A DNA stretch of 64,000 nt from Bdellovibrionales bacterium (GTDB lineage Bacteria > Bdellovibrionota > Bdellovibrionia > Bdellovibrionales > Bdellovibrionaceae): contig JAFEAQ010000011.1 in the NCBI GenBank assembly GCA_018266295.1, forward strand, positions 1,153,626 through 1,217,625, written 5' to 3'. Below, piece by piece: positions 1 to 64,000 of this stretch. The position numbers and the translations under genes were made by a program. The first letter of the stretch is position 1. Every line of letters starts with the position of its first letter. Below the pieces are notes generated by a model. It was not told the origin of the DNA. It did no database searches and worked only from the letters and a program-made list of their open reading frames with translations.

Positions 1-88
1 GCAGAGCAGCGACGAGTAAACCAGATGTCGCAGCGATGATAGCTTCACGACGGGTTAGTCCCGAGTCTTTGGACTCTTTATCACCCAT
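1..88 (-). CDS. Exported protein with Tat-like signal, N-terminal fragment
   Basis: Only the first 29 codons lie inside the window; the gene runs off the left edge. The N-terminus has a short polar stretch, the twin-arginine segment LTRREAII and then a hydrophobic run (AATSGLLVAAL), which looks like a Tat signal or an N-terminal membrane anchor. The ATG is preceded at seven bases by a full GGAGG. That ribosome binding site can pair with an upstream ACCTCC (positions about 95-122), giving a six-base-pair hairpin over the site. Product unknown; the Tat call is moderate because the motif lacks the usual S at its start. Confidence 0.6.
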   Translation of the reverse strand, partial: MGDKESKDSGLTRREAIIAATSGLLVAAL

Positions 89-212
89 AAAAAAACCTCC
101 GTAAGATGTCTCTCAAGGAGGTCGCATTTTCGTTTGATTTTCAACGAATGTGAAATTTCCCTGCGAACATACAGAGCTCTTTCACGAAACCACGATATTT
201 AATTTCGAAAAT

Positions 213-2051
213 CTACTTACTCAGTACAATCGTTGTCACACTCATCGCCGGCATTGAATAACGGAAACTACTACCAGACATCGTGAATGTGCCCGCTGCC
301 TTCGGTGTTGAAACTCCATCTATGATTTGATAAGTGGCACCTTTGGTGTAATCGCCCGCGTTTGTCATATAAATGTTTGTCGATAATGCTGCCGAAGTTT
401 TATTCAAAGCGACAATATAGATCTTATTCGGATCACTCGAAGACTGCATAGCATAGACAGAAGATTTTTCGTTGTTAGATGCCACCGCGCGAATCGAGAT
501 ATCACCGACGCGTGCACCGGCACCATCGTAGTTCACATACAATCTCATCGCACCGTAAATATAGGGAGAAGCTTCACGGTCCCAGTGAGTCGCGGCAAAG
601 ACATCCTCGCGCCCGAAAATACCGAGTACGTCAGCTTCTGCAATACCACCAGAGATGATCTGGCCGCCGCCGTGATTGTATTCTGAGAATGAAATCTTGG
701 TGCCCGGATAGTACATGTTGATACGTTCTTTCAGTCGAGGAATCCAGCGCAAAGCATCCTTGAGATAATCATCGACAATCCAGCTGGTTTCTTTATACGT
801 CGGATCCCATAATGAGCGCGGTGCTTGTAAGCGGGCGGCAATCAACGCCGGCGTTTGCGGAGCCGTTTCGTCAAGCACGCGATAGTTATCTCCGCGAGCT
901 TCCGATCCCCAGTGCATATCAAGCACATCGACAAGGCGTTTACCGTAGGTTTTCTCGGCCGCTGCGAGTTGCTGCAGGTACCACGACATGTATTCGCCGT
1001 TGCTTCTATCGGGAGCGTCTTGCAAACTCATCATTTCATTGAAACCATAAGCCACGGGACCAAACACCATCGAGTTCGGCGCATTGTCTTTGATCATCGA
1101 GGCAAAACGAATTGTCTTCTCTTTCATCTCAGCATAAGTGGTCTTATCCGGATGGATGAGAGGATGTGTGGTCTTCCAAATAGCCGGCTCGTTATCCAGC
1201 ATGTAGAAAATCTTTTGACCCGCATCGAGATTGGCTTTGAAGGTGCTTTGGAAAAAGCGCACGGCTTCGTCCTGGTAAACGTAATTGTCACTGAGATCGC
1301 CCACAGGATTCGTTACACTGGCAGGTTTTCTGGCGACGTTTTGGCGGAAGCGGGTATTTGTTGGGCTTGCTGCGGTTGTGATCGTACCGTTCTTATCTGC
1401 TGCGATGTAATCGACCATCGGAATCGTGACAATCGGCGCTGCTTTATACTGGTACGCAAGCAGCACACCCAAACGGACGGCTTCACCGGCGACTTCGCTG
1501 CGGCTTCCGCAGTTGACAAGTTCGCAGACGCGATTGCCGCTGCTATTGTTGTAATCGGTACCACCGTTCGTCGCATTGTTTTCCCAGTTATAGGTCGTCC
1601 AGCGATTTCCTCCCATGCGGAAGGCCCCGATACCGGTCATCATGCTGGTTTCGTAGTTCGTGCCATAGATGTAAGGCGAAATCGCATGACGATCCGCTGA
1701 GGCATCGATATTAAACGTGATATCCGCCGCCGGGAGTGGAGTTGGTGTAGGAGTTGGCGTTGCCGATGGAGTGGCCGTTGGCTTTGGTGTAGCCGTCGGA
1801 GAAACCCCAGGGCTTGGAGTCGGCGTTGCCGTCGGTGTGACTGAAGGCATCGGTGTCATCGTTGGCGACACCGCCGGAGAGGGCGATACCGTAGGCGTTG
1901 GGCTTGGCTCGGAACTGCCTAAGCTCGTGTTGCCTTCGGTGTTATTAGGCACGTTGAAATTTTGAGGCGCGCAGTTCTGGAAAAGCAGAATGCAGAAGAT
2001 AGCTAGAATAACAGTAGATGCACGACGCTTGTAACGTTGAAATAAACCCAC
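213..2051 (-). CDS. Secreted lipoprotein glycoside hydrolase, GH44 family (endoglucanase/xyloglucanase type)
   Basis: 612 residues from a GTG start with AGGGGG upstream. The order is: a positively charged N-terminus and hydrophobic segment ending in LLFQNC (Cys27, an atypical lipobox), a Pro/Thr/Ser linker of about 60 residues (45-108), then a catalytic domain from about residue 110 to the end. The domain opens with [21 protein letters not shown] and [17 protein letters not shown], features I recognise from GH44. The candidate acid/base is Glu288 in LDNEP and the nucleophile Glu457 in FSEYNHGG, the positions expected for this (beta/alpha)8 family. GH44 enzymes cleave beta-1,4-glucans and xyloglucan; the actual substrate here is unknown. 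Likely anchored in the outer membrane or cell surface, with the linker acting as a spacer. It stands alone on the minus strand. The family call is from motif recall and should be confirmed by a profile search. Confidence 0.8.
1717..1922 (-). repeat. Low-complexity Pro/Thr/Ser linker-coding repeat
   Basis: Irregular tandem copies of a short unit encoding P-T-P, S-P-T and T-A-T-P steps in the linker of the GH44 lipoprotein (residues about 45-108). The opposite strand is open over the same stretch and reads as a Gly/Val repeat, which is an artefact of the composition. Such tracts are prone to length variation by slippage. Confidence 0.8.
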
Positions 2052-2148
2052 GATGGTCCCCCTGGGTTTATTTTGCCCGAACGTTGCGGACGGAAGAATG
2101 GGACCTTGGACCTAGTCTTTTTCCGAGACAGTAATACTGTAACCTGTT

Positions 2149-2171
2149 GTTTCACGAATGAGTCGTGAAAC
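2149..2171 (-). terminator. Hairpin downstream of the small lipoprotein gene
   Basis: A perfect nine-base-pair inverted repeat, GTTTCACGA and TCGTGAAAC, with a five-base loop, starts three bases past the stop of the preceding minus-strand gene. There is no T-run behind it, so it may be a weak terminator or a 3'-end stabilising hairpin. Confidence 0.5.
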
Positions 2172-2173
2172 GC

Positions 2174-2590
2174 TTATGGGGCTTCCGTTTTCTCGACGAT
2201 ACTCCAAGCGCCATCGGTCTTTTTTAACTTCAAATTGTAGTGCTTGGTTTCCATTTTCTCAGCGATCTTCGCTTTCCAGTCTTTGCCGGAAATAGCCACG
2301 AGCTCTGGATAAACAGACTTCGAGAACGTCACGATCGTCAATCTTGCAGTGGCGTCGTTATCACCTTGCAACTCAACATTATCGACATCGATTTGTGTAT
2401 TGATTTTAATGAAGTCAGCAAAAGTCTTCTGCTGTTCTTGATCAACGAATGTCGCTTTCGCGGCCAATTGAGCCTCGTTATCGAAAGATTCAGCCGACAT
2501 CACCAAAGCGCGGTTTTTCACGCCCATCTTTGTGCAGCCAGTGAAAGCCAAAAGAAAACCAATCGAAATAAGTGTAATAAGCTTTTTCAT
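2174..2590 (-). CDS. Small lipoprotein of unknown function
   Basis: 138 residues. A typical lipoprotein signal peptide ends in AFTGC (Cys19). The mature part is charged, ends in LKLKKTDGAWSIVEKTEAP, and has the look of the small alpha+beta NTF2-like/DUF4878-type lipoproteins, whose last strand often reads DGAWKI. That relation is only a resemblance. It is the last ordinary-composition gene before the AT-rich Rhs island and is followed by a hairpin. No partner gene is evident. Confidence 0.7.
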   Translation of the reverse strand: MKKLITLISIGFLLAFTGCTKMGVKNRALVMSAESFDNEAQLAAKATFVDQEQQKTFADFIKINTQIDVDNVELQGDNDATARLTIVTFSKSVYPELVAISGKDWKAKIAEKMETKHYNLKLKKTDGAWSIVEKTEAP

Positions 2591-2704
2591 GGCCCCAAAT
2601 TAGGCCCATCCGGGGGGATTTACAACATGTTCTACGATGCGCCTCAAGGCTTATTTTTGATTATGGTCTCTAGAGGAGGGAGACTATTCAATTTGCCGCT
2701 TAGT

Positions 2705-3295
2705 TTAACGACGGTAAGCCTTCTTTTTATATTTAGTCCCAAGAACTCGGTTGTATTCATTTGAATTCTTATCGAGATAAATCTCAGCTAAATATTGGTA
2801 AGCACCTGTATGTCCGAGTTGTACTGCCATCTCAAAGTGTTTAATTGCTTTGAGATCACTATCAGTAACTCCATCTCCTGACATATACATTAGGCCAAGA
2901 TTGAAATGTGCCCTTGGAACTTTCTTTTTCGCGGCCAGTTTGTAATTTTCGAAAGCCTTTTTGTAATTCGCTTTTGTTCCAATACCAAGCATATAGTAAT
3001 ATCCTAAATCAGCTAACGCCTCTGAATAACCTTGTCGAGCTGATTTACGCATAACTAAAAATGATGCCTTTTTGTCTTTTTTGACCCCTTCACCATGCAA
3101 CAATCCAAAGGCATAATTATACTGTCCTATACGATCGCCCCCATGAGCCGCCATAGTATACCATTTCATTGCTTCTCTCACGTTCTTCCTAACGCCTGTT
3201 CCAAAATCGTAGCAGTTTCCGACTCTACAGCATGCGGCCGGATTTCCTTTCTCTGCTAATTTTATATTTTTTTGAAAAAAAATTTTGGATTTCAT
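2705..3295 (-). CDS. Sel1-like repeat protein, candidate immunity protein
   Basis: 196 residues built almost entirely of about five Sel1-like (TPR-type) helical repeats, for example AMKWYTMAAHGGDRIGQYNY, YYYMLGIGTKANYKKAFENY and AHFNLGLMYMSGDGV. No signal peptide, so probably cytoplasmic. Sel1 repeats bind proteins, and Sel1-repeat genes are a known kind of immunity gene next to Rhs and other polymorphic toxins. It is the most distal small gene of the run that follows the rhs gene on the same strand and shares its AT-rich composition. The ATG has no clear Shine-Dalgarno sequence. The immunity role is inferred from position and fold. Confidence 0.7.
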   Translation of the reverse strand: MKSKIFFQKNIKLAEKGNPAACCRVGNCYDFGTGVRKNVREAMKWYTMAAHGGDRIGQYNYAFGLLHGEGVKKDKKASFLVMRKSARQGYSEALADLGYYYMLGIGTKANYKKAFENYKLAAKKKVPRAHFNLGLMYMSGDGVTDSDLKAIKHFEMAVQLGHTGAYQYLAEIYLDKNSNEYNRVLGTKYKKKAYRR

Positions 3296-3340
3296 AAATG
3301 ATGGTCAATGTTTAATATCGATTTCTTAAATAGCAAGATT

Positions 3341-3829
3341 TCAATTTTCATTTATACAAGGCTGAAGAATTTCTTTAAGACTTGCAATTTCATTTGAATT
3401 ATTTTTTTCTTCTTTCATGTAATCAAAAACAGTAAAAAAACGAATTCTCAACTTTTTAACATCACGAACCTTTAAGGTCTTGCAGGCCTTTGCAACTTTG
3501 TCAGAGTGTCTCCGCACAATATCCATGAGACCATAAGTCAATGACTCGGATGCACTTCCCTCTAGTAATGAAAGAGATCTCAAGTATGGTGAAATGCATT
3601 TCTCGCATGTCTTTTTATCTAAATCTTCTTTCATTGCTTTAACCGCAGGTTCAAACTCTCCCTCAACGAAAGACTCAAATTGCCGTCGATTACTTAAGGT
3701 ATCTCTGAGAAAATTTTTGTATTGTTTCTCCATCTCAGAATAGGTATCGACTATTTTATCTTCACTCATTGTGTGAGCATTCACGTTTAAGCTAAATACA
3801 ACTACTAGAAAAAAAATGAAGCTTTTCAA
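3341..3829 (-). CDS. Secreted small protein, candidate periplasmic immunity protein
   Basis: 162 residues from a TTG start, chosen because GAGGAG lies at a good distance and no in-frame ATG fits. The signal peptide SFIFFLVVVFSLNVNA should be cut before HTMSED. The mature protein is helical, charged and has a CEKC pair plus two further cysteines (CKTL and the C-terminal QPCINEN), so disulfides are likely in the periplasm. I do not recognise the family. Its place in the run behind rhs, its size and its export suggest an immunity protein against a toxin acting in the periplasm; this is inference. Confidence 0.6.
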   Translation of the reverse strand: MKSFIFFLVVVFSLNVNAHTMSEDKIVDTYSEMEKQYKNFLRDTLSNRRQFESFVEGEFEPAVKAMKEDLDKKTCEKCISPYLRSLSLLEGSASESLTYGLMDIVRRHSDKVAKACKTLKVRDVKKLRIRFFTVFDYMKEEKNNSNEIASLKEILQPCINEN

Positions 3830-3990
3830 TACATCTCCTCTAAATTATATCTGGCGCAACTAGCTGACAAAAAAGTTTTGCCATTATCTTACCAAAACCA
3901 TTTGCACTAGACCAACAAAAGAACCGCCAATGCATTCCTCCGTCCTTTTAAAGATTGATCACGATGAATTCCAAAAAAGCTTCTATATTT

Positions 3991-4386
3991 CTACTTTAAG
4001 CCTTTACTAGCACAGTACTTATCTACCCATGCTTTCTTAAATTTAGATTGCTTGATTCCAGGCTGAATACATAGGTCACTTAGAGGATAAACTTTAGAAG
4101 TACACCAACCTTCATACCCTGGTCCTGAAATTTCAGTCATACCATTCGGGCAATTTATCCTTGGATCTTTCTCAACCATGCAAGCAAATCCGCTTATATA
4201 ATCGATTGCAATTGACTCATCACCGCCACTTTTTTGAGAACCCATTTTTTCAGTCATTTTAGCATTCGGGGAAAATTTTTCTTGGCAAAAATCTTGTCGA
4301 TTACTGTCCTCTGGTTTTACTGGACTAAAACCACATGAGCAAAAAAGCCCAACGCACCAAATGCTAAAATTTATTCTATACCTCAT
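3991..4386 (-). CDS. Small lipoprotein, candidate immunity protein
   Basis: 131 residues from the ATG at 4386, which has AAGGA at the right distance; an upstream in-frame ATG at 4422 would destroy the signal peptide and overlaps the preceding fragment. The signal peptide ends in LFCSC (lipobox Cys18). The mature part has six further cysteines in short motifs (FACMVEKD, INCPNG, WCTSK, LCIQPG, KYCASKG), which suggests a small disulfide-rich fold. The gene follows a toxin-tip-like fragment by 23 bases, the position expected of its cognate immunity gene. Family not recognised. Confidence 0.6.
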   Translation of the reverse strand: MRYRINFSIWCVGLFCSCGFSPVKPEDSNRQDFCQEKFSPNAKMTEKMGSQKSGGDESIAIDYISGFACMVEKDPRINCPNGMTEISGPGYEGWCTSKVYPLSDLCIQPGIKQSKFKKAWVDKYCASKGLK

Positions 4387-4409
4387 AAAGGCTATCCTTA
4401 TATATTTAG

Positions 4410-4511
4410 CTAACGGAACCATTTAAAACCCGTATTTTTGTCAGGAACTCCTTTTCCTTGATCTAATGAAGCTCCAGTCATGACCCAATCGAGCGAAGGC
4501 AAACGAAGATT
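4410..4511 (-). pseudogene. Orphan toxin-tip-like fragment 2 (33 residues, no start)
   Basis: An open frame begins directly behind an in-frame stop next to the HEAT-like gene and ends in TAG 23 bases before the lipoprotein start. It reads RLPSLDWVMTGASLDQ and then GKGVPDKNTGFKWFR. It has no initiation region for the whole frame and the peptide looks like a structured protein end rather than a random translation (Trp, Gly and Lys rich, ordered charge pattern). Its position immediately in front of a small immunity-like gene matches orphan Rhs-CT remnants. Too short for a secure call; a protein search against Rhs C-termini would decide. Confidence 0.45.
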
Positions 4512-4517
4512 TCACCC

Positions 4518-5144
4518 TTAATTTTTATTTTTCGTCCTATCTGAATAAAACTTTTCTAGTATATCTTTAGCCACTTTACGTACTGCTGAATTTTTATCAT
4601 TAGACAACTTCGTAAAAACCGCTTTTAGTTTTAACCGCATCTGAATTCGCATTCTTTTATCAGCAACATATGTATTAGCAATTGTGAACTGAGCCCACTC
4701 ACGAATCATCGGGCTTCTATCTTTAGTCATGGCTAGAAGGATTTTAAGGAACTCCGCAGATCTAAAGCTATCAGTCGCACGGATAACACTAAAACGGACC
4801 TGAGAATTTTTACTATTTGCAAACTGTGCCATCTCTTTTGCCAGCTTCAGACTTCTTAAATCAATGTTTGCAAACCCGATACTTGCGACGACCGAAGGAC
4901 TCGTTTCCGATTTTAACATCTTCAACAAAAGCGCTTCTGATTTTTTATAAAGCTGACTAGAGTGTGGGGTGGCTCTAAGTATGTCCGGCAAAATCTTTCG
5001 GGTATTGCTCAACTTGGAGGTTGCCAGCTCTTGCAATTCGATGAAAAATTTTGAATTAATCTTTTTCTGCAAAAGGTGAATCTTATCCCAGTACAGATTC
5101 CAATTAGAGTCTTTCACCTTTAAGGTATCGATTTTAATTGCCAT
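4518..5144 (-). CDS. HEAT-like repeat protein, candidate cytoplasmic immunity protein
   Basis: 208 residues, no signal peptide. It is made of helical pairs with the HEAT/armadillo spacing: LLKMLKSETSPSVVASIGFA, LAKEMAQFANSKNSQVRFSV, LLAMTKDRSPMIREWAQFTI and KLSNDKNSAVRKVAKDILEK, each with the V-R or I-R step that marks such repeats. HEAT-like proteins are frequent immunity proteins in polymorphic toxin loci. It starts 16 bases behind the previous gene with no clear Shine-Dalgarno sequence, so translation may be coupled to it. Function inferred from fold and place only. Confidence 0.65.
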   Translation of the reverse strand: MAIKIDTLKVKDSNWNLYWDKIHLLQKKINSKFFIELQELATSKLSNTRKILPDILRATPHSSQLYKKSEALLLKMLKSETSPSVVASIGFANIDLRSLKLAKEMAQFANSKNSQVRFSVIRATDSFRSAEFLKILLAMTKDRSPMIREWAQFTIANTYVADKRMRIQMRLKLKAVFTKLSNDKNSAVRKVAKDILEKFYSDRTKNKN

Positions 5145-5160
5145 ACTTTTTGGTGAATAG

Positions 5161-5658
5161 TTAGTTTTCGATAGTCATCTTATCAATAATTCTTCGCTGT
5201 CCTTTTATGAATAAAGAACACGTATACTTGACGTCTGGAGACTGAAGTACTCGAAACTCAGAAAGACTTTCATCAGATAAAACTTCCTTTACAATAACTA
5301 CCGATGGAATCTTATGAAGCTTTGGAGATGTGCCATATCTAATAAAACAAAATACTTTTCCAGCTTCAGAAGGAAGCTCGGTAGAGATCTTAATAAAAGA
5401 CTCCCCTTTTACGCTATTCAAATCAAATCCGTACTTTGGAATTGAGACTTCTTCTCTATCTGTTTGCGAAAGACTACATTTTATAGAGTCTTTCACAAGG
5501 GCTTCATATAGAGACTCTGAAACCAAGTCCCATCCATCATAACCTTCTAAATTTTCATCTACAATTTCAGCTCTCTTAAGAATGGGAAATAATACAGTAA
5601 TAGAATCAGCAAAATTTCCCATTAAATCCTGAACCGAAGTCTGAAGACTATTTTTCAT
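5161..5658 (-). CDS. Small cytoplasmic protein, candidate immunity protein
   Basis: 165 residues, no signal peptide or membrane segment, acidic. I do not recognise the family. Its ATG overlaps the stop of the preceding toxin-tip-like fragment (TAATG) and its Shine-Dalgarno sequence GGA lies inside that fragment, so it was translated in coupling with whatever protein ended there. That is the arrangement of a toxin and its immunity gene. Two aromatic motifs, GYDGWDLVSESLYEAL near the N-terminus and CSLFIKGQRRIID near the C-terminus, are the most distinctive parts. Confidence 0.6.
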   Translation of the reverse strand: MKNSLQTSVQDLMGNFADSITVLFPILKRAEIVDENLEGYDGWDLVSESLYEALVKDSIKCSLSQTDREEVSIPKYGFDLNSVKGESFIKISTELPSEAGKVFCFIRYGTSPKLHKIPSVVIVKEVLSDESLSEFRVLQSPDVKYTCSLFIKGQRRIIDKMTIEN

Positions 5659-5813
5659 TACTTTCCTTTAACTGAATTCAACCACTGTAGTTCTTGCGCC
5701 GTAGGTGGCCTTTTCTCACCAAATCCCTTACCAGGATTTACAGTTTTGACACGAGCAGGAGTAATATCGAGTACTACTTTGCCACTTTGCGACAAATAAA
5801 TTAAATTTAAAAT
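5658..5813 (-). pseudogene. Orphan toxin-tip-like fragment 1 (51 residues, no start)
   Basis: An open frame of 51 codons between the gene at 5807-6544 and the gene at 5161-5658. It carries GKVVLDITPARVKT followed by VNPGKGFGEKRPP and TAQELQWLNSVKGK, then stops in TAATG, sharing its last base with the ATG of the next gene. There is no ATG; a TTG at 5795 has no ribosome binding site. The sequence reads like the genuine C-terminus of a larger protein. With its stop fused to a small downstream gene it is best read as the tail of a displaced Rhs C-terminal toxin left with its immunity gene. Confidence 0.6.
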
Positions 5814-6544
5814 TTAGTAGGATCTAACAGATCTCTTCGTTCTTTTAGATCACAGTTTAGCTCGTCTGCTACAAAGGCATTCACATTCTCTCTCACTGAA
5901 AATCTCACCATCTTCATTTTTAAAATAACCTTTGAGAGGCAATCTTTTAGAGCGCTATCTGCTGCTGGCAAGTATTCAATTTGACCTATGGAACCTTTTT
6001 TACTAATTCTAATATTTGTTATGTAGTTTAGATCAAAATTAGATTTAGATTCAAAGTAACATTTTTTTAGTTCGCCAGCCTTATCTTTTAAATTTTCAGA
6101 ACATGATTTAATTATTAACTCATAGGCTTCAGATTCCTTTTTTCGAGTATCCCTATTCTTCTCGAATTTCTTTCTTTCAGAAGGACTTAGCTCTTTCTGA
6201 AGGTCTCTCCACAAGCTCTCAAGTATTTTTCCACTCATATCATCAACTTGGCTTATACCTTGTTGCGAAAAATACTTTTTAAGATTTTCATCTTGATTCG
6301 GCCCCCGCAACCATTGATTTCTAATAGATAGGCCTTTTTCATGATGAAGTAGGTCCAACTCATCTTGAGACATTTTTTTCATCTGTAGCTTATCTTCTTC
6401 ACTCATCTCTTTTTTAATTTGCTCTATGTATGGCTTTAAAAATTTATCTTCTTGGACTAGTTTCTCACTGGGGTTGGCCAATGCTAAATTGGTAAGCAGA
6501 ATCATCCCAGACCATAAAATGATCGATTTAAAATTAAACTTCAC
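5807..6544 (-). CDS. Exported protein behind rhs, candidate immunity protein
   Basis: 245 residues from a GTG with GAGGA seven bases upstream. The signal peptide ends in LTNLALA. The mature part is strongly charged and helical to about residue 150 (many KK/EE/SEE steps, probable coiled coil). The C-terminal 80 residues read NIRISKKGSIGQIEYLPAADSALKDCLSKVI and then KMVRFSV; this pattern (a strand, G, a strand, one Cys in a helix, then a strand) resembles the TonB-like domain of AgmX/PglI-type proteins. It begins 14 bases behind the rhs stop, which makes it the prime candidate for immunity to the current Rhs tip. That role is inferred. Confidence 0.6.
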   Translation of the reverse strand: MKFNFKSIILWSGMILLTNLALANPSEKLVQEDKFLKPYIEQIKKEMSEEDKLQMKKMSQDELDLLHHEKGLSIRNQWLRGPNQDENLKKYFSQQGISQVDDMSGKILESLWRDLQKELSPSERKKFEKNRDTRKKESEAYELIIKSCSENLKDKAGELKKCYFESKSNFDLNYITNIRISKKGSIGQIEYLPAADSALKDCLSKVILKMKMVRFSVRENVNAFVADELNCDLKERRDLLDPTKF

Positions 6545-6558
6545 CTGAAATTCCTCTT

Positions 6559-9500
6559 TTATCGGCTATTTGGTTTATAAACCTTTATTTTCCCTGATGG
6601 TGTTCCTAGATAACTAGGTAGCTTAAAACGCCTCGCCTCGGCCTTATCTTTTGCTGAAAAATTTTCGTCATCCCATCCAGGAGAATCGGCACCATGAGTA
6701 TGATAAATAGCTTTGCATTTCTCTTTATCAACCATAAAATCCGATTTATGCTTGCCACCACCTTGAGGATCAGTAGCGCTGTAAGTACCATCGGAATTAA
6801 TATTTACAGTTCCTGCATATTCTATATCTTCTCTTATGGATTGATCGTTCACATACTTAATTGCATCTTGTGCGGCTTCTCTAGCAGTTTTAAATTTGTC
6901 TCCCGGTTTAAGTCCATCGATATCCATAAAATTTACTGGATCTGCAAAGGTATAGCTATACAAATTTGCACTGTCTCCTGAGAACCTAATTGGATCTTTC
7001 GCCGTCCATCTTCCCGCTGCCCTAGCGTCGTAATCACGTGCTCCGAACTTCACTAATTTTGTTTGGGCATCGTAAAGTCCACCGGCGAATCCAAACGGCT
7101 GAAATCCTCCATTTGTATCGGCTACTGCCTCACCAAGATCATTGTAGTCCATACGTTGAATCACAGTTCCGTCGCTCACATTGACGACGAGTCTTGGAGA
7201 CCCAAGATGATCTTTTATAAGTCGGTATGTAACTCCGCTTACCGTCATGTAGTCAGCAACATTAATATCAGTTGCGTAAACATACGCCTTCAAGATTTGT
7301 CCAGAATTGTTAACTTGAGCAGAGACTCGATATTTATCTTCATACAAATACCGGAACTTCAAAGTGGTTCCATCCAACTTCAAAGCTCTCCGATTTAAAC
7401 CATCATAGCTATAAGTGATGTTATTACCCGAAGTAAGAACCGCTTGCTTCAAATTTCCGATGGCATCGTATGTATAAGTACTTTGCGTAGTCGGAGTCCA
7501 TTGGATCTGCGTCAAATCCCCGTTCGCATTGTATGAATAAGAACGCGTGTTATACGTCAGAAGTCTATCTTGGTCATCATAGGTCGCAGTAAATGCTGTC
7601 CCCGCCGTAGTTCCGCTTGTTCTATTCCCATTCGAGTCATAAGTATAAGAACTATACAAAGCCGTATTCTTCAAAACCTGAGTTAAGCGTCCTGCGCTAT
7701 CATAAGAATAAGCATAAACATCCGTAACTCCTTGAATCGTTTCTGTCTTAGTAGCAATTCTACTTAGAGCATCTCTAGTGAATGTATAAGAATAAAGCGT
7801 TTGCGGACTGCCACTTGTCGGAGTGTAAGTAGCTGTGTAGGTCTGTAAGTTTCCATATGCATCATATGTTCTCGAGTCCGTGATTTTACCAATGGAAGTC
7901 GTGCTGAGACGTCCTGACGGATATTCGTAGGTCAAGGCCATATCACCGACCGTAGTCAGCTGATCGTCATTGTTGTATGTATAGTTAATTGTTGATGTAT
8001 CGGTCGACAGATTTCCGCGCACGGTTCTTGAGCTCAACCGATGGTCGGCATCGTAAGTAAAGCTCGTTAAACCATATAGAAAATTTGTGGAGGTCTTTCT
8101 GAGAGCGTCACTCGCGATCTTATATCCGTAGTAACCGAATTTACTATTAAAATCATCTGGTGAACTAATATTGTCTATACGATCTTCATTTGTCTTAAAA
8201 GTGTATGTGTAGCTTCCGGTCGGAAGCTGAATGCTGGAGATCTGTCCCGTAGTGCTATTGTAGTTATAATTTACTTCCTGCAAATCTGGGCGAGTAATTT
8301 TCGTCAACTGCTTATCAAGATTGTAAGCATATGTTGTATTCTTATTGGTCAACCCGCTAAGAGCAGGTGGAGAATAAGTATCAAGTGTCTCAAAGAGATT
8401 AAATGTAAAGTTATGTGCAGGCTTACTCGGAGGAGTTACACTCGTTAAATTTCCATTAGCATCATAGCTATAAGATACTACGCGAGTATCCGGCAAAGTA
8501 ACTTGTGTCACTCGGCCCGCAAGATCGTAGATATAACTTGTAACTTCACTTAGCGCATTGGTTACGCTTTGTACATACCCAGCGGTATTATAAGTATATG
8601 TCAGAGTGTTCTTAGATCCTTGAGTTAGCTGGCTTGGACGGCCATCGGCATCATAAGAGAAAGTCCACGGGGTATCACTGCCTGTCTGCTGACTTACTGG
8701 CTGCTCGTAAGAGTTGTATACAGTAGTAGCTGTTGCACCTTCATGTGAAACTTCATTCAATGTCTTTGTTGCGGCAGTATACGTTGAAGTTGTTATTCTA
8801 CCTCTAGTATTTGCGGTTCTAACAATTGATGTAAACCCAAATGGATCAGTGACACCAGTTGGAAAATTTACCGTTTGCCCATAATATGTAATACTCTCAA
8901 CACTACCCATCTTTTTCCCAGAATAGGATGGGCGCCAGTAAAGAGAATGAAATCTTTCATCAGACATAAGATCTGTTCTTGTCCCTCCAATAGAGTTGGA
9001 GACTTTAGATTCGGTAATGCTTTCAGAATAAGTATTCGTCAATCCAAATGGCGTGACCTCTTCTCTTGTGAAGCCCAAAGCATCCGCTACGATTGTATAT
9101 GACGACTGCCTGCCTAAGCCTGAACTTTTCGCAACAGAAATATTAGGCGTGCTTATGTCTCTTGCTAGTAACCAAAAATTTCCACCTGCACCCAAATCTT
9201 TAGTAAGCCTGCCATCTGCGGTATAGGTAAAAGTGGAGGTCTGCCCGCCAGGTTTTTGGAAAGTCTCAAGTAAATCTGTCCCAGTTTTATAAGTCAGATA
9301 ATATATTTCACTATTGGGATTAGTAATACTCGTAGTTAAACCACTTGAATTCACTACTAAAGAAGTCGTTTGTCCGTAAGGGCCCTGTATGCCAGTTAAA
9401 TAGCCACTAGTATTTCGAAAAAAAGTGGTTTGTTTTCCAAAGGCATCGATAATTGAAGCTAAATGGCTATTGCTATCATACCAAAAAGTATATTTTGTAG

Positions 9501-10347
9501 CTCCAGTTAGAAATGTCTTCGTTTCAAGATGTTTTCCTAGAGAGTCGAAAATATAGACTTCATCTCCACTGGGACTCACGACCATCCTATTTCCGGTTGG
9601 TAAAAGCTGTGAATAGGCATTCACAGCAGAACCAGTACCGAGAAAAAGCTTACTTTGAGCATAGTCGTAGAAGTGCTGTACAGAAATAGTAAATACGTCA
9701 CTTCTGAAATAGGGGTTAGTTGGCAGTCGATTACTACTAAAATAACTCGACATTGAGGTTGAGTAGTACAAATCAAAGTTCGTTCCCGCCACAGGAACTA
9801 CTTCACCCAGAGTTTGGCTATCAACTTTAACAATAGATCCCTTTTCGCATGTTTCAGTCTCTGGTGCGGATGCCTTAGTATTAATATGAACATCAAACTC
9901 AATGTCCTGAATTGTGCCTGGGGTGTAATCTCCAGCAGGGGTAACAGTCCATGGCTGCACGGTCATAATGATCGGATAAACATAATCACCTACCTCCGTA
10001 GCAGTTGGGGTAAAAGAGGCATAATGAGTGCAATAAGGTCCATTAAAGAAGTTTCCTACGCAACTGTCACCGCCGGTGTAAATTGTCCGAAAATTGCTTG
10101 CGTGATGCGAAGGCGTCACATCAAAAACTCTCAAATAATTTCCTTCCGGCAAACGATTTAGTTGTAGCTGAATGTAAACAGACTTACCGAGATCTACAGT
10201 ATAGTATACGTCATTTACCATCCCGCTTAGATTAGAAGAATTAATCTGAATGGCATTCAGGCCTATGCTTTTGCGTGGCGACTTATCTAACGCGTGAGAA
10301 AAATGACTAAAACCAACCACTAAAATTATAAAAAATATTTTTAACAA
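6559..10347 (-). CDS. Rhs/YD-repeat polymorphic toxin with C-terminal DUF4329-like (JAMM-type) tip
   Basis: 1262 residues from a TTG start with GGAG seven bases upstream. The Sec signal peptide ends in SHFSHA. An N-terminal region of about 200 residues with few YD motifs is followed by some 25 YD repeats (YTYDANGNLT, FSYDADGRPSQL and similar), which build the Rhs beta-cocoon. The Rhs core follows (RDYDARAAGRWTAKDPIRF, NLYSYTFADPVNF) and ends at residues 1142-1146 in DIDGL where DPxGL is usual. The 116-residue tip (from 1147) has IYHTHGAD (His1216, His1218) and FSAKD (Ser1231, Asp1234), matching the HxH...SxxD pattern of JAMM metalloproteases, then YLGTPSGKIKVYKP. This is what I know as DUF4329, common at Rhs ends. 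Export by Sec rather than T6SS is suggested by the signal peptide. The tip's target is unknown. Composition is clearly more AT-rich than the flagellar genes next to it. Confidence 0.9.
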   Translation of the reverse strand: MLKIFFIILVVGFSHFSHALDKSPRKSIGLNAIQINSSNLSGMVNDVYYTVDLGKSVYIQLQLNRLPEGNYLRVFDVTPSHHASNFRTIYTGGDSCVGNFFNGPYCTHYASFTPTATEVGDYVYPIIMTVQPWTVTPAGDYTPGTIQDIEFDVHINTKASAPETETCEKGSIVKVDSQTLGEVVPVAGTNFDLYYSTSMSSYFSSNRLPTNPYFRSDVFTISVQHFYDYAQSKLFLGTGSAVNAYSQLLPTGNRMVVSPSGDEVYIFDSLGKHLETKTFLTGATKYTFWYDSNSHLASIIDAFGKQTTFFRNTSGYLTGIQGPYGQTTSLVVNSSGLTTSITNPNSEIYYLTYKTGTDLLETFQKPGGQTSTFTYTADGRLTKDLGAGGNFWLLARDISTPNISVAKSSGLGRQSSYTIVADALGFTREEVTPFGLTNTYSESITESKVSNSIGGTRTDLMSDERFHSLYWRPSYSGKKMGSVESITYYGQTVNFPTGVTDPFGFTSIVRTANTRGRITTSTYTAATKTLNEVSHEGATATTVYNSYEQPVSQQTGSDTPWTFSYDADGRPSQLTQGSKNTLTYTYNTAGYVQSVTNALSEVTSYIYDLAGRVTQVTLPDTRVVSYSYDANGNLTSVTPPSKPAHNFTFNLFETLDTYSPPALSGLTNKNTTYAYNLDKQLTKITRPDLQEVNYNYNSTTGQISSIQLPTGSYTYTFKTNEDRIDNISSPDDFNSKFGYYGYKIASDALRKTSTNFLYGLTSFTYDADHRLSSRTVRGNLSTDTSTINYTYNNDDQLTTVGDMALTYEYPSGRLSTTSIGKITDSRTYDAYGNLQTYTATYTPTSGSPQTLYSYTFTRDALSRIATKTETIQGVTDVYAYSYDSAGRLTQVLKNTALYSSYTYDSNGNRTSGTTAGTAFTATYDDQDRLLTYNTRSYSYNANGDLTQIQWTPTTQSTYTYDAIGNLKQAVLTSGNNITYSYDGLNRRALKLDGTTLKFRYLYEDKYRVSAQVNNSGQILKAYVYATDINVADYMTVSGVTYRLIKDHLGSPRLVVNVSDGTVIQRMDYNDLGEAVADTNGGFQPFGFAGGLYDAQTKLVKFGARDYDARAAGRWTAKDPIRFSGDSANLYSYTFADPVNFMDIDGLKPGDKFKTAREAAQDAIKYVNDQSIREDIEYAGTVNINSDGTYSATDPQGGGKHKSDFMVDKEKCKAIYHTHGADSPGWDDENFSAKDKAEARRFKLPSYLGTPSGKIKVYKPNSR

Positions 10348-10504
10348 ATCTCATCTCCATTTCATAAACACATTAACTTTATAAACAGGATTGAGATTTA
10401 TCGAAGATGTTCGAAAGGTAAATGAGTTTCGAAATTAATAGACTCAGGTCCAGACAAAACCATCAAGAGAGATTCAGCGAAAACGTTTCGTTCGCGACAA
10501 AAAC

Positions 10505-10539
10505 AAAAAAACCCCTCGAGTCATCACTCTCGAGGGGTT
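10505..10539 (-). terminator. Rho-independent terminator of the flgE operon
   Basis: An 11-base-pair perfect stem (AACCCCTCGAG with CTCGAGGGGTT, loop of eight) is followed on the minus strand by a T-rich tract. It lies 44 bases behind the flgE stop and closes the operon that starts with the motE-like gene. It also insulates the rhs gene from flagellar transcription. Confidence 0.9.
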
Positions 10540-10582
10540 GAGGTCATTACTAACTTATTACTTACTAACTAGGCGCTACTTA

Positions 10583-11866
10583 TTATCTCTTCAACTGGAT
10601 TACTTCGTTGAGCAATTCGTCAGTTGTCGTGATTGTTTTCGCGTTGGCTTGGAAGCCACGTTGGTTTTGGATCATGTTTACGAACTCTGTTGCCAAGTCG
10701 ACCGTTGAACGCTCGAGAGACTTCGCGAAGAGTTTACCGCGACCAGAAGCGCCCGGAGCACCCATTGAAGGACCGCCAGAGTCTCTAGATTCTTTCAAAC
10801 GGTTGTTACCGACTTTGAAGAGAGCTTCTGGGTTCTCGAACTTAGCAAGTGCAATCTGTGCCAAGTCAGCTGCCTGACCGTTGGAGTATACTGCAGTTAA
10901 GTTCCCTTCGTCATTGAAAGACAACGAAGTGATTGTACCAGCAGCCGCACCGTCTTGATGCCAGCTGATCAAGTCAGAGTTTTTACCGTACTGCTTAGTA
11001 CCGTCAAGACCCTTACCACCTTCAGCAATCGCATCACCGAAGTTCAATTTAATTTTTTGATTTTGAAGAGCGCCACCTTTGAAGTTGAACTGAGAGTCCG
11101 TCACTTCTTGGCTCTCAAGCTTACCGTCGACTGTAAATTTCAATTTACCTTCGCACACTTGAGACATGATACCCTCTTCGCCACCAGAAACTTCTTTACC
11201 GTCAACCATACCGTGGAAAGACCACTCACGATCCGCAGTTTTATTGAAGAACATGCTGAGCAAGTGTTTGTTACCTTGAGAATCGTACATCTCAACACCT
11301 GTAGAGTAATGAGAAGTCGAATATGGATCTTTAGAATCGAATTTCTTAGTCGCTTCCATGCGTGAATCCAAGTTCAGATCCAACTTCACTTCCGTTGTGC
11401 CTTTTGCTGGAATGAGAGCGCGAGGGAATTTGATATCAGCCATTTTATTCAAGATGTTGCCTTTTTCGTCGGCTTGGAAACCTTGAACACGTTGGTTGTC
11501 ATTTGTTACGAGGTAACCTTCTTTATCGAAGTGGAAAGAGCCATCACGAGTGAATGAATCACCGTCAGAACCGCGAACTTTGAAGTAACCGTCACCAGAA
11601 ACAGCCAAGTCAGTCACTTTTTCTGTCGCATCCACGTTACCTTGAGAGAGAATTGGATTTACAGCACCGATCTTAACACCGCGACCGATTTGGTTACCAC
11701 CGAGGATACCTTTTAAGTTTTTAGAGATAATATCTTGAAATTCTGCGCGGCTTGCCTTGAAACCAATGGTATTTGCATTGGCGATATTGTCAGAGATGAC
11801 CCCCAAGGCTTCACCTTGAGCGGACATACCAGAGACACCTGTGTACAGTGATGAAAGAATACCCAT
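10583..11866 (-). CDS. flgE: Flagellar hook protein FlgE
   Basis: 427 residues. The N-terminus ILSSLYTGVSGMSAQGEALG and VISDNIANANTIGFKASR is the flagellar rod/hook signature, and the C-terminus (EFVNMIQNQRGFQANAKTIT, LLNEVIQLKR) is the matching coiled-coil end. The middle (FTRDGSFHFDKEGYLVTNDN, VSGDGYFKV) is the FlgE D1 region, and the length fits hook protein. Exported through the flagellar secretion system, it polymerises into the hook. GGAGG lies four bases before the ATG. It is the last gene of the motE-like-fliK-flgD-TIGR02530-flgE operon; a GC-rich hairpin sits in the 126-base gap upstream (about 11915-11944). Confidence 0.95.
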   Translation of the reverse strand: MGILSSLYTGVSGMSAQGEALGVISDNIANANTIGFKASRAEFQDIISKNLKGILGGNQIGRGVKIGAVNPILSQGNVDATEKVTDLAVSGDGYFKVRGSDGDSFTRDGSFHFDKEGYLVTNDNQRVQGFQADEKGNILNKMADIKFPRALIPAKGTTEVKLDLNLDSRMEATKKFDSKDPYSTSHYSTGVEMYDSQGNKHLLSMFFNKTADREWSFHGMVDGKEVSGGEEGIMSQVCEGKLKFTVDGKLESQEVTDSQFNFKGGALQNQKIKLNFGDAIAEGGKGLDGTKQYGKNSDLISWHQDGAAAGTITSLSFNDEGNLTAVYSNGQAADLAQIALAKFENPEALFKVGNNRLKESRDSGGPSMGAPGASGRGKLFAKSLERSTVDLATEFVNMIQNQRGFQANAKTITTTDELLNEVIQLKR

Positions 11867-11992
11867 ATGACCTCCATGTCATTCGACGTCTTCATTCGGA
11901 ATCCGTCGTATTTTGGAGGGCCCCCTCAATGAGGTCCGGCCCTTTTATTAAATTTTTCTCAAGCTCGCGATATTCGACCGCTCGCCTGTTTT

Positions 11993-12418
11993 CTACATAA
12001 CAATTGTACTATCGATATTCGTGAAGACATTCTCCTTCAGAGCATTTTTGTCCATCACGGTTACAACAGTATTGTTCTTCACACTCACGATCAAAGCTGA
12101 ATCATTCATCAAGATCAGCGAGTCTTTAGAACCTTTCGCAGCTGCCTTACCAACCGCTTCACTCAGTCTTGAGATATCCTCAGGGCTGAAAGTGATTCCA
12201 CGCGTTCTCATTCTATCCACCGCGTGATTTGAAAACTTAATCCCGTCCTTGACTGCTGCTTGCGCAGCTCCTTGCTTAGCGGGGCCTTGTAAGTTGCCCA
12301 AACCGTTCAAGGTGTCTTGGAAGGAAGGCCCGACATCTTTACCTACAGGGGATTTAACTCCTCCCGTGGTTGTCGGTTGTATTAAGCCTTCAAAGCCTTG
12401 TAGCTTCTTCAAGTCCAC
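11993..12418 (-). CDS. TIGR02530-family flagellar operon protein
   Basis: 141 residues from a GTG that directly abuts the flgD stop, with AAGGAG inside the flgD end. The conserved part begins at IKFSNHAVDRMRTRGITFSPED and continues with LILMNDSALIVSVKNNTVVTVM to the C-terminal FTNIDSTIVM, the pattern I know from the small proteins coded between flgD and flgE in Firmicutes and delta-type flagellar operons (TIGR02530). Role unproven in the family; its fixed place suggests hook assembly. Coupled to flgD translation. Confidence 0.85.
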   Translation of the reverse strand: MDLKKLQGFEGLIQPTTTGGVKSPVGKDVGPSFQDTLNGLGNLQGPAKQGAAQAAVKDGIKFSNHAVDRMRTRGITFSPEDISRLSEAVGKAAAKGSKDSLILMNDSALIVSVKNNTVVTVMDKNALKENVFTNIDSTIVM

Positions 12419-13453
12419 TTACTTCATCTCCTTCGTTAGCTTCGCCATCATCTCTCTGGAGAGCCCAACATTATCCATGATGTTGCTCTTCATCGGTGCG
12501 GCTGTGTTAGCTGCAACAGAAGGAGCTGCTTTGTTCGCAGACTCTTTACTTGCCTCTTTTTTAGTTTCTTCTGTTGGAGCGTCTTTCTTCAAGTCCTGTG
12601 CAGTAACATCTGTCACTTTCTGGTCGTTACTCATAAGGCTTGGGTCTGTAATCTTACGAACGTCGCGCATTTTAATCGACTGATTCCCGACCATTAGTAC
12701 CGGGCCTTCAGGCGTATAATTGATGCCAGTGATGATTCCATCGAAGTCCGTTTTCACTGCAATCTTCTTTTCGCCTTGCTTCGCTTCAATCGCAAAACGA
12801 TAGTCACCAGGATTTTGATTCTGCCCTTTATCATTCTGACCATTCCAAGAAATTTTGTTCTCACCTTTCTTGAGGCCCTTCATGTCGTAAGAGCGAACCA
12901 CTTCACCTTCAGCGTTGTACACTTTGATATTTACATCCGTCGCGTCCATCGGAAGATTGAATTTGAAATCGTGGTCTTTATCATTCATATTGCGAGTGAC
13001 TTTCGAAGAATCCCCTGCCACCGCTTTACCAATAAGATTCAACGCTTGATAGTTCTCTTGCGGCTTCATGCCGTTTTTCATCTCGCTCAATGTTGCATTC
13101 ATATTCTGCATTTGCTCGAGACCAGAGAAATTCGCCAATTGCGCCGCCATCTCATGGCTCTTCAATGGATTCGTCGGATCCTGATTCTTCATCTGGGCAA
13201 TCATCAATTTAAAAAATGCATCTTTATCCAATTTGTCATTACCGACAGTTCTCATTTTTTTAGCGGGATCCACATAATTTGGATCCGCCAATTTGTTGAG
13301 CATGTCGCCGACATTCGCATTTCCATCACCAAAGGCTTTTTGTTGGTCACCGACAGATAAATTACGAGTCTGATTATTCATCTCAGCAGTCGGTGTCGTC
13401 CCTTGGATGTCACCAAATGCTTTCGTTCCTAATTTCACTCCCATTGTACCCAT
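12419..13453 (-). CDS. flgD: Flagellar hook cap protein FlgD
   Basis: 344 residues. The FlgD N-terminal region is clear at about residues 75-120 (LDKDAFFKLMIAQMKNQDPT, SHEMAAQLANFSGLEQMQNM). It is followed by the FlgD Ig-like and tudor-like part (VNIKVYNAEGEVVRSYDMKG, NPGDYRFAIEA, GIITGINYTPEGPVLMVGNQ). FlgD caps the growing hook and is needed to add FlgE subunits. It is longer than the usual 220-240 residues because of an N-terminal extension and a low-complexity Lys/Glu/Ala tail of about 80 residues. It starts 24 bases behind fliK. Confidence 0.93.
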   Translation of the reverse strand: MGTMGVKLGTKAFGDIQGTTPTAEMNNQTRNLSVGDQQKAFGDGNANVGDMLNKLADPNYVDPAKKMRTVGNDKLDKDAFFKLMIAQMKNQDPTNPLKSHEMAAQLANFSGLEQMQNMNATLSEMKNGMKPQENYQALNLIGKAVAGDSSKVTRNMNDKDHDFKFNLPMDATDVNIKVYNAEGEVVRSYDMKGLKKGENKISWNGQNDKGQNQNPGDYRFAIEAKQGEKKIAVKTDFDGIITGINYTPEGPVLMVGNQSIKMRDVRKITDPSLMSNDQKVTDVTAQDLKKDAPTEETKKEASKESANKAAPSVAANTAAPMKSNIMDNVGLSREMMAKLTKEMK

Positions 13454-13477
13454 TCAATCACCCTTCCTTGGATGTTA

Positions 13478-15385
13478 TTATGCTACCAGATTCAAGCCCT
13501 TACCTTTGCCTGCGGCCGCGTATTTATTGACGCTCGCAGTTTCAACAGGTTCGATGCCCTTATCAGAACGTGGACGCGGATAACCTCTCAAGCTTGGAAT
13601 ATCTGCGAATGAACTGCGGTCTTGGTTGCCCGAGCCGAAGTTATCTCCGAAATTATTCCAGAACTGACGAGTTTGCTCTCGCGAACCAGGATTGTTCTGA
13701 TTCATCTGGTTTTGCGCACTGTTGTCGGTATTTGTATTACCCACAACATCTATCTTAACATGATCCATCGAAAGTTTGTGAGCCGCCAAGCTGTTTTTCA
13801 GATCAGAGAGGCCGCTTTCAAGAGTTTTCTTAGCCTCTTGAGTATCCGCTGCCATCTGAACGTTCACCTTGCCGTCTTGGACCAAGACTTTCATATTGAT
13901 CTTGCCCAAACCTTCTGGAGTCATCTCGACGTTCATCTCGCCGCCACCTCTTTTAATGAGGTATTGGGCTTGATTCATCAACTGCTTGATGTTGGCTTCA
14001 TTCTCCGTTTTCGTCGGCATCGGAGCTGCTTGCGCCCCTGCCACTGCAGCACCACCCACTAAAGCCTCTTGCTTCAATGGAGCTTGCTGAGATTGAAGTC
14101 CTTCCAGTCCGAGAGTTTGCTTAAAGTCTGCTTTCTCTGCGGATTTGGTTTTTGCTTGGAGTTCACCCTTTGCAGTATGTGCCGCTGACGGATGACCATC
14201 GCCTTGCATATTCTGCTGAGGGTTCTTGCCAAACTCAAAACCCTTGGCTTGGTTTTGCGAAGCCCCGTCGACACTCATTGCATCCGCCTTCATCGGCATC
14301 TTGCCATGAGCATTTTCAATGCTTGGAGCAGTGCTTGCCTCGGCGCTAGATGTGTCTTCAAATTCTGAAGCCATATCCTTCATCTCAGCACTTCCCTTGG
14401 CTGCACGAGCCGCCGCAACCAGAGCCGCCAAAGCCGCTTCTGGAGAGCTTTCGCCCTCACTGGCTTCAGTCATGTTCTGCGCCGCTGGATTTTGCAATCC
14501 CGCGATCGGCTGTTGAAGACGCTGATTCATCAGGCTCTCATCGATCTGCAAACCTTGCGGCTGCATGATCTTGTCCTGAAGACTCATCTGCGCAAGCTTG
14601 TCTGCGAGTGGCGTATCCATACCAGTAGCGGCATGGTCTGCGGCTCCACCCTTCATCCAAAACTTCTGATTCATGCTATCAAGGGACTGATTCAAAGCAC
14701 TTCGCTTATCCTGAGCCGACGCAAAACGGTCGTGCGAAAGCCCCATGGTGGACGTCGCTCCGCCGAACATGCGCTCTGCTTGGCCATCTGGCTTCGGCAA
14801 AGGCATCGCCTGCTGAGGTTGTTTATCGATAAGAGCCAGCTGAGCAAGCAAACCCATATACATAGACTTGGCCTGATCTTCTTGTTGATCATCCAAATCC
14901 AACTGACCAATCACTTGGTCTGCTGTAGTCTCTGGGGATTCCGCTTGGTCATTCGCTTTGAGATTTGCCATCGCCTCCACGATCTTTGTGGGAGGGACAC
15001 CGAATTCACTCTCGAAAGAGTCCATGAAGTTCAGTATCGCATTTTCTCGGTCGCTCTTGCCTTTGCTTTTCTTTTGTACCCCGTTATCTTTTGTCGCCGT
15101 TACTTTTTCGACCTTCTCATCTGATTCTCGTCGCTCAGCTCTCTGTGGTCTCTCCGCCGTATCTGCTTTGTCGGCTTTGAGTGGAGTTCTTTCGCGCATC
15201 GGAACTTTCTCGCCCCGGTCTTTGGCTTTCGGTTGAACCGGTGCTGCTTTTGCGCTCAGCACTTGGCCAAAGGAATCAGACCCGGCTTTCTTCTCGTCTC
15301 GTAAGGTTGTCGCTTTCGCGTTCTCCTCAGGAGCCTTGAAGTCGGCGACACCCTTTAAGGGGGGTCCGACAATTGATGGTAACAA
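13478..15385 (-). CDS. fliK: Flagellar hook-length control protein FliK
   Basis: 635 residues from a TTG start with AGGAGG seven bases upstream. The long N-terminal and central part is low-complexity, rich in Ala, Gln, Lys and Met, as expected of the flexible ruler. The conserved C-terminal switch domain lies at about 490-565 (GGGEMNVEMTPEGLGKINMK, VNVQMAADTQEAKKTLESGL, LKNSLAAHKLSMDHVKIDV). FliK measures hook length and makes FlhB switch substrates. It lies between the motE-like gene and flgD, the usual place. Confidence 0.9.
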   Translation of the reverse strand: MLPSIVGPPLKGVADFKAPEENAKATTLRDEKKAGSDSFGQVLSAKAAPVQPKAKDRGEKVPMRERTPLKADKADTAERPQRAERRESDEKVEKVTATKDNGVQKKSKGKSDRENAILNFMDSFESEFGVPPTKIVEAMANLKANDQAESPETTADQVIGQLDLDDQQEDQAKSMYMGLLAQLALIDKQPQQAMPLPKPDGQAERMFGGATSTMGLSHDRFASAQDKRSALNQSLDSMNQKFWMKGGAADHAATGMDTPLADKLAQMSLQDKIMQPQGLQIDESLMNQRLQQPIAGLQNPAAQNMTEASEGESSPEAALAALVAAARAAKGSAEMKDMASEFEDTSSAEASTAPSIENAHGKMPMKADAMSVDGASQNQAKGFEFGKNPQQNMQGDGHPSAAHTAKGELQAKTKSAEKADFKQTLGLEGLQSQQAPLKQEALVGGAAVAGAQAAPMPTKTENEANIKQLMNQAQYLIKRGGGEMNVEMTPEGLGKINMKVLVQDGKVNVQMAADTQEAKKTLESGLSDLKNSLAAHKLSMDHVKIDVVGNTNTDNSAQNQMNQNNPGSREQTRQFWNNFGDNFGSGNQDRSSFADIPSLRGYPRPRSDKGIEPVETASVNKYAAAGKGKGLNLVA

Positions 15386-15418
15386 AACACTTCCTCCTTC
15401 CCTGGAAAAAGATTCGTT

Positions 15419-16264
15419 TTATTTTCTTTTATACCCTGCAAACTTCTCAGATAGGCTTTGAGCCTTATCTGGCTTTAACAGATTCATTATATCAGCGGCA
15501 TTTTTCTTTTTCATACGCCCAAGTATATCTACTGCCAAATCCTCGTCCATTGTCTCAAAGACTTTAGCCGCTTGCGGGGCCTTCATATCCGAGTACATTT
15601 GGACCAAAGTGTCGATTTTCTTGTCGTCACCTTTTACTTTTTCTTCAAGCACACTCGAGATCCCACGACGTACGTCTTCAAGATCTTTCAAGCGCTTATC
15701 GAGTTCTTCCTTTTGCGCTGTCAGCTCTTGCTCCATACGATTGAGCTCTTCTTCGCGCTCATCGAGTTCTTTTTTCCTGTCATTCAATTTTGAGAGATGA
15801 TCGATCTCTTCATCGCCCATGGCCTTCTTGCCGCCTTCAGCAGCAGCCACGTCGTTCTTCGCAACTTCAGTGCCGCCTTCAGGCTTCGCAGCCGCTTTAT
15901 CTTTTGCTTCGGCAGTAGGTTTTGCTTTCGGAGCTTCTTCCGCATTTGCAGATCCCAAGAATGAAATCTCGATGCGTTTTACATAGCGCTCAACTTGTTC
16001 GTAGTTTTGAAAACCGTAAGCCGTCACCATCAAACCCAAGAAAGAAACGCCGACCATTTTCCAAGGAATGGATTTACGTTTTTTCTTTTTCTTCGCAGTC
16101 GTCGGTTTCATTCCCATACGCAGCTTCAATTGTTTTTCGATATCTTCTTCTGAAAGTTCGAAGTGAACATTGGAAGTAGAGAATTGACGAGTCGGTCGTG
16201 TGACTTCACCGTCGGTCGCGGCTTTGCGGGCATTCTTGAAGAATTGATCGTATCCAGTTTTCAT
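15419..16264 (-). CDS. MotE-like/MgtE-N-domain flagellar membrane protein
   Basis: 281 residues. One membrane segment (about 70-88, MVGVSFLGLMVTAYGF) follows a basic cytoplasmic part. Next come a low-complexity Ala/Lys/Glu stretch, a long coiled coil (DRKKELDEREEELNRMEQEL and onward) and a C-terminal MgtE-N-like domain (MYSDMKAPQAAKVFETMDED, LAVDILGRMKKKNAADIMNL). This order of coiled coil plus MgtE_N domain is that of MotE, the periplasmic chaperone of the stator protein MotC in alpha-proteobacteria, and of similar proteins in other flagellar operons. It is the first gene of the operon that ends with flgE. Exact role in this organism is inferred. Confidence 0.75.
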   Translation of the reverse strand: MKTGYDQFFKNARKAATDGEVTRPTRQFSTSNVHFELSEEDIEKQLKLRMGMKPTTAKKKKKRKSIPWKMVGVSFLGLMVTAYGFQNYEQVERYVKRIEISFLGSANAEEAPKAKPTAEAKDKAAAKPEGGTEVAKNDVAAAEGGKKAMGDEEIDHLSKLNDRKKELDEREEELNRMEQELTAQKEELDKRLKDLEDVRRGISSVLEEKVKGDDKKIDTLVQMYSDMKAPQAAKVFETMDEDLAVDILGRMKKKNAADIMNLLKPDKAQSLSEKFAGYKRK

Positions 16265-16506
16265 TACTTTCAGTTTATCGTTTGCTCACAACCTCCGCAA
16301 AAAATCTGCGCAGGACTCGACCAAATTGTTACGGAGAATTGATCTGAAATCCTCATCCTGTAAGCTTTTCCTGGACTTTAAAAGTGGTGTAACGAGGACA
16401 CCGTACCTAGACTTAAGAAGGCCAAGTGCTAACAAACGCGGTCTTTGTAAAAAAAAATTTACCGTTACTCTAAAGTGTTTTTTATAAAATTACGAACAGT
16501 AGGCTT

Positions 16507-18366
16507 ATGAAAAACAAAATCGGCTTGAAGAAACAACTTGTCTTTGGTTTTACTCTTATTGCATTACTGGTCACAAGTCTTAGTGGCCTTATCAGTTTCT
16601 ACGTGAGTTCAAATATTGTCACGACCGCCACAATGTCTGATCTTTCACACCTGCTTTCAGGTACAGAATCTGCAATACAAATTTCAAATCAAGAAAATAT
16701 AGAAAGGCAGAAAGTCCTTATGGACTACTGGCTTCCACACGTTAAAAAGAATTTGGATTTAACCTCTGAAGAAAAGCACTCCGTCACCATCACCAATCAA
16801 GTGACATCAACTAGTAAGACGGCTGTGGTTTCACGTTGGTTCTACATGGGAAAAGACCTCGAAAGCCATCAAGAGCTTGCGTCTCAGATTTCCCAAGAAA
16901 CCGGAAGCGCGATCAGCTTTATGATGCTCCTTCCTGAAGGACTACTCAGAGTTGCTACGAGCGTAACCAGACCCGATGGTTCACGCACAAGTGGCACCTA
17001 TATTCCCGCTGATTCAGAGGTCTATAAGTCGATTGCCGCGAATAAGATGTATACAGGGCGAGCTAAAGTTGTCGGATCCTGGTATGTCACAACATATGAA
17101 CCTCTTGTAAAAGACGGAAAAGTGGTCGGAGCTTTCTTTATTGGCACGCCAGACACTGCTTCTAGCAAAGTAAAAGATTATCTCCATGCCCAAAAGCTTC
17201 TGGAAACTGGCTACTTCTATATTTTGGACTCCAAAGGCAACTTCGTTTTGCATCCTACTAAAACTGGCGAGAATATGCTGGACAAGACAGATCTCGAAGG
17301 ACGCTATATTTTCAGAGAGATTCTCGAAAAGAAAAATGGAAGTATCGAGTATGAATGGCTCAATGCCGAGACAGGCAGAGCTCAAAAAAAACTGGCGGTG
17401 TTCAGATACTATCCTGAGCTCGACTGGGTTGTCGCGGCAAGCGTCAACAAGGCTGAGGTAGAGGCGCCGGTAACTCGCTTAGCGTGGTTCCTTTTGCTCC
17501 TGACAATCGTCTCCGTCCTCACGATGCTGTTGTGTTCATGGATTTTCGGTCACAAAATTGTCAGCAAACTTCATTCTATCAGCCTGGGTCTTTCAGAAAG
17601 CGCAAAAGAGGTTCAAGGCTCGCTTTTACAGCTTTCCTCTGCAGGAAACTCACTTTCACAATCGGCAAGCAGTGCAGCCGCTTCGCTCGAAGAAACTGTA
17701 GCTTCACTCGAAGAAGTAAGTTCTATGGTCGAAACGAACGCACAGAATGCTAAGAATGCCGCGAATCTATCGGCTGAAGCCTCCAGCCTTGCGCATAAGG
17801 GAGAAGGTGAAATTAAAGAACTTTATGCTTCTATTCAGGAAATGGCTAAATCTTCAAAGCGAATTCAGAATATTAATGACGTCATCGATGATATCGCCTT
17901 CCAAACGAATTTGTTGGCATTGAATGCAGCTGTAGAAGCGGCCCGCGCAGGCGAACAGGGAAAAGGCTTTGCTGTTGTTGCTGATGCTGTGAGATCTCTC
18001 GCACAACGAAGCGCCAACTCTGCGAAAGAGATTTCAGAGTTAATACACCAGATAACAACTCAGATGACTCAAGGGACTCAAATAGCAGATCGCTCAAGCG
18101 ACTCTCTGAAGCAAATTGTAGAAGCCGTCCAAAAGGTGTCTCAAATAAACAATGAAATCGCCAGTGCAAGTGATGAACAAGCCACAGGTATTCAGGAAAT
18201 CAATAAAGCCATGAATCAGCTAGACGGTTCATCTCAGGAAAATGCGGCGGCAGCTGAAGAAATTGCTGCCACCAGTGAAGATATCAAAATTCAGAATCAT
18301 AAAGTTGAGAGCAATGTCAGAGATCTGGAGTCTTACATGCTTGGCTCAAAAAACAACGCTGCCTAA
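16507..18366 (+). CDS. Methyl-accepting chemotaxis protein with double Cache sensor
   Basis: 619 residues. A first membrane segment (about 11-35) is followed by a periplasmic sensor of about 280 residues that looks like a Cache_3-Cache_2 fusion ([52 protein letters not shown]). A second membrane segment lies at about 325-345, and no clear HAMP is visible. The signalling hairpin tip is [20 protein letters not shown] ([20 protein letters not shown] follows). It senses an unknown small ligand and feeds CheA/CheW. It is transcribed against both flagellar operons that flank it, and its stop overlaps the convergent neighbour by four bases. The gap in front (16265-16506) must hold divergent promoters. 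Confidence 0.93.
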
Positions 18367-18911
18367 AAAGGCGCGTTTGTTTTCGTCAGAGTGTTCGTCA
18401 CCCAATTGCGCTGGTCAATAACACACTCTGACGAGATCACCCGATAGCGGTCAATCGGGAAACCATAATTCGTCTCAACCCAGCCCCAGCCAGTCCAATC
18501 AACAGTGCGCTCGTGGTAGTAACCACCATTGCCGTCACGGACTGAACGAGTTTCGCGGTGATAGGTCAACAATGGGAAGTGAACTTTCAAAATTCCTGGG
18601 GATTCCAACTTCGCTTCGGCTTTTTCATCAAAGACGCAGCTGTAGTAACCGTCCACACTGCGAACGCGGCCCTGGATGGTTTCGCCAGGCTGAATATCAC
18701 GGCCTTGGGGCAATTTATAATCAAAGAACCAAGTCACCAAAGCACCGTTGTTGTAATACGCCGACGTGCTCAATGTGACGGAACCGTTAAACTCGTTGAT
18801 ACGGATTTGTTTAGAACCATCTTCCGTGTTCCAAGTGCCGTCCAGAACACTCGCGGCTTGGGAGGCAAATGGAATCAAGACGAATAGAAATGCAATTAGG
18901 AGCTTTTTCAT
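18363..18911 (-). CDS. Secreted protein of unknown function
   Basis: 182 residues with a clear signal peptide ([16 protein letters not shown]). The mature protein is rich in beta-type residues and Tyr/Trp ([52 protein letters not shown]) and has two cysteines. The start resembles small lipocalin-like folds that begin with GTW, but no family can be named. It lies 62 bases behind fliJ on the same strand and could be co-transcribed, though nothing else ties it to flagella. Confidence 0.75.
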
Positions 18912-18973
18912 TGGGACCTCGTGGTTGAGGCCTATCGAGTTAGCACTGGGATTTTACCTTGGCAAGGCAGATA

Positions 18974-19429
18974 TTAGCCTTCGCGGCGTTCCGGAGACCT
19001 GTAGCGCAGGATGCTCTGTTCATCCATCTGCTTCTGCTCTTCCTTTTCCTCGGCTTCGCGGAACTCGGTGAGCTTCTTTTCTTTGAATTTACTAATGATT
19101 TTCGTCTCGACCGCCGCCTGCTTTAAGAGCTCGCGCTTTTCTTCGACGACCTTTTTCTGTTCCTCGATTTTCCCGTGCTGGCGCTGGATAAGGACCTTTT
19201 GTCCCCTTTGGAACTCATTGATTTGTGACAAGGCCGGCCCCTGAGCCCCGCCCTGTCCATGGAGCAATCCTGCTCGTTGATGCGAGCCGTGCAAAGCCTC
19301 TTCGAGGCGTTGAAGTTGGCTTTCCAGCTCCACAAGATCGTTCATCGCAATCTGAAAATCTTTCTGAGCCAAGTTTTCCTTGGTCTTGCGATGATCTAAA
19401 ACTTTCTGCAGCGGGAATTTGAATTTCAT
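18974..19429 (-). CDS. fliJ: Flagellar export chaperone FliJ
   Basis: 151 residues, almost wholly coiled coil. It starts KFKFPLQKVLDHRKTKENLA, the FliJ hallmark, and ends in a charged helix. FliJ activates the FliI ATPase and contacts FlhA. It lies 22 bases behind fliI as the last clear flagellar gene of the operon. Confidence 0.9.
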   Translation of the reverse strand: MKFKFPLQKVLDHRKTKENLAQKDFQIAMNDLVELESQLQRLEEALHGSHQRAGLLHGQGGAQGPALSQINEFQRGQKVLIQRQHGKIEEQKKVVEEKRELLKQAAVETKIISKFKEKKLTEFREAEEKEEQKQMDEQSILRYRSPERREG

Positions 19430-19451
19430 GTGTTCCTATTTTACAGCGATC

Positions 19452-20780
19452 CTAGTAGTTGGCTAAGAGGCCCTGCATTTGGCGAAGGCACTGATTAAAG
19501 CTCGCACCGTCTTCAACCGCTTGCTTCAAAAACTGATTCACGCCTTCGATAAGTTTTACAGCCTTATCAATACGCGGGTTCGAGCCCTGTTTGTAAGCAC
19601 CAATGTTAATGAGGTCTTCGGCCTCACGATAGGTCGCAAGGATCTCGCGCATTTTCTGCGCCATCTTCACGTGCTCCGGAGAACTGACATTTCTCATAAC
19701 ACGACTTGCGCTTTGAAGAACGTCAATCGCCGGGAAGTGACCTTTTTGTGCGATACTACGACTCAAAACAATATGCCCGTCGACGATGGAGCGAACCGCA
19801 TCCCCGATAGGATCATTCATGTCATCGCCATCCACCAACGTCGTATAAAAACCCGTGATGCTGCCCTCGCCCTCAAAAGAACCGGCACGCTCTAAGAGCT
19901 TCGGCAATGTCGAGAACACACTTGGCGTATAACCCTTTGAAGACGGCGGTTCACCGGTGCTGAGACCGATTTCCCGCTGGGCCATCGCAAAGCGCGTGAC
20001 CGAGTCCATCATCAAAAGAACATTTTTACCTTTTGCAGAAAAGTACTCGGCAATCGCGGTCGCCACAAATGCTCCACGCATCCGGAGCAGCGGGCTCTGG
20101 TCGCTTGTCACGCAAACAACGATGGACTTCTTCATCCCTTCAGGACCGAGATCATGCTCGATAAATTCGCGAACCTCACGGCCACGCTCGCCGATCAAAG
20201 CAATCACGTTGACGTCCGCCGTGGTATAGCGAGCCATCATACCCAAAAGAACGGACTTACCGACACCCGAACCCGCCATGATGGCGATACGTTGCCCCTG
20301 TCCTGTCGTCAAAAGCCCATTGATCGCGCGCACCCCCACATCGAGGGGCTTGCGGATCGGACTTCTTTCGAGAGGATTTCTAACTTCATTGTAAAGTGGA
20401 ACTTCTTTGAAATTTTCCAGCTCGCCCAGTTGATCGAGCGGACGACCAAGGCCATCGACAACACGGCCCAGGAGCTCATCACCGGCTTTCACCGTGGCAA
20501 TTTGACGAGCCAAAACGATTTTTGAACCCAAAGCCACGCCTCGCATATCACTGAGAGGCATCATCAAAACGTGTTTGTCTTTAAAACCGACGACTTCAGC
20601 CAGGAAGGAACGCTCAAGCCCTGAAGGCGTGATCTCACAAATACTGCCGACGCTGGCTCCAGGCAAATAGCCTTTAATGATCATGCCGTTCACTTCGGTC
20701 ACCTTGCCGCTGTCTTTTGTCAGATGCACGGTGCTTAGAAGATCGGAGTATTTTTCCAGATTCAACTCGTAGGCGCTCAT
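19452..20780 (-). CDS. fliI: Flagellum-specific ATPase FliI
   Basis: 442 residues, the standard length. The Walker A motif is AGSGVGKSVL near residue 170 and Walker B is NVLLMMDSVTRFA. The typical GEPPSSKGYTPSVFSTLPKL segment and the FliI/F1-beta-type start (VTEVNGMIIKGYLPGASVGS) are present. It powers early export steps with FliH and FliJ at the cytoplasmic face of the flagellar secretion system. It lies 12 bases behind fliH. Confidence 0.96.
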   Translation of the reverse strand: MSAYELNLEKYSDLLSTVHLTKDSGKVTEVNGMIIKGYLPGASVGSICEITPSGLERSFLAEVVGFKDKHVLMMPLSDMRGVALGSKIVLARQIATVKAGDELLGRVVDGLGRPLDQLGELENFKEVPLYNEVRNPLERSPIRKPLDVGVRAINGLLTTGQGQRIAIMAGSGVGKSVLLGMMARYTTADVNVIALIGERGREVREFIEHDLGPEGMKKSIVVCVTSDQSPLLRMRGAFVATAIAEYFSAKGKNVLLMMDSVTRFAMAQREIGLSTGEPPSSKGYTPSVFSTLPKLLERAGSFEGEGSITGFYTTLVDGDDMNDPIGDAVRSIVDGHIVLSRSIAQKGHFPAIDVLQSASRVMRNVSSPEHVKMAQKMREILATYREAEDLINIGAYKQGSNPRIDKAVKLIEGVNQFLKQAVEDGASFNQCLRQMQGLLANY

Positions 20781-20792
20781 TCTACTCCCGGA

Positions 20793-21566
20793 TTAAACGG
20801 CAATTTTTGGTTTTACTTTCGGAATATTCTCGGCCAACGTGTCCCACAGGGATTGCACGCGCTGCTCGACACGGGCATCGACTTCACCGTAGTTTGTTTC
20901 TACGATACAGCCACCCTTAGTGATTTCGTCACTTGGCTCGAATTTGATTTTCTTTAAGAACTCAAATTGACGGCCCGTTTGTTTTTTAATTTCTTCAACG
21001 AACTCAAACTGAGAAGTTGCCACACGCACAGTCACGTTCTCTTCGTCCTGCGCGAGAGTCACAGCGCCACGAAGCACTTCGATCAAGCTTTGATCGTTCT
21101 TTTCGACTTCGACACGAGCCAGTTTATTGGCAATATGGAAAATCAGCTGAACCATGTGAGCTTCATTGAAATTAATGATCTCAGTTTTAGCTTCCTCAAG
21201 AGATTTCAATAGGTTCTCGATGTCGCCGAGCTTTTCTTCAATCTCTTTAGAGAACTTTGTGAACGCTTCTTCACGGCCTTCGCTCAGACCGAGCTCGTAA
21301 GCTTCTTTATAAGCACCCTCTTGAACGTCTTTCAGAAGTTCTAAAGCGCGAGCTTCGACTTTTTCTTCTTCGCTCGCTTTTTCAATCTCATCAACGCCGG
21401 TTTGAATACGGATTGTTTCATTCAAACGGAAATCGCTGCCACGAGCCTTCTGCTCGAGGTACTGTTGGGCCTGCTTCGGAGTGCCGAGTTCGAACTTCTT
21501 AGGTACGTACTCAAGCACCACTTCTTTGGCAGCAATCTTAGGGAGAACCGCTCTAGACCATGGCAT
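20793..21566 (-). CDS. fliH: Flagellar assembly protein FliH
   Basis: 257 residues from the ATG at 21566; a TTG at 21587 in frame is possible but less likely. The sequence runs from PWSRAVLPKIAAKEVVLEYV through a Glu-rich helix with small-residue spacing (EAYELGLSEGREEAFTKFS) to the conserved C-terminal domain (IIEVLRG-like region and GGCIVETNYGEVDARVEQRV). FliH holds FliI in an inactive or docked state. The start overlaps the end of fliG by 14 bases, so the two are coupled. Confidence 0.88.
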   Translation of the reverse strand: MPWSRAVLPKIAAKEVVLEYVPKKFELGTPKQAQQYLEQKARGSDFRLNETIRIQTGVDEIEKASEEEKVEARALELLKDVQEGAYKEAYELGLSEGREEAFTKFSKEIEEKLGDIENLLKSLEEAKTEIINFNEAHMVQLIFHIANKLARVEVEKNDQSLIEVLRGAVTLAQDEENVTVRVATSQFEFVEEIKKQTGRQFEFLKKIKFEPSDEITKGGCIVETNYGEVDARVEQRVQSLWDTLAENIPKVKPKIAV

Positions 21567-22587
21567 CTTCTGAACCGCCTCGTGCAATCAAGATCTTTCC
21601 TTCGGCTTCGAGTCTGCGAGCCGCATTGACGATCTCTTGTTGTGCTCCCTCTACGTCGGACAGACGAGAAGGTCCCATGTTCCCCAAATCTTCGCGCAAC
21701 ATCTCGGCCGCACGAGCTGAGATATTTTTGAAGATCTTTGTACGAATATCTTCGCTGGCCGTTTTGAGGGCGAGCAAAAGCTTGTCGTTCGGAACCTCTT
21801 TGAGAAGAGCCTGAATACCACGGTCGTCGATTTTGACGATGTCGTCGAAGACGAACATGAGCTTGCGAATCTCTTCTGCCAAGAGAGGATCTTTCTCCTC
21901 GAGGCGAGACATGATCGAAGTCTCCGTGTTTTTGTCCATAACGTTGAGCATTTCGGCCACTGGCTGAACCCCACCGAGTGCGGATTGTTCGACAGTCGCT
22001 GTATTTGCCAACTGGTGTTTCAATACTTTATCGATTTCACGGATCAGCTCTGGATCGACGTGTTCCAAGTTCGCCATACGCAAAACCACTTCGGCTTGCA
22101 GCGCTTCTGGAAGACGTTTCAGAACCTCGCCTTTTTTCTCAGGCTCTAAGTGAGCGAGGATCACCGCAACCGTCTGCGGATGCTCATTCACCAAAAATGT
22201 AGCCAATGATTTCGCGTCAACCATCTCAAGGGATTCCAGCGAGCGCTGACCACCGGAAGTAATATTCAAACCCCCGAGGATACCGCGGGCACGCTCTTCA
22301 CCCAAAGCATCAACGATCACGTCTTTGCTCGAAGTTTGTTCGGTGAAGATGTAATCTTCGGTCTCAGAAATCATTTCGTAATATTCTTCAAGAACACGTT
22401 TTGTGACGTGAACAGGCACTACACGGAACTTCGTCATCTGATTGATGAGCTTACGAATGTCCCCGTCGTCCAAACGTTTAAGAAGAACGCGCAAAGCGTC
22501 CTTCCCGAGATAGTTGATCAGGATTGCGGCTTTATCGAAGCCGCGAAGACTCTCGAACTCAACATTATCCGCTTTTACGAGTTTCAT
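21553..22587 (-). CDS. fliG: Flagellar motor switch protein FliG
   Basis: 344 residues. The N-terminal domain begins RGFDKAAILINYLGKDALRV. The middle has the FliG signature (LATFLVNEHPQTVAVILAHL and EPEKKGEVLKRLPEALQAEV), and the C-terminal torque helix region reads FDDIVKIDDRGIQALLKEVP. FliG binds the MS ring and turns stator force into rotation. Its ATG shares one base with the fliF stop (TAATG). Confidence 0.96.
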   Translation of the reverse strand: MKLVKADNVEFESLRGFDKAAILINYLGKDALRVLLKRLDDGDIRKLINQMTKFRVVPVHVTKRVLEEYYEMISETEDYIFTEQTSSKDVIVDALGEERARGILGGLNITSGGQRSLESLEMVDAKSLATFLVNEHPQTVAVILAHLEPEKKGEVLKRLPEALQAEVVLRMANLEHVDPELIREIDKVLKHQLANTATVEQSALGGVQPVAEMLNVMDKNTETSIMSRLEEKDPLLAEEIRKLMFVFDDIVKIDDRGIQALLKEVPNDKLLLALKTASEDIRTKIFKNISARAAEMLREDLGNMGPSRLSDVEGAQQEIVNAARRLEAEGKILIARGGSEDAMV

Positions 22588-24239
22588 TATCGATCATCCT
22601 TTCTTACCAACCACATACCAAACGCATTACCGGCTTTTTCTTCATCTTGATTCAAGATGCCCATGATACGGTCCTTAAGAAGCTCACTTTCGGCTTTCTC
22701 AGGATCAATAGACTCCTGTAACACTGGCAACGCCGAAGACATACCCGGCAGAGTATTATCCACCGACTGCAATTCTTCGAGTTCCTCAATGGTTCGCGGC
22801 AACATTTCCTCCACTGAATCCTGGAAGCTGTCTGTAATCCATTGCATGAATGGACGAACCACGATGAAGAAGAAAAGAACCAATGTGAAGCCTAACAACG
22901 CCCATTTGAAGAGAGCATGGATGAACTTCTTACGCTCTAAGTTCGTGAGGAGCTTTTCAGATTCTGAGAAGTCTTCAGACTGGAACTGGATGTTTTCAAT
23001 TTTAACACTGTCACCGCGAGCGGCATTAAATCCGATTGCATTCTTTACGAGAGACTCATATTTCTGAAGTTCTTCGGCAGAACGAGGAACGTACTTGGTT
23101 TCTGTCGTCCCGTCGTCTTTCGTCACTGTTTGAGTGATCCCGTCGACGACAACCGCCACGCTCAAGCGCTCAAGATTACCAGCGCCCTCTTTCACGTTAC
23201 GAACTGTCTTAGGAACTTCGAAGTTTGTTGTCTTGATTTCTTTTTTAACGTCTTGTTTAAAGCCCACTTGGCCGGCGTCTTCAGCACCTGGCAAGTTGGC
23301 ACGAGAACCTGGAACCCCGGCTGGATTTGTGCGGGCGCCATCCAAAGATTCTTCTTCACTTTGCTGAGAACGGATTGCCGTCTTATCTGGATCCACAAGT
23401 TCTTCCACAGAGCTCACAGTTCTATGATTCAAAGTTGCGTCGACTTTCGCGATGACTTTCGCGTGCCCGACAACTTTTGACAAAATAGACTCGATGCGGT
23501 CTTGGAATTCGTTTTCAACTTTAGCTTTCAAATCCATCAACTCGTCAGAACCGCCGGCAGCGCCGTCTGACTTACGAGTTAGAACTTTACCACGCTCATC
23601 CAAAACAGTGACTCTATCCGCGTCGAGGCCTTCTACGGCGTTAGCGACCAAGTAACGGATACCACGGATTTGATCAGCACTGAGTTCTTTCCCCTGATGA
23701 AGTTCCAATACAACAGAGGCTGTCGGTTGGCCGCCCTCTTCAAGGAAGGTTTTCTTATTTGGCAAAGCCAAGATCACTTTGGATTGTTTCACGGCGGTCA
23801 AAGTGTTGATGGCTCTCATCAACTCACCTTGAAGGGCGCGTTGATAATTGATTTTTTGTGCATAAGAGTTGATACCGAAGTCTTGCTTCTCGAAAAGCTC
23901 AAGACCCACGCTACCCATTTTTGCAGAACCGACTTCTGACATCAAAGTCATTTGAGTCGAGTGCAAAAGTTCTTTTGGCACGTTGATGGATTTACCGTCT
24001 TCGCTCAAGCGATACGGGATATTCTTCTCGTTCAACTTTGCAGCCATTGTCGTGATTTGATCAGGAGCAATGTTTGTGAACAATGGCACATAGTCACGGC
24101 CCGAAGCCATGAACACCATCGTCAACAAAGTGATCAAGGCAATCACTGTGACAGCTACAATAGAGAGTTTCTTGGTTGGACCAAGGTTCTTAAAGAACTC
24201 TCTGAATTGAATTATGATTCCGCCGAAAATCTTATTCAA
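22587..24239 (-). CDS. fliF: Flagellar MS-ring protein FliF
   Basis: 550 residues. Membrane segments lie near residues 25-45 (LSIVAVTVIALITLLTMVF) and near 440-462 (WALLGFTLVLFFFIVVRPFM). Between them is the periplasmic ring-building part (PLFTNIAPDQITTMAAKLNE, QKINYQRALQGELMRAINTL, KVILALPNKKTFLEEGGQPT). The C-terminal cytoplasmic tail (acidic, ending in GNAFGMWLVRKDDR) binds FliG. It starts 24 bases behind fliE. Confidence 0.96.
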   Translation of the reverse strand: MNKIFGGIIIQFREFFKNLGPTKKLSIVAVTVIALITLLTMVFMASGRDYVPLFTNIAPDQITTMAAKLNEKNIPYRLSEDGKSINVPKELLHSTQMTLMSEVGSAKMGSVGLELFEKQDFGINSYAQKINYQRALQGELMRAINTLTAVKQSKVILALPNKKTFLEEGGQPTASVVLELHQGKELSADQIRGIRYLVANAVEGLDADRVTVLDERGKVLTRKSDGAAGGSDELMDLKAKVENEFQDRIESILSKVVGHAKVIAKVDATLNHRTVSSVEELVDPDKTAIRSQQSEEESLDGARTNPAGVPGSRANLPGAEDAGQVGFKQDVKKEIKTTNFEVPKTVRNVKEGAGNLERLSVAVVVDGITQTVTKDDGTTETKYVPRSAEELQKYESLVKNAIGFNAARGDSVKIENIQFQSEDFSESEKLLTNLERKKFIHALFKWALLGFTLVLFFFIVVRPFMQWITDSFQDSVEEMLPRTIEELEELQSVDNTLPGMSSALPVLQESIDPEKAESELLKDRIMGILNQDEEKAGNAFGMWLVRKDDR

Positions 24240-24263
24240 GGTACGTCCTCCGCTGTCCTAAAA

Positions 24264-24602
24264 TTAAACCTGCATCTTCATGATTTCTTGATAAGCATCA
24301 ATAATCTTGTTTCGTACTTGCACCATCACACGCAATGCGATGTCTGCTTTTTCAGTAGCAATCATCACATCAGCGACGTTGTCAGTTCTGCCAGTTGCTA
24401 AATCTTGTGCCGCTTTATCAGATGATTTTTGCAATTGATTGACGTTATCGATCGCGGACTTCAGAGTGTCGGCAAAACTTCCTTGAGCTTCGCCAACCGA
24501 TCCACCTGGTGACATGGGTTGATCAATTGTCAGTGATTTCGAATCACGAATCGCACCCGTGTCTAAGAATTTATTTGCGTTTGTTACAGTGAAACCAGCC
24601 AT
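24264..24602 (-). CDS. fliE: Flagellar hook-basal body complex protein FliE
   Basis: 112 residues, the normal size. The C-terminal two thirds carry the FliE pattern: GSFADTLKSAIDNVNQLQKS, DNVADVMIATEKADIALRVM and VQVRNKIIDAYQEIMKMQV. FliE joins the MS ring and the rod. It is placed between flgC and fliF as in most bacteria. Confidence 0.95.
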   Translation of the reverse strand: MAGFTVTNANKFLDTGAIRDSKSLTIDQPMSPGGSVGEAQGSFADTLKSAIDNVNQLQKSSDKAAQDLATGRTDNVADVMIATEKADIALRVMVQVRNKIIDAYQEIMKMQV

Positions 24603-24681
24603 GGTCTTTCTCTTTCCTTACTCTATAATTCTACTCTAGAAGTCTAATTATCTACCACTCATTTCAAGGACTTAGCCCCAA

Positions 24682-25125
24682 TTACCGACCAATCTCGAGA
24701 CTGCTTAGAGCGAGGTCTTTCGTCGCCTGCATCGCCGAGACGTTAGCCTCGTAGGATCGAGTTGCCTGTATCATATTGGTCATTTCTTCCATCAGATTGA
24801 TGTTTGGATATGCAACATATCCCTCTGAATTTGCATCAGGATGATCCGGCTCATATTTGAGCAATGGAGCTTTGCGATCAGAGACGATGTCGCTGACCTG
24901 GACTCTCTGGAAATTGGAGTTTGCCGCTGTCGGAGAAACGATTTCACCGAAGCTTTTTGCATCTGGCATCGACTCGAAAACCACATCCTTACGGCGATAC
25001 GGACCGCCTTCCGGAGTCTGGGTCGTGTTGATGTTAGCGATGTTACTGGAAATAGTATTCATGCGCATTCTTTGCGCCGCCATACCACTTCCGCTAATTC
25101 TCATCCCTGTGAAAAAGTCAGCCAT
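24682..25125 (-). CDS. flgC: Flagellar basal-body rod protein FlgC
   Basis: 147 residues. The N-terminus FFTGMRISGSGMAAQRMRMN and the segment TISSNIANINTTQTPEGGPYRRK are diagnostic for FlgC. The C-terminal helix (NLMEEMTNMIQATRSYEANV) is the rod-type end. A structural proximal rod subunit, it lies 43 bases behind flgB. Confidence 0.95.
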   Translation of the reverse strand: MADFFTGMRISGSGMAAQRMRMNTISSNIANINTTQTPEGGPYRRKDVVFESMPDAKSFGEIVSPTAANSNFQRVQVSDIVSDRKAPLLKYEPDHPDANSEGYVAYPNINLMEEMTNMIQATRSYEANVSAMQATKDLALSSLEIGR

Positions 25126-25168
25126 CCTTGGCCTCCGCCCGTTAGGGCCGTCAATTATCTATTTTCTA

Positions 25169-25573
25169 TTATCTCTCACCGATCGCATACTTCAGAGCAG
25201 CCATTTTTTTATTAATCAACTGCAACGCCGTTTTGTACAAGATCGCATTCTCAGACAATGCTGACATCTCTTTCTCGAGATCGACTGTATTGCCGTCATT
25301 GTTAATCGCTCCTTCCGGATTTTCATAAACATCCGGGCGAACCGCCGCCGATGGACCTCCGACCGCGATATGATCACCACTTGTCGTGCTCATGCCGCGA
25401 AGGCCATCGATGTCCAAGGCACGTCCGAGAGCTGCTTCGAAATCCACTTTCTTCGCATGGTATCCCGGGGTCTCCGCATTGGCGATGTTAGAAGCTGTCA
25501 CTGAGTGACGGAGCTGGCGCATCGCGAGCGACGTTTGAAGGGCATTGGTCGTTTTGTCGAATAAATTACTCAT
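25169..25573 (-). CDS. flgB: Flagellar basal-body rod protein FlgB
   Basis: 134 residues. It has SLAMRQLRHSVTASNIANAE and then TPGYHAKKVDFEAALGRAL at the N-terminus and VDLEKEMSALSENAILYKTA at the C-terminus, all typical of FlgB. A proximal rod subunit. Its ATG overlaps the stop of the NtrC-like gene by four bases (ATGA), which couples the two. Confidence 0.95.
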   Translation of the reverse strand: MSNLFDKTTNALQTSLAMRQLRHSVTASNIANAETPGYHAKKVDFEAALGRALDIDGLRGMSTTSGDHIAVGGPSAAVRPDVYENPEGAINNDGNTVDLEKEMSALSENAILYKTALQLINKKMAALKYAIGER

Positions 25574-26433
25574 ACTAAACCTGCCTGTCTGTACTCGTTA
25601 ATTTTATTTCTCAAGGTACGAATGCTGATACCGAGGATCTCTGCCGCACGAGTGCGGTTTTGCTCTGTCATCTGCAACGTTTGCAAAATCAGTTTTTGCT
25701 CTACTTGCGACAAAGTCATTCCGGCAAAGCCAACGGCTTCTTCCGTACTGTCTTTAGATTCTTCATTATTTTCAATGGCAACGTGAGCCGCTTGAACGAT
25801 TGAGTTCTCTGCCAAGATCACCGCGCGCTCTAACACGTTTTCAAGTTCACGGATATTTCCCGGCCAAGTCCACATCTTCATCTTTTCAAGCGCCTCAGGG
25901 CTGATTGCGAGATCTGATTTTTTATGAATGATAGCAAAGACACTGACGAGGTGTTTCGCAAGAGTTTCTATATCATTCACTCTTTGACACAAAGCCGGGA
26001 GTTCCAGGTTAAGAACTGTAAGTCTGTAATACAGATCTTCACGGAATTGGCCCTTTTGCGCCATATTCTTCAATACGCCACGGCTCGTGGAAATAATACG
26101 CAACTTTTCAAGACCCGAGGACTCATCCAAAGCCTCAAAGAGACTCTTTTGCTGAGCCGTGCTCAAGCGGTCAATGTTTTCAATCATGAAAACTTTGACA
26201 GGGCTTTTCGCAAAGAACGCCGAGAAGTCGAAATCCTCAACAAGGTCATAGGCACTCAAACCGATATAATCCGTCGGGCCTAAAATATATTTCGCCAAAG
26301 TGCTTTTGCCTGTGCCTGCCGGACCGCTCACGAGCACATTCGCTTGCGAAGAGCGCACGGCAGGCAACAACGCCTGCAAGCGCTTCATTTTTTCATCCGC
26401 AAATTCTAAATTCACAAAATCCATGACAGACAT
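25570..26433 (-). CDS. NtrC-family AAA+/Fis-HTH protein lacking the GAFTGA loop
   Basis: 287 residues from the ATG at 26433, which has GAGGA four bases upstream; a longer in-frame start would overlap the TPR gene. No receiver domain. The AAA+ core has Walker A (SGPAGTGKSTL, about 37-47), a sensor I/R-finger segment (GQFREDLYYRLTVLNLELP) and the sensor II region (WTWPGNIRELENVLERAVIL). A Fis-type HTH is at the C-terminus (TRAAEILGISIRTLRNKINE). Between Walker A and Walker B only about 30 residues are found and the sigma-54-contacting GAFTGA loop is absent. Walker B reads KVFMIENID where active family members have an Asp-Glu pair. It is therefore probably unable to remodel sigma-54 holoenzyme and may act as a DNA-bound modulator of flagellar transcription. 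Place between the TPR gene and flgB supports a flagellar role. Confidence 0.85.
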   Translation of the reverse strand: MSVMDFVNLEFADEKMKRLQALLPAVRSSQANVLVSGPAGTGKSTLAKYILGPTDYIGLSAYDLVEDFDFSAFFAKSPVKVFMIENIDRLSTAQQKSLFEALDESSGLEKLRIISTSRGVLKNMAQKGQFREDLYYRLTVLNLELPALCQRVNDIETLAKHLVSVFAIIHKKSDLAISPEALEKMKMWTWPGNIRELENVLERAVILAENSIVQAAHVAIENNEESKDSTEEAVGFAGMTLSQVEQKLILQTLQMTEQNRTRAAEILGISIRTLRNKINEYRQAGLV

Positions 26434-26440
26434 AGTTCCT

Positions 26441-29278
26441 CTACTGTTGTTTCGACATTGCGGGAATGCGTTGGATATATTTTTTATAATCATCGCGCCA
26501 CTCGGAGTTTTTTAATTGTTCCTGAGCGAGGTTGTACCAGAACTGATTTTTATGCCCTTTCAAAGGGCTCCAAACATCAGCGGCTTTTTGTACTTCCCCT
26601 TTTTTGAAGTAAATCTGTCCGAGCTTGTAACGAATCGAAGAAAGCGGACGAGTTTCCTCATAAGTACTTAATAATTTATCAAAGGCCGCGATCGCATTAG
26701 GACCGTCGCCTTTATCAAGATACAACTGACCTAAAAGTTCTAAAGACTTTGCATGCACGTTCACTGGAACTGCTTTTGAGTCATTCATCAAAATATCGAT
26801 TTTCTTCAAAGACTCAATCGCTGAATCTGGTTTGCCTTGTTTCACTTCTAGCTGAGCCAAACGAAGATACGGTTCGGCTACTAAAGAAGCTTGGCCTTTC
26901 CAAGTTTTCAAAAGTTCCGTCAAATAGCGAACCGCTGAATCGAGGTCGCCACGTTTCTCAAGAAGATCCACCGCTACACGAACACGCTCAATCTGCTGAG
27001 CTTCGCTCAAGTTTTCCGGGTTCTTGATATTTCTCAAATAATCATAAGCTTGATTGAACTTCTTTTGCTGGAACGTCGTATTCGCCAAGCGCAAGTTCAA
27101 TTCATCTTCACTCGGCTTACGCTTTGTTGCCGTCAGTTCTTTATCCGCAGTTGAGCCCTTAATTGCGTACACTTGATTCAAAACATCGCGATAATATTTC
27201 TCAGCCTGCTCTTGAGCACCCGCCATTTCAAAAGCGTTTGCCAAATAAAACTTTGTATCAATACGATCGCTATTTTTCAGCCAGTTCTCAGCATATTTGC
27301 TATGAGTTTTCAAAGCTTTGATGAAATCTCCTGCATTGATCTGATCGTGAATTTCATCTGTGATGTTACCGACGATACGGCGCTTAACAAGGTCGCGATC
27401 TACGGTTGTTGGGTTCTGCTGATAGTACTTCGTCAAAAGGTCGATGGCTTTTTCATGTTCACCGCGAGCTGTATAACCTTCAGCAATCATGAGAGTTCCG
27501 AACTGTTCAATATTCGGAATATCAAGCTTCTTCACCAAAGAAAGAATCTCTTTGGTTGCCGCGTCGGCTTCTTTAGGCTTCATGCCTTTCATGCGCGCGC
27601 TTGTTAAACGCAAACGGGCAATGATCGCATTATTACTTTCGCCATAGCGGAAATATGTTTCCAGATAAGCCCCGATCACACGAGACTTGTCGGCGCCCAA
27701 AATATCGAGCAACTCTCCCATGCGAGTCATAGCAAAAGCAGCATGCTCATGCGAAGGGAACTTCTTCATGAAATCTAGGTAAGCATCCAAAGCCTGACGG
27801 TAGTTGCCCATCCCGAACAAAGCTTCTGCTTGGTTGTAGAAGGCATTTGGATATTCATTTTGGTACTCAGGGTATTTCTTAATCGCGTCCTTATATGTAT
27901 CAACGGCTTTCTGATAATTTTTCGCCTGAACGTACACATCGCCTTCGCGATAAGCCGCTTCCGACTTGATCTCTTTATAAGGACTTTCCTTTTGCAGCTT
28001 CGTAAAAATATCAGCAGCTTCTTGATAACGATTGAGTTTCAAGTAAGCAATGCCGGTTCCGATTTTTGCCAAGTCATTTGAAAGGGCATCGGCTTTACCT
28101 GCATAGCCTTTTTCAATGTGCTCGTTAAACAGACGAATCGCATCCATCGAATCGCCTTTTTCAAGAGCCATGTTACCCAACATCAGAGATGTCCGCTCCA
28201 CCAACGGAGATTTTGGATGCTTCTGAATCGCCTGCTTGTACTTTACTTGCGCGATTTCGTAATACTTTGGATCTTCTTTATCTTGCCAGAGGTTTTTGTA
28301 AACATCCGCCGTCATAAAGTCGACCAAGTCATTGTACTCAGACTCTGGATATTTTTTCTGGAACCATTCTTCAGTCTTGAGGTAAACAGCGTAGCGCTTG
28401 TTCTCAAACAACGTCAGCAACAAACGCGCTTGTTTATTTTCATCTGTTTGTTTCGGTGCAATCTCATATATAGGAGAAGCGATCTTCATTCTTTCCCAAT
28501 AATGATTTTCCGCACGAATCATCGGATATGGAATAAAGTAGCCCTCTTTACTGCGAAGCATGGCATCTTCTTTGATCTCGTAGTCTTTAATAGTAAAGCG
28601 CTCAAAGTTCGGATCGCCGCCATCAAAAAGACCCGAGCGGCTTTCTGTCGAGTCATGCGAATTGGGACCGTCATTTTTTACAACCAGAACGTCCGCAGTG
28701 GCAGGCTTGCGAGTTTTGCCATCTTTGCCAGCTTTTGCCGCTACAGTTTTTGACTTGGCCGGAGTTTCCGTAGACTTAGCGTTCTTCTTTGGCAGCTCAG
28801 TCGGGGCATCGCCTTCTTCATTTTCTGCAGCTTTTGCGGCAGCTGCCGGCTTCGCCGCTTTTGCGGTGGTTGCAGGCTTTTTGTTTTGAGCATTCACATA
28901 AAAATCGACAATCAAACGGGATGGTTGATCTGTGAGATAATCAAAACTTTCAATTTCATCACCTGGAACCTGGAAGCTCACGATGTACTTGCCGTCCGGA
29001 CCTGACTTATCCACTGACACGCTGGTCACCATATCGCTCTTAAACGAAAGAAGTTTCTTCAATGAAGCATCGTCCATCGCATCGACGGTCAGTTGCAGAT
29101 AGCTTTTGCCGGATTTTTCAACTCGACGAAGGTCATAGTCCCAGTTTTGCTGACCAGAGAGCTCCAAATGCACGGTGTCCCCTTGATCGGCGATCAAGCT
29201 GGAGATCTTCGCAGCGTTTGCAAACGAAGCTGAAACTAGACTAACGAGCAGGCTGACAACGATGAAACCGAATTTCAA
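26441..29278 (-). CDS. Exported AMIN-like/TPR protein, first gene of the flagellar operon
   Basis: 945 residues from the TTG at 29278, chosen because AAGGAG lies eight bases upstream and a signal peptide (LKFGFIVVSLLVSLVSASFANA) follows at once. An in-frame ATG at 29389 would place the signal peptide 37 residues inside and lies upstream of the predicted promoter. After the signal come an AMIN-like beta domain (about 23-130, ending SFDYLTDQPSRLIVDFYV), an Ala/Lys/Pro-rich linker, and then a long array of TPR-like helical repeats to the C-terminus (YQEAADIFTKLQKESPYKEI, YQKAVDTYKDAIKKYPEYQN, YRQALDAYLDFMKKFPSHEH and others). The layout of beta domain plus TPR solenoid in the periplasm, at the head of a flagellar operon, recalls PflA of Campylobacter, a stator-scaffold protein. 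That relation is inference. Confidence 0.85.
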   Translation of the reverse strand: MKFGFIVVSLLVSLVSASFANAAKISSLIADQGDTVHLELSGQQNWDYDLRRVEKSGKSYLQLTVDAMDDASLKKLLSFKSDMVTSVSVDKSGPDGKYIVSFQVPGDEIESFDYLTDQPSRLIVDFYVNAQNKKPATTAKAAKPAAAAKAAENEEGDAPTELPKKNAKSTETPAKSKTVAAKAGKDGKTRKPATADVLVVKNDGPNSHDSTESRSGLFDGGDPNFERFTIKDYEIKEDAMLRSKEGYFIPYPMIRAENHYWERMKIASPIYEIAPKQTDENKQARLLLTLFENKRYAVYLKTEEWFQKKYPESEYNDLVDFMTADVYKNLWQDKEDPKYYEIAQVKYKQAIQKHPKSPLVERTSLMLGNMALEKGDSMDAIRLFNEHIEKGYAGKADALSNDLAKIGTGIAYLKLNRYQEAADIFTKLQKESPYKEIKSEAAYREGDVYVQAKNYQKAVDTYKDAIKKYPEYQNEYPNAFYNQAEALFGMGNYRQALDAYLDFMKKFPSHEHAAFAMTRMGELLDILGADKSRVIGAYLETYFRYGESNNAIIARLRLTSARMKGMKPKEADAATKEILSLVKKLDIPNIEQFGTLMIAEGYTARGEHEKAIDLLTKYYQQNPTTVDRDLVKRRIVGNITDEIHDQINAGDFIKALKTHSKYAENWLKNSDRIDTKFYLANAFEMAGAQEQAEKYYRDVLNQVYAIKGSTADKELTATKRKPSEDELNLRLANTTFQQKKFNQAYDYLRNIKNPENLSEAQQIERVRVAVDLLEKRGDLDSAVRYLTELLKTWKGQASLVAEPYLRLAQLEVKQGKPDSAIESLKKIDILMNDSKAVPVNVHAKSLELLGQLYLDKGDGPNAIAAFDKLLSTYEETRPLSSIRYKLGQIYFKKGEVQKAADVWSPLKGHKNQFWYNLAQEQLKNSEWRDDYKKYIQRIPAMSKQQ

Positions 29279-29330
29279 TTTGCTCACTCCTTGAACAAAC
29301 TTTAAAGACACTTCTACGAAACAATTCCAA

Positions 29331-29346
29331 TGCACAAGCAATGCCA
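29331..29346 (-). promoter_or_regulatory. Sigma-54 (-24/-12) promoter of the flagellar operon
   Basis: The minus strand reads TGGCATTGCTTGTGCA. It matches the consensus TGGCAC-N5-TTGCA at the invariant GG and GC, with the exact ten-base spacing between them. Transcription would start near 29320, leaving a leader of about 42 bases to the TTG start of the TPR gene. This supports sigma-54 control of the TPR-EBP-flgBC-fliEFGHIJ operon. Confirmation needs 5'-end mapping. Confidence 0.75.
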
Positions 29347-29510
29347 GGTCCTTTTCTTCCTCCAGGGCAAATATTTTCCAGCTGGGCAAAAATGACCCAT
29401 TGATTTTTGTCGGTGTCCGACAAACTCATGACACTCTTCCAAAGTCGGTATCACCGAAAGTCGAGAATTGATTTTAACTACTGAGGATTTCTAATTTTTT
29501 AGCCGATGAA

Positions 29511-30017
29511 ATGATTATGAAAAACCATCACCTTCGATATCTCATTTTCATTTGGCTCATGCTGACTTTGGGGGCCTGTGTCTCGGTTAAAATTCCGAGC
29601 GGGACAGGCACGCCGGCAAAAGATCTCAAGTACGCGGATCCTGCGGCTCCATTTAAAGAAATCAAAGTCACTTCAGGTGATAAGGCTTGGCTCAGTGGCA
29701 AAACCGGGAACACGATCTCTTTCCTTTCCGACTGCAACGGCAATGCGGATCCGAGCCTCCAGCAAATCGAAGGTGATTCGCTGGTCGTGTTGGATAAGCT
29801 CAAAGTTCTTTCTACACAAAATTTTGAATTCAACGGCCGCGATGCTCTTCGAACCGAGGCCCAAGGTGAAGTCGACGGTGTTCCGGTTAAAACTTTGCTC
29901 GTCGTATTTAAGAAAAACGGCTGCAATTTCACGCTGAGCTATGGTGGCGTAGCAAAGTCTTTTGAATCTGAGAAAAACTATTTCGAGAAATTCTTAGAAA
30001 GTTTCAAGGCGCCCTAA
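29511..30017 (+). CDS. Lipoprotein at the head of the MCE/Mla operon
   Basis: 168 residues with a lipobox LTLGAC. An in-frame ATG at 29517 is an equally possible start; neither has a good Shine-Dalgarno sequence. The mature part has two cysteines (LSDCNG, KNGCNF) and aromatic ends (YFEKFLESFKAP). I do not recognise a named family. Its stop shares one base with the mlaE start, so it belongs to the lipid-transport operon and may serve as an outer-membrane or periplasmic accessory. Confidence 0.8.
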   Translation: MIMKNHHLRYLIFIWLMLTLGACVSVKIPSGTGTPAKDLKYADPAAPFKEIKVTSGDKAWLSGKTGNTISFLSDCNGNADPSLQQIEGDSLVVLDKLKVLSTQNFEFNGRDALRTEAQGEVDGVPVKTLLVVFKKNGCNFTLSYGGVAKSFESEKNYFEKFLESFKAP

Positions 30018-30799
30018 TGGATTCACTACCCGTCACGGCATTTTTACTTGAAGTTCTGCATTTCTGGGGTGGGCTCGGCATCCTCACGGGTCAGGTCTTC
30101 CGTGACACGTTTAAGGGTAAAATCTATTGGAAGCTTGTCGTAGAACAGATCTTCCAAGTGGGTTATAAGTCTGTTCCGCTGGTCTTTGTAACTTCATTCA
30201 GCATCGGCATGGTGATGGCATTGCAATTTGGTCTGGGTCTCGAAAAATTCGGCGGTAAACTGTATGTTCCGAAACTCGTTGCTGCCACCATCCTCCGCGA
30301 AATCGGTCCGATGTTTACAAGCTTGATGTTCGCGGCTCGCATTGGCGCGGGTATGGCCAGTGAAATCGGCTCTATGACCGTGACTCAGCAAATTGATGCG
30401 ATTCGCGCGCTCGGCACTTCGCCGATCAAAAAAATCGTGATCCCACGTGTGATTGCTTGCTTGATTGCTCTTCCCGTCCTGGTGGCCTTTGCCAACATCG
30501 TCGGGAATGCCGGAAGTTTGATTGTCGGAGCAACGGAACTCAGACTGGACCCAAATTTCTACTACTTGAAAATCATGTCCACGGCGACTCTTGATGACTA
30601 TCTCTCGGGTTTTGCCAAATCGTTCTTCTTTGCTTGCTTTATCTCTCTGTCTTCTTGTTACTTTGGTCTCAACGTAAAAAATGGCGCCAAGGAAGTCGGT
30701 ATCGCCACAACGAATGCCGTGGTGGTCTCATCGATCATGATTCTAGTCGGCGACTTCTTCCTTTCAAAATTAATTTGGATGCTGACTAAATGGGTGTAA
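30017..30799 (+). CDS. mlaE: MlaE-type ABC transporter permease
   Basis: 260 residues with about five membrane segments. The MlaE/TrbE features are clear: SFSIGMVMALQFGLGLEKFG, LREIGPMFTSLMFAARIGAG and MASEIGSMTVTQQIDAIRAL. It forms the inner-membrane channel of the MCE phospholipid transporter. It overlaps the upstream lipoprotein by one base and the ATPase gene by ten. Confidence 0.93.
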   Translation: MDSLPVTAFLLEVLHFWGGLGILTGQVFRDTFKGKIYWKLVVEQIFQVGYKSVPLVFVTSFSIGMVMALQFGLGLEKFGGKLYVPKLVAATILREIGPMFTSLMFAARIGAGMASEIGSMTVTQQIDAIRALGTSPIKKIVIPRVIACLIALPVLVAFANIVGNAGSLIVGATELRLDPNFYYLKIMSTATLDDYLSGFAKSFFFACFISLSSCYFGLNVKNGAKEVGIATTNAVVVSSIMILVGDFFLSKLIWMLTKWV

Positions 30800-31521
30800 T
30801 TGAAGTTAGAAACTTTAAAAAGTCTTTCGGTAAAAAGGTGGTCCACCGGGACATCTCTTTTTATGTGCGTAAAGGCGAATGCATGGGCCTGATCGGCGGA
30901 TCCGGCACCGGCAAAAGCGTGATCTTGCGCAGTCTGATCGGGCTTGAAAAACCTGACAGCGGGCAAGTGATCATCAATGGCGTTGACATCACCCATATGA
31001 ACGAGCGCGAACTCCTCGAAGTTCGCAAAAAAGTGGCGTATGCCTTTCAGAACGGCGCCCTTTTTGACTCGATGACCGTTTTTGAAAACCTTGCTTATCC
31101 CCTCCGCGAGCATTTTCAGCTCACGGAGAAAGAAATCAGCGACCGCGTGCTGGGCAGTCTCGATGAATTTGGTCTTGCTGGCAATGAGAACGTCTATCCG
31201 ACGAGTCTTTCAGGCGGTATGCAAAAACGTGTGGGCCTTGTACGTGCGATGATGATGAGTCCCGAGATCATCTTGTATGATGAACCGACAGCGGGTCTTG
31301 ATCCGTTTAACACACGCAAGATTCAAGATTTGATTTTAAGATTGAAAGCCAAAGGAGTGACCTCGATTCTGGTGACTCATGATATGCCGACGGCGAATGC
31401 TGTTTGCGACAAAATGGCGATGGTCCTGAACGGCCGTATTGAAGCGCAAGGGACGATGTCTCAGCTCGATCAAGACAGCCTCGGAGCTATTGCTAAATTC
31501 ATCGCCGGAGAGGAACTCTAG
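30790..31521 (+). CDS. mlaF: MlaF-type ABC transporter ATPase
   Basis: 243 residues. Walker A is GGSGTGKSVI, the signature is TSLSGGMQKRVGLVRAMMMS and Walker B ILYDEPTAGLD. The ATPase pairs with the MlaE permease. The start overlaps the end of mlaE, indicating coupled translation. Confidence 0.94.
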   Translation: MGVIEVRNFKKSFGKKVVHRDISFYVRKGECMGLIGGSGTGKSVILRSLIGLEKPDSGQVIINGVDITHMNERELLEVRKKVAYAFQNGALFDSMTVFENLAYPLREHFQLTEKEISDRVLGSLDEFGLAGNENVYPTSLSGGMQKRVGLVRAMMMSPEIILYDEPTAGLDPFNTRKIQDLILRLKAKGVTSILVTHDMPTANAVCDKMAMVLNGRIEAQGTMSQLDQDSLGAIAKFIAGEEL

Positions 31522-31529
31522 GAGAAACT

Positions 31530-32333
31530 ATGGAAAACAACGCAAAAGTACAACTTCGAGTAGGTATTTTCCTTGTGGTGGGCCTGATCATCCTGCTGGG
31601 CTCGATCTTCTTGCTGGGTGCCGACAAGGCGTTCTTCCGCAGCTACACGACTCTGCACGCGCACTTTGAGCAAGTCCAAGGCTTGGCCGAAGGCTCTGTG
31701 GTTTCATTTTCTGGTATCACTGTTGGTAACATCAAAAAAATCAATATTCTTCCTGAGCGCAATCTCATCGACATCGTTATGCAAATTGATAACCAGTTCA
31801 TGCCACGCGTGACAGAGGGTTCGATGGTAGAAATCCGCACTCAAGGTGCCTTGGGTGATAAGTACATCTTCATCATCCCAGGCGATCCTAAGGCAAAGCC
31901 GCTCACAGAAAACGCCGTGATCGAAGTCGCGAAAGCCACAGACATCCTCGGCATTCTTTCAGAGCGTGGCAACGAAGCTGAAAAGATCTTCGATATCATC
32001 AATGAAATGCACCGCTTTTCAAAATCGCTCAATGCGGAAAACCGTGTGGATAAGATCCTCGCGAATATGGCTAGTGCCACTGCAAAACTTGATAAGACGG
32101 CGGGCGCTGCTGAAAAAATCACAGAGGGCCTCAGCGACGGTAAACTTAAAAACACCGTGGATCGCTTAGACAGCGTTATGACGAAGCTTGATAAAGGTCA
32201 GGGCACACTCGGTGCTTTGATCAACGATTCAAGCCTGCACGATCAATTGAAATCAATGCTTGGTGGATCACCACGCAAGAGTTACATGAAAAACCTTATG
32301 CGTACTTCAATCGAAAAGAACGAAGAAAAGTAG
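31530..32333 (+). CDS. mlaD: MlaD-type MCE domain protein
   Basis: 267 residues. One N-terminal membrane anchor (about 9-30, VGIFLVVGLIILLGSIFLL) is followed by the MCE domain (YTTLHAHFEQVQGLAEGSVV, SGITVGNIKKINILPERNLI, IRTQGALGDKYIFIIPGDP) and a helical C-terminal tail. MlaD forms the lipid-binding hexameric ring in the periplasm. Eight bases behind mlaF with a GGAG site. No mlaC or mlaB-like gene follows, so the periplasmic shuttle must be elsewhere or replaced. Confidence 0.93.
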   Translation: MENNAKVQLRVGIFLVVGLIILLGSIFLLGADKAFFRSYTTLHAHFEQVQGLAEGSVVSFSGITVGNIKKINILPERNLIDIVMQIDNQFMPRVTEGSMVEIRTQGALGDKYIFIIPGDPKAKPLTENAVIEVAKATDILGILSERGNEAEKIFDIINEMHRFSKSLNAENRVDKILANMASATAKLDKTAGAAEKITEGLSDGKLKNTVDRLDSVMTKLDKGQGTLGALINDSSLHDQLKSMLGGSPRKSYMKNLMRTSIEKNEEK

Positions 32334-32337
32334 CCAC

Positions 32338-32733
32338 TCACGAATTCATTTCCGGTTGCGGGGACACTTCTGTTCCCGCAAGCCAAGCAATGGCCTCGTC
32401 CAACTGATTGTTTGCATAGTCATGGACCGGACAGGGAATCAACGGTTTGAACATCCGGGCCGCATCGCGAATCCAACCTATATCAGTGACCACGGCAACC
32501 TTTTCGAAAGCCATCATATATTTGAGGCCCACTTTTAAATCGTCCCATGCGGCTCCAAGAGTCAGCCGTGCAAACTTCGGGCTTAACTGGTAAAGAAGGC
32601 GCACCTTGCGTCCCTGTCTCAATGCTTCGTCGAGCAAAGGGATTAATATCATCTCGTAGTCTTCAGCTGTCACGACATCTTCAGCGCGAATTCCAAGAAT
32701 ATGCGCTGGAAGATTCTGCATGATTGTGAACAT
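32338..32733 (-). CDS. SpoIIAA-like (STAS-fold) small protein
   Basis: 131 residues, no signal peptide. Segments such as LIPLLDEALRQGRKVRLLYQ, AAWDDLKVGLKYMMAFEKVA, VVTDIGWIRDAARMF and FKPLIPCPVHDYANNQLDEA match the SpoIIAA-like family (PF11964) known from many bacteria. Function is generally unknown. GGAGG lies at the right distance. It is convergent with mlaD, only four bases apart. Confidence 0.8.
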   Translation of the reverse strand: MFTIMQNLPAHILGIRAEDVVTAEDYEMILIPLLDEALRQGRKVRLLYQLSPKFARLTLGAAWDDLKVGLKYMMAFEKVAVVTDIGWIRDAARMFKPLIPCPVHDYANNQLDEAIAWLAGTEVSPQPEMNS

Positions 32734-32826
32734 AAAGCCCTCCAGGTTCTTCTATTTTTGCTTTTCAAAAAGAATATGAAAAGAAGAAGGCATTTGTAAG
32801 TTTACAAAAATGATGCTGTCGGTATG

Positions 32827-33225
32827 TTAATCGTCGTCGCTTTCAGGCGCGATTTTAGAAATCACGTTCTTGAAATCTTGTTGCGCTTGAACATCGCTCG
32901 GAACTTCACGGCGATCTAAAGTAAAACGGATGTTCTTGATCAAATGCTGGCCAAGTTTCTTGTTCAAAGTATCCTGAATCGGATCCTTCATAAACGTCAG
33001 CTGTTGCATCCAAGAACTGCTGCGCACCCACAAGTACAAAACGCCGCGGTTGAGCCCCACGGGTTCGGTGTTTTGGGCGATCGTCGGTCCGACAAATTCA
33101 CTCCAGCGGGCCCACAGCTTCCAACGCATAAACTGTTCAGACAACGGCGAATTGCCGCTCTCAAACAGGCGCTGAAGGACCTCGGAGCCGAGGCTAAACT
33201 TGGATTTAGGATCTTGATCACGCAT
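32827..33225 (-). CDS. DUF721/DciA-like protein
   Basis: 132 residues. The core (WARWSEFVGPTIAQNTEPVG and GVLYLWVRSSSWMQQLTFMK) is the DUF721 pattern, the family of DciA, which loads the replicative helicase DnaB in many bacteria lacking DnaC. Cytoplasmic. Divergent from trmFO. Loader function is inferred from the family. Confidence 0.8.
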   Translation of the reverse strand: MRDQDPKSKFSLGSEVLQRLFESGNSPLSEQFMRWKLWARWSEFVGPTIAQNTEPVGLNRGVLYLWVRSSSWMQQLTFMKDPIQDTLNKKLGQHLIKNIRFTLDRREVPSDVQAQQDFKNVISKIAPESDDD

Positions 33226-33328
33226 AGGTTAGATCTAGCACAGCTAACCCCTAAAATCCTTTGAAAAAACTCCCCTTTCCGCCTTATCACCCCTTGTCAA
33301 GGGCCCCCAGAGCGGCTACACAAGGCCC

Positions 33329-34681
33329 ATGAACTTGAAATCAGACAAGAAAATCACGGTGGTAGGAGCTGGCTTAGCCGGCAGTGAATGTGCTTTGCAA
33401 CTCGCCGACATGGGCTACAAAGTCGTGCTTTTTGAAATGCGCGACAAGACCATGACTCCAGCCCACAAAACCAACAAGTTTGCGGAGCTTGTCTGCTCAA
33501 ATTCTTTCGGCAGCACGGGCGAAGTCTCTGCCCCGGGTCAGTTGAAATGGGAAGCGCAGAAATTAAATTCAAAAATCCTCGAAGCCGCTTACCACGCGCA
33601 AGTTCCTGCGGGCCAAGCCCTCGGCATGGATCGCGAAGTCTTCTCTTCAAAAGTCACGGAGATGATCAAGAATCATCCGAACATCGAAGTCCGTAACGAC
33701 GTGATCAACAACCTTGATGAAGTTCCTCGCCCAGCAGTGATCGCAACGGGCCCACTCACGCACGATAACTTGGCCGAAAGCCTGCGCCGTCACTTTGGTG
33801 ATGAGTTTATGTACTTCTTCGATGCCATCGCGCCGATCATCGATACAGACAGCATCAACACAGACATCGCTTGGAAAGCCGATCGTTACGATAAAGGCAC
33901 CGGCGATTACTACAACTGCCCGCTCAATAAAGAAGAATACGAGCGCTTTATTGCCGAAGTAAAAGCCGCACGTAAAATCGAACCAAAAGAATTCGAAAAA
34001 ACGGATTTCTTCGAAGGCTGCATGCCGATTGAAGCCATGATCGACCGCGGAGATCAAACTCTGCGCTTCGGGCCGATGAAACCCGTGGGTCTCGACAACC
34101 CAAAAACCGGCCGCTACGCTTACGCCGTGGTTCAGCTTCGCCAAGACAACAAAGAAGGCACTGCTTATAACATGGTGGGCTTCCAAACCCGCATGGCTTA
34201 TAGCGAGCAAGTCCGTGTCTTCCGCATGATCCCTGGTCTTGAAAACGCGGAGTTCCTCAAGCTCGGCAGTATTCACCGTAACTTGTACATCAATTCACCA
34301 AAGCGCCTGAACTGCGATCTTTCCAGCAAGATCGATCCATGGTTGTTCTTCGCAGGACAAATCACCGGTGTTGAAGGTTACTTCGAATCGACATGTGTTG
34401 GTTTGATGGTGGCAAAGTTCATCGATCAAAAGCTGCAAGACAAAGTCTTCACTCCGCCGCCACGTTTGTCGGCGATGGGATCCTTGCTTGAAGCGATCAC
34501 CGATCCAACTCGTGCAGAACACTTCCAGCCGACGAACATCAACTTCGCTTTGATTCCGCCGCTCACCGAAGAAGACCTTGAGCCACTCAAAGCTCAGAAA
34601 CTTCACCGCGATAAAAAAGCGAAGAAAGAAGTGCAAATCAAGAAGGCCCGCGCGGCTCTTGAAAGCTGGGCTCAACAGTAA
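33329..34681 (+). CDS. trmFO: Folate/FAD-dependent tRNA (uracil-54-C5) methyltransferase TrmFO
   Basis: 450 residues, the standard size. The FAD-binding start is ITVVGAGLAGSECALQLADM. Further family marks are FAELVCSNSFGS, YNCPLNKEEYERF, FFEGCMPIEAMIDRG and LFFAGQITGVEGYFEST. The enzyme makes m5U54 in the tRNA T-loop using methylenetetrahydrofolate and FAD, unlike TrmA, which uses S-adenosylmethionine. It stands alone, divergent from the DUF721 gene. Confidence 0.96.
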   Translation: MNLKSDKKITVVGAGLAGSECALQLADMGYKVVLFEMRDKTMTPAHKTNKFAELVCSNSFGSTGEVSAPGQLKWEAQKLNSKILEAAYHAQVPAGQALGMDREVFSSKVTEMIKNHPNIEVRNDVINNLDEVPRPAVIATGPLTHDNLAESLRRHFGDEFMYFFDAIAPIIDTDSINTDIAWKADRYDKGTGDYYNCPLNKEEYERFIAEVKAARKIEPKEFEKTDFFEGCMPIEAMIDRGDQTLRFGPMKPVGLDNPKTGRYAYAVVQLRQDNKEGTAYNMVGFQTRMAYSEQVRVFRMIPGLENAEFLKLGSIHRNLYINSPKRLNCDLSSKIDPWLFFAGQITGVEGYFESTCVGLMVAKFIDQKLQDKVFTPPPRLSAMGSLLEAITDPTRAEHFQPTNINFALIPPLTEEDLEPLKAQKLHRDKKAKKEVQIKKARAALESWAQQ

Positions 34682-34827
34682 CCAGAAAGCTGGGTCTAAG
34701 CGTCTCAAACTGAGACGTCAAAACTCTGCGGGCCCGCTTCCCAATTTCGGCGCTGGCTCAAGCAGGTACACGCCAGAGTCCCTATAAAGCCCCCGGCTTG
34801 GCCTAGAGCTTGAAGTTCTAAGCCAGT

Positions 34828-35967
34828 ATGAAAAAATACCTAGGTCTCTGCTTATTCGTGCTATTTCCCCTTTGGGCCACAGCTCAGACAAAGCTTTTTC
34901 CTGAAGCCTGCGTAGCCTATGCCCTCGACAACTCGTTTGCTTCGATCAACCCTGGTGAGACCTCGTCACTGTTCGTAAAATGCCCGAATGAAAAAGCAGA
35001 GCCGGAGCGTGGTGCGGCCCGCCCAAAATACACTCGCAGTGATATTCAGTTCCTGCAAAGAGCTTTTAGCAATATCGAAGATTGTCTCGATATTCCAATG
35101 ACTGAAACGTTCCCTCGTCTGATGATGGAAAGCGGTTTTCACCCTTCGATTCAAAATCCAAACGGCGACACTGGTATTGGTCAGCTCACAAAGACCGCAA
35201 TCCAAGATGTCGACCGCGTTCTTCCCACTTACAAAGATAAGATTTTTAAAAGCACCAAGAATAGTTGCCGCTGGCTCAAAAGTTACTCGCAAAGTAAAAC
35301 AGGATTCTGGAGTCCTGTTGGTAATGGCAGCCGCTGTCAACTCATGACAAAAAACTACGGTGTTCTTAAAAACATTCTCTACGCTTCGATCTTGCACAAG
35401 CTCAACAAAGATTATGTTGCGAAAGAATATGAAAAACGCCAGATCGGCACTCTGCTGCTTCAAGCTGGAGTTTCCGACGATCACGGCCCTTACCTCCGTG
35501 AGCTTCTCGTCGATCTCGGTTACAACACCGGTGGCGCAACGGCGGTTAAAAACTTTCAAGATTATCTCTTAAGTCGCATCGATTTTTCTCAGCGTAAATC
35601 GCAAGAACTTGCGAATCCGGTTCTTTATCACGCTAATAAGTATCGCTTGAGCGAATTCCTTGGCCATGTGAAGGCCGATGATTTGGATTTCATGAAAGGC
35701 ATCGCGCGCCTCAGTCAACGTCGCGAGCAAATCAAAGCAAATCTTCTCGCACAGAATCCAAAACTTTCAGAGGGTGAGCTCAATCGTCTCATTGCTGTTT
35801 CTCTCCGAAACATCTCAGCCTCTGAGCTGAGCTTTCCAGAGTGGCTCAAGATCTGGCAAAGTCATGGCGGTCCTGGCTATGTCACGAGCTTAGCATCTAT
35901 TCATCGTCGTCTTGATGAGAAATTCGGCGCCGGTGTTTGCGCCGACAGTCAGTCATTCCGGCCCTAG
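34828..35967 (+). CDS. Secreted lysozyme-like (SLT-type) protein
   Basis: 379 residues with a signal peptide ending ATAQ. The segment TFPRLMMESGFHPSIQNPNG followed by DTGIGQLTKTAIQDV fits the lytic transglycosylase lysozyme fold, with Glu101 as the catalytic residue and GIGQL as the second conserved motif. The following 250 residues are helical and contain several cysteines. Such enzymes cleave peptidoglycan; whether the target is its own wall or that of other cells is unknown. The 146-base gap in front has a short inverted repeat (34701-34717) but no clear promoter. Confidence 0.75.
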   Translation: MKKYLGLCLFVLFPLWATAQTKLFPEACVAYALDNSFASINPGETSSLFVKCPNEKAEPERGAARPKYTRSDIQFLQRAFSNIEDCLDIPMTETFPRLMMESGFHPSIQNPNGDTGIGQLTKTAIQDVDRVLPTYKDKIFKSTKNSCRWLKSYSQSKTGFWSPVGNGSRCQLMTKNYGVLKNILYASILHKLNKDYVAKEYEKRQIGTLLLQAGVSDDHGPYLRELLVDLGYNTGGATAVKNFQDYLLSRIDFSQRKSQELANPVLYHANKYRLSEFLGHVKADDLDFMKGIARLSQRREQIKANLLAQNPKLSEGELNRLIAVSLRNISASELSFPEWLKIWQSHGGPGYVTSLASIHRRLDEKFGAGVCADSQSFRP

Positions 35968-36047
35968 TTCAGTTGGTCTACTGCTTGCAATAGCTCTCCC
36001 CGAGTGGCGACTTGTCACCATCTATCGAATCTATTCTGGGGGGAATA

Positions 36048-36785
36048 ATGATACTACCAATTCTTATGTTACTAGCTTCGTCTTTCAGCGCTCAGGCACA
36101 GGTGCCACCAGGAGTCCAAGTACGGAGCGTTCAAGCCGTGGGATCAGGTTGCCCCCAGGGAAGTTACAGCGCAATGATTTCACCAGACGGCAGTGCCTTT
36201 TCTCTGCTCCTCGATCAATATGTTGCTGAGTCCACTCGCCAAATGACTTTGTCACGAAAAAACTGTCAGCTCAAAGTGGACTTCGCAGTCCCAGCAGGTT
36301 GGCAATTTTCAGTTCTCTCAGCCGACTATCGTGGTTTTGCCAATGTTGAAGGCGGCTCGGTCGCGACTCATCAAGCGATTTACTCTTTTGATGGAGCTCG
36401 TCCTCCGAATGAAAGACCCGGTTTTCAAGATGGCAGTAATTATTCTTTCAAAGCCCAAGACTTCAACGGTCCTTATCAAAACAACTACTACATTCACAAC
36501 GAAATCGATCCGCGCTTAGCTCCATGGTCGCCGTGCATGGGTACTGCGAATCAGTCGCTCTATGTTGCCACGTTCTTAACGGCACGCTCACTCAATCCGC
36601 GCAGTCCATCTTCAGCAATGATCACGCTCGATACAATCGACGGCCAAGTTCAGTCTCAGAATTTCCGTCTTTCTTGGAGAACTTGCAGCTTCAACGGACG
36701 CCCAACTCAGCCTCCGGGCGGCGGCATCCAGCCACCTCCTTCGCGTGGCAATCCAAACCCAGGCAGACCACCGCGTTTTCCATAG
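36048..36785 (+). CDS. Secreted DUF4360 family protein
   Basis: 245 residues from the ATG at 36048, which has GGGGGG upstream and directly starts a signal peptide (ILPILMLLASSFSAQAQ). The pattern GSGCPQGSYSAMISPDGSAF, LLLDQYVAES, RKNCQLKVDFAVPAGWQFSV and DYRGFANVEGG is the DUF4360 family, known mainly from fungi and some predatory or soil bacteria. Function unknown. The tail is a Pro/Gly-rich stretch. It is followed by a strong terminator. Confidence 0.85.
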   Translation: MILPILMLLASSFSAQAQVPPGVQVRSVQAVGSGCPQGSYSAMISPDGSAFSLLLDQYVAESTRQMTLSRKNCQLKVDFAVPAGWQFSVLSADYRGFANVEGGSVATHQAIYSFDGARPPNERPGFQDGSNYSFKAQDFNGPYQNNYYIHNEIDPRLAPWSPCMGTANQSLYVATFLTARSLNPRSPSSAMITLDTIDGQVQSQNFRLSWRTCSFNGRPTQPPGGGIQPPPSRGNPNPGRPPRFP

Positions 36786-36793
36786 ACTAAGAA

Positions 36794-36824
36794 TGGACCC
36801 TCGACTCGTCGAGGGTCCAATTTT
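36794..36824 (+). terminator. Rho-independent terminator after the DUF4360 gene
   Basis: An 11-base-pair perfect stem (TGGACCCTCGA with TCGAGGGTCCA, CTCG tetraloop) followed by ATTTT. It lies nine bases past the stop codon. Confidence 0.85.
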
Positions 36825-36879
36825 CGAACAATCGAACATTTACACTCGATTCTGTTTATAAAGAAAATTACTGTGAGTA

Positions 36880-37524
36880 ATGCGTTTTATTTTACTCGCT
36901 CTCCTCGCAGCAATATCAGCGGCCTGCACACATGGGAGTGTCGGCTATCGATCAACGACTTACACCGAAGTTCCTGTAAAGCCTATGAGCCAAATGCTTG
37001 CAGAGGCACTCGGCACGGGCTACACCGTCCAAATTACTGAAGGCCCGGACTCGGAGTTAAAACTTCCTGGCAGCGGCGTACAGTTCGGCTCATATGCACC
37101 TCTTGGCAATAGCAATTGGGATTTTGAAGTGGCCGTTGCTTTTCAAAAATATTCCAACATCCCCTACAACATTCGATATCAGAAAGGTGGCACCTCGGGT
37201 TCCTTCAGTTTTACTTATGATGTCACTGGCTCTACTTTAGACCTTGATTTCGGCTATCGCTGGCGATGGCTGCGCCCCTATGCGGGACTCCGCCGCGATA
37301 CCTACGTGATGTCGTCCATCGATCCGTTTTTCTACAATACAACCACGATCAGCAACCTCTTTGGCATCGGTGGTTTGGACATCACTATTCCGGTTTCTTC
37401 GGGCGTCGGAATCGCACTCCGAGGCGACTATGCCACTTGTCTGACCAAGGACTCCACCGTCAAAAGCGCAGATACGATTACAGCGCAGCTGAACCTGATT
37501 TGGGGCCTCGACAAGAGGCCCTGA
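36880..37524 (+). CDS. Outer-membrane beta-barrel-like lipoprotein
   Basis: 214 residues. The signal peptide ends in AAISAAC (lipobox). The mature protein alternates polar and hydrophobic residues as in a small porin-like barrel (GNSNWDFEVAVAFQKYSNIP, GSTLDLDFGYRWRWLRPYAG, IPVSSGVGIALRGDYATCL, TITAQLNLIWGL), near the size of OmpW-like eight-stranded barrels. Function unknown. A barrel with a lipidated N-terminus is somewhat unusual; alternatively the Cys is fortuitous. Confidence 0.65.
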   Translation: MRFILLALLAAISAACTHGSVGYRSTTYTEVPVKPMSQMLAEALGTGYTVQITEGPDSELKLPGSGVQFGSYAPLGNSNWDFEVAVAFQKYSNIPYNIRYQKGGTSGSFSFTYDVTGSTLDLDFGYRWRWLRPYAGLRRDTYVMSSIDPFFYNTTTISNLFGIGGLDITIPVSSGVGIALRGDYATCLTKDSTVKSADTITAQLNLIWGLDKRP

Positions 37525-37540
37525 CATCAGGCGCTGTTTG

Positions 37541-37569
37541 TTGTCTTGGAGGCCCGCGTAAGCTATCCT
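37541..37569 (+). promoter_or_regulatory. Probable sigma-70 promoter of valS
   Basis: TTGTCT and TATCCT are separated by exactly 17 bases and lie 27 bases before the valS start. Four of six bases match consensus in each box. The predicted start is near 37576. Confidence 0.5.
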
Positions 37570-37595
37570 AAGTCGTTATTTTCACGGGGATAATT

Positions 37596-40289
37596 ATGGC
37601 GGAACAAAATACGAACCAGCTCTCAGATCGTTACAACCCTCAAGAAGTTGAAGGCAAAGTTTATCAGTGGTGGGAAGAATCCGGTTTCTTTAAAGCAGAG
37701 AACCGCTCGACGAAACCTCCATTCAGCATCATCTTGCCTCCACCGAACGTCACAGGCTTCTTGCACATGGGGCATGCTCTCGATCATACAATTCAGGATT
37801 TACTCATCCGTTGGAAACGCATGAACGGTTTCAACACCATGTGGTTGCCAGGCACGGATCACGCCGGCATTGCGACTCAATCGGTTGTTGAAAGAGAACT
37901 CAAAAAGAATGAACACGTCACTCGCCACCAACTCGGCCGCGAGAAATTCGTAGAAAAAATCTGGGACTGGAAACGCCAGTACGGCGATCGCATTTATTCC
38001 CAAATGCGCCGCTTAGGTGATTCTTGTGACTGGGAACGCGCGACCTTCACTCTCGATGACGGTGTTTCTAAAGCCGTTCGCAAGGTTTTCGTTTCTCTTT
38101 ACAAAAAGAACTGGATCTACAAAGGCCAAAGACTCATCAACTGGTCGGGCCCTCTCGAGACAGCCATCTCGGACCTCGAAGTAGAATACAAAACCGTTAA
38201 AGGTTCTCTCTGGCACATCAACTACCCGCTCGAAGATGGTTCAGGCTTCCTGACGATTGCAACGACTCGTCCAGAAACTCTCTTGGGCGACACGGCGGTT
38301 TGTGTCAACCCTGAAGATGAGCGCTACAAAGCTCTCATCGGTAAAAACGTGATCGTGCCTTTGATCAATCGTAAGGTAAAAATCATCGCGGACTCGTATG
38401 TTGATAAGTCTTTCGGTTCCGGCGTTGTGAAAATCACTCCGGCGCACGATTTCAATGACTACAAAATCGGTAAAGCGCACAACCTCGATTTCATCAATAT
38501 TCTGACGAAGAAAACAACGATGAACGAAAACGCGGGTCCTTACCAAGGCCTCAGCGTGATCGAAGCTCGCAAGAAAGTGATCGAGGATCTTAAAAACTTG
38601 AACCTTCTCGTCAAAGAAGAGCCTCACGTGAACAACGTAGGTCACTGCTCGCGCTCAGGCGCTGTGGTTGAGCCCTTCTTGTCGGAACAGTGGTTCGTTA
38701 AAACAGAAGGCCTTTCTGTTCCTTCTCGCCGTGTGGTTGAGAGTGGTACAATTCGCTTTGAACCTGAGTCTTGGACAAAGGTTTACCTTCACTGGATGAA
38801 TATCATCGAAGACTGGTGTATTTCGCGTCAGCTTTGGTGGGGTCACCGTATTCCTGCATGGAACTGCCCTGACTGCGGTCACGTGACTGTCTCTGAGACA
38901 GATCCTACGGAGTGCGAAAAGTGCCATAAGAAAAACCTCACGCAAGAGGAAGACGTTCTCGATACTTGGTTCAGCTCGGCATTGTGGCCGTTCTCAACAA
39001 TGGGCTGGCCGGAAGAGACTGAAACTCTGAAGACGTTCTACCCAACCAGTTACCTAGTCACTGGTCACGATATCATTTTCTTCTGGGTTGCTCGTATGAT
39101 CATGATGGGTCTTGAGTTCAAACGTGATGTGCCGTTCAGAACGGTTTACATTCATGGCCTTGTTCGCGACTCTCAAGGTAAGAAAATGTCTAAGAGCTCC
39201 GGCAACTCTGTTGATCCGGTTGAAATGATCGACAAGCACGGTGCGGATGCGCTGAGATTCTCGTTCCTCGCTCACTTGTATTCCGGTAAAGACTTCAAGT
39301 TTGCTGAGCAACGCCTCGAAGGTTACCGCAATTTCATGAATAAGATCTGGAATGCGGCCCGCTTTGCTCTGACGAATCTTCAGGACTTCCAAGCTCCGGC
39401 AGATGGCGTGAAGGCTTTGCCAAACAAGGCGCAGATTTCGATCTTCGACCAATGGATCATCACGAAACTTGGCGAAGTAGAAAAAACGGTCGAGGAAGCT
39501 CTCGAGCAAGAGCGCTTCTCAGACGCGGCAACGGCTTTGTATCAGTTCACATGGAATCAATTCTGTGACTGGTACATCGAGTTCACAAAACCGATCTTCA
39601 GCGGCTCTAACAAAGAAGAGCGCGCAGCGACTCAGCTCGTGATGGCGCAAGTTCTCAATCGTATGATGAGACTCTTGCACCCATTCATCCCGTTCATTTC
39701 GGAAGAGATTTACCAAAAGCTTCCGATCCGCGGGAAGGCTTGTATCATCGACCAATACCCGAACACGCGTAACGATAAAGACTTCTTGGCTTTGGGTTCA
39801 CCACAAGCCGCTTACGAAATCGATATCGTTAAAGACGTTGTGACTGCGATCCGCAATATCCGCGGCGAGAACCGCATTAGCCCGGCAGAAAAGCTCAATG
39901 TGCGCTTGGGTATTACAGAGGCCGATATCCAAAAGGTCCTGGGTAATAACAAGACAGCCATCATGACAATGGCTCGTTTGGCGAATCTGGATATCGGTGC
40001 TGACGGCAATCTGCAAAAGTGCGCGGTTGCCCCAATCACCACGAAGATGGGTCAAATCAAGGTCATTATTCCGTTAGAAGGCCTTGTGGATTTTGATGAG
40101 GAAATTAAGCGTCTTAATAAGGGTATCGAGAAGCTAAACAAGGATATCTCGATGCTGACGAGTAAGCTTTCCAATGAAAAATTTATAGCCAATGCCGATG
40201 AGGACGTCGTCGCTGCTGATAGAGAGCTATTAGCTCAAAGTAAAGTGCAGATCGAGTCCATGAAAGAGGCCCTTGTAAGATTCCAATAA
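37596..40289 (+). CDS. valS: Valyl-tRNA synthetase
   Basis: 897 residues. The HIGH motif is HMGH at 57-60 (PPPNVTGFLHMGHALD) and the KMSKS motif lies near 530 (GKKMSKSSGNSVDP). The editing domain (TIATTRPETLLGDTAVCVNP) is intact. A zinc-binding CPDC...CEKC pair lies near 425-445, and the C-terminal coiled-coil arm (EEIKRLNKGIEKLNKDISML) is typical of ValRS. It charges tRNA-Val in the cytoplasm. Monocistronic by position. Confidence 0.97.
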   Translation: MAEQNTNQLSDRYNPQEVEGKVYQWWEESGFFKAENRSTKPPFSIILPPPNVTGFLHMGHALDHTIQDLLIRWKRMNGFNTMWLPGTDHAGIATQSVVERELKKNEHVTRHQLGREKFVEKIWDWKRQYGDRIYSQMRRLGDSCDWERATFTLDDGVSKAVRKVFVSLYKKNWIYKGQRLINWSGPLETAISDLEVEYKTVKGSLWHINYPLEDGSGFLTIATTRPETLLGDTAVCVNPEDERYKALIGKNVIVPLINRKVKIIADSYVDKSFGSGVVKITPAHDFNDYKIGKAHNLDFINILTKKTTMNENAGPYQGLSVIEARKKVIEDLKNLNLLVKEEPHVNNVGHCSRSGAVVEPFLSEQWFVKTEGLSVPSRRVVESGTIRFEPESWTKVYLHWMNIIEDWCISRQLWWGHRIPAWNCPDCGHVTVSETDPTECEKCHKKNLTQEEDVLDTWFSSALWPFSTMGWPEETETLKTFYPTSYLVTGHDIIFFWVARMIMMGLEFKRDVPFRTVYIHGLVRDSQGKKMSKSSGNSVDPVEMIDKHGADALRFSFLAHLYSGKDFKFAEQRLEGYRNFMNKIWNAARFALTNLQDFQAPADGVKALPNKAQISIFDQWIITKLGEVEKTVEEALEQERFSDAATALYQFTWNQFCDWYIEFTKPIFSGSNKEERAATQLVMAQVLNRMMRLLHPFIPFISEEIYQKLPIRGKACIIDQYPNTRNDKDFLALGSPQAAYEIDIVKDVVTAIRNIRGENRISPAEKLNVRLGITEADIQKVLGNNKTAIMTMARLANLDIGADGNLQKCAVAPITTKMGQIKVIIPLEGLVDFDEEIKRLNKGIEKLNKDISMLTSKLSNEKFIANADEDVVAADRELLAQSKVQIESMKEALVRFQ

Positions 40290-40298
40290 AAGGGCCTT

Positions 40299-40319
40299 GC
40301 GCTCCGCGAAACGGAGCGC
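40299..40319 (+). terminator. GC-rich hairpin behind valS
   Basis: An eight-base-pair stem (GCGCTCCG with CGGAGCGC, loop of five) ten bases past the valS stop. No T-run follows, so termination strength is uncertain. It separates valS from the purine riboswitch downstream. Confidence 0.5.
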
Positions 40320-40337
40320 TATACCCTCGTTCGTCCC

Positions 40338-40402
40338 CTAAGTATAAGCCGGAAATAAGGTCCGGAGTTTCTACCCGCCACCGTAAAAGGCGGACTATTT
40401 GG
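40338..40402 (+). promoter_or_regulatory. Purine riboswitch, guanine type, P1 overlapping the ribosome binding site
   Basis: All parts of the purine aptamer can be placed. P1 pairs 40338-40344 with 40396-40402 (seven pairs, two of them G-U). J1/2 is TAAG. P2 pairs 40349-40353 with 40361-40365 (CCGGA/TCCGG) around loop L2 AATAAGG. J2/3 is AGTTTCTACC. P3 pairs 40375-40379 with 40389-40393 (CCGCC/GGCGG) around a loop containing CCGTAAA. The base equivalent to position 74 in the xpt aptamer is C40395, in GGACTAT, which specifies guanine (or hypoxanthine) rather than adenine. The 3' strand of P1 contains the first two bases of the GGAG ribosome binding site (40401-40404) of the nuclease gene. Ligand binding should therefore hide the site and turn translation off, with no separate expression platform. 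Confidence 0.92.
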
Positions 40403-40411
40403 AGATCAACG

Positions 40412-40894
40412 ATGAAGGCTCTAGCTCTCGCGGTTTTAGTTCTGAGTACTCTTAGCTTCCAACAATCGTTCGCCGACAGTTTTCCTACTGGCCCGGCTTT
40501 ACAAGTAACCCCAGGCAAATTATGCGATAAACCGAATGCTTACCGCTATCCGGAAAAAATCGCTTATTGCGATCGCGATGTCAGCCCGGGCCTCAAGCAC
40601 CAAATCATCGAAGATTATGACCGCAAATTCGGTTACAACATCGAATCTATGCCTCGTAACGAATTCAAGATCGACCACTTCATCCCACTTTGCGTAGGCG
40701 GAAGTAACGACGTTACAAACTTGTGGCCACAACACGAAAGCGTGTACACAATCACAGACCCTCTCGAAGAGGCTCTTTGCGATAAGATGTTCCATGGGAA
40801 GCTTTTGCAGAAAGATGCAGTAAGACTCGTGATTGAAGCGAAGACTCACTTAGACGAGGCTCCTGCGATCCTCGCCCAAGTGAATGCTCTCTAA
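40412..40894 (+). CDS. Secreted HNH-like nuclease under purine riboswitch control
   Basis: 160 residues with a signal peptide ending SFADS. The core FKIDHFIPLCVGGSNDVTNL and the following WPQ form the DH...GG.N...NLWPQ pattern of small HNH/beta-beta-alpha-metal nucleases, with His89 as the probable general base. Four or five cysteines suggest disulfides outside the cytoplasm. A 160-residue exported HNH protein most likely cuts DNA or RNA in the periplasm or outside. GGAG lies seven bases before the ATG and is part of the riboswitch P1 helix. Nuclease activity is inferred from the motif. Confidence 0.8.
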   Translation: MKALALAVLVLSTLSFQQSFADSFPTGPALQVTPGKLCDKPNAYRYPEKIAYCDRDVSPGLKHQIIEDYDRKFGYNIESMPRNEFKIDHFIPLCVGGSNDVTNLWPQHESVYTITDPLEEALCDKMFHGKLLQKDAVRLVIEAKTHLDEAPAILAQVNAL

Positions 40895-42664
40895 TTATTC
40901 CTGAGTATATGAAACCTTGACGGAGCTAGTCTCTGTCATGGTGACGTCATCCGCCAGTAAGAGCACGCCATTTGCGAAACTGTACTTGCTGGCATCGATT
41001 GCAACTCCGTCTACTTCTACTTTCACAATCTTCATTGCCATTGTGTCTTTCAAAGTGAACGAGCGACCGAGTTTCGTTAATACATCCGTTTTCAAATCAG
41101 CAAAGTGTTTCGACCAATCCAAATCACAGATGTTGTAAACCTGCGAACCCGTTTGAGTTGCGAGAGTTTGGTAAACCGCCCCCGTCGCCGCCTGACACTT
41201 ACTCACGGAGCTGCCAAGACCAATGAAGCTGAAGATCGCAGCCTGACCGGAAGCCACACCGGCTTTTGCTAAATTCGTCGTAAAGTTCGCAGCCGTCATC
41301 GACGAGTTGTCATCTGTTACAAACACGATGATCTTCTTAGAATCCGCACGGAAGAACGGAATACCGCTGCTAATGTTGAAGTTCAACTGACTGATCAGCT
41401 GCGCAGGACCGTCGTTAGAACCGATTGTCTTATTATACTGAACGAAGCGAGTTGCATCCAAGCCACTTGGCAAAGCCACAGACGTCCCTGTTGTTCCTTG
41501 CTTACTGAGAAGCATGAACTTCATGTCTGAAGACTTATCCAAAGCATTGATGAAAGCTGTCAGATTCGCACGAACGTTTGCCGCCTCTTCATTCATAGAA
41601 CCCGAGTTATCAATCACCCAAACCATATCAAGTGGCTTCATTGTCTTAGTTGCACTGATCGAGAAGCTTTCAGTCAATACAGGTGGTGGGTTACAAGCAC
41701 CATCCTGACGGAGGAACGCACCTTTTTGGTAGTCACCCGTTGAGCTGAACGAACCGTTTGTGCAGAGGTTCTTCTCTTGTTTTTCATAGACGTTGGCAAG
41801 ATTGCCGCCATACTTACAAGCCGCAGCCTCAGAGACCGTTTGACCCGCCAAAGTTACGAACTTAAAGCCGCCGCTAACAACACCGTCAGAACAGTTACAA
41901 GCACCCGTCGTCTGCAAGAGCTTACCTTTAGAGAACATGTTTTGAGCTACAGACTGAGAATTCGTGCAGATATAAGTCTGCTGCTTCTCATAGACGTATT
42001 GCAAGTTACCGCCGTTCGGGCAGAGACCTTGCTCAACGATTGTTGCATTAGGAACGAGCTTGATTGAAGAAGCCCCTTCCGCAGAGCCATCGGCACATTT
42101 ACAAGCGCCGGCTTGGCTGAGGAGTTTGCCTTTTTGGTAATCTTCAGAAGAAACAAGCTTGCCGTTGTCGCAAGTGTACTTCTGTTGTTTTTCATAAGTC
42201 AGAGTCAAAGTGCCGTTGGCGGGGCATGCTTGGTTTTCGCTGATGGTTTGACCATCAACGTTTTTCCAAACGCTCATGCCATTGTTCACGCCATCAGCGC
42301 AGTTACAAGCGCCTTTCTGGCCAAGGAGTTTACCTTTTTGGAATTCATTGCTGCCGACGTACTTACCGCCATCGCAAAGAAGCTTTTGTTGTTTCTCATA
42401 AACCATCGTGAGGTTGCCGCCGAAGTCACACTTGCCCGGCTCTTCGATGTTTTGTCCGTTCACGACTTCCCATTTAATAGAGCCGCTGACTTGGCCGTCA
42501 TCACAAACCGCTGGTGCCTGTGATTCCTCATCGCCTTTTGCAGCGAGAGCATTGGCAGCTTCTTCTGGCTTAAATGATACAGGAGCGCAGTTCTGGAAAA
42601 GAACGCTTGTGAAGAGAGCCATACCGAAAATCAGCGTGGCTATACGCAGGCTACGTGCTTTCAT
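40895..42664 (-). CDS. VWA-domain lipoprotein with four 68-residue cysteine repeats
   Basis: 589 residues from the second of two in-frame ATGs (42664; GGGGG six bases upstream). The signal peptide ends in SVLFQNC, the same atypical lipobox as the GH44 protein. Next come four tandem units of exactly 67 residues plus one spacer, each with Cys at unit positions 1, 26, 44 and 67 and a shared VYEKQQ...C..G...DYQKGKLL core. A von Willebrand A domain follows: its MIDAS motif is DNSGSM in DMVWVIDNSGSMNEE, and KIIVFVTDDNSSM lies near the middle. The C-terminal part ends SVKVSYTQE. Such proteins usually bind proteins or surfaces through a metal ion. Probably at the cell surface. The stop abuts that of the nuclease gene from the other side. 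Confidence 0.85.
   Translation of the reverse strand: MKARSLRIATLIFGMALFTSVLFQNCAPVSFKPEEAANALAAKGDEESQAPAVCDDGQVSGSIKWEVVNGQNIEEPGKCDFGGNLTMVYEKQQKLLCDGGKYVGSNEFQKGKLLGQKGACNCADGVNNGMSVWKNVDGQTISENQACPANGTLTLTYEKQQKYTCDNGKLVSSEDYQKGKLLSQAGACKCADGSAEGASSIKLVPNATIVEQGLCPNGGNLQYVYEKQQTYICTNSQSVAQNMFSKGKLLQTTGACNCSDGVVSGGFKFVTLAGQTVSEAAACKYGGNLANVYEKQEKNLCTNGSFSSTGDYQKGAFLRQDGACNPPPVLTESFSISATKTMKPLDMVWVIDNSGSMNEEAANVRANLTAFINALDKSSDMKFMLLSKQGTTGTSVALPSGLDATRFVQYNKTIGSNDGPAQLISQLNFNISSGIPFFRADSKKIIVFVTDDNSSMTAANFTTNLAKAGVASGQAAIFSFIGLGSSVSKCQAATGAVYQTLATQTGSQVYNICDLDWSKHFADLKTDVLTKLGRSFTLKDTMAMKIVKVEVDGVAIDASKYSFANGVLLLADDVTMTETSSVKVSYTQE
41693..42505 (-). repeat. Four tandem 204-base coding repeats (68-residue units)
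   Basis: These encode residues 56-326 of the VWA lipoprotein, counted from the upstream ATG. Unit length is constant, each unit has the same four-cysteine spacing, and the sequence has diverged mainly between the cysteines. The constant length points to a folded module rather than a low-complexity linker. Confidence 0.85.
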
Positions 42665-43017
42665 TTTCATCCCCCTGAACGTGAATTAACGTCTTATTAT
42701 TATCGGCATATTTGTTTATTTTTTAATATCAAAGACTAGTGAATGTTCCACATCGGATAGGAACTCTTTCGACACTGTCTCAGACTGAAACATTTTTTTT
42801 GGTGCAAGCTTGAAGTTCAACCGTTCGAAGAAAGTTTTCGGACTTGTTCGGAGATGTCGAGTTTTCCTCACGCTCCCGAGCATCCGCTGGAATGATCGCG
42901 GACCCACACAGAGCCAAGGGAGCAAATAGATTTCCTCAGTACGTACATATGCGTCCGCAATCAGGACTCTGAATCTAAACGTACATAACTCAGATTCTAT
43001 TTTATAAAATAATAAGC
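42665..43017. other. Divergent intergenic region, no gene seen
   Basis: 353 bases between two divergently transcribed secreted-protein genes. The part nearest the VWA gene is AT-rich (about 42680-42740), the rest mixed. A minus-strand open frame at 42716-42925 has no signal peptide, no good start and no recognisable product, so I do not call it. Promoters for both genes must lie here; I could not assign them. Confidence 0.6.
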
Positions 43018-43974
43018 ATGCATCGCTCTCGAAGTTTACCCATCATGTTTCTGCTGACTGGAATCTTATGGAGCGAGCATTGCTTTTCTCAAATTACTCC
43101 TTTTGCATTCTGGAAAAAGAAAACTCCTTCAGCTCCTGTGGTTATAACCATCGTTACATCGAATGCCAGTTGGGCGGTTCCGAGCGACTGGAACAACTCT
43201 GACAATCTCGTTGAGTGTATTGGCGGCGGCGCAGGCGGAGCTCCTGGGCAAAGCTCAGGGGGCTTCAACGGCGGGGGTGGAGGCGGTGGCGGGGCTTACA
43301 CTTATGTTCAAAACATGACTCTGACTCCTGGTGGAACTGCTGCCGTAGTCATTGGTGCCGGAGGAAGTTCTGGCGGTAACGGTGGCGATACCACCTTCAA
43401 TGGCGCTGCAAACTTAACTGCAAAAGGCGGCACGACCGGAGCCTCTTCAGGCACCGCCGGTGTTGGCGGCTTGGTTGCCTCCTCAATTCCCTCTGCGAAT
43501 GCTATTGCAGGTGGTGATGGTGGCGCTGGCGGCGGCGGCATTGCGGGAGCTGGAGGCGGTGGTGGCGCGGCAGGTCCTGATGGCCCCGGAGGCAAAGGGG
43601 GTAATGGAAATGCCGGCTCCAATAGCGGCGGCGGCGGCGGTGGCGCTGGAAATGGCGGATCTGCTGGCGCTAACGGGACTTCTACAACAGGAGGAGCGGG
43701 CGGAACCTCAGCCAATGGTGGCGGTGCCGGCGGTAAGGGTTCAAATCAATTCACCAGTAATGCCGTTGCAGGTTCTGCCGGAACAAACTTCGCAGCCTCT
43801 GTCGGTAGCGGCGGTGGCGGTGGTGGTGGCCCCGGAGGCGTCAGCACCGGCACAGGTAAAGCTGGCGGCAATTACGGCGCAGGTGGTGGCGGCGGGAGCG
43901 GATTTAGTGGTGCATCTGCAGCGGGCGGTGCCGGCGTGAAGGGCGCTTGTCGCGTTACCTATACGCCGCCTTAA
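43018..43974 (+). CDS. Secreted glycine-rich protein
   Basis: 318 residues. The N-terminal signal (PIMFLLTGILWSEHCFSQ) is followed by a short beta-type part (VVITIVTSNASWAVPSDWNN, NLVECIGGGAGG). About 250 residues of Gly-rich sequence with interspersed Ala, Ser, Thr and Asn then run to a C-terminal CRVTYTPP. The start and end frame resemble the glycine-rich domains found in phage tail and surface proteins, where W..P......V..IGGG...G opens the domain. It may form a polyglycine-II-like or extended surface structure. Function unknown. Convergent with arsC; the stop codons overlap. Confidence 0.75.
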   Translation: MHRSRSLPIMFLLTGILWSEHCFSQITPFAFWKKKTPSAPVVITIVTSNASWAVPSDWNNSDNLVECIGGGAGGAPGQSSGGFNGGGGGGGGAYTYVQNMTLTPGGTAAVVIGAGGSSGGNGGDTTFNGAANLTAKGGTTGASSGTAGVGGLVASSIPSANAIAGGDGGAGGGGIAGAGGGGGAAGPDGPGGKGGNGNAGSNSGGGGGGAGNGGSAGANGTSTTGGAGGTSANGGGAGGKGSNQFTSNAVAGSAGTNFAASVGSGGGGGGGPGGVSTGTGKAGGNYGAGGGGGSGFSGASAAGGAGVKGACRVTYTPP

Positions 43975-44315
43975 AATAATTTTTCGATATTCTCAACAGG
44001 ACGACCGATGACAGCGACATGATCTTTCACGACGATCGGTCTTTCTAAAAGCTTCGGATGTTTCACAAGATTTTCAACAACAACATCAACTGAGTTCACA
44101 TCAAAACCGAGTTCTTGATATAGGTCTTCTTTCGTACGCACGAGGGCCGGAGTTAGCCCACCCAAATTCTTGATCAACTCGCGGATCTCTCTCGCCGTTG
44201 GCGGCTCTTTCAGATACTCGACAACGACCGGCTCCACACCACGCGCTTGCAACAAAGCCAGAGCCTCACGACTCTTACTGCATTTTGGATTGTGATAGAT
44301 TTTCCACTGAGACAT
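43971..44315 (-). CDS. arsC: ArsC/Spx-family reductase-like protein
   Basis: 114 residues from the ATG at 44315. It has the ArsC pattern: IYHNPKCSKSREALALLQ with catalytic Cys12, VVEYLKEPPTAREIRELIKN, and PIVVKDHVAVIGRPVENIEK with the RP turn. Glutaredoxin-linked arsenate reductase is the family's best-known role, but no other ars gene is near. It is the last gene of an operon with an oxygenase, a PLP enzyme and a membrane protein, so another reductive role is possible. The start shares one base with the previous stop. Confidence 0.88.
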   Translation of the reverse strand: MSQWKIYHNPKCSKSREALALLQARGVEPVVVEYLKEPPTAREIRELIKNLGGLTPALVRTKEDLYQELGFDVNSVDVVVENLVKHPKLLERPIVVKDHVAVIGRPVENIEKLF

Positions 44316-45118
44316 TAGTAGCACTTGCAGCTTGGTGCTGTTGTCAGAATGCCAGCGCAACGGAAAGTCTTTGAACCGTTTGAGAATTCAAGATCGTCGA
44401 TCTTGCCATTCTTTTCAGTCAGAACCATTTCCTGGCCGTTTTCAAAATAAGCGCGCTCGCCTTTTTCTTCCTCGTAAACTTCACCGTCTTTTTGCAATGA
44501 AGCGATGAAGGAATCACTTGGATCTTTAGTTTGTTCACTTGGCAAAGGAATCAGTGTTGGCTGACCTTCTTTATCGACTTTGAAATACAACAAGTGTCTC
44601 GAAGCTTGATCACTGTCAGAATAATCGGTCTCGATACGAATACGGCGTTCTTCGCCGCCGGCACGCATGTTCCAAGTCACCCAATCTTCAGAGCGAAGAA
44701 TAGGATCGCCAAGATCGCTCTTTACAGTAGAGAGTAAGCTATCAAAACTTGGATCAAGACGTTCGCCGCTGGCGTTCGAAGGATTCAAACCCACGCAAGC
44801 TGCCATCTGTTTCATGCTTTGACCGAAGAACTCAGAGGCCTTGGCCAAATCAACAGGCTCTGCTTTTTTCTTATCTTGAGTTGGAGCTGCTTCCAGTCCC
44901 ACCTTCGCTTGAAGGTCATCATCAAAGCGCGCATCAGGGCCTGTGTCTTCAGGCATGTCGCCGACTTCAGTGGCTGTGGTCTCTGGCGGAGGTGTTGACT
45001 TGTTGCTGCGGAACCAAACGAAGCCGCTCACGAGGGCTACGAAAATTCCCACGCCGATGCCGACTTGGAAATAATGTTTAAGCCTCAAGCTCTCTTGATC
45101 GGGTACTTGCTGATTCAT
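44315..45118 (-). CDS. Membrane-anchored protein of unknown function
   Basis: 267 residues with one N-terminal membrane segment (about 17-35, YFQVGIGVGIFVALVSGFVW) after a short cytoplasmic part, so most of it is periplasmic. The mature part is acidic with a Pro-rich linker. It ends in two cysteine motifs (KTFRCAGILTTAPSCKCY). I do not recognise the family. It overlaps the PLP-enzyme gene by 41 bases and arsC by one. Confidence 0.7.
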   Translation of the reverse strand: MNQQVPDQESLRLKHYFQVGIGVGIFVALVSGFVWFRSNKSTPPPETTATEVGDMPEDTGPDARFDDDLQAKVGLEAAPTQDKKKAEPVDLAKASEFFGQSMKQMAACVGLNPSNASGERLDPSFDSLLSTVKSDLGDPILRSEDWVTWNMRAGGEERRIRIETDYSDSDQASRHLLYFKVDKEGQPTLIPLPSEQTKDPSDSFIASLQKDGEVYEEEKGERAYFENGQEMVLTEKNGKIDDLEFSNGSKTFRCAGILTTAPSCKCY

Positions 45119-46226
45119 CCATAAGCCTTTTTAGTTCGACCAGGAATTTCATAATGTCCTGTTCGGTATTGTAAATATGAGGACTTATGCGAAGACTGTT
45201 ACAACGGACACTGACGAAAATATTCTTTTCGCGAAGTCTTCCACACAAATCCTTCACACACACTCCACCCGGGGCTCGCGCGCCGATCATGTGGCCTGTG
45301 CGACGGTTCTGAGGCACTACTTCAAATCCTAAAGTTGCCAAACCGTTTACCAAAGTTTCATTCAAAGACGTGATATGAGCAAAGATTTTTTCAGGTGTGA
45401 CGGCATTGAGAACCTTCATAGCCTCAATCGCCATGGGATTTAGAGCAAAATTACTATGCTGACCGCTATCAAAACGGCGCGCGCCTATATGGTACTCGTC
45501 TGTATACTCTGTAAGCTTCGTAAAGTCTTCGCTGCAACGGCGATTCACCCAGTTGTTTTCTAAAGGCTGGCCGTTTAAGTGTCTGTCAGCGACGTACATG
45601 TAAGACACACCGTAAGGACCGAGTTGCCACTTATAACCAACGCTAAAGAGGAAATCAGGATCAAAAGCTTTTACATCAATCGGTGAAACGCCAAAGGACT
45701 GACTGATATCGACAACAAGTGCAGCGCCGACAGATTTGGCTTTCTTACTGATCGCAACCAAATCAAAGTGGCTGCCGTCAGACCAGTCCGTTTGCGGAAC
45801 AGAAACCACCGCGGTGTTTTCATCAATCGCCGCCAAGAACGCCGAAGTCCAATCGTGATTCGGAGGACGAGTTACAAAAGTGCGCGTCTTCCATGGATAC
45901 ACGTTGGAAGGAAACTCCCCTTCCGGCATCAAAACCGTTTTACCGGCAGGCACCGGTAAATTCAGAACTGCGGTTTCCACGCCATAGCTCACAGCGGGAA
46001 TCAAAGCGATATTGTCGGCAGAAGTTTTTAAGAGACTCGCGACAAGGCCACGAAGCTCATCACAACCCGTGAAAAAATCAGAAGTTTGTAAGCGCCACGG
46101 CTGTTCCTTAAAAGAAACGGCTTCCATCCCGGCCTCAGTGATCTTTTTCATCTGAGGAGAAATGAAAGCCGAATTCAAGAAACAAACCGAGTCCGGAATG
46201 TTGAATAGGGCCCTGTACGTCGACAT
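45078..46226 (-). CDS. Class V aminotransferase-like PLP enzyme
   Basis: 382 residues. Fold-type I features are: CFLNSAFISPQMKKITEAGM at the start, IPAVSYGVETAVLNLPV, DWSDGSHFDLVAISKKA, LVVDISQSFGVSPIDV (the Asp that holds the pyridine nitrogen) and the PLP lysine in FSVGYKWQLGPYG. This is the class V aminotransferase/cysteine desulfurase superfamily. The substrate cannot be told; an isopenicillin-N-epimerase-like or kynureninase-like activity is possible. Ten bases behind the 2OG-oxygenase gene. Confidence 0.88.
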   Translation of the reverse strand: MSTYRALFNIPDSVCFLNSAFISPQMKKITEAGMEAVSFKEQPWRLQTSDFFTGCDELRGLVASLLKTSADNIALIPAVSYGVETAVLNLPVPAGKTVLMPEGEFPSNVYPWKTRTFVTRPPNHDWTSAFLAAIDENTAVVSVPQTDWSDGSHFDLVAISKKAKSVGAALVVDISQSFGVSPIDVKAFDPDFLFSVGYKWQLGPYGVSYMYVADRHLNGQPLENNWVNRRCSEDFTKLTEYTDEYHIGARRFDSGQHSNFALNPMAIEAMKVLNAVTPEKIFAHITSLNETLVNGLATLGFEVVPQNRRTGHMIGARAPGGVCVKDLCGRLREKNIFVSVRCNSLRISPHIYNTEQDIMKFLVELKRLMDESASTRSRELEA

Positions 46227-46236
46227 GGGCCCAACA

Positions 46237-47223
46237 CTACTTGATAAGACCGATCTCGCGCAATCTTTGCATGAGGAAATCGCCCCCAGTGATATCTGGG
46301 TACTTAGCGCCTGCGCCGCGGCAAGATGGCAAACAGCTCAGCATCGCATTTGGATTTGGATGCATAAAGAAAGGCATAGAATAACGAGGCTTGTTTTTAG
46401 CCTCTGGGCTATTCACAACCTGGTGAGTCGTTGACGGAATCACGTCATTCGTCAAACGAGCCAGCATATCGCCCGCATCCACGATCAAAGTATCCGGCTC
46501 AGAAACGATGTCGAGCCAAGAACCGTCGCGATCTTTCAATTGCAAGCCAGACGCGGTTGCCGCAGGCAAGATCGTGATGAAGTTAATGTCTTCGTGCGGA
46601 GCTGCACGCAAGCAACGTGGATCTGCATCCGCAGGAATCGGTGGATAGTGCAACAAACGAAGGATCGAGTTCCCTTCGTGAGTCATGCCACGGAAGAAGT
46701 CTTTTGGAACTTCCAAAGGACCCGTCAAAGCTTCAAGCATTGCTTGGCCCGCTTCTTCGAGATCTGCATAGAGTTTTGAAAACACAGGTTTGAATTCTGG
46801 AACTTCTGTCGGCCAGATATTGTCTGGATAGTATTTTTCTTTGAGTGGATGACCGTCAGCCACTTCACGGCCGACGTGCCAGAACTCTTTCAAGTCCATG
46901 ACTTTTGCGTCTTTTGCATGCTCTTGACCGAATGGAGTGTAACCACGTTGACCACCACCCGCTTTAGAAATGTAAGAGCGTTTTGTTTCAACTGGAAGTT
47001 GATAGAATTTTTCGAGAATGCTGTAAGCTTTGTGAAGAAGAGCGGGCTCAACGCCGTGATCTTTCAGGATGATAAAGCCGTAATCAACAAGGCCTTTGTA
47101 AAGCTGCTCAACAAAGTGGGCTTTTTGTTCTGGAGTGCCCTTTGTGTAATGAGAAAGGCTCAGTGTTGGAACCTTACGCAGAGTCGATGAACCGGTTGCT
47201 ACGGTGTTTTCCTGAAAGCTCAT
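46237..47223 (-). CDS. 2-oxoglutarate/Fe(II) dioxygenase, isopenicillin N synthase-like
   Basis: 328 residues. Iron ligands are His and Asp in PHEDINFITIL and His in STTHQVVNSP; the cosubstrate motif is RYSMPFFMHP (RxS). The N-terminal DIOX_N region reads HFVEQLYKGLVDYGFIILKD. The family includes isopenicillin N synthase, ACC oxidase and many hydroxylases. Substrate unknown. It is the first gene of the four-gene operon ending in arsC. AAGG precedes the ATG. Confidence 0.93.
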   Translation of the reverse strand: MSFQENTVATGSSTLRKVPTLSLSHYTKGTPEQKAHFVEQLYKGLVDYGFIILKDHGVEPALLHKAYSILEKFYQLPVETKRSYISKAGGGQRGYTPFGQEHAKDAKVMDLKEFWHVGREVADGHPLKEKYYPDNIWPTEVPEFKPVFSKLYADLEEAGQAMLEALTGPLEVPKDFFRGMTHEGNSILRLLHYPPIPADADPRCLRAAPHEDINFITILPAATASGLQLKDRDGSWLDIVSEPDTLIVDAGDMLARLTNDVIPSTTHQVVNSPEAKNKPRYSMPFFMHPNPNAMLSCLPSCRGAGAKYPDITGGDFLMQRLREIGLIK

Positions 47224-47291
47224 AAATCCCTCCCAAATGAGTCTCTAAAATAAGGGATTGGGACTTATGCGGGCAAGTCTAGAAACCGCAA

Positions 47292-48023
47292 CTAATTATT
47301 CATTGAAAGAATGTTAAAAACGACCACTGTTTCCGCAGAGATAAAGCGGAAATGGACATCCCCATCAAGCAGTCTAAAAGCATGATCGCTTCGATATGGC
47401 GACTCTTCGTTTTCGTAACCCCGATAAAGCACAGGGCGCGGGTCTAATTTGAGGGTATCAACGATGATTTCCCGCAGTTTTTTATCCGGGTGAGCCTTCT
47501 GCCACTGCTCAATAAAGGCCTCGGCTTCGGGTAAAAATTCCACGGTGATTTGCTTTTTCTCAGCCTTATCGAGCCATCCGGTGCGGGCTTCGGGCTTGGC
47601 TTCGACCTCAGGGATATAAGGTTTGATATCGAGGATCGGGGTTCCATCAACCAGGTCCGCCCCCGCAAGGATCAAAGAATCGCCTTCAATTTTCACCAAT
47701 TCCACAAGCGACAAACCGATCGGGTTTGGTCTGTGTGGACTGCGAGTCGCGAAGACTCCTAAACTTTCACCGCCGAGACGTGGCGGATGAACTTTGGCGT
47801 GATAACGAGCGGTTTTGTTTTGGTGGAACATGAAAATGAGCCAAACGTGACTGAAGTTTTCGAGCCCCTCAAGAGCTTGAACCGGCTGCAGATCTGCGCG
47901 GATTTTCAGGCGTGACCAAGCGTGCGGCGACAATCCTGGCTGTCGCGGCGTTCCAAATTTATCTCGATAGGAGGACTCGAGATAACCGATTGGTTTTAGA
48001 TCACTTATTGGCTCGTAGTTCAT
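47292..48023 (-). CDS. trmO: tRNA (adenine-N6)-methyltransferase TrmO (TsaA/YaeB family)
   Basis: 243 residues from the ATG at 48023, which has GGGAG at the right distance. The TsaA beta-barrel core is clear: PIGYLESSYRDKFGTPRQPG, LEGLENFSHVWLIFMFHQN, LGVFATRSPHRPNPIGLSLV and LDIKPYIPEVEA. The C-terminal part is the longer form seen in E. coli TrmO. The enzyme methylates t6A37 to m6t6A in tRNA-Thr with S-adenosylmethionine. Confidence 0.92.
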   Translation of the reverse strand: MNYEPISDLKPIGYLESSYRDKFGTPRQPGLSPHAWSRLKIRADLQPVQALEGLENFSHVWLIFMFHQNKTARYHAKVHPPRLGGESLGVFATRSPHRPNPIGLSLVELVKIEGDSLILAGADLVDGTPILDIKPYIPEVEAKPEARTGWLDKAEKKQITVEFLPEAEAFIEQWQKAHPDKKLREIIVDTLKLDPRPVLYRGYENEESPYRSDHAFRLLDGDVHFRFISAETVVVFNILSMNN

Positions 48024-48137
48024 AGGTGCTCCCTGTTTGCATTGGAAAGTAGACAATGACAAGCACATTTCTGATGACTTGAGTTGGAGCGGTGGTTATT
48101 TACCAGGCACATTTTAACAACACTGAAGGAGGCACAT

Positions 48138-48557
48138 ATGTTGCGCTTTATTCTCTCTGCAGCTTTGGTTTTGGGCATGGGCTCTGCAGCTTTGGCTGGC
48201 GAACTTGATAACGAGTCTGGAGTTACTAACAAAGAACTTCAAGGCACTTTGGTTTTGCGTGTAAACACACAAACTAACGAAGCTACTTTCGTCAAAACGG
48301 ATGCAGCAATGGTTTCGAAAGAAGACGCTCAAGCTTTTGCAGCTCAAGCGACTTTCTCTCCGGTTCCAGCAGCGAACATCAAGTCTGAATTGGACAAAGA
48401 TGGCGGCGCTTCTAGCTGGTACTTCTACTATCCGTCATACGGATACTACAACCCAGGTTGCAACTGGTACGGCAACTACTACAACCCGTACTACAGCTAC
48501 AACTACGGATACTATAATTATTACTACTACGGCTCATACTGGTCGTATTGGAGATAG
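48138..48557 (+). CDS. Small secreted tyrosine-rich protein
   Basis: 139 residues from the ATG at 48138, which has GGAGG five bases upstream. The signal peptide ends in GSAALAG. The middle (about 25-90) is soluble and charged. The last 50 residues are extremely rich in Tyr, with Asn, Gly and Trp (NWYGNYYNPYYSYNYGYYNY and on). Tyr-rich tails occur in adhesive or crosslinking surface proteins and in prion-like segments. Unknown family. It is followed by a strong terminator and then a secreted subtilisin-like protease. Confidence 0.75.
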   Translation: MLRFILSAALVLGMGSAALAGELDNESGVTNKELQGTLVLRVNTQTNEATFVKTDAAMVSKEDAQAFAAQATFSPVPAANIKSELDKDGGASSWYFYYPSYGYYNPGCNWYGNYYNPYYSYNYGYYNYYYYGSYWSYWR

Positions 48558-48570
48558 TTTCCCCATATAA

Positions 48571-48599
48571 AGCTGGTTCTAAGAACCAGCTTTTTTTTT
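48571..48599 (+). terminator. Rho-independent terminator after the Tyr-rich protein gene
   Basis: An inverted repeat AGCTGGTT...AACCAGCT with a five-base loop is followed by nine T residues. It lies 13 bases past the stop. The protease gene behind it needs its own promoter or read-through. Confidence 0.92.
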
Positions 48600-48624
48600 G
48601 CCTTTTTTAGACGGAGGAATCTTT

Positions 48625-50202
48625 ATGCAGAAGTTTCTTTTCACCGCGATCCTAGCTTTCTCTTTTGGTGCTCAAGCTCAGGTTTTCAAAAACATCTCTA
48701 TTCTGCAAAACTCTTTGGGTTTTCAAAAATACTACAACGCGACTACTGCAAAACCTGTGAAGGTTGCGATCTTTGATAAAGGCTTCGAAGGTTACCAAGC
48801 TGAGATTGGTAAATCGCTTCCGGCAAATACAAAATACATCGCGGGTCCTGTCGCAGCTCCGGATGATCAAAAAACTGAACATGGTTTCCGCATGGCTCAG
48901 ATCTTTACGGCGCTTGCGACAAACAACATGCAAAAGCCGGGCGTGATTTCTGAATTCTATCTTTACAACGTTTTCGGTTACTCTAATTTCAAAGCCGCTG
49001 TCGACGATGCGATTAAACGCGGCATCGATGTGATCTCTTACTCTGAAGTTTGGGAGTACGGTGGCAACAACGACGGTCAGGGTTTCATCAACGCTGAAGT
49101 GACTCGTGCAACTGATGCCGGCATCATCTGGGTGAATGCGGCTGGGAACTTTGCTTTAACGACTTACAACTCTGCGATTGAAACTGGCGCTGAAGACTGG
49201 GTGAAACTTCCAGACACGAATAATGCTTTGGCACTTCGTTGTGAACAAAACTCTTCTGGCAAATGTTTGATTAAAGCCGTTCTTTCTTGGAATGACTTTA
49301 AGAACGATACAAATCCAGGAACTGACAAAGACTTGGATCTTGCGATCACAGATGACATGCTCAACATCATTCAAACGAGCGGGCTTAAGCAAAGTGCAGA
49401 TCCAAACGAAAACCGTCCTGGTTATTCTAAGTACGCACGTGAAATTCTGACGGCAGAATTAAAACCAGGCACTTACTATTTCCGCGTAAAAGACCGTAGC
49501 AAAAACTTCGGCAAGAACGATCGCCTTCGTCTGACTGTGGATGGCGAAAACATCACGATGCCTCACCACGTGGTGGATGAGTCGATTTTAAATCCTGGCG
49601 ACAATCCTTCTGCAATCACAGTCGGTGCGTTTGATGCCAATCGCAGTGCTATTTCTTTAAAATTGAACAAGCCAGACATCGTGGCTCCGTCTTCGATGAT
49701 CTTGCAAGATGGCAGCGAATTCCGCGGTAGCTCGAACTCAACAGCGGTTGTGGCAGCAGGCGTTGCTTTGATTCGCTCAATGAATCCAGGTGCAGACCGT
49801 ACGAAGGTTTTGGCAAAAATGTCGAAGGCTTTTAACTGGGATCAAGGCGGCTTGAGTTTAAACTATCTGCGTTTCACTTCAACGACGAACGGTTGTTTCA
49901 ACTCACGTGAGTGGATGGAGGCTCCGGATTATATCAAGCAAGCACTCACAACGGGCGGCTTGTTGGTTCAAACCAACATCCAATATCGCATCATGGTTCC
50001 GTTCGATCCATTCTTACTCGCACCAAATCTGCAACGTCAAATGCAAGACGATATGTTGGTAGCCCTTCCACAAGGCGGCTTCCAAGTCATCCGTCGCGTG
50101 GGCCCGGTTCCGCAAGGTGCGATTGAATTATTCCAGCGTCCCGCAGAAATGGGACTTTGCGAAGTTCCATTGAAGCGCGCTGGCCGAGTTTTCTTGTTGT
50201 AA
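48625..50202 (+). CDS. Secreted subtilisin-like (S8) serine protease
   Basis: 525 residues from the ATG at 48625, which has GGAGG seven bases upstream and a signal peptide ending FGAQA. The catalytic triad can be placed: Asp in VKVAIFDKGFEGY, His in TEHGFRMAQIFTALA (a variant of the usual HGTxVAG) and Ser in SSNSTAVVAAGVALIRS (usually GTSxAxPxxAG). The oxyanion Asn lies in WVNAAGNFALT. A prepro region is nearly absent. C-terminal to the catalytic domain is a stretch of about 110 residues with two cysteines. The active-site surroundings deviate from classical subtilisins, so specificity may be unusual. A bidirectional terminator follows. Confidence 0.87.
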   Translation: MQKFLFTAILAFSFGAQAQVFKNISILQNSLGFQKYYNATTAKPVKVAIFDKGFEGYQAEIGKSLPANTKYIAGPVAAPDDQKTEHGFRMAQIFTALATNNMQKPGVISEFYLYNVFGYSNFKAAVDDAIKRGIDVISYSEVWEYGGNNDGQGFINAEVTRATDAGIIWVNAAGNFALTTYNSAIETGAEDWVKLPDTNNALALRCEQNSSGKCLIKAVLSWNDFKNDTNPGTDKDLDLAITDDMLNIIQTSGLKQSADPNENRPGYSKYAREILTAELKPGTYYFRVKDRSKNFGKNDRLRLTVDGENITMPHHVVDESILNPGDNPSAITVGAFDANRSAISLKLNKPDIVAPSSMILQDGSEFRGSSNSTAVVAAGVALIRSMNPGADRTKVLAKMSKAFNWDQGGLSLNYLRFTSTTNGCFNSREWMEAPDYIKQALTTGGLLVQTNIQYRIMVPFDPFLLAPNLQRQMQDDMLVALPQGGFQVIRRVGPVPQGAIELFQRPAEMGLCEVPLKRAGRVFLL

Positions 50203-50223
50203 AAGAATTTGAAAATTATGAAT

Positions 50224-50257
50224 AAAAAAAGCCCGCATCGAAAAAGCGGGCTTTTTT
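50224..50257. terminator. Bidirectional terminator between protease and RND genes
   Basis: AAAAAAAGCCCGC, a nine-base loop and GCGGGCTTTTTT. The stem with an A-run on one side and a T-run on the other serves both convergent genes. Confidence 0.92.
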
Positions 50258-50290
50258 GTTTGTCAATTCCGAAAAGCGACCTGGTACCTT

Positions 50291-53200
50291 TTAGGCGAGG
50301 TTTTCGTCGCCGACGGCGATGAAGGCTTCTTTGGTTTTTGCGCGGACTTCGTCGCGTTTTCTGAATTTATCCATGATCAAGTAGAAGCATGGAACTACGA
50401 ACAATGTCAGAACTGTCGATACCAAGACACCGCCGATCAAGCAGATCGCCATTGGTTTCATGGTTTCAGAACCTTCGCCTGTGGCGAGAGCCGATGGGAT
50501 TGCGGCAGCAATCGTCGCGGCCGATGTCATAATGATCGGACGGAGACGAACCGGGCAGGCTTCCGCCAAAGCATCGAAGGCTTTTTCAGTTCCTCGGTCA
50601 CGAACCGTATTCGTGAATTCAATAAGCAGAATCGAGTTCTTTTTCACGATACCCATCAAGAGCAATAAACCGATCATCGAATACATATTGATTGACTGCC
50701 CCATCGCCCACAAACCGAAGAAAGCTCCACTAAAGCTAAACGGTAAGGCCATCAAGATCGTCACCGGATCGATGAATGAGTTGAACTGACTCGCCAGAAC
50801 CATGTACGCGACGAAGAGGCCCAAAACCAATGCAAAGATCAAACTTTGGAAAGATTCTTGGAACGACTTCGCGTTACCCCCTTGGGCGATCATGTAACCA
50901 GGTTTCAAAACACGCTTGGCGATCTCTTCCACCTTGGTCATCGCCGCTTGCTGTGAAACACCGGTTTTTAAGTTGGCGCTGACCGTGATCGCACGCTGAC
51001 GATTTGAACGAGAGATCGACTGCAAGCTCTTCTCGGTTTTTTCAGTCGTCACTTGCGTGATCGGGATCAAATTTCCGCGCGCATTACTGATCATCAATGA
51101 TCGCAACTCTTGTTGCGGCGGTAACTGCGAGTCTAATTTCACTTTGATATCATAACGGTGACCACCCTCTGGATACTCCCCGACTTTGACACCACCGATG
51201 AGCGCATTCACAGAGTTACCGATCGCTGCCACACGGATTCCGCGATGAGCTGCTCCGATACGGTCAGGAACGATTTGAATTTCAGGCATACCAAGCAGGT
51301 AATCCGAGTCAACGTCGACCATCAAACCTGACTTCGTCATTTCTTCCATGATCTCGTCCGCTGATTTTGCCAGCTGGTCCCAATCAGAACCAAGAACTGT
51401 GAATTCCACCGGGAAGCCACGGCCTGAAGAGAATCCGCGCATCGACATATCCATCAAGACCGGACGCACATCAGGAATTTTAGCAATCGCCTTACGGGCA
51501 ATCTGCATGAATTCGGCTTGCGAAAGTTCGTGGCCTGCTTCCGCATCGATTCCGCGCTGACCTTTTGGCTTCAACGATACCATCATCATAATTTGATTGG
51601 AGTCCGAAGAGCCACCGGCCCCGAAACCACCGATCACCGCATAGACCTTCTGCACTTCTTGACGAGCCCTAAACCATTTCTCCGCGGTTTCAGCTTGTTG
51701 ATTCGTGTATGCCAACGAAGTTCCCACCGGCAGCATCAAGCGCGCCATGAACATGCTCATGTCCTGCGCTGGTGACATCTCTTTATTCAAGTTACGGAGA
51801 ACTGTGAATGAAGCCGCAACAAACACCAACGAAGCGATGAGAACTTTCTTTGGATGGCGCAAGCAGAACTTCAAAGCACCGGCGTACCAATGAACCGTTT
51901 TATCCATCATTAATTCGAAAGCACGGCCCAAACGAGTTGTTCTATGACCCACGTGAACAAAGCTTGCACAACGCATAGGAGTGATCGTCAAAGACTCAAG
52001 CAATGACAACACCACCGCGATGGAAATCGTCACACCGAATTGCATGAAGAACTTACCGATGATCCCCTTCATGAACGCCACCGGCAAGAAGATCGCCACA
52101 ACCGCGGCCGTTGCTGCCATCGCGGCAAAGGTGATTTCGCGGGCGCCGATAATCGCCGATTCGATTTTCCCTCGCCCTTGTTCATTGTAACGGAAGATAT
52201 TTTCAAGAACCATGATGGCATCATCGACGACGATACCAATCGCGAGAGTCAAACCAAGCAGAGTAAATGTATTCAGCGTATAACCCAAGAAGTAGAGACC
52301 GATGAACGCCCCGAGCAACGACGTTGGAATAGATAAGAGAACGTTGAAAGTCGCCGACCAGCTCCCCAAGAACATCCAACACACAATGGATGTCAAAATC
52401 ACCGCAAGACCCAAGTGCTTCACAAGTTCATGCACCGAATTTTCGATAAACACCGAGGAGTCATAGTTGACTGATAGCTTCATCCCTTCAGGCAACTGCG
52501 TTGCGAGTTCCTGCATGCGGGCTTTCACGCCACGAGCGACGGCCACCGCATTCGTGCCACGTTGTTTTTTAATACCCAATCCGAGGGCCGGTGTGCCATT
52601 AAAGCGAGAGAATCTGCGCACATCATCTAACCCCATGCTGACATCGGCCACTTGTGACAGACGAACCATATTGGTCGGATCCTGCACCGTTTGTCCACCA
52701 CGACTGCTGATCACGATGGATTTAAATTCATCCACAGTTTTGGCTTCACCCATCGTACGCACGTTGAAATATTTTTTATCGTTTTCAAGAAAGCCACCTG
52801 GAAGCTCTGAGTGCTCGTTTTTAATCGCGTCCATGACGTCATTCACAGAAATATTGTAACGAAGCAGATCTTTAGGACGAACACGAACACGCATCACCGG
52901 ATCTGTGTAACCACCGAGAGTCAGCTCCCCCACGCCGTCGACAGTCGTCAGACGATCTTGCAGGTAGTCTTTTGCGTACTTCATCAGGAATTCAGAATCG
53001 CCTTTATCGTAAGTCAAAGCGAGCCACAGAATCGGCTGATCTTCAGGATTGGTCTTAGAAATTGTCGGAGGATCGAGTTCATCCGGCAATTTTCTTTGTG
53101 CAGCAGCCACTTTGGCTTGAACGTCTTGAAGCGCGATATCGATATTGCGATCTAGGTCGAATTCAACCGTTACTGTTGCAGAACCGGATTTGCTGGTTGA

Positions 53201-53443
53201 AGTAATTCTTTGGACACCTTCCACCGTCATCAAGGCACTTTCGACGACGTCGACAACTTGAGTTTCCATGACCTCAGGTGCGGCACCCGCTAACGACAGA
53301 GATACTGTCACGGTTGGAAAGTCGACGTCTGGCAATTGGCTAAGACCCATGCGGCTGAAAGAAATCAGACCGAAGCCGATCAAACCAAACATGAGCATCC
53401 AGGCAAAAACAGGATTACGAATCGATAAATCCGAGAGCTTCAT
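50291..53443 (-). CDS. RND efflux pump inner-membrane protein (AcrB/HAE1 type)
   Basis: 1050 residues from the ATG at 53443, chosen because SDLSIRNPVFAWMLMFGLIG is the usual RND start. Typical features are the first membrane helix, the porter segments (FPTVTVSLSLAGAAPEVMET and SALMTVEGVQRITSTSKSGS), the proton-relay region (LGLTLAIGIVVDDAIMVLEN, with two Asp in helix 4), and the second half with LLLMGIVKKNSILLIEFTN. It is a proton-driven exporter of hydrophobic compounds. No periplasmic adaptor or outer-membrane channel gene lies next to it in the window, so these must be encoded elsewhere. Confidence 0.95.
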   Translation of the reverse strand: MKLSDLSIRNPVFAWMLMFGLIGFGLISFSRMGLSQLPDVDFPTVTVSLSLAGAAPEVMETQVVDVVESALMTVEGVQRITSTSKSGSATVTVEFDLDRNIDIALQDVQAKVAAAQRKLPDELDPPTISKTNPEDQPILWLALTYDKGDSEFLMKYAKDYLQDRLTTVDGVGELTLGGYTDPVMRVRVRPKDLLRYNISVNDVMDAIKNEHSELPGGFLENDKKYFNVRTMGEAKTVDEFKSIVISSRGGQTVQDPTNMVRLSQVADVSMGLDDVRRFSRFNGTPALGLGIKKQRGTNAVAVARGVKARMQELATQLPEGMKLSVNYDSSVFIENSVHELVKHLGLAVILTSIVCWMFLGSWSATFNVLLSIPTSLLGAFIGLYFLGYTLNTFTLLGLTLAIGIVVDDAIMVLENIFRYNEQGRGKIESAIIGAREITFAAMAATAAVVAIFLPVAFMKGIIGKFFMQFGVTISIAVVLSLLESLTITPMRCASFVHVGHRTTRLGRAFELMMDKTVHWYAGALKFCLRHPKKVLIASLVFVAASFTVLRNLNKEMSPAQDMSMFMARLMLPVGTSLAYTNQQAETAEKWFRARQEVQKVYAVIGGFGAGGSSDSNQIMMMVSLKPKGQRGIDAEAGHELSQAEFMQIARKAIAKIPDVRPVLMDMSMRGFSSGRGFPVEFTVLGSDWDQLAKSADEIMEEMTKSGLMVDVDSDYLLGMPEIQIVPDRIGAAHRGIRVAAIGNSVNALIGGVKVGEYPEGGHRYDIKVKLDSQLPPQQELRSLMISNARGNLIPITQVTTEKTEKSLQSISRSNRQRAITVSANLKTGVSQQAAMTKVEEIAKRVLKPGYMIAQGGNAKSFQESFQSLIFALVLGLFVAYMVLASQFNSFIDPVTILMALPFSFSGAFFGLWAMGQSINMYSMIGLLLLMGIVKKNSILLIEFTNTVRDRGTEKAFDALAEACPVRLRPIIMTSAATIAAAIPSALATGEGSETMKPMAICLIGGVLVSTVLTLFVVPCFYLIMDKFRKRDEVRAKTKEAFIAVGDENLA

Positions 53444-53550
53444 ACAATACACCCCAATACGGAAACCACTGAGCTTCCACAATTCGGTTGTACGCCTGAA
53501 CTATGGAAAACGTATGGATAACACTGCGATCGTCCAAGATTTTCTCAGAA

Positions 53551-53578
53551 AAAAAGCGGACTTTGCAGTCCGCTTTTT
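53551..53578. terminator. Bidirectional-looking terminator behind the Crp/Fnr gene
   Basis: A 12-base-pair perfect stem (AAAAAGCGGACT with AGTCCGCTTTTT, TTGC loop). It lies 57 bases past the stop of the Crp/Fnr gene and 107 bases before the RND start, so the pump has its own promoter between them. Confidence 0.9.
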
Positions 53579-53635
53579 AAGGGTGCTGGGTATTTTAATT
53601 TCCAGTCGCAAAACTAGACTTTGGCTGTCTTGCTA

Positions 53636-54358
53636 CTAGATTTTGAAGTTTCCGGACTTCGCCATCAAAGATTTCATGTCTTTGATAATAATTTCTTTAC
53701 CGTTGAGCTCGATCAAACCTTCGTTTTTGAACTCCGTCAGGTGACGCGATAAAGATTCATTGATGGTGCTTGCCAACTGCGCAAACTCGTTGCGAGTTAG
53801 TTTCAAATTCAAGGAAATGCCAGCCGGAGTTTGCACCCCGAACTTATCCGCCAACACGACCAATTGGTACGCGATGCGCTCTTGAACTGAAGCCAAGTAG
53901 TGTAATTGATTTGTAATTTCGTAACTTTCGATATCAGACACGGCCTGCTGAAGGAGCATTTTCAACAAAGGCGACGCCTGCTGAAGTCCGGTCAAAACCA
54001 CATCTTTTGGATACAACCAGACGGTTGTGGGCTTGATGGCCTTTGCCATCGAAGACGATGGTGAACCTCTTACAAGGGCTTTGTAACCAAAGAACTCACC
54101 AGGTGATACCAGTTTGGTAACATACTCTGGGGATGTTGTTCGGCCACGGGTCAAGTTTCTGTTTACAACCACCTTCACCGAACCACTGTGGACATAGTAA
54201 AGACCCTTAGACGTGTCTCCCTCTTTATAGAGGATATCTCCTTCCTTGAGCTGAATGATTTCATAGGGTAGCTCCGAAGCTGTTGAAATCACTGTACTAC
54301 TTTCTGTATTCCCAATAACTCCGACGGAACCCGCATTAAGAACTGTCTGTGTTTGCAT
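53636..54358 (-). CDS. Crp/Fnr-family transcription regulator
   Basis: 240 residues from the ATG at 54358, which has GGAGG six bases upstream. A cyclic-nucleotide-binding-type beta roll (YEIIQLKEGDILYKEGDTSK, GLYYVHSGSVKVVVNRNL) is followed by the dimer helix and a winged HTH (LTRNEFAQLASTINESLSRH and LTEFKNEGLIELNGKEIIIK). No FNR-type cysteine cluster, so oxygen sensing by an Fe-S cluster is unlikely. The ligand is unknown. It is divergent from the nucleoside transporter operon and may control it, itself or the RND gene. Confidence 0.92.
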   Translation of the reverse strand: MQTQTVLNAGSVGVIGNTESSTVISTASELPYEIIQLKEGDILYKEGDTSKGLYYVHSGSVKVVVNRNLTRGRTTSPEYVTKLVSPGEFFGYKALVRGSPSSSMAKAIKPTTVWLYPKDVVLTGLQQASPLLKMLLQQAVSDIESYEITNQLHYLASVQERIAYQLVVLADKFGVQTPAGISLNLKLTRNEFAQLASTINESLSRHLTEFKNEGLIELNGKEIIIKDMKSLMAKSGNFKI

Positions 54359-54393
54359 TGCAAACCTCCAATGCTTGCATTGTTTATCCGAGT

Positions 54394-54411
54394 GTTTACG
54401 TAAGTGTAAAC
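54394..54411. promoter_or_regulatory. Palindromic operator candidate for the Crp/Fnr protein
   Basis: A perfect inverted repeat GTTTAC-N6-GTAAAC, 36 bases in front of the regulator's start and about 87 bases upstream of the -35 box of the divergent operon. The spacing of six bases between half-sites is that of Crp/Fnr sites, though the half-site is not the E. coli Crp one. Autoregulation is the simplest reading. Confidence 0.5.
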
Positions 54412-54497
54412 TGTAGGGTCTATAAGTAGTCGGGCCCTGTGTGAAAAGCCACGCGCTACCGGCGAAGTTTTTGTTAACTTTCAGAGATAAATTTGGC

Positions 54498-54526
54498 TTG
54501 ACCCCCCGAGGCATGAGGGCTAGATT
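54498..54526 (+). promoter_or_regulatory. Sigma-70 promoter of the nucleoside transporter operon
   Basis: TTGACC and TAGATT with a 17-base spacer; the start would be near 54533, giving a leader of about 40 bases to the BMP gene. Four to five of six bases match in each box. Confidence 0.6.
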
Positions 54527-54572
54527 TCCGCGAGATTTAATAAACTTTTCCAATAAAATCAGGAATTTAACT

Positions 54573-55571
54573 ATGTTTAAAAACCTCGTATTGTTTTTTA
54601 CGATTTTGGTATGTGGCATTGGTTCTTCGACACTTTCTTTTGCGGCTCCTTTAAAGGTCGGTTTGGTTCTCGACAAGGGCGGCAAGGATGATAAGTCATT
54701 TAACTCTGCAGCCTACGAAGGCGCTACAAAAGCAGAAAAAGATCTCAAAATTGAATTGAAATATGTTGAGGCCACAGACACGAACGCAATTGAAAATCTG
54801 CATCGTGCGTTTGCTCGTAAAAACTTCGACTTGGTTATCGGCATTGGTTTCGCGCAAGCCGAAGCGGTTAAAAAAGTAGCTGCACAATTCCCGAATGTGA
54901 AATTTGCCATCGTTGATGGCGACATCACTGCACCGAATGTTCGCTCTTTGTTGTTTGCCGATCACGAAGGTTCTTTCCTGGTAGGAGCAGCAGCTGCTTT
55001 GAAGTCGAAAGACGGCAAACTCGGCTTTGTCGGCGGCATGGATATTCCACTGATCCGTCGTTTCCAGATGGGCTACGAGGCCGGCGCAAAACACATCAAT
55101 CCTAAAGCGACTGTCATCACAAACTACATTGGCGTGACGAGTGAAGCTTGGAACAATCCTGCGAAGGCAAAAGAGTTGGCTTTGGCGCAAATCTCTCAAG
55201 GTGCGGATGTGATCTTTGTCGCTGCGGGCGCCTCTGGCTCCGGCGTTTTCGACGCTGTTGAAGAGAAGAAGAAACTCGCGATTGGTGTTGATTCCAACCA
55301 AAACTGGATGAAGCCGGGCTTTATCTTGACGAGTATGATGAAGCGCGTGGATGTGGCGGTTTACAACACGATTCAAGATACACAGAACGGTAAATTCACT
55401 GCGGGTCCGGTTCACTACGGTATCAAAGACAAAGGTGTTGATTACGCATTGGATGATAGCAACAAAAAGCTTCTCACACCAGATATCACAAAGAAATTAG
55501 ATGATTTGAAAGCTCAAATCACAGCCGGTAAAATCAAGGTTCCTGACTACTACACTCAAGGGAAAAAGTAA
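54573..55571 (+). CDS. BMP-family nucleoside-binding protein
   Basis: 332 residues from the ATG at 54573, with AGGA seven bases upstream and a signal peptide ending LSFAAP. The body matches BmpA/Med proteins: LKVGLVLDKGGKDDKSFNSA, FDLVIGIGFAQAEAVKKVAA, KLGFVGGMDIPLIRRFQMGY, GADVIFVAAGASGSGVFDAV. These bind nucleosides in the periplasm for an ABC importer. No lipobox was seen, so the protein is probably soluble. First of five genes. Confidence 0.92.
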   Translation: MFKNLVLFFTILVCGIGSSTLSFAAPLKVGLVLDKGGKDDKSFNSAAYEGATKAEKDLKIELKYVEATDTNAIENLHRAFARKNFDLVIGIGFAQAEAVKKVAAQFPNVKFAIVDGDITAPNVRSLLFADHEGSFLVGAAAALKSKDGKLGFVGGMDIPLIRRFQMGYEAGAKHINPKATVITNYIGVTSEAWNNPAKAKELALAQISQGADVIFVAAGASGSGVFDAVEEKKKLAIGVDSNQNWMKPGFILTSMMKRVDVAVYNTIQDTQNGKFTAGPVHYGIKDKGVDYALDDSNKKLLTPDITKKLDDLKAQITAGKIKVPDYYTQGKK

Positions 55572-55576
55572 TTCCC

Positions 55577-57097
55577 ATGTCAGGCCAGCCTGCTGTTGAA
55601 TTCACTGGAGTTCTCAAACAGTTCGGAGATTGCATCTCGGTTCAGAAGTTGAGTTTTTCAGTTGCAGCAGGCAGCATCCACGCCATCGTCGGCGAAAACG
55701 GTGCGGGCAAATCCACTTCAATGAAAATACTCTTCGGGCTTTATCCGCCCGACGATGGCACTTTGAAAGTGAACGGCAAAGAAGTTCACTTTCACTCTCC
55801 GACAGATGCGATGAACCTCGGCATCGGGATGGTTCATCAGCACTTCATGCTGGCAGAACCTCTGAGCGCCTTAGATAATATTCTTCTCTTTCAGAAAAAC
55901 ACCAAAGCCTTTCAAAAGCTCAGCCGTCGTGAACACCGCGCGCGCCTGCAAAAGCTGGCCGAAGAATATCAGTTCGATATCAACTGGGATGTGCCGGTTC
56001 ATCAGCTGTCCGTGGGAACTCAACAACGCATCGAGATTCTAAAAATTCTTTCGCAGGATTCAAAGATCATCATTCTGGATGAGCCAACGGCCGTGCTGAC
56101 TCCCCAAGAGATTGATGACCTGTTTAAAAACTTGCGTAAGTTGAAAGCCGAAGGCCGCACAATCATCATCATCACGCACAAACTTAAAGAAGTGATGGCC
56201 GTTGCCGACGCCGTCACCGTTCTGCGTGCAGGGACTGCGACCGCAAATAAGAAAATCTCTGAAACCTCTGTTGAAGATCTCGCAGAGCACATGGTTGGCC
56301 GTAAGATCAAAAATCTTTCTCAGAGCAGCCGGACTCAATTTGCCAATCAGAACTTCGTCATGAAAATGACCGACGTGAATCAGGCTGACAAGCATGGCTC
56401 TTTGACCCACGTGAATCTGCAAGTTCGCACCGGCGAGATTGTCGGCATTGCGGGTGTCGAGGGCAACGGTCAGGATCAATTGATTCAAGCGCTTCTCGAT
56501 CCGCACAATCTTAAAATCAAAGGTCAGATTGAAATTAAATCTCAATCAACTGTGAAGTTGAATGCCGCTCAGGTGCGCGCTTTGGGTTTAGCGGCGTTTC
56601 CAGAAGATCGCTTGCGCTTCGGTGTCATCAGCGAACGCCCGCTTTATGAAAACTTCATCTTGGGCTATCACAACTCTGCAGAGTATGCCCGCTTTGGCTT
56701 TTTGAATTTCAAAAATATCTTTGTAAAAACCAAAGCGGCGATGGAAAAATTTGACGTTCGCCCGCGCGATATTCAAATGCAGATTGGGCGTCTTTCTGGT
56801 GGTAACCAACAGAAGCTTGTCGTTGCGCGCGAACTGCAGAACAATCCTGATTTTATTTTAGCAGCCAAGCCCACGCGTGGCGTGGATATCGGTGCGATTG
56901 AATTTATCCATGAACAACTCTTAGAAGCCCGCAACCGCGGTGCTGGCATTTTGCTGGTCTCTTCTGAACTTGAAGAGTTGATGACTTTGTCAGATCGTAT
57001 TTTGGTTTTATTCAAAGGACAAATTGTAGCCGAGTTCCTGCGCAACAATCAGTATAATGAGATTGAAATTGGCGCGGCAATGGGAGGTCATGCGTGA
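55577..57097 (+). CDS. Nucleoside ABC importer ATPase (two-domain)
   Basis: 506 residues with two ABC domains, as in sugar and nucleoside importers of the RbsA type. The first has Walker A VGENGAGKSTSMKI, signature QLSVGTQQRIEIL and Walker B IIILDEPTAVLT. The second has a degenerate Walker A (GVEGNGQDQLIQALL) and signature RLSGGNQQKLVVAREL, with AAKPTRGVDIGA in place of the Walker B Asp-Glu-Pro. One active site is therefore likely lost, as is common in this subfamily. The start lies five bases behind the BMP gene. Confidence 0.94.
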   Translation: MSGQPAVEFTGVLKQFGDCISVQKLSFSVAAGSIHAIVGENGAGKSTSMKILFGLYPPDDGTLKVNGKEVHFHSPTDAMNLGIGMVHQHFMLAEPLSALDNILLFQKNTKAFQKLSRREHRARLQKLAEEYQFDINWDVPVHQLSVGTQQRIEILKILSQDSKIIILDEPTAVLTPQEIDDLFKNLRKLKAEGRTIIIITHKLKEVMAVADAVTVLRAGTATANKKISETSVEDLAEHMVGRKIKNLSQSSRTQFANQNFVMKMTDVNQADKHGSLTHVNLQVRTGEIVGIAGVEGNGQDQLIQALLDPHNLKIKGQIEIKSQSTVKLNAAQVRALGLAAFPEDRLRFGVISERPLYENFILGYHNSAEYARFGFLNFKNIFVKTKAAMEKFDVRPRDIQMQIGRLSGGNQQKLVVARELQNNPDFILAAKPTRGVDIGAIEFIHEQLLEARNRGAGILLVSSELEELMTLSDRILVLFKGQIVAEFLRNNQYNEIEIGAAMGGHA

Positions 57098-58134
57098 AGA
57101 AGACTTTTGCAGGCTTCCTCCTCGGACTCGTGATCGCTTTGTCATTGACGTTGCTTGCGGGCGAAAATCCGTTTCATATCGCAGGCATTTTGTTTAACAG
57201 CGCTTTTGGCTCCCGTTATGATTTGGGCCTGACTTTGTTCTATACAACGCCGTTGATTTTCTGCGGTCTTTCTGTGGCTCTCGCTTTCCACTCTGGATTA
57301 TTTAACATCGGTGGCGAAGGCCAGCTGACGATGGCAACGATTACTGCTGCGGCGATTGGCGTCTTCCTGCCAAACGTGCCCTTCCCTGTGGCTCCTATTC
57401 TGGCATTGGCGGGAGCTCTGACGATGGGTGCTTTCTGGGGCTTCATTGCCGGTTGGTTGCGAGCGGTTCGCGGCAGCCACGAAGTTATTGTGACTATCAT
57501 GCTGAACTTCATCGCCGCAGGTCTTGCAAGCTGGTTCACCTTGCGTGTGATTCCAAATCCGAATTCACAAAATCCTGAGACGGCTCTTGTCGGTGCCGGT
57601 TATCTTTTAAAAGACTACGATTTGGTGGCGAAGTTCTTCCCGGATACTCCGGTGAGTGCCGCCCTGGTGATTGCGATTTTTGTCGCCATCAGCGTGTGGG
57701 TGCTTTTGTGGAAAACGACTTTTGGTTATGAGCTCCGCACTGTGGGCGCAAATCCTGAAGCCGCTAACCGCGCCGGGATCTCTGAAAAGAAAATCCGCAT
57801 CTGGGCGATGGGCCTTGCCGGCGCGCTGGCGGGCTTTGTGGCTCTGGGTGAAGTGATGGGAAGTGCGGGCCAGTTTAAAGTCGGCTTCTCTGCCGATTAT
57901 GGTTTTATCGGGATTGCTGTGGCGTTGCTTGCTCAGAACAATCCGATCGGCGTTATTTTCGCCGCCTTCTTGATGGGCGCTCTTCACAAAGGGGCTTCCG
58001 ACCTGGATCTTGAAACAACAACGATCACTCGTGATTTTTCTAAAATCATTCAGAGCTTGATCATTCTTGGCGTGGCTTCACATGGCTTGTGGGTCTGGAA
58101 AGCACGCAACAAGGGAAAGAAGCACCAGTCATGA
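57094..58134 (+). CDS. Nucleoside ABC importer permease 1
   Basis: 346 residues with eight to ten membrane helices. Family marks are LIFCGLSVALAFHSGLFNIG, GEGQLTMATITAAAIGVFLP, AVRGSHEVIVTIMLNFIAAG and FGYELRTVGANPEAANRAGI. It overlaps the ATPase gene by four bases and permease 2 by four (ATGA). The permease belongs to the BPD_transp_2 family (NupP/YufP-like). Confidence 0.93.
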   Translation: MKKTFAGFLLGLVIALSLTLLAGENPFHIAGILFNSAFGSRYDLGLTLFYTTPLIFCGLSVALAFHSGLFNIGGEGQLTMATITAAAIGVFLPNVPFPVAPILALAGALTMGAFWGFIAGWLRAVRGSHEVIVTIMLNFIAAGLASWFTLRVIPNPNSQNPETALVGAGYLLKDYDLVAKFFPDTPVSAALVIAIFVAISVWVLLWKTTFGYELRTVGANPEAANRAGISEKKIRIWAMGLAGALAGFVALGEVMGSAGQFKVGFSADYGFIGIAVALLAQNNPIGVIFAAFLMGALHKGASDLDLETTTITRDFSKIIQSLIILGVASHGLWVWKARNKGKKHQS

Positions 58135-59009
58135 GTGATACTTTACTAGTTCTTCTTTCTTTGCTGTTAGCGGGCCTTCGTATGGCAACTCCGATGATCT
58201 TTGCCTCTATGGGCGGCTTGATGAGTGAACGCTCTGGCGTTGTGAACATCGCGCTTGAAGGCTTTATGCTGACCGGCGCTTTTGCCGCGGCAGTTGTTGC
58301 TTATTATTCCCATTCTGCGTGGGCCGGCTGGGGCATGGCTTTAGTCGCCGGCTGTTTGATCGGCGCGCTGTATGCATTCTTTGTCATTGAGCTAAAAGCG
58401 GATCAAATCGTCACGGGAACGGCGATTAACATCCTCACTGTCGGAGTGATGCCGTTCTTAACGAAGATTCTTTTTAATTCGACAGGTTCGACTCCGGGGC
58501 TTGCACTCGAAGATCGTTTTAGCTTTGAGCCGACAGTGATGGCCTTCGTCCTCGTTGCAGGTGTGACTTACTGGTTCTATCAAACGCACTCAGGATTGTG
58601 GCTGCAGTTCGCGGGCGAACACCCTGAAGCCCTTTCTTCTGCCGGTGTCAGCGTTCGCAAAGTCCGTTGGTTCAGCGTCATCACCAGCGGCGCTTTAGCT
58701 GCCATGGGTGGTGCGAGTTTATCTACATTTTTGGCGTCTTCTTATTCTCCGATGATGACCGGTGGCCGTGGCTTTATGGCACTGGCCGCTTTGATCTTTG
58801 GCCGCTGGAAACCACTGCCGGCACTGGCAGCGTGTTTGTTCTTTGGTCTGACGGATGCTTTGCAAATTCGTTTGCAAGGGGTTGCGATCGACGGCGTGGA
58901 AGTGCCGGTTCAGTTTATTCAGATTTTACCTTATGTTGTGACAATCATTGCGCTTGCGGGCTTCTTTGGCAAAAGTGAGGCTCCTAAAGCATTAGGAAAG
59001 GTGTTGTGA
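58131..59009 (+). CDS. Nucleoside ABC importer permease 2
   Basis: 292 residues from the ATG at 58131, which overlaps the stop of permease 1. Many membrane helices, with the family's FASMGGLMSERSGVVNIALE, GFMLTGAFAAAVVAYYSHSA, ADQIVTGTAINILTVGVMPF and LWLQFAGEHPEALSSAGVSV. It pairs with permease 1 (NupQ/YufQ-like). Its stop shares one base with the nuclease gene. Confidence 0.93.
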   Translation: MSDTLLVLLSLLLAGLRMATPMIFASMGGLMSERSGVVNIALEGFMLTGAFAAAVVAYYSHSAWAGWGMALVAGCLIGALYAFFVIELKADQIVTGTAINILTVGVMPFLTKILFNSTGSTPGLALEDRFSFEPTVMAFVLVAGVTYWFYQTHSGLWLQFAGEHPEALSSAGVSVRKVRWFSVITSGALAAMGGASLSTFLASSYSPMMTGGRGFMALAALIFGRWKPLPALAACLFFGLTDALQIRLQGVAIDGVEVPVQFIQILPYVVTIIALAGFFGKSEAPKALGKVL

Positions 59010-60100
59010 TGAAAACTCTTTTAGCTCTTTTGACAGTCGTAGGACTTTCTTCTCAAGCTCATGCTTGGGGCGGACGCGGGCACGCAGCCATCTGCGAGAC
59101 AGCCGTGTTCTTGGTCAAAGAACCAGGTCTTAAGGAATACTTAAAAAATAAACCGCAAATGATGGGTCATCTTTGTAATATGCCGGATTTCTACTGGCGT
59201 TCATTCCCTTCTGAAATGACGAAGCTTGGAAATCCAACACACTTTATCGATGTTGAGATCACTGGCTTGAAAGTCACTGAAGTACCTACAGATTTCAAAC
59301 AAATCGTTGAAACTTATACGGGCAAAGAAAACAAATTCAAAAAAGGCGCAACAATCTACAACGTCCCTTCTGAGTTCGGCTCCGTTTGGTGGCGTGCAGA
59401 TCAGTTCTATCGCCGCTTCTTGACGTTTGGTAAAGACTTGGCAGCTGCTGAGCCACCAAAAAATTCTAAAGAAGAAACTGACGACAACCTTCCGTACAAT
59501 AAGGCCGCCTACGAAATGGCAGTGAGCCTCGGGTTGATGGGCCACTTTGTTGGTGATGCTTCTCAACCTTTGCACAACACCGCGGACTACGATGGATATG
59601 CGACAGGCCACGGTGGCTTGCATGCTTACTATGAAGACCAAGTTGTCAGCGAGTTCGATGGTGATCTTCAAGCCCGCGTTTTGAAAGAAGCCCGTGCGAT
59701 GAAGAATCCAAAGTTCTTAAAACCTAAAACGGTCGTCGAAAAAATGAAGGTTTTGAGCGAATCATCTATGGATGAGTTGAAACTGATCTTCAAACAAGAC
59801 CCGGTTAAAAAGCCTTCGACTGTTGTGAATGAAAGAGGCATGGACATCCGCAAAGCGGCGGAACGTGAGAGTGCTGCCGTTGGCTACAAGAAATTCAATA
59901 AGATCATCGTCACTGAGTTAGCTCGCTCTTCTGTGTTGCTTGCTCACCTCTGGGATGAGGCCTATGCCGAGGCCGGCAAACCGGCTTTGGCTTCTAGCAA
60001 AATCTATAAATATCCACTGACAGTCGAGTTCATTGCCCCTGATTATTTGCCGGCAAAAGAAGAACCTAAAAAAGACGAAGCAAAGGCAGAAAAGAAGTAA
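59009..60100 (+). CDS. Secreted S1/P1-family nuclease
   Basis: 363 residues from the ATG at 59009. The signal peptide ends in SSQAHA, leaving Trp at the mature N-terminus (WGGRGHAAICE), which in this family binds the zinc cluster through its amino group. Further zinc ligands are visible in GNPTHFIDVE, SLGLMGHFVGDASQPLHNTA and GHGGLHAYYED. These enzymes cut single-stranded DNA and RNA to 5'-mononucleotides and also act as 3'-nucleotidases. The C-terminus has a charged Lys/Glu tail. Translational coupling to the nucleoside importer suggests that its products feed that importer, after dephosphorylation. Confidence 0.92.
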   Translation: MKTLLALLTVVGLSSQAHAWGGRGHAAICETAVFLVKEPGLKEYLKNKPQMMGHLCNMPDFYWRSFPSEMTKLGNPTHFIDVEITGLKVTEVPTDFKQIVETYTGKENKFKKGATIYNVPSEFGSVWWRADQFYRRFLTFGKDLAAAEPPKNSKEETDDNLPYNKAAYEMAVSLGLMGHFVGDASQPLHNTADYDGYATGHGGLHAYYEDQVVSEFDGDLQARVLKEARAMKNPKFLKPKTVVEKMKVLSESSMDELKLIFKQDPVKKPSTVVNERGMDIRKAAERESAAVGYKKFNKIIVTELARSSVLLAHLWDEAYAEAGKPALASSKIYKYPLTVEFIAPDYLPAKEEPKKDEAKAEKK

Positions 60101-60203
60101 TCTGCCTTAAATCCTCAGCCAGCCCACGAAGCCTCAAGTCGCAAACGTTCATTCTGGGGCTGGCGCAAGGATAGTTATTTTAAACCCTCTCGGAAAGCTA
60201 ACC

Positions 60204-60494
60204 ATGAACGGCGCGATTTTCTTTCTTTTGGTCCTGGGGACCGCAACTGCTTATAGTGCAGATAACAACTGCCTGATGAGCGAACATCAGCAGAGCAGCT
60301 TGATCCTTTCCGAAGGTCCCAAGGCCTTGCTTTCGCAAACCACATCCGATTGTTTTCAAAGACTCTTCAAGGACGAGCTGGAACTTCTTCAGCGCCACGA
60401 CTCTCCATTGGCTCAGGACCGCAAAGGTATTATCCAGAAGATGCTTCTTGCAGCGACTCGCGAAGAAGATGCCACAAATACCAACCACGAATAA
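60204..60494 (+). CDS. Small secreted protein of unknown function
   Basis: 96 residues with a signal peptide ending ATAYSA. The mature part is 78 residues, helical, with two cysteines (NNCLMSEHQ and SDCFQRLFK). Family not recognised. It is convergent and directly abutting with the DUF481 gene. The start lacks a strong ribosome binding site, so the call is moderate. Confidence 0.55.
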   Translation: MNGAIFFLLVLGTATAYSADNNCLMSEHQQSSLILSEGPKALLSQTTSDCFQRLFKDELELLQRHDSPLAQDRKGIIQKMLLAATREEDATNTNHE

Positions 60495-61217
60495 TTAGTA
60501 GCTCGCCACCAAGGTCGTCAGGAAAATTGTATCTGTTCTTTCTATCCCCGGCGGCGGTTCGTTCTGATACTTGGCAAGATAACTGACCTTCAAAGCCAAC
60601 ATCTGCGACAGCACCGCCGATACAGAGGCCTCTGCATTCACCAAATAAGCTTTGTTATCCGTCAAATTTGGTAAGTACTCGATCCAAACTTTTGCATAGC
60701 TGGTCTTATCGATGCTTTCCTGCATCTCGGTATAGAAGCGGAGAAAACTGGCATAGGTGTTTTCACCGTAGGTGTGGGTTTTGGAGTAACGGTAACCGGC
60801 TTCACCAAGCCAGTAAAAGTTGTCGCGCTTTACGAAGTAATACTTACCGCCGAGATCGAGGGAATCACGTTGAATATAGCCTGCGTAAGGATCGGCTTCG
60901 GACTTGTAGCCTAGAAACGCCGAGAAGGATTCGGTAATGATGCGGTCATAGCGAAGGCCCGCATCCCACGAAAGAGCGGTCTCAGTATCGTGGTCAGTAT
61001 TACGAAGATAGCGACCGGCTAGAGTCCACTCATCCTTACCGATCAAATACTTATTCTCGGTCTTTGCGGCAAGACTGTTGGTGCTTGTGTTTCCGCTAGT
61101 GGTCGTGTTGCCGAGTTCAGAAGAACCCCGAAAGCCCTGCTTATCTTCTGCGGACTGAGCGTGAACAAAAGTGGTGGTCAGTAGGATGGATAGAATCAGC
61201 AACGAACGTTTCAACAT
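60495..61217 (-). CDS. DUF481-family outer-membrane protein
   Basis: 240 residues from the ATG at 61217, which has GGAG six bases upstream and a signal peptide ending FVHAQS. The pattern FRGSSELGNTTTSGNTSTNS, LAAKTENKYLIGKDEWTLAG, SFSAFLGYKSEADPYAGYIQ and YFVKRDNFYWLGEAGYRYSK is the DUF481 (YdiY-like) barrel. It ends in an aromatic residue (LVASY), as barrels do. Function of the family is poorly known. Confidence 0.9.
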   Translation of the reverse strand: MLKRSLLILSILLTTTFVHAQSAEDKQGFRGSSELGNTTTSGNTSTNSLAAKTENKYLIGKDEWTLAGRYLRNTDHDTETALSWDAGLRYDRIITESFSAFLGYKSEADPYAGYIQRDSLDLGGKYYFVKRDNFYWLGEAGYRYSKTHTYGENTYASFLRFYTEMQESIDKTSYAKVWIEYLPNLTDNKAYLVNAEASVSAVLSQMLALKVSYLAKYQNEPPPGIERTDTIFLTTLVASY

Positions 61218-61303
61218 GAGGTTCTCCTTTGTTAAGAACCGATATGCCAAAACCCAAAGGACATGACAAAGAGAAGGGCCGGAATTTGCGCAGAAACAAG
61301 GAC

Positions 61304-61341
61304 TGAAAAAAACAAAAGGCCCTGTGTTTCCACAGAGCCTT
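61304..61341 (-). terminator. Rho-independent terminator of the outer-membrane protein gene at 61366
   Basis: An 11-base-pair stem with one mismatch (AAGGCTCTGTG with CACAGGGCCTT on the minus strand, four-base loop) is followed by TTGTTTTTTT. It sits 25 bases past the stop. Confidence 0.9.
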
Positions 61342-61365
61342 CGTCACTTTAGACTTAAGTTCTTA

Positions 61366-62589
61366 TTAGAACATGTAAGTCAAAGAAGCGTTCGCCATCA
61401 AGTTGTTAGCATTGATAGCACCAGTTCCTACAGAAGCAGGTACTGAACCCGCAGCTAATGTAGAATCAAGAGTGAATTTGTTGAACTTCATACCAGCACC
61501 AACAGCAACAGTTGTGTTGTTTGCGATGTTTGAAGAAGTTTCACCCGCGTTCACTTTTGTAGAACCCAAGATTACGTTTTGTTTCGCAGAAGCACGAAGA
61601 GTCAACCAAGAAGCCGCATCAGCCTCAACACCGAGGATGAATGGCAATTGAGTTTGTTCTTGAGTGAAAGCATTTTGAATCGTTGTATCCAAAGCACCAG
61701 GAGTGATGTCTTTCGCTTTAGATTTGAAACCGATGTAAGAAACTCCGTAGAAGAAGTTCATGCCATCAGCTTTCATTGTATCGATTACGCCCACTTCGTA
61801 TTGAGATTGCTCGATAGTCACTGCAGCAGTTGTAGCTACAGGAGATGTCAAAGCCAAACCTTCCAACTTAGCACCGTCTTGGTAGTAAGTACCGTAGACA
61901 TACATAGTATTAAACCAGTAGCCGCCAGTTACTTTAAAACCAGTTGTACCTTTGTAAGTAGAATCTGCATTTGCACCAACAGTTGCAATACCGATGTTGT
62001 TACCAGCAGTACCAGTTGCGTTGCTGCCAAGACCCAAAGTCAAACCAGCATCCCAGTTAGAACCGATAGCCCCGATACGAACGCCCATTGCGTCTTCTTT
62101 TTGTTGGCCGCCAGCAGTTTTTGGCTCAGCTTTAGAGTAGCTAAGAGCAGCGCCCCACTTAAGATCCATAGCTTGGAAACCGTACATAACTTCGATTGGG
62201 TTGATTTGACCAGCATAACCCATCAAAGATCTCATTCTTGTAGTGAATGGAGATCTTCTACCCATGTAGAAACCGATTTTGCTGTCGCCGTAAGACTTAA
62301 CAAAACCACCTTCAGCGTCTGGGCTGTAAAGTGTAATACCTGTTGTTGAACCGTTAGTGATGACGTTCTCTGGAGTGTTCGCACCAGTTCTGTCAACAGT
62401 AGCAGAAGTCGCACCCATTTCAAGAGTCGCAAAATCGCCCAAAAGGTATGATTTCGCTGGGTTGTCGAAGATAGATTGCGTGTCAGTTACGCTAGCTGCG
62501 TTTTGCAAAGAAGCCATACGTGCTTTAGAAGCAAACGCAGGAGCTGCCATTACCAAAACTGCTGAAGCTGTAATTAGTGATTTAAACAT
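61366..62589 (-). CDS. Outer-membrane barrel protein, paralogue B
   Basis: 407 residues with a signal peptide ending APAFA. The mature start KARMASLQNAASVTDTQSIF and the end NNLMANASLTYMF are shared in pattern with the next gene upstream. The alternating pattern over the whole length and the C-terminal Phe fit a beta-barrel of 14-18 strands. Composition is rich in Ala, Gly and Thr, as in abundant porins. Substrate unknown. Confidence 0.85.
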   Translation of the reverse strand: MFKSLITASAVLVMAAPAFASKARMASLQNAASVTDTQSIFDNPAKSYLLGDFATLEMGATSATVDRTGANTPENVITNGSTTGITLYSPDAEGGFVKSYGDSKIGFYMGRRSPFTTRMRSLMGYAGQINPIEVMYGFQAMDLKWGAALSYSKAEPKTAGGQQKEDAMGVRIGAIGSNWDAGLTLGLGSNATGTAGNNIGIATVGANADSTYKGTTGFKVTGGYWFNTMYVYGTYYQDGAKLEGLALTSPVATTAAVTIEQSQYEVGVIDTMKADGMNFFYGVSYIGFKSKAKDITPGALDTTIQNAFTQEQTQLPFILGVEADAASWLTLRASAKQNVILGSTKVNAGETSSNIANNTTVAVGAGMKFNKFTLDSTLAAGSVPASVGTGAINANNLMANASLTYMF

Positions 62590-62628
62590 TTCATAGCCCT
62601 TTCAAAGTTGTAAACTTTTAGCAAAGTC

Positions 62629-62652
62629 AAAAGGCCCACTTTTGTGGGCCTT
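62629..62652 (-). terminator. Rho-independent terminator between the two barrel genes
   Basis: A nine-base-pair perfect stem (AAGGCCCAC with GTGGGCCTT, AAAA loop on the minus strand) followed by TTTT-type sequence. The two paralogues are thus separate transcripts, or read-through is limited. Confidence 0.88.
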
Positions 62653-62670
62653 ATAGACTGACTATTTATA

Positions 62671-63738
62671 TTAGAAGTTGTAAGTCAAACCAGCGTTTGC
62701 CAACAAGTCTGTACCGTTGATTTTACCAGTAGTTTGACCTGCCAAAGAAGCATCAAGCATGAATTTGTTGAACTTGATACCTGCGCCAGCAGAAACTTTA
62801 GTGTTGTTAGCCAAAGTAGCTGTTTCGCCTGCAGTGCCTGAAACCGGAGTAGTTTTAGTAGAGCTCAACAATACTGTTTGAGTTACTGAACCACGGAGAA
62901 CCAACCAAGAAGCTGCATCAGCTTCGATACCCATTGTGAATGGAAGGTTAGTTTCTTCAACTTTGTTAGCTTGCTTGTCGTTTTTTGTATCCATTGAGTA
63001 AGCCAAGCCCCAGAAGAACTCGCCGCCGTCTACTTTAGTAGAGTTGATAGCACCCAAAACGATGTTGCTGTTTTCGATGTCATGAGTCGTGTTACCAGCA
63101 TTTTCTGATTTACCGCCACCCATAGCGTAGCCACCGTAGAAGTACCAAGCATCCATAGTGTAACCAGCGCGAAGATCAGCAGAAGATTTGCCAGTCCATT
63201 TAGTTTCAGCACCAGAAGCACCGATTTGAGCTGTATCAGTCAAGCCGAGACCCAAGCTAGCATCCCAAGCTCCCATTCTCATACCACCAGTCAAACCCAT
63301 AGCAGATTGCTTACCGTTAGTAGTGTCTTTGCTATCGTTGTTTGAGTAGTTCAAACCAAGACCCCAACCGATTTCGCCAGCTTTAGCTGAGTAGAACAAG
63401 TTGATTGGGTTGTTTTCGATTGGCAATGTGTTCAGAGCTTGTTGTCTAGTAGTAGTAGCAGTGCCAGTGTGACCTACATAGAAGCCCCAACGTGCATCAC
63501 CCATAGCGCGAGCAAAACCAGCTTCAGCACTTGGTTGAGTGTTTGAAGTGTAAGTGTTTGTAGCACCAGTTTCGAATGTAGCCCAAGTACCCATCAAGTT
63601 AAGATCGGCTGGGTTTACAAAGATAGTTTGAGTGTCAACCAAGTGACGAGAGTCACTCAAAGAAGACAATCTAGCTTTAGTTGCGAAAGCTGAAGTAGAA
63701 GCGAGTGTAACCGCTGCAAGAACAAGTAGCTTTTTCAT
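62671..63738 (-). CDS. Outer-membrane barrel protein, paralogue A
   Basis: 355 residues from the ATG at 63738, which has AGGA six bases upstream. The signal peptide ends STSAFA. The mature start KARLSSLSDSRHLVDTQTIF, then VNPADLNLMGTWATFETGAT, aligns with paralogue B, and the ends (LLANAGLTYNF and LMANASLTYMF) match too. The codon use looks biased to a few codons, as in highly expressed genes. A major porin-like protein is likely. Confidence 0.85.
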   Translation of the reverse strand: MKKLLVLAAVTLASTSAFATKARLSSLSDSRHLVDTQTIFVNPADLNLMGTWATFETGATNTYTSNTQPSAEAGFARAMGDARWGFYVGHTGTATTTRQQALNTLPIENNPINLFYSAKAGEIGWGLGLNYSNNDSKDTTNGKQSAMGLTGGMRMGAWDASLGLGLTDTAQIGASGAETKWTGKSSADLRAGYTMDAWYFYGGYAMGGGKSENAGNTTHDIENSNIVLGAINSTKVDGGEFFWGLAYSMDTKNDKQANKVEETNLPFTMGIEADAASWLVLRGSVTQTVLLSSTKTTPVSGTAGETATLANNTKVSAGAGIKFNKFMLDASLAGQTTGKINGTDLLANAGLTYNF

Positions 63739-64000
63739 TTCGTATCCTTTCGTTGCAATTATAAATTTATATTTCCTATAAATTTTTAAAATCCATTTTC
63801 GGTACACAAAAAGGTTAATAATCAAATAAACCTAGATCAATACAAAAGTTGAACGTCCTTTCTTAAACCTCTTAAAATTGCTGCGTTTGCGAGCAAAAAG
63901 GTGTGACGAAAAACCCTCATCTGCGCTCAAAAGAATTTTCTTGCGACTCCGTTTTCAGAATGAAATTTTCAGCATATTTAACGACAAAAGACTTCATTGT
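63739..64000 (-). other. Upstream region of the barrel gene, right window edge
   Basis: 262 AT-rich bases that must hold the promoter of paralogue A; I could not single out the boxes. A minus-strand frame that enters from the right edge codes a short peptide (from about 63997: KSFVVKYAENFILKTES) and ends near 63920. It could be the tail of a gene beyond the window or mere chance, so I do not call it. Confidence 0.5.

Follow-up and report, generated by a model that had tools for sequence, protein, structure and literature searches.

The leader of a gene for a predicted exported nuclease in a Bdellovibrionales bacterium contains what is probably a guanine-I type riboswitch, one that turns translation of the nuclease off and belongs to a purine-feedback regulon. 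The gene lies in a 64,000-nucleotide stretch of contig JAFEAQ010000011.1, here called the window. By its sequence and structure the window RNA truly belongs to the guanine riboswitch class, and the leaders, as read across the lineage, combine an unusual target set with a minimal expression platform for such a riboswitch. The same arrangement is found on five nuclease families with at least three unrelated folds, which is a stronger point than the counts of sites.

The aptamer and the gene that follows it

The Rfam purine model (RF00167) matches the window over its full length at 40320-40417 on the + strand (cmscan, 55.0 bits, E 1.1e-6; the gathering score is 37 bits), and no second Rfam match was found in the 64 kb. 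This covariance search, proposed in an initial annotation of the same DNA, agrees with the purine aptamer described there, the Rfam alignment placing P1, P2, L2, J2/3 and P3. All features are on the + strand. The 5' strand of P1 (CTAAGTA) is at 40338-40344 and its 3' strand (TATTTGG) at 40396-40402, as placed by the alignment and by P1 covariation across 74 leaders; this helix has only about 7 bp and includes G-U pairs. P2 is a hairpin at 40349-40365, with the arms CCGGA (40349-40353) and TCCGG (40361-40365) around L2 (AATAAGG, 40354-40360). J2/3 follows at 40367-40374 (GTTTCTACC, also given as GTTTCTAC) and includes U47 (40368) and U51 (40372). P3 is a hairpin at 40375-40393, with the arms CCGCC (40375-40379) and GGCGG (40389-40393), and the loop CCGTAAA reported earlier is found in the sequence. 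The CC of L3 (40381-40382) pairs with the GG of L2 (40359-40360) to form the kissing loops. P2, P3 and this contact are supported by the Rfam alignment together with the covariation analysis, in which the L2-L3 pairs are invariant (74 sequences). The guanine specificity base C74 is C40395, it completes a U22/U47/U51/C74 pocket and is of the type that had been annotated.

The Shine-Dalgarno sequence GGAG (40401-40404), identified from the sequence and the site survey, has its first two G residues inside P1 and is separated by 7 nt from the ATG at 40412. Upstream, valS ends at 40289 and 48 nt separate it from P1. In this interval a perfect G+C-rich inverted repeat, GCGCTCCGCGAAACGGAGCGC, is present at 40301-40321 with no T run after it; it could be the 3' end of valS or a part of the leader. 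When the upstream sequences of the leaders were aligned, no positional signal for a conserved promoter appeared just before P1, and the leader could thus be transcribed by read-through from valS.

The three helices P1, P2 and P3 all covary in the aligned leaders. Over the first seven pairs of P1 the arms form 5.76 pairs with their own partner and 4.73 with swapped partners (z 9.5), a comparison that is inflated by kinship of the sequences; the pairs beyond these (k7-9) had no covariation support in the same test. In the whole structure the share of paired cells is 85.9%, as against at most 41% in a slid control, which is free of that fault. Changes on both sides are seen in 20 of the 24 pairs of the aptamer alignment, and in 6 of the 6 alignment pairs of P2. 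The covariance score, the covariation and the conservation rule out a chance match. The minimum free energy of the window leader is not below that of shuffled sequences (z 0.59), so the case for the aptamer is made by the covariance score and the covariation.

The open reading frame at 40412-40894 (+) encodes a 160-residue protein with a hydrophobic stretch at the N-terminus, predicted from the frame, its motif and its modelled structure to be an exported HNH-like nuclease. Pfam HNH profiles match residues 80-105, all of them below the curated cut-offs (HNH_5, 18.6 against 27.5 bits; HNH, 13.5 against 21.4 bits). Among 64 relatives D88, H89, N99 and N103 are invariant and H108 is nearly invariant, in the conserved context IDHFIPLxxGGSNxxxNLWPQH. 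The predicted model (pLDDT 94.5) has a strand-strand-helix element over residues 85-127 (strand 85-89, strand 104-108, helix 109-127), which is the order expected for an HNH site. The best Foldseek matches in the PDB are weak matches to HNH nucleases (E 0.064), and in VIA structural alignments the best HNH chain reaches a Z of about 4, a value equalled by unrelated helical bundles. We use the label HNH-like because the Pfam matches are below cut-off, the Foldseek matches weak and the VIA alignments no better than helical bundles. The exported HNH-like product named in the initial annotation is supported as a prediction, and this type of target is kept across the phylum.

Two further genes of the window were noted. 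The frame at 40895-42670 (-) is a convergent neighbour, its end adjoins the nuclease stop codon, and a metal site motif like that of von Willebrand A domains (DNSGS) occurs in it. The frame at 43018-43974 (+) encodes a predicted exported protein of 318 residues that is extremely glycine rich.

Targets across the phylum

Of the 66 genomes of the family, 56 contain an RF00167 match at or above the cut-off, as do 92 of the 369 genomes of the phylum. We took 150 sites, extracted the following open reading frame for each and clustered the proteins. Predicted exported nucleases follow 134 of these sites, DUF3465 proteins 4 and EamA transporters 12, counts in which sites from related genomes are not independent; no purine synthesis or salvage gene is the target at any of the 150 sites. 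For all 134 nucleases export was predicted from a hydrophobic stretch at the N-terminus, recognised with a simple hydropathy rule rather than with SignalP. The window gene had been called an unusual target, it is so by comparison with known guanine riboswitches, yet in this lineage such targets are the rule.

The nuclease targets comprise 76 HNH-like proteins, 39 of endonuclease I, 11 PD-(D/E)XK-like, 6 EEP (endonuclease/exonuclease/phosphatase) and 2 EndoU. A representative of the endonuclease I group matches Pfam PF04231 (E 1.8e-32) and the EndoU targets match Pfam with an E-value of 6.9e-16. The EEP targets form two clusters, with Pfam matches just below cut-off and weak matches to ExeM/NucH in NCBIfam. 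Long insertions that leave the core intact are present in P3 of two aptamers (L144, L111) and in P2 of four others (L103, L104, L110, L119); these aptamers are on EndoU or endonuclease I genes.

Four purine riboswitches are present in the genome that contains the window, each before a predicted exported protein. Besides the window gene, the targets are a second HNH-like protein (L004; Pfam HNH 20.0 bits against a cut-off of 21.4), a PD-(D/E)XK-like protein (L001) and a DUF3465 protein (L003:1589-2041 (+); Pfam E 2.6e-20). The L001 protein has 194 residues and is predicted to be exported; its family has the invariant residues D82, E98 and K100 in GELD...GEVK. Its model (pLDDT 90) finds mostly restriction-endonuclease-like folds with Foldseek and aligns with an XisH-type structure in VIA (Z 8.3, rmsd 3.3 over 102 residues), and every Pfam match is below cut-off. 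Its motif and modelled fold mark it as a PD-(D/E)XK-like nuclease. In Bdellovibrio bacteriovorus strain kdesi, to which the hit L157 belongs, there are three switches, on genes for endonuclease I (L014), a PD-(D/E)XK-like protein (L044) and an HNH-like protein (L061).

The four DUF3465 targets are L003, L020, L028 and L095, of which L028 was assigned by eye and the other three by clustering. No informative solved relative was found that bears on DUF3465 as a nuclease. That these proteins occur beside nucleases among the targets suggests that this family of unknown function takes part in nucleic-acid digestion.

The EamA transporters (L092, L093, L100, L101, L112, L114, L118, L035, L058, L137, L140, L142) are the sole type of target that is neither nuclease-like nor DUF3465. 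Their aptamers are mostly U48C, with one U48A. These leaders seem to contain complementary segments (GTTAATA and TATTAAC in L100), which suggests a separate switching hairpin.

Within the family the aptamer precedes 48 of 53 strong HNH homologues and 39 of 93 endonuclease I genes. Among the best 80 relatives of the HNH-like protein the aptamer is present in 41, and many of those that lack it are labelled Bacteriovoracaceae. As the aptamer is missing from many homologues, this control is not essential for nuclease function. Most of these 80 relatives have Bdellovibrio-, Bacteriovorax- or Oligoflexia-like labels, a small number of odd taxon labels on metagenome bins among them are probably wrong, and the HNH-like family seems to be nearly confined to the phylum.

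Leaders of the same nuclease family in different genomes have an identity of 70.9%. For different nuclease families the identity is 65.5% within the same genome and 65.5% between genomes, and by this comparison recent copying of leaders between nuclease genes was rejected.

Ligand, expression platform and alternative readings

Guanine riboswitches contact their ligand through U22, U51 and C74 (PMC9295807). These three bases are kept at every site in the phylum where the motif was read, a reading that demanded C74; five sites missed by the motif also show C by eye. From this pocket the ligand is expected to be guanine or hypoxanthine. The nuclease targets themselves raise the thought that the RNA naturally binds a nucleoside or another purine freed by nuclease action, such as 2'-deoxyguanosine, guanosine or xanthine, as in the 2'-dG-II riboswitches reported on genes for endonuclease I and the DNA-acting ComEC (PMC8872408). 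We regard this as improbable, since U51 is kept here and the insertion in J3/1 is absent. The 2'-dG classes have C51, with two further bases inserted in J3/1 of 2'-dG-II (PMC8872408), and xanthine-II has U51G (PMC9295807); the 2'-dG and xanthine classes were rejected because their pocket bases disagree with those found here.

The initial annotation stated that P1 covers the Shine-Dalgarno sequence. The overlap is real and is conserved in the phylum; the covering is partial in the window, where two of the four GGAG bases are inside the supported P1. Of 133 readable non-EamA sites, 129 have the first base of the Shine-Dalgarno sequence 0-6 nt into the P1 3' strand, and all 133 have the start codon at most 20 nt from P1. 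The EamA leaders provide an internal contrast, since the Shine-Dalgarno sequence, where it can be located, is 9-43 nt from P1 with no overlap, and the start codon is usually at least 33 nt beyond P1. The compact P1/Shine-Dalgarno lock goes with the nuclease genes. In the non-EamA leaders the gap between aptamer and gene is too short for any terminator; for the window gene a terminator platform was rejected, there being no transcription terminator on the + strand between 40200 and 41000.

In the mechanism that we propose, guanine (or hypoxanthine) would close the aptamer and stabilise P1, the 3' strand of which holds part of the Shine-Dalgarno sequence, and the start of the ribosome would be blocked. 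When guanine is low P1 would be loose, and the nuclease would be translated and exported. A device shared by unrelated exported nucleases would make up a purine-feedback regulon for foreign nucleic acid, which for Bdellovibrio would be that of the prey. That the switches are almost only on exported nuclease genes in this lineage suggests that digestion is lowered when guanine suffices. The fusion of P1 with the Shine-Dalgarno sequence would be about the smallest possible translational switch. We give an even chance to a further claim, that the Bdellovibrionota devote their guanine riboswitches to product feedback on extracellular nucleic-acid digestion, a circuit in which prey guanine stops the translation of unrelated exported nucleases together and P1 acts as the ribosome-binding-site lock.

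The switch might act by another route, through coupled mRNA decay, Rho access or an ON mechanism that releases the Shine-Dalgarno sequence from a different pairing. In folding models the Shine-Dalgarno sequence is largely paired even though P1 is forbidden, in L002 and L003 through bases just 5' of P1, and this would fit such a route. In nearly all non-EamA leaders, however, its bases are part of the P1 3' strand; a closed P1 therefore cannot expose them, and we consider a different route unlikely. Across 131 leaders, partition-function folding put the mean Shine-Dalgarno exposure at 0.33 (P1 forbidden), 0.29 (P1 free) and 0.28 (P1 locked), and many single leaders went one way or the other; the model is without tertiary contacts and ligand, and so neither supports nor refutes the switch. 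It is very unlikely that the aptamer is a relic that lies beside the gene by chance and has no regulatory function. A minority of homologues have lost it or never had it, as a relic might, but the helices covary, the pocket is fixed and the aptamer recurs on the five nuclease families.

Comparison with known systems

The usual targets of guanine riboswitches are genes of purine synthesis, salvage or uptake (PMC9295807). The RNAs described here share with the guanine-I riboswitch (RF00167) the three-way junction, the kissing loops, the U22/U51/C74 pocket and the full-length covariance match. They differ in their target, which is an exported nuclease, and in P1, which overlaps the Shine-Dalgarno sequence, whereas guanine-I has a separate terminator/antiterminator platform. 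If the proposal is true, a riboswitch class seen as housekeeping purine control regulates the exported digestive system of predators. No earlier description of this regulon, or of a link between Bdellovibrio and purine riboswitch targets, was found in the literature searched, and the distribution survey of Singh and Sengupta 2012 (cited in PMC5584792) may already list some of the genes.

In the available text of two studies, predation by B. bacteriovorus involves the successive secretion of several nucleases (PMC7925074; PMC3593177), and Bd0934, Bd3507 and Bd1244 belong to the endonuclease I family (PMC3593177). Like these proteins and Bd1934, the targets described here are predicted exported nucleases of a predator, and the 39 endonuclease I proteins are among them; the window protein is HNH-like and is outside the secreted nuclease list as far as that text gives it. 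The same available text has no mention of riboswitch control of these nucleases. A double nuclease deletion in B. bacteriovorus is described there as raising DNase activity with only slight changes in transcripts, for which raised translation is an option given by the authors (PMC7925074). On that portion of the account, we suggest that lost guanine feedback would fit the rise and may bear on it. If true, the circuit would explain in a testable way how predators meter the breakdown of prey nucleic acid, and it could contribute to the timing of nuclease production during the predatory cycle.

The nearest precedent is the 2'-dG-II riboswitches of Bacteroidetes, which occur before endonuclease I and other genes, the products of two of which, endonuclease I and ComEC, act on DNA (PMC8872408). 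Both systems have a purine-family aptamer before endonuclease I genes, in different phyla. The 2'-dG-II aptamers have C51, a G-C pair atop P1 and the J3/1 insertion, whereas those described here have U51, an A-U pair and no insertion.
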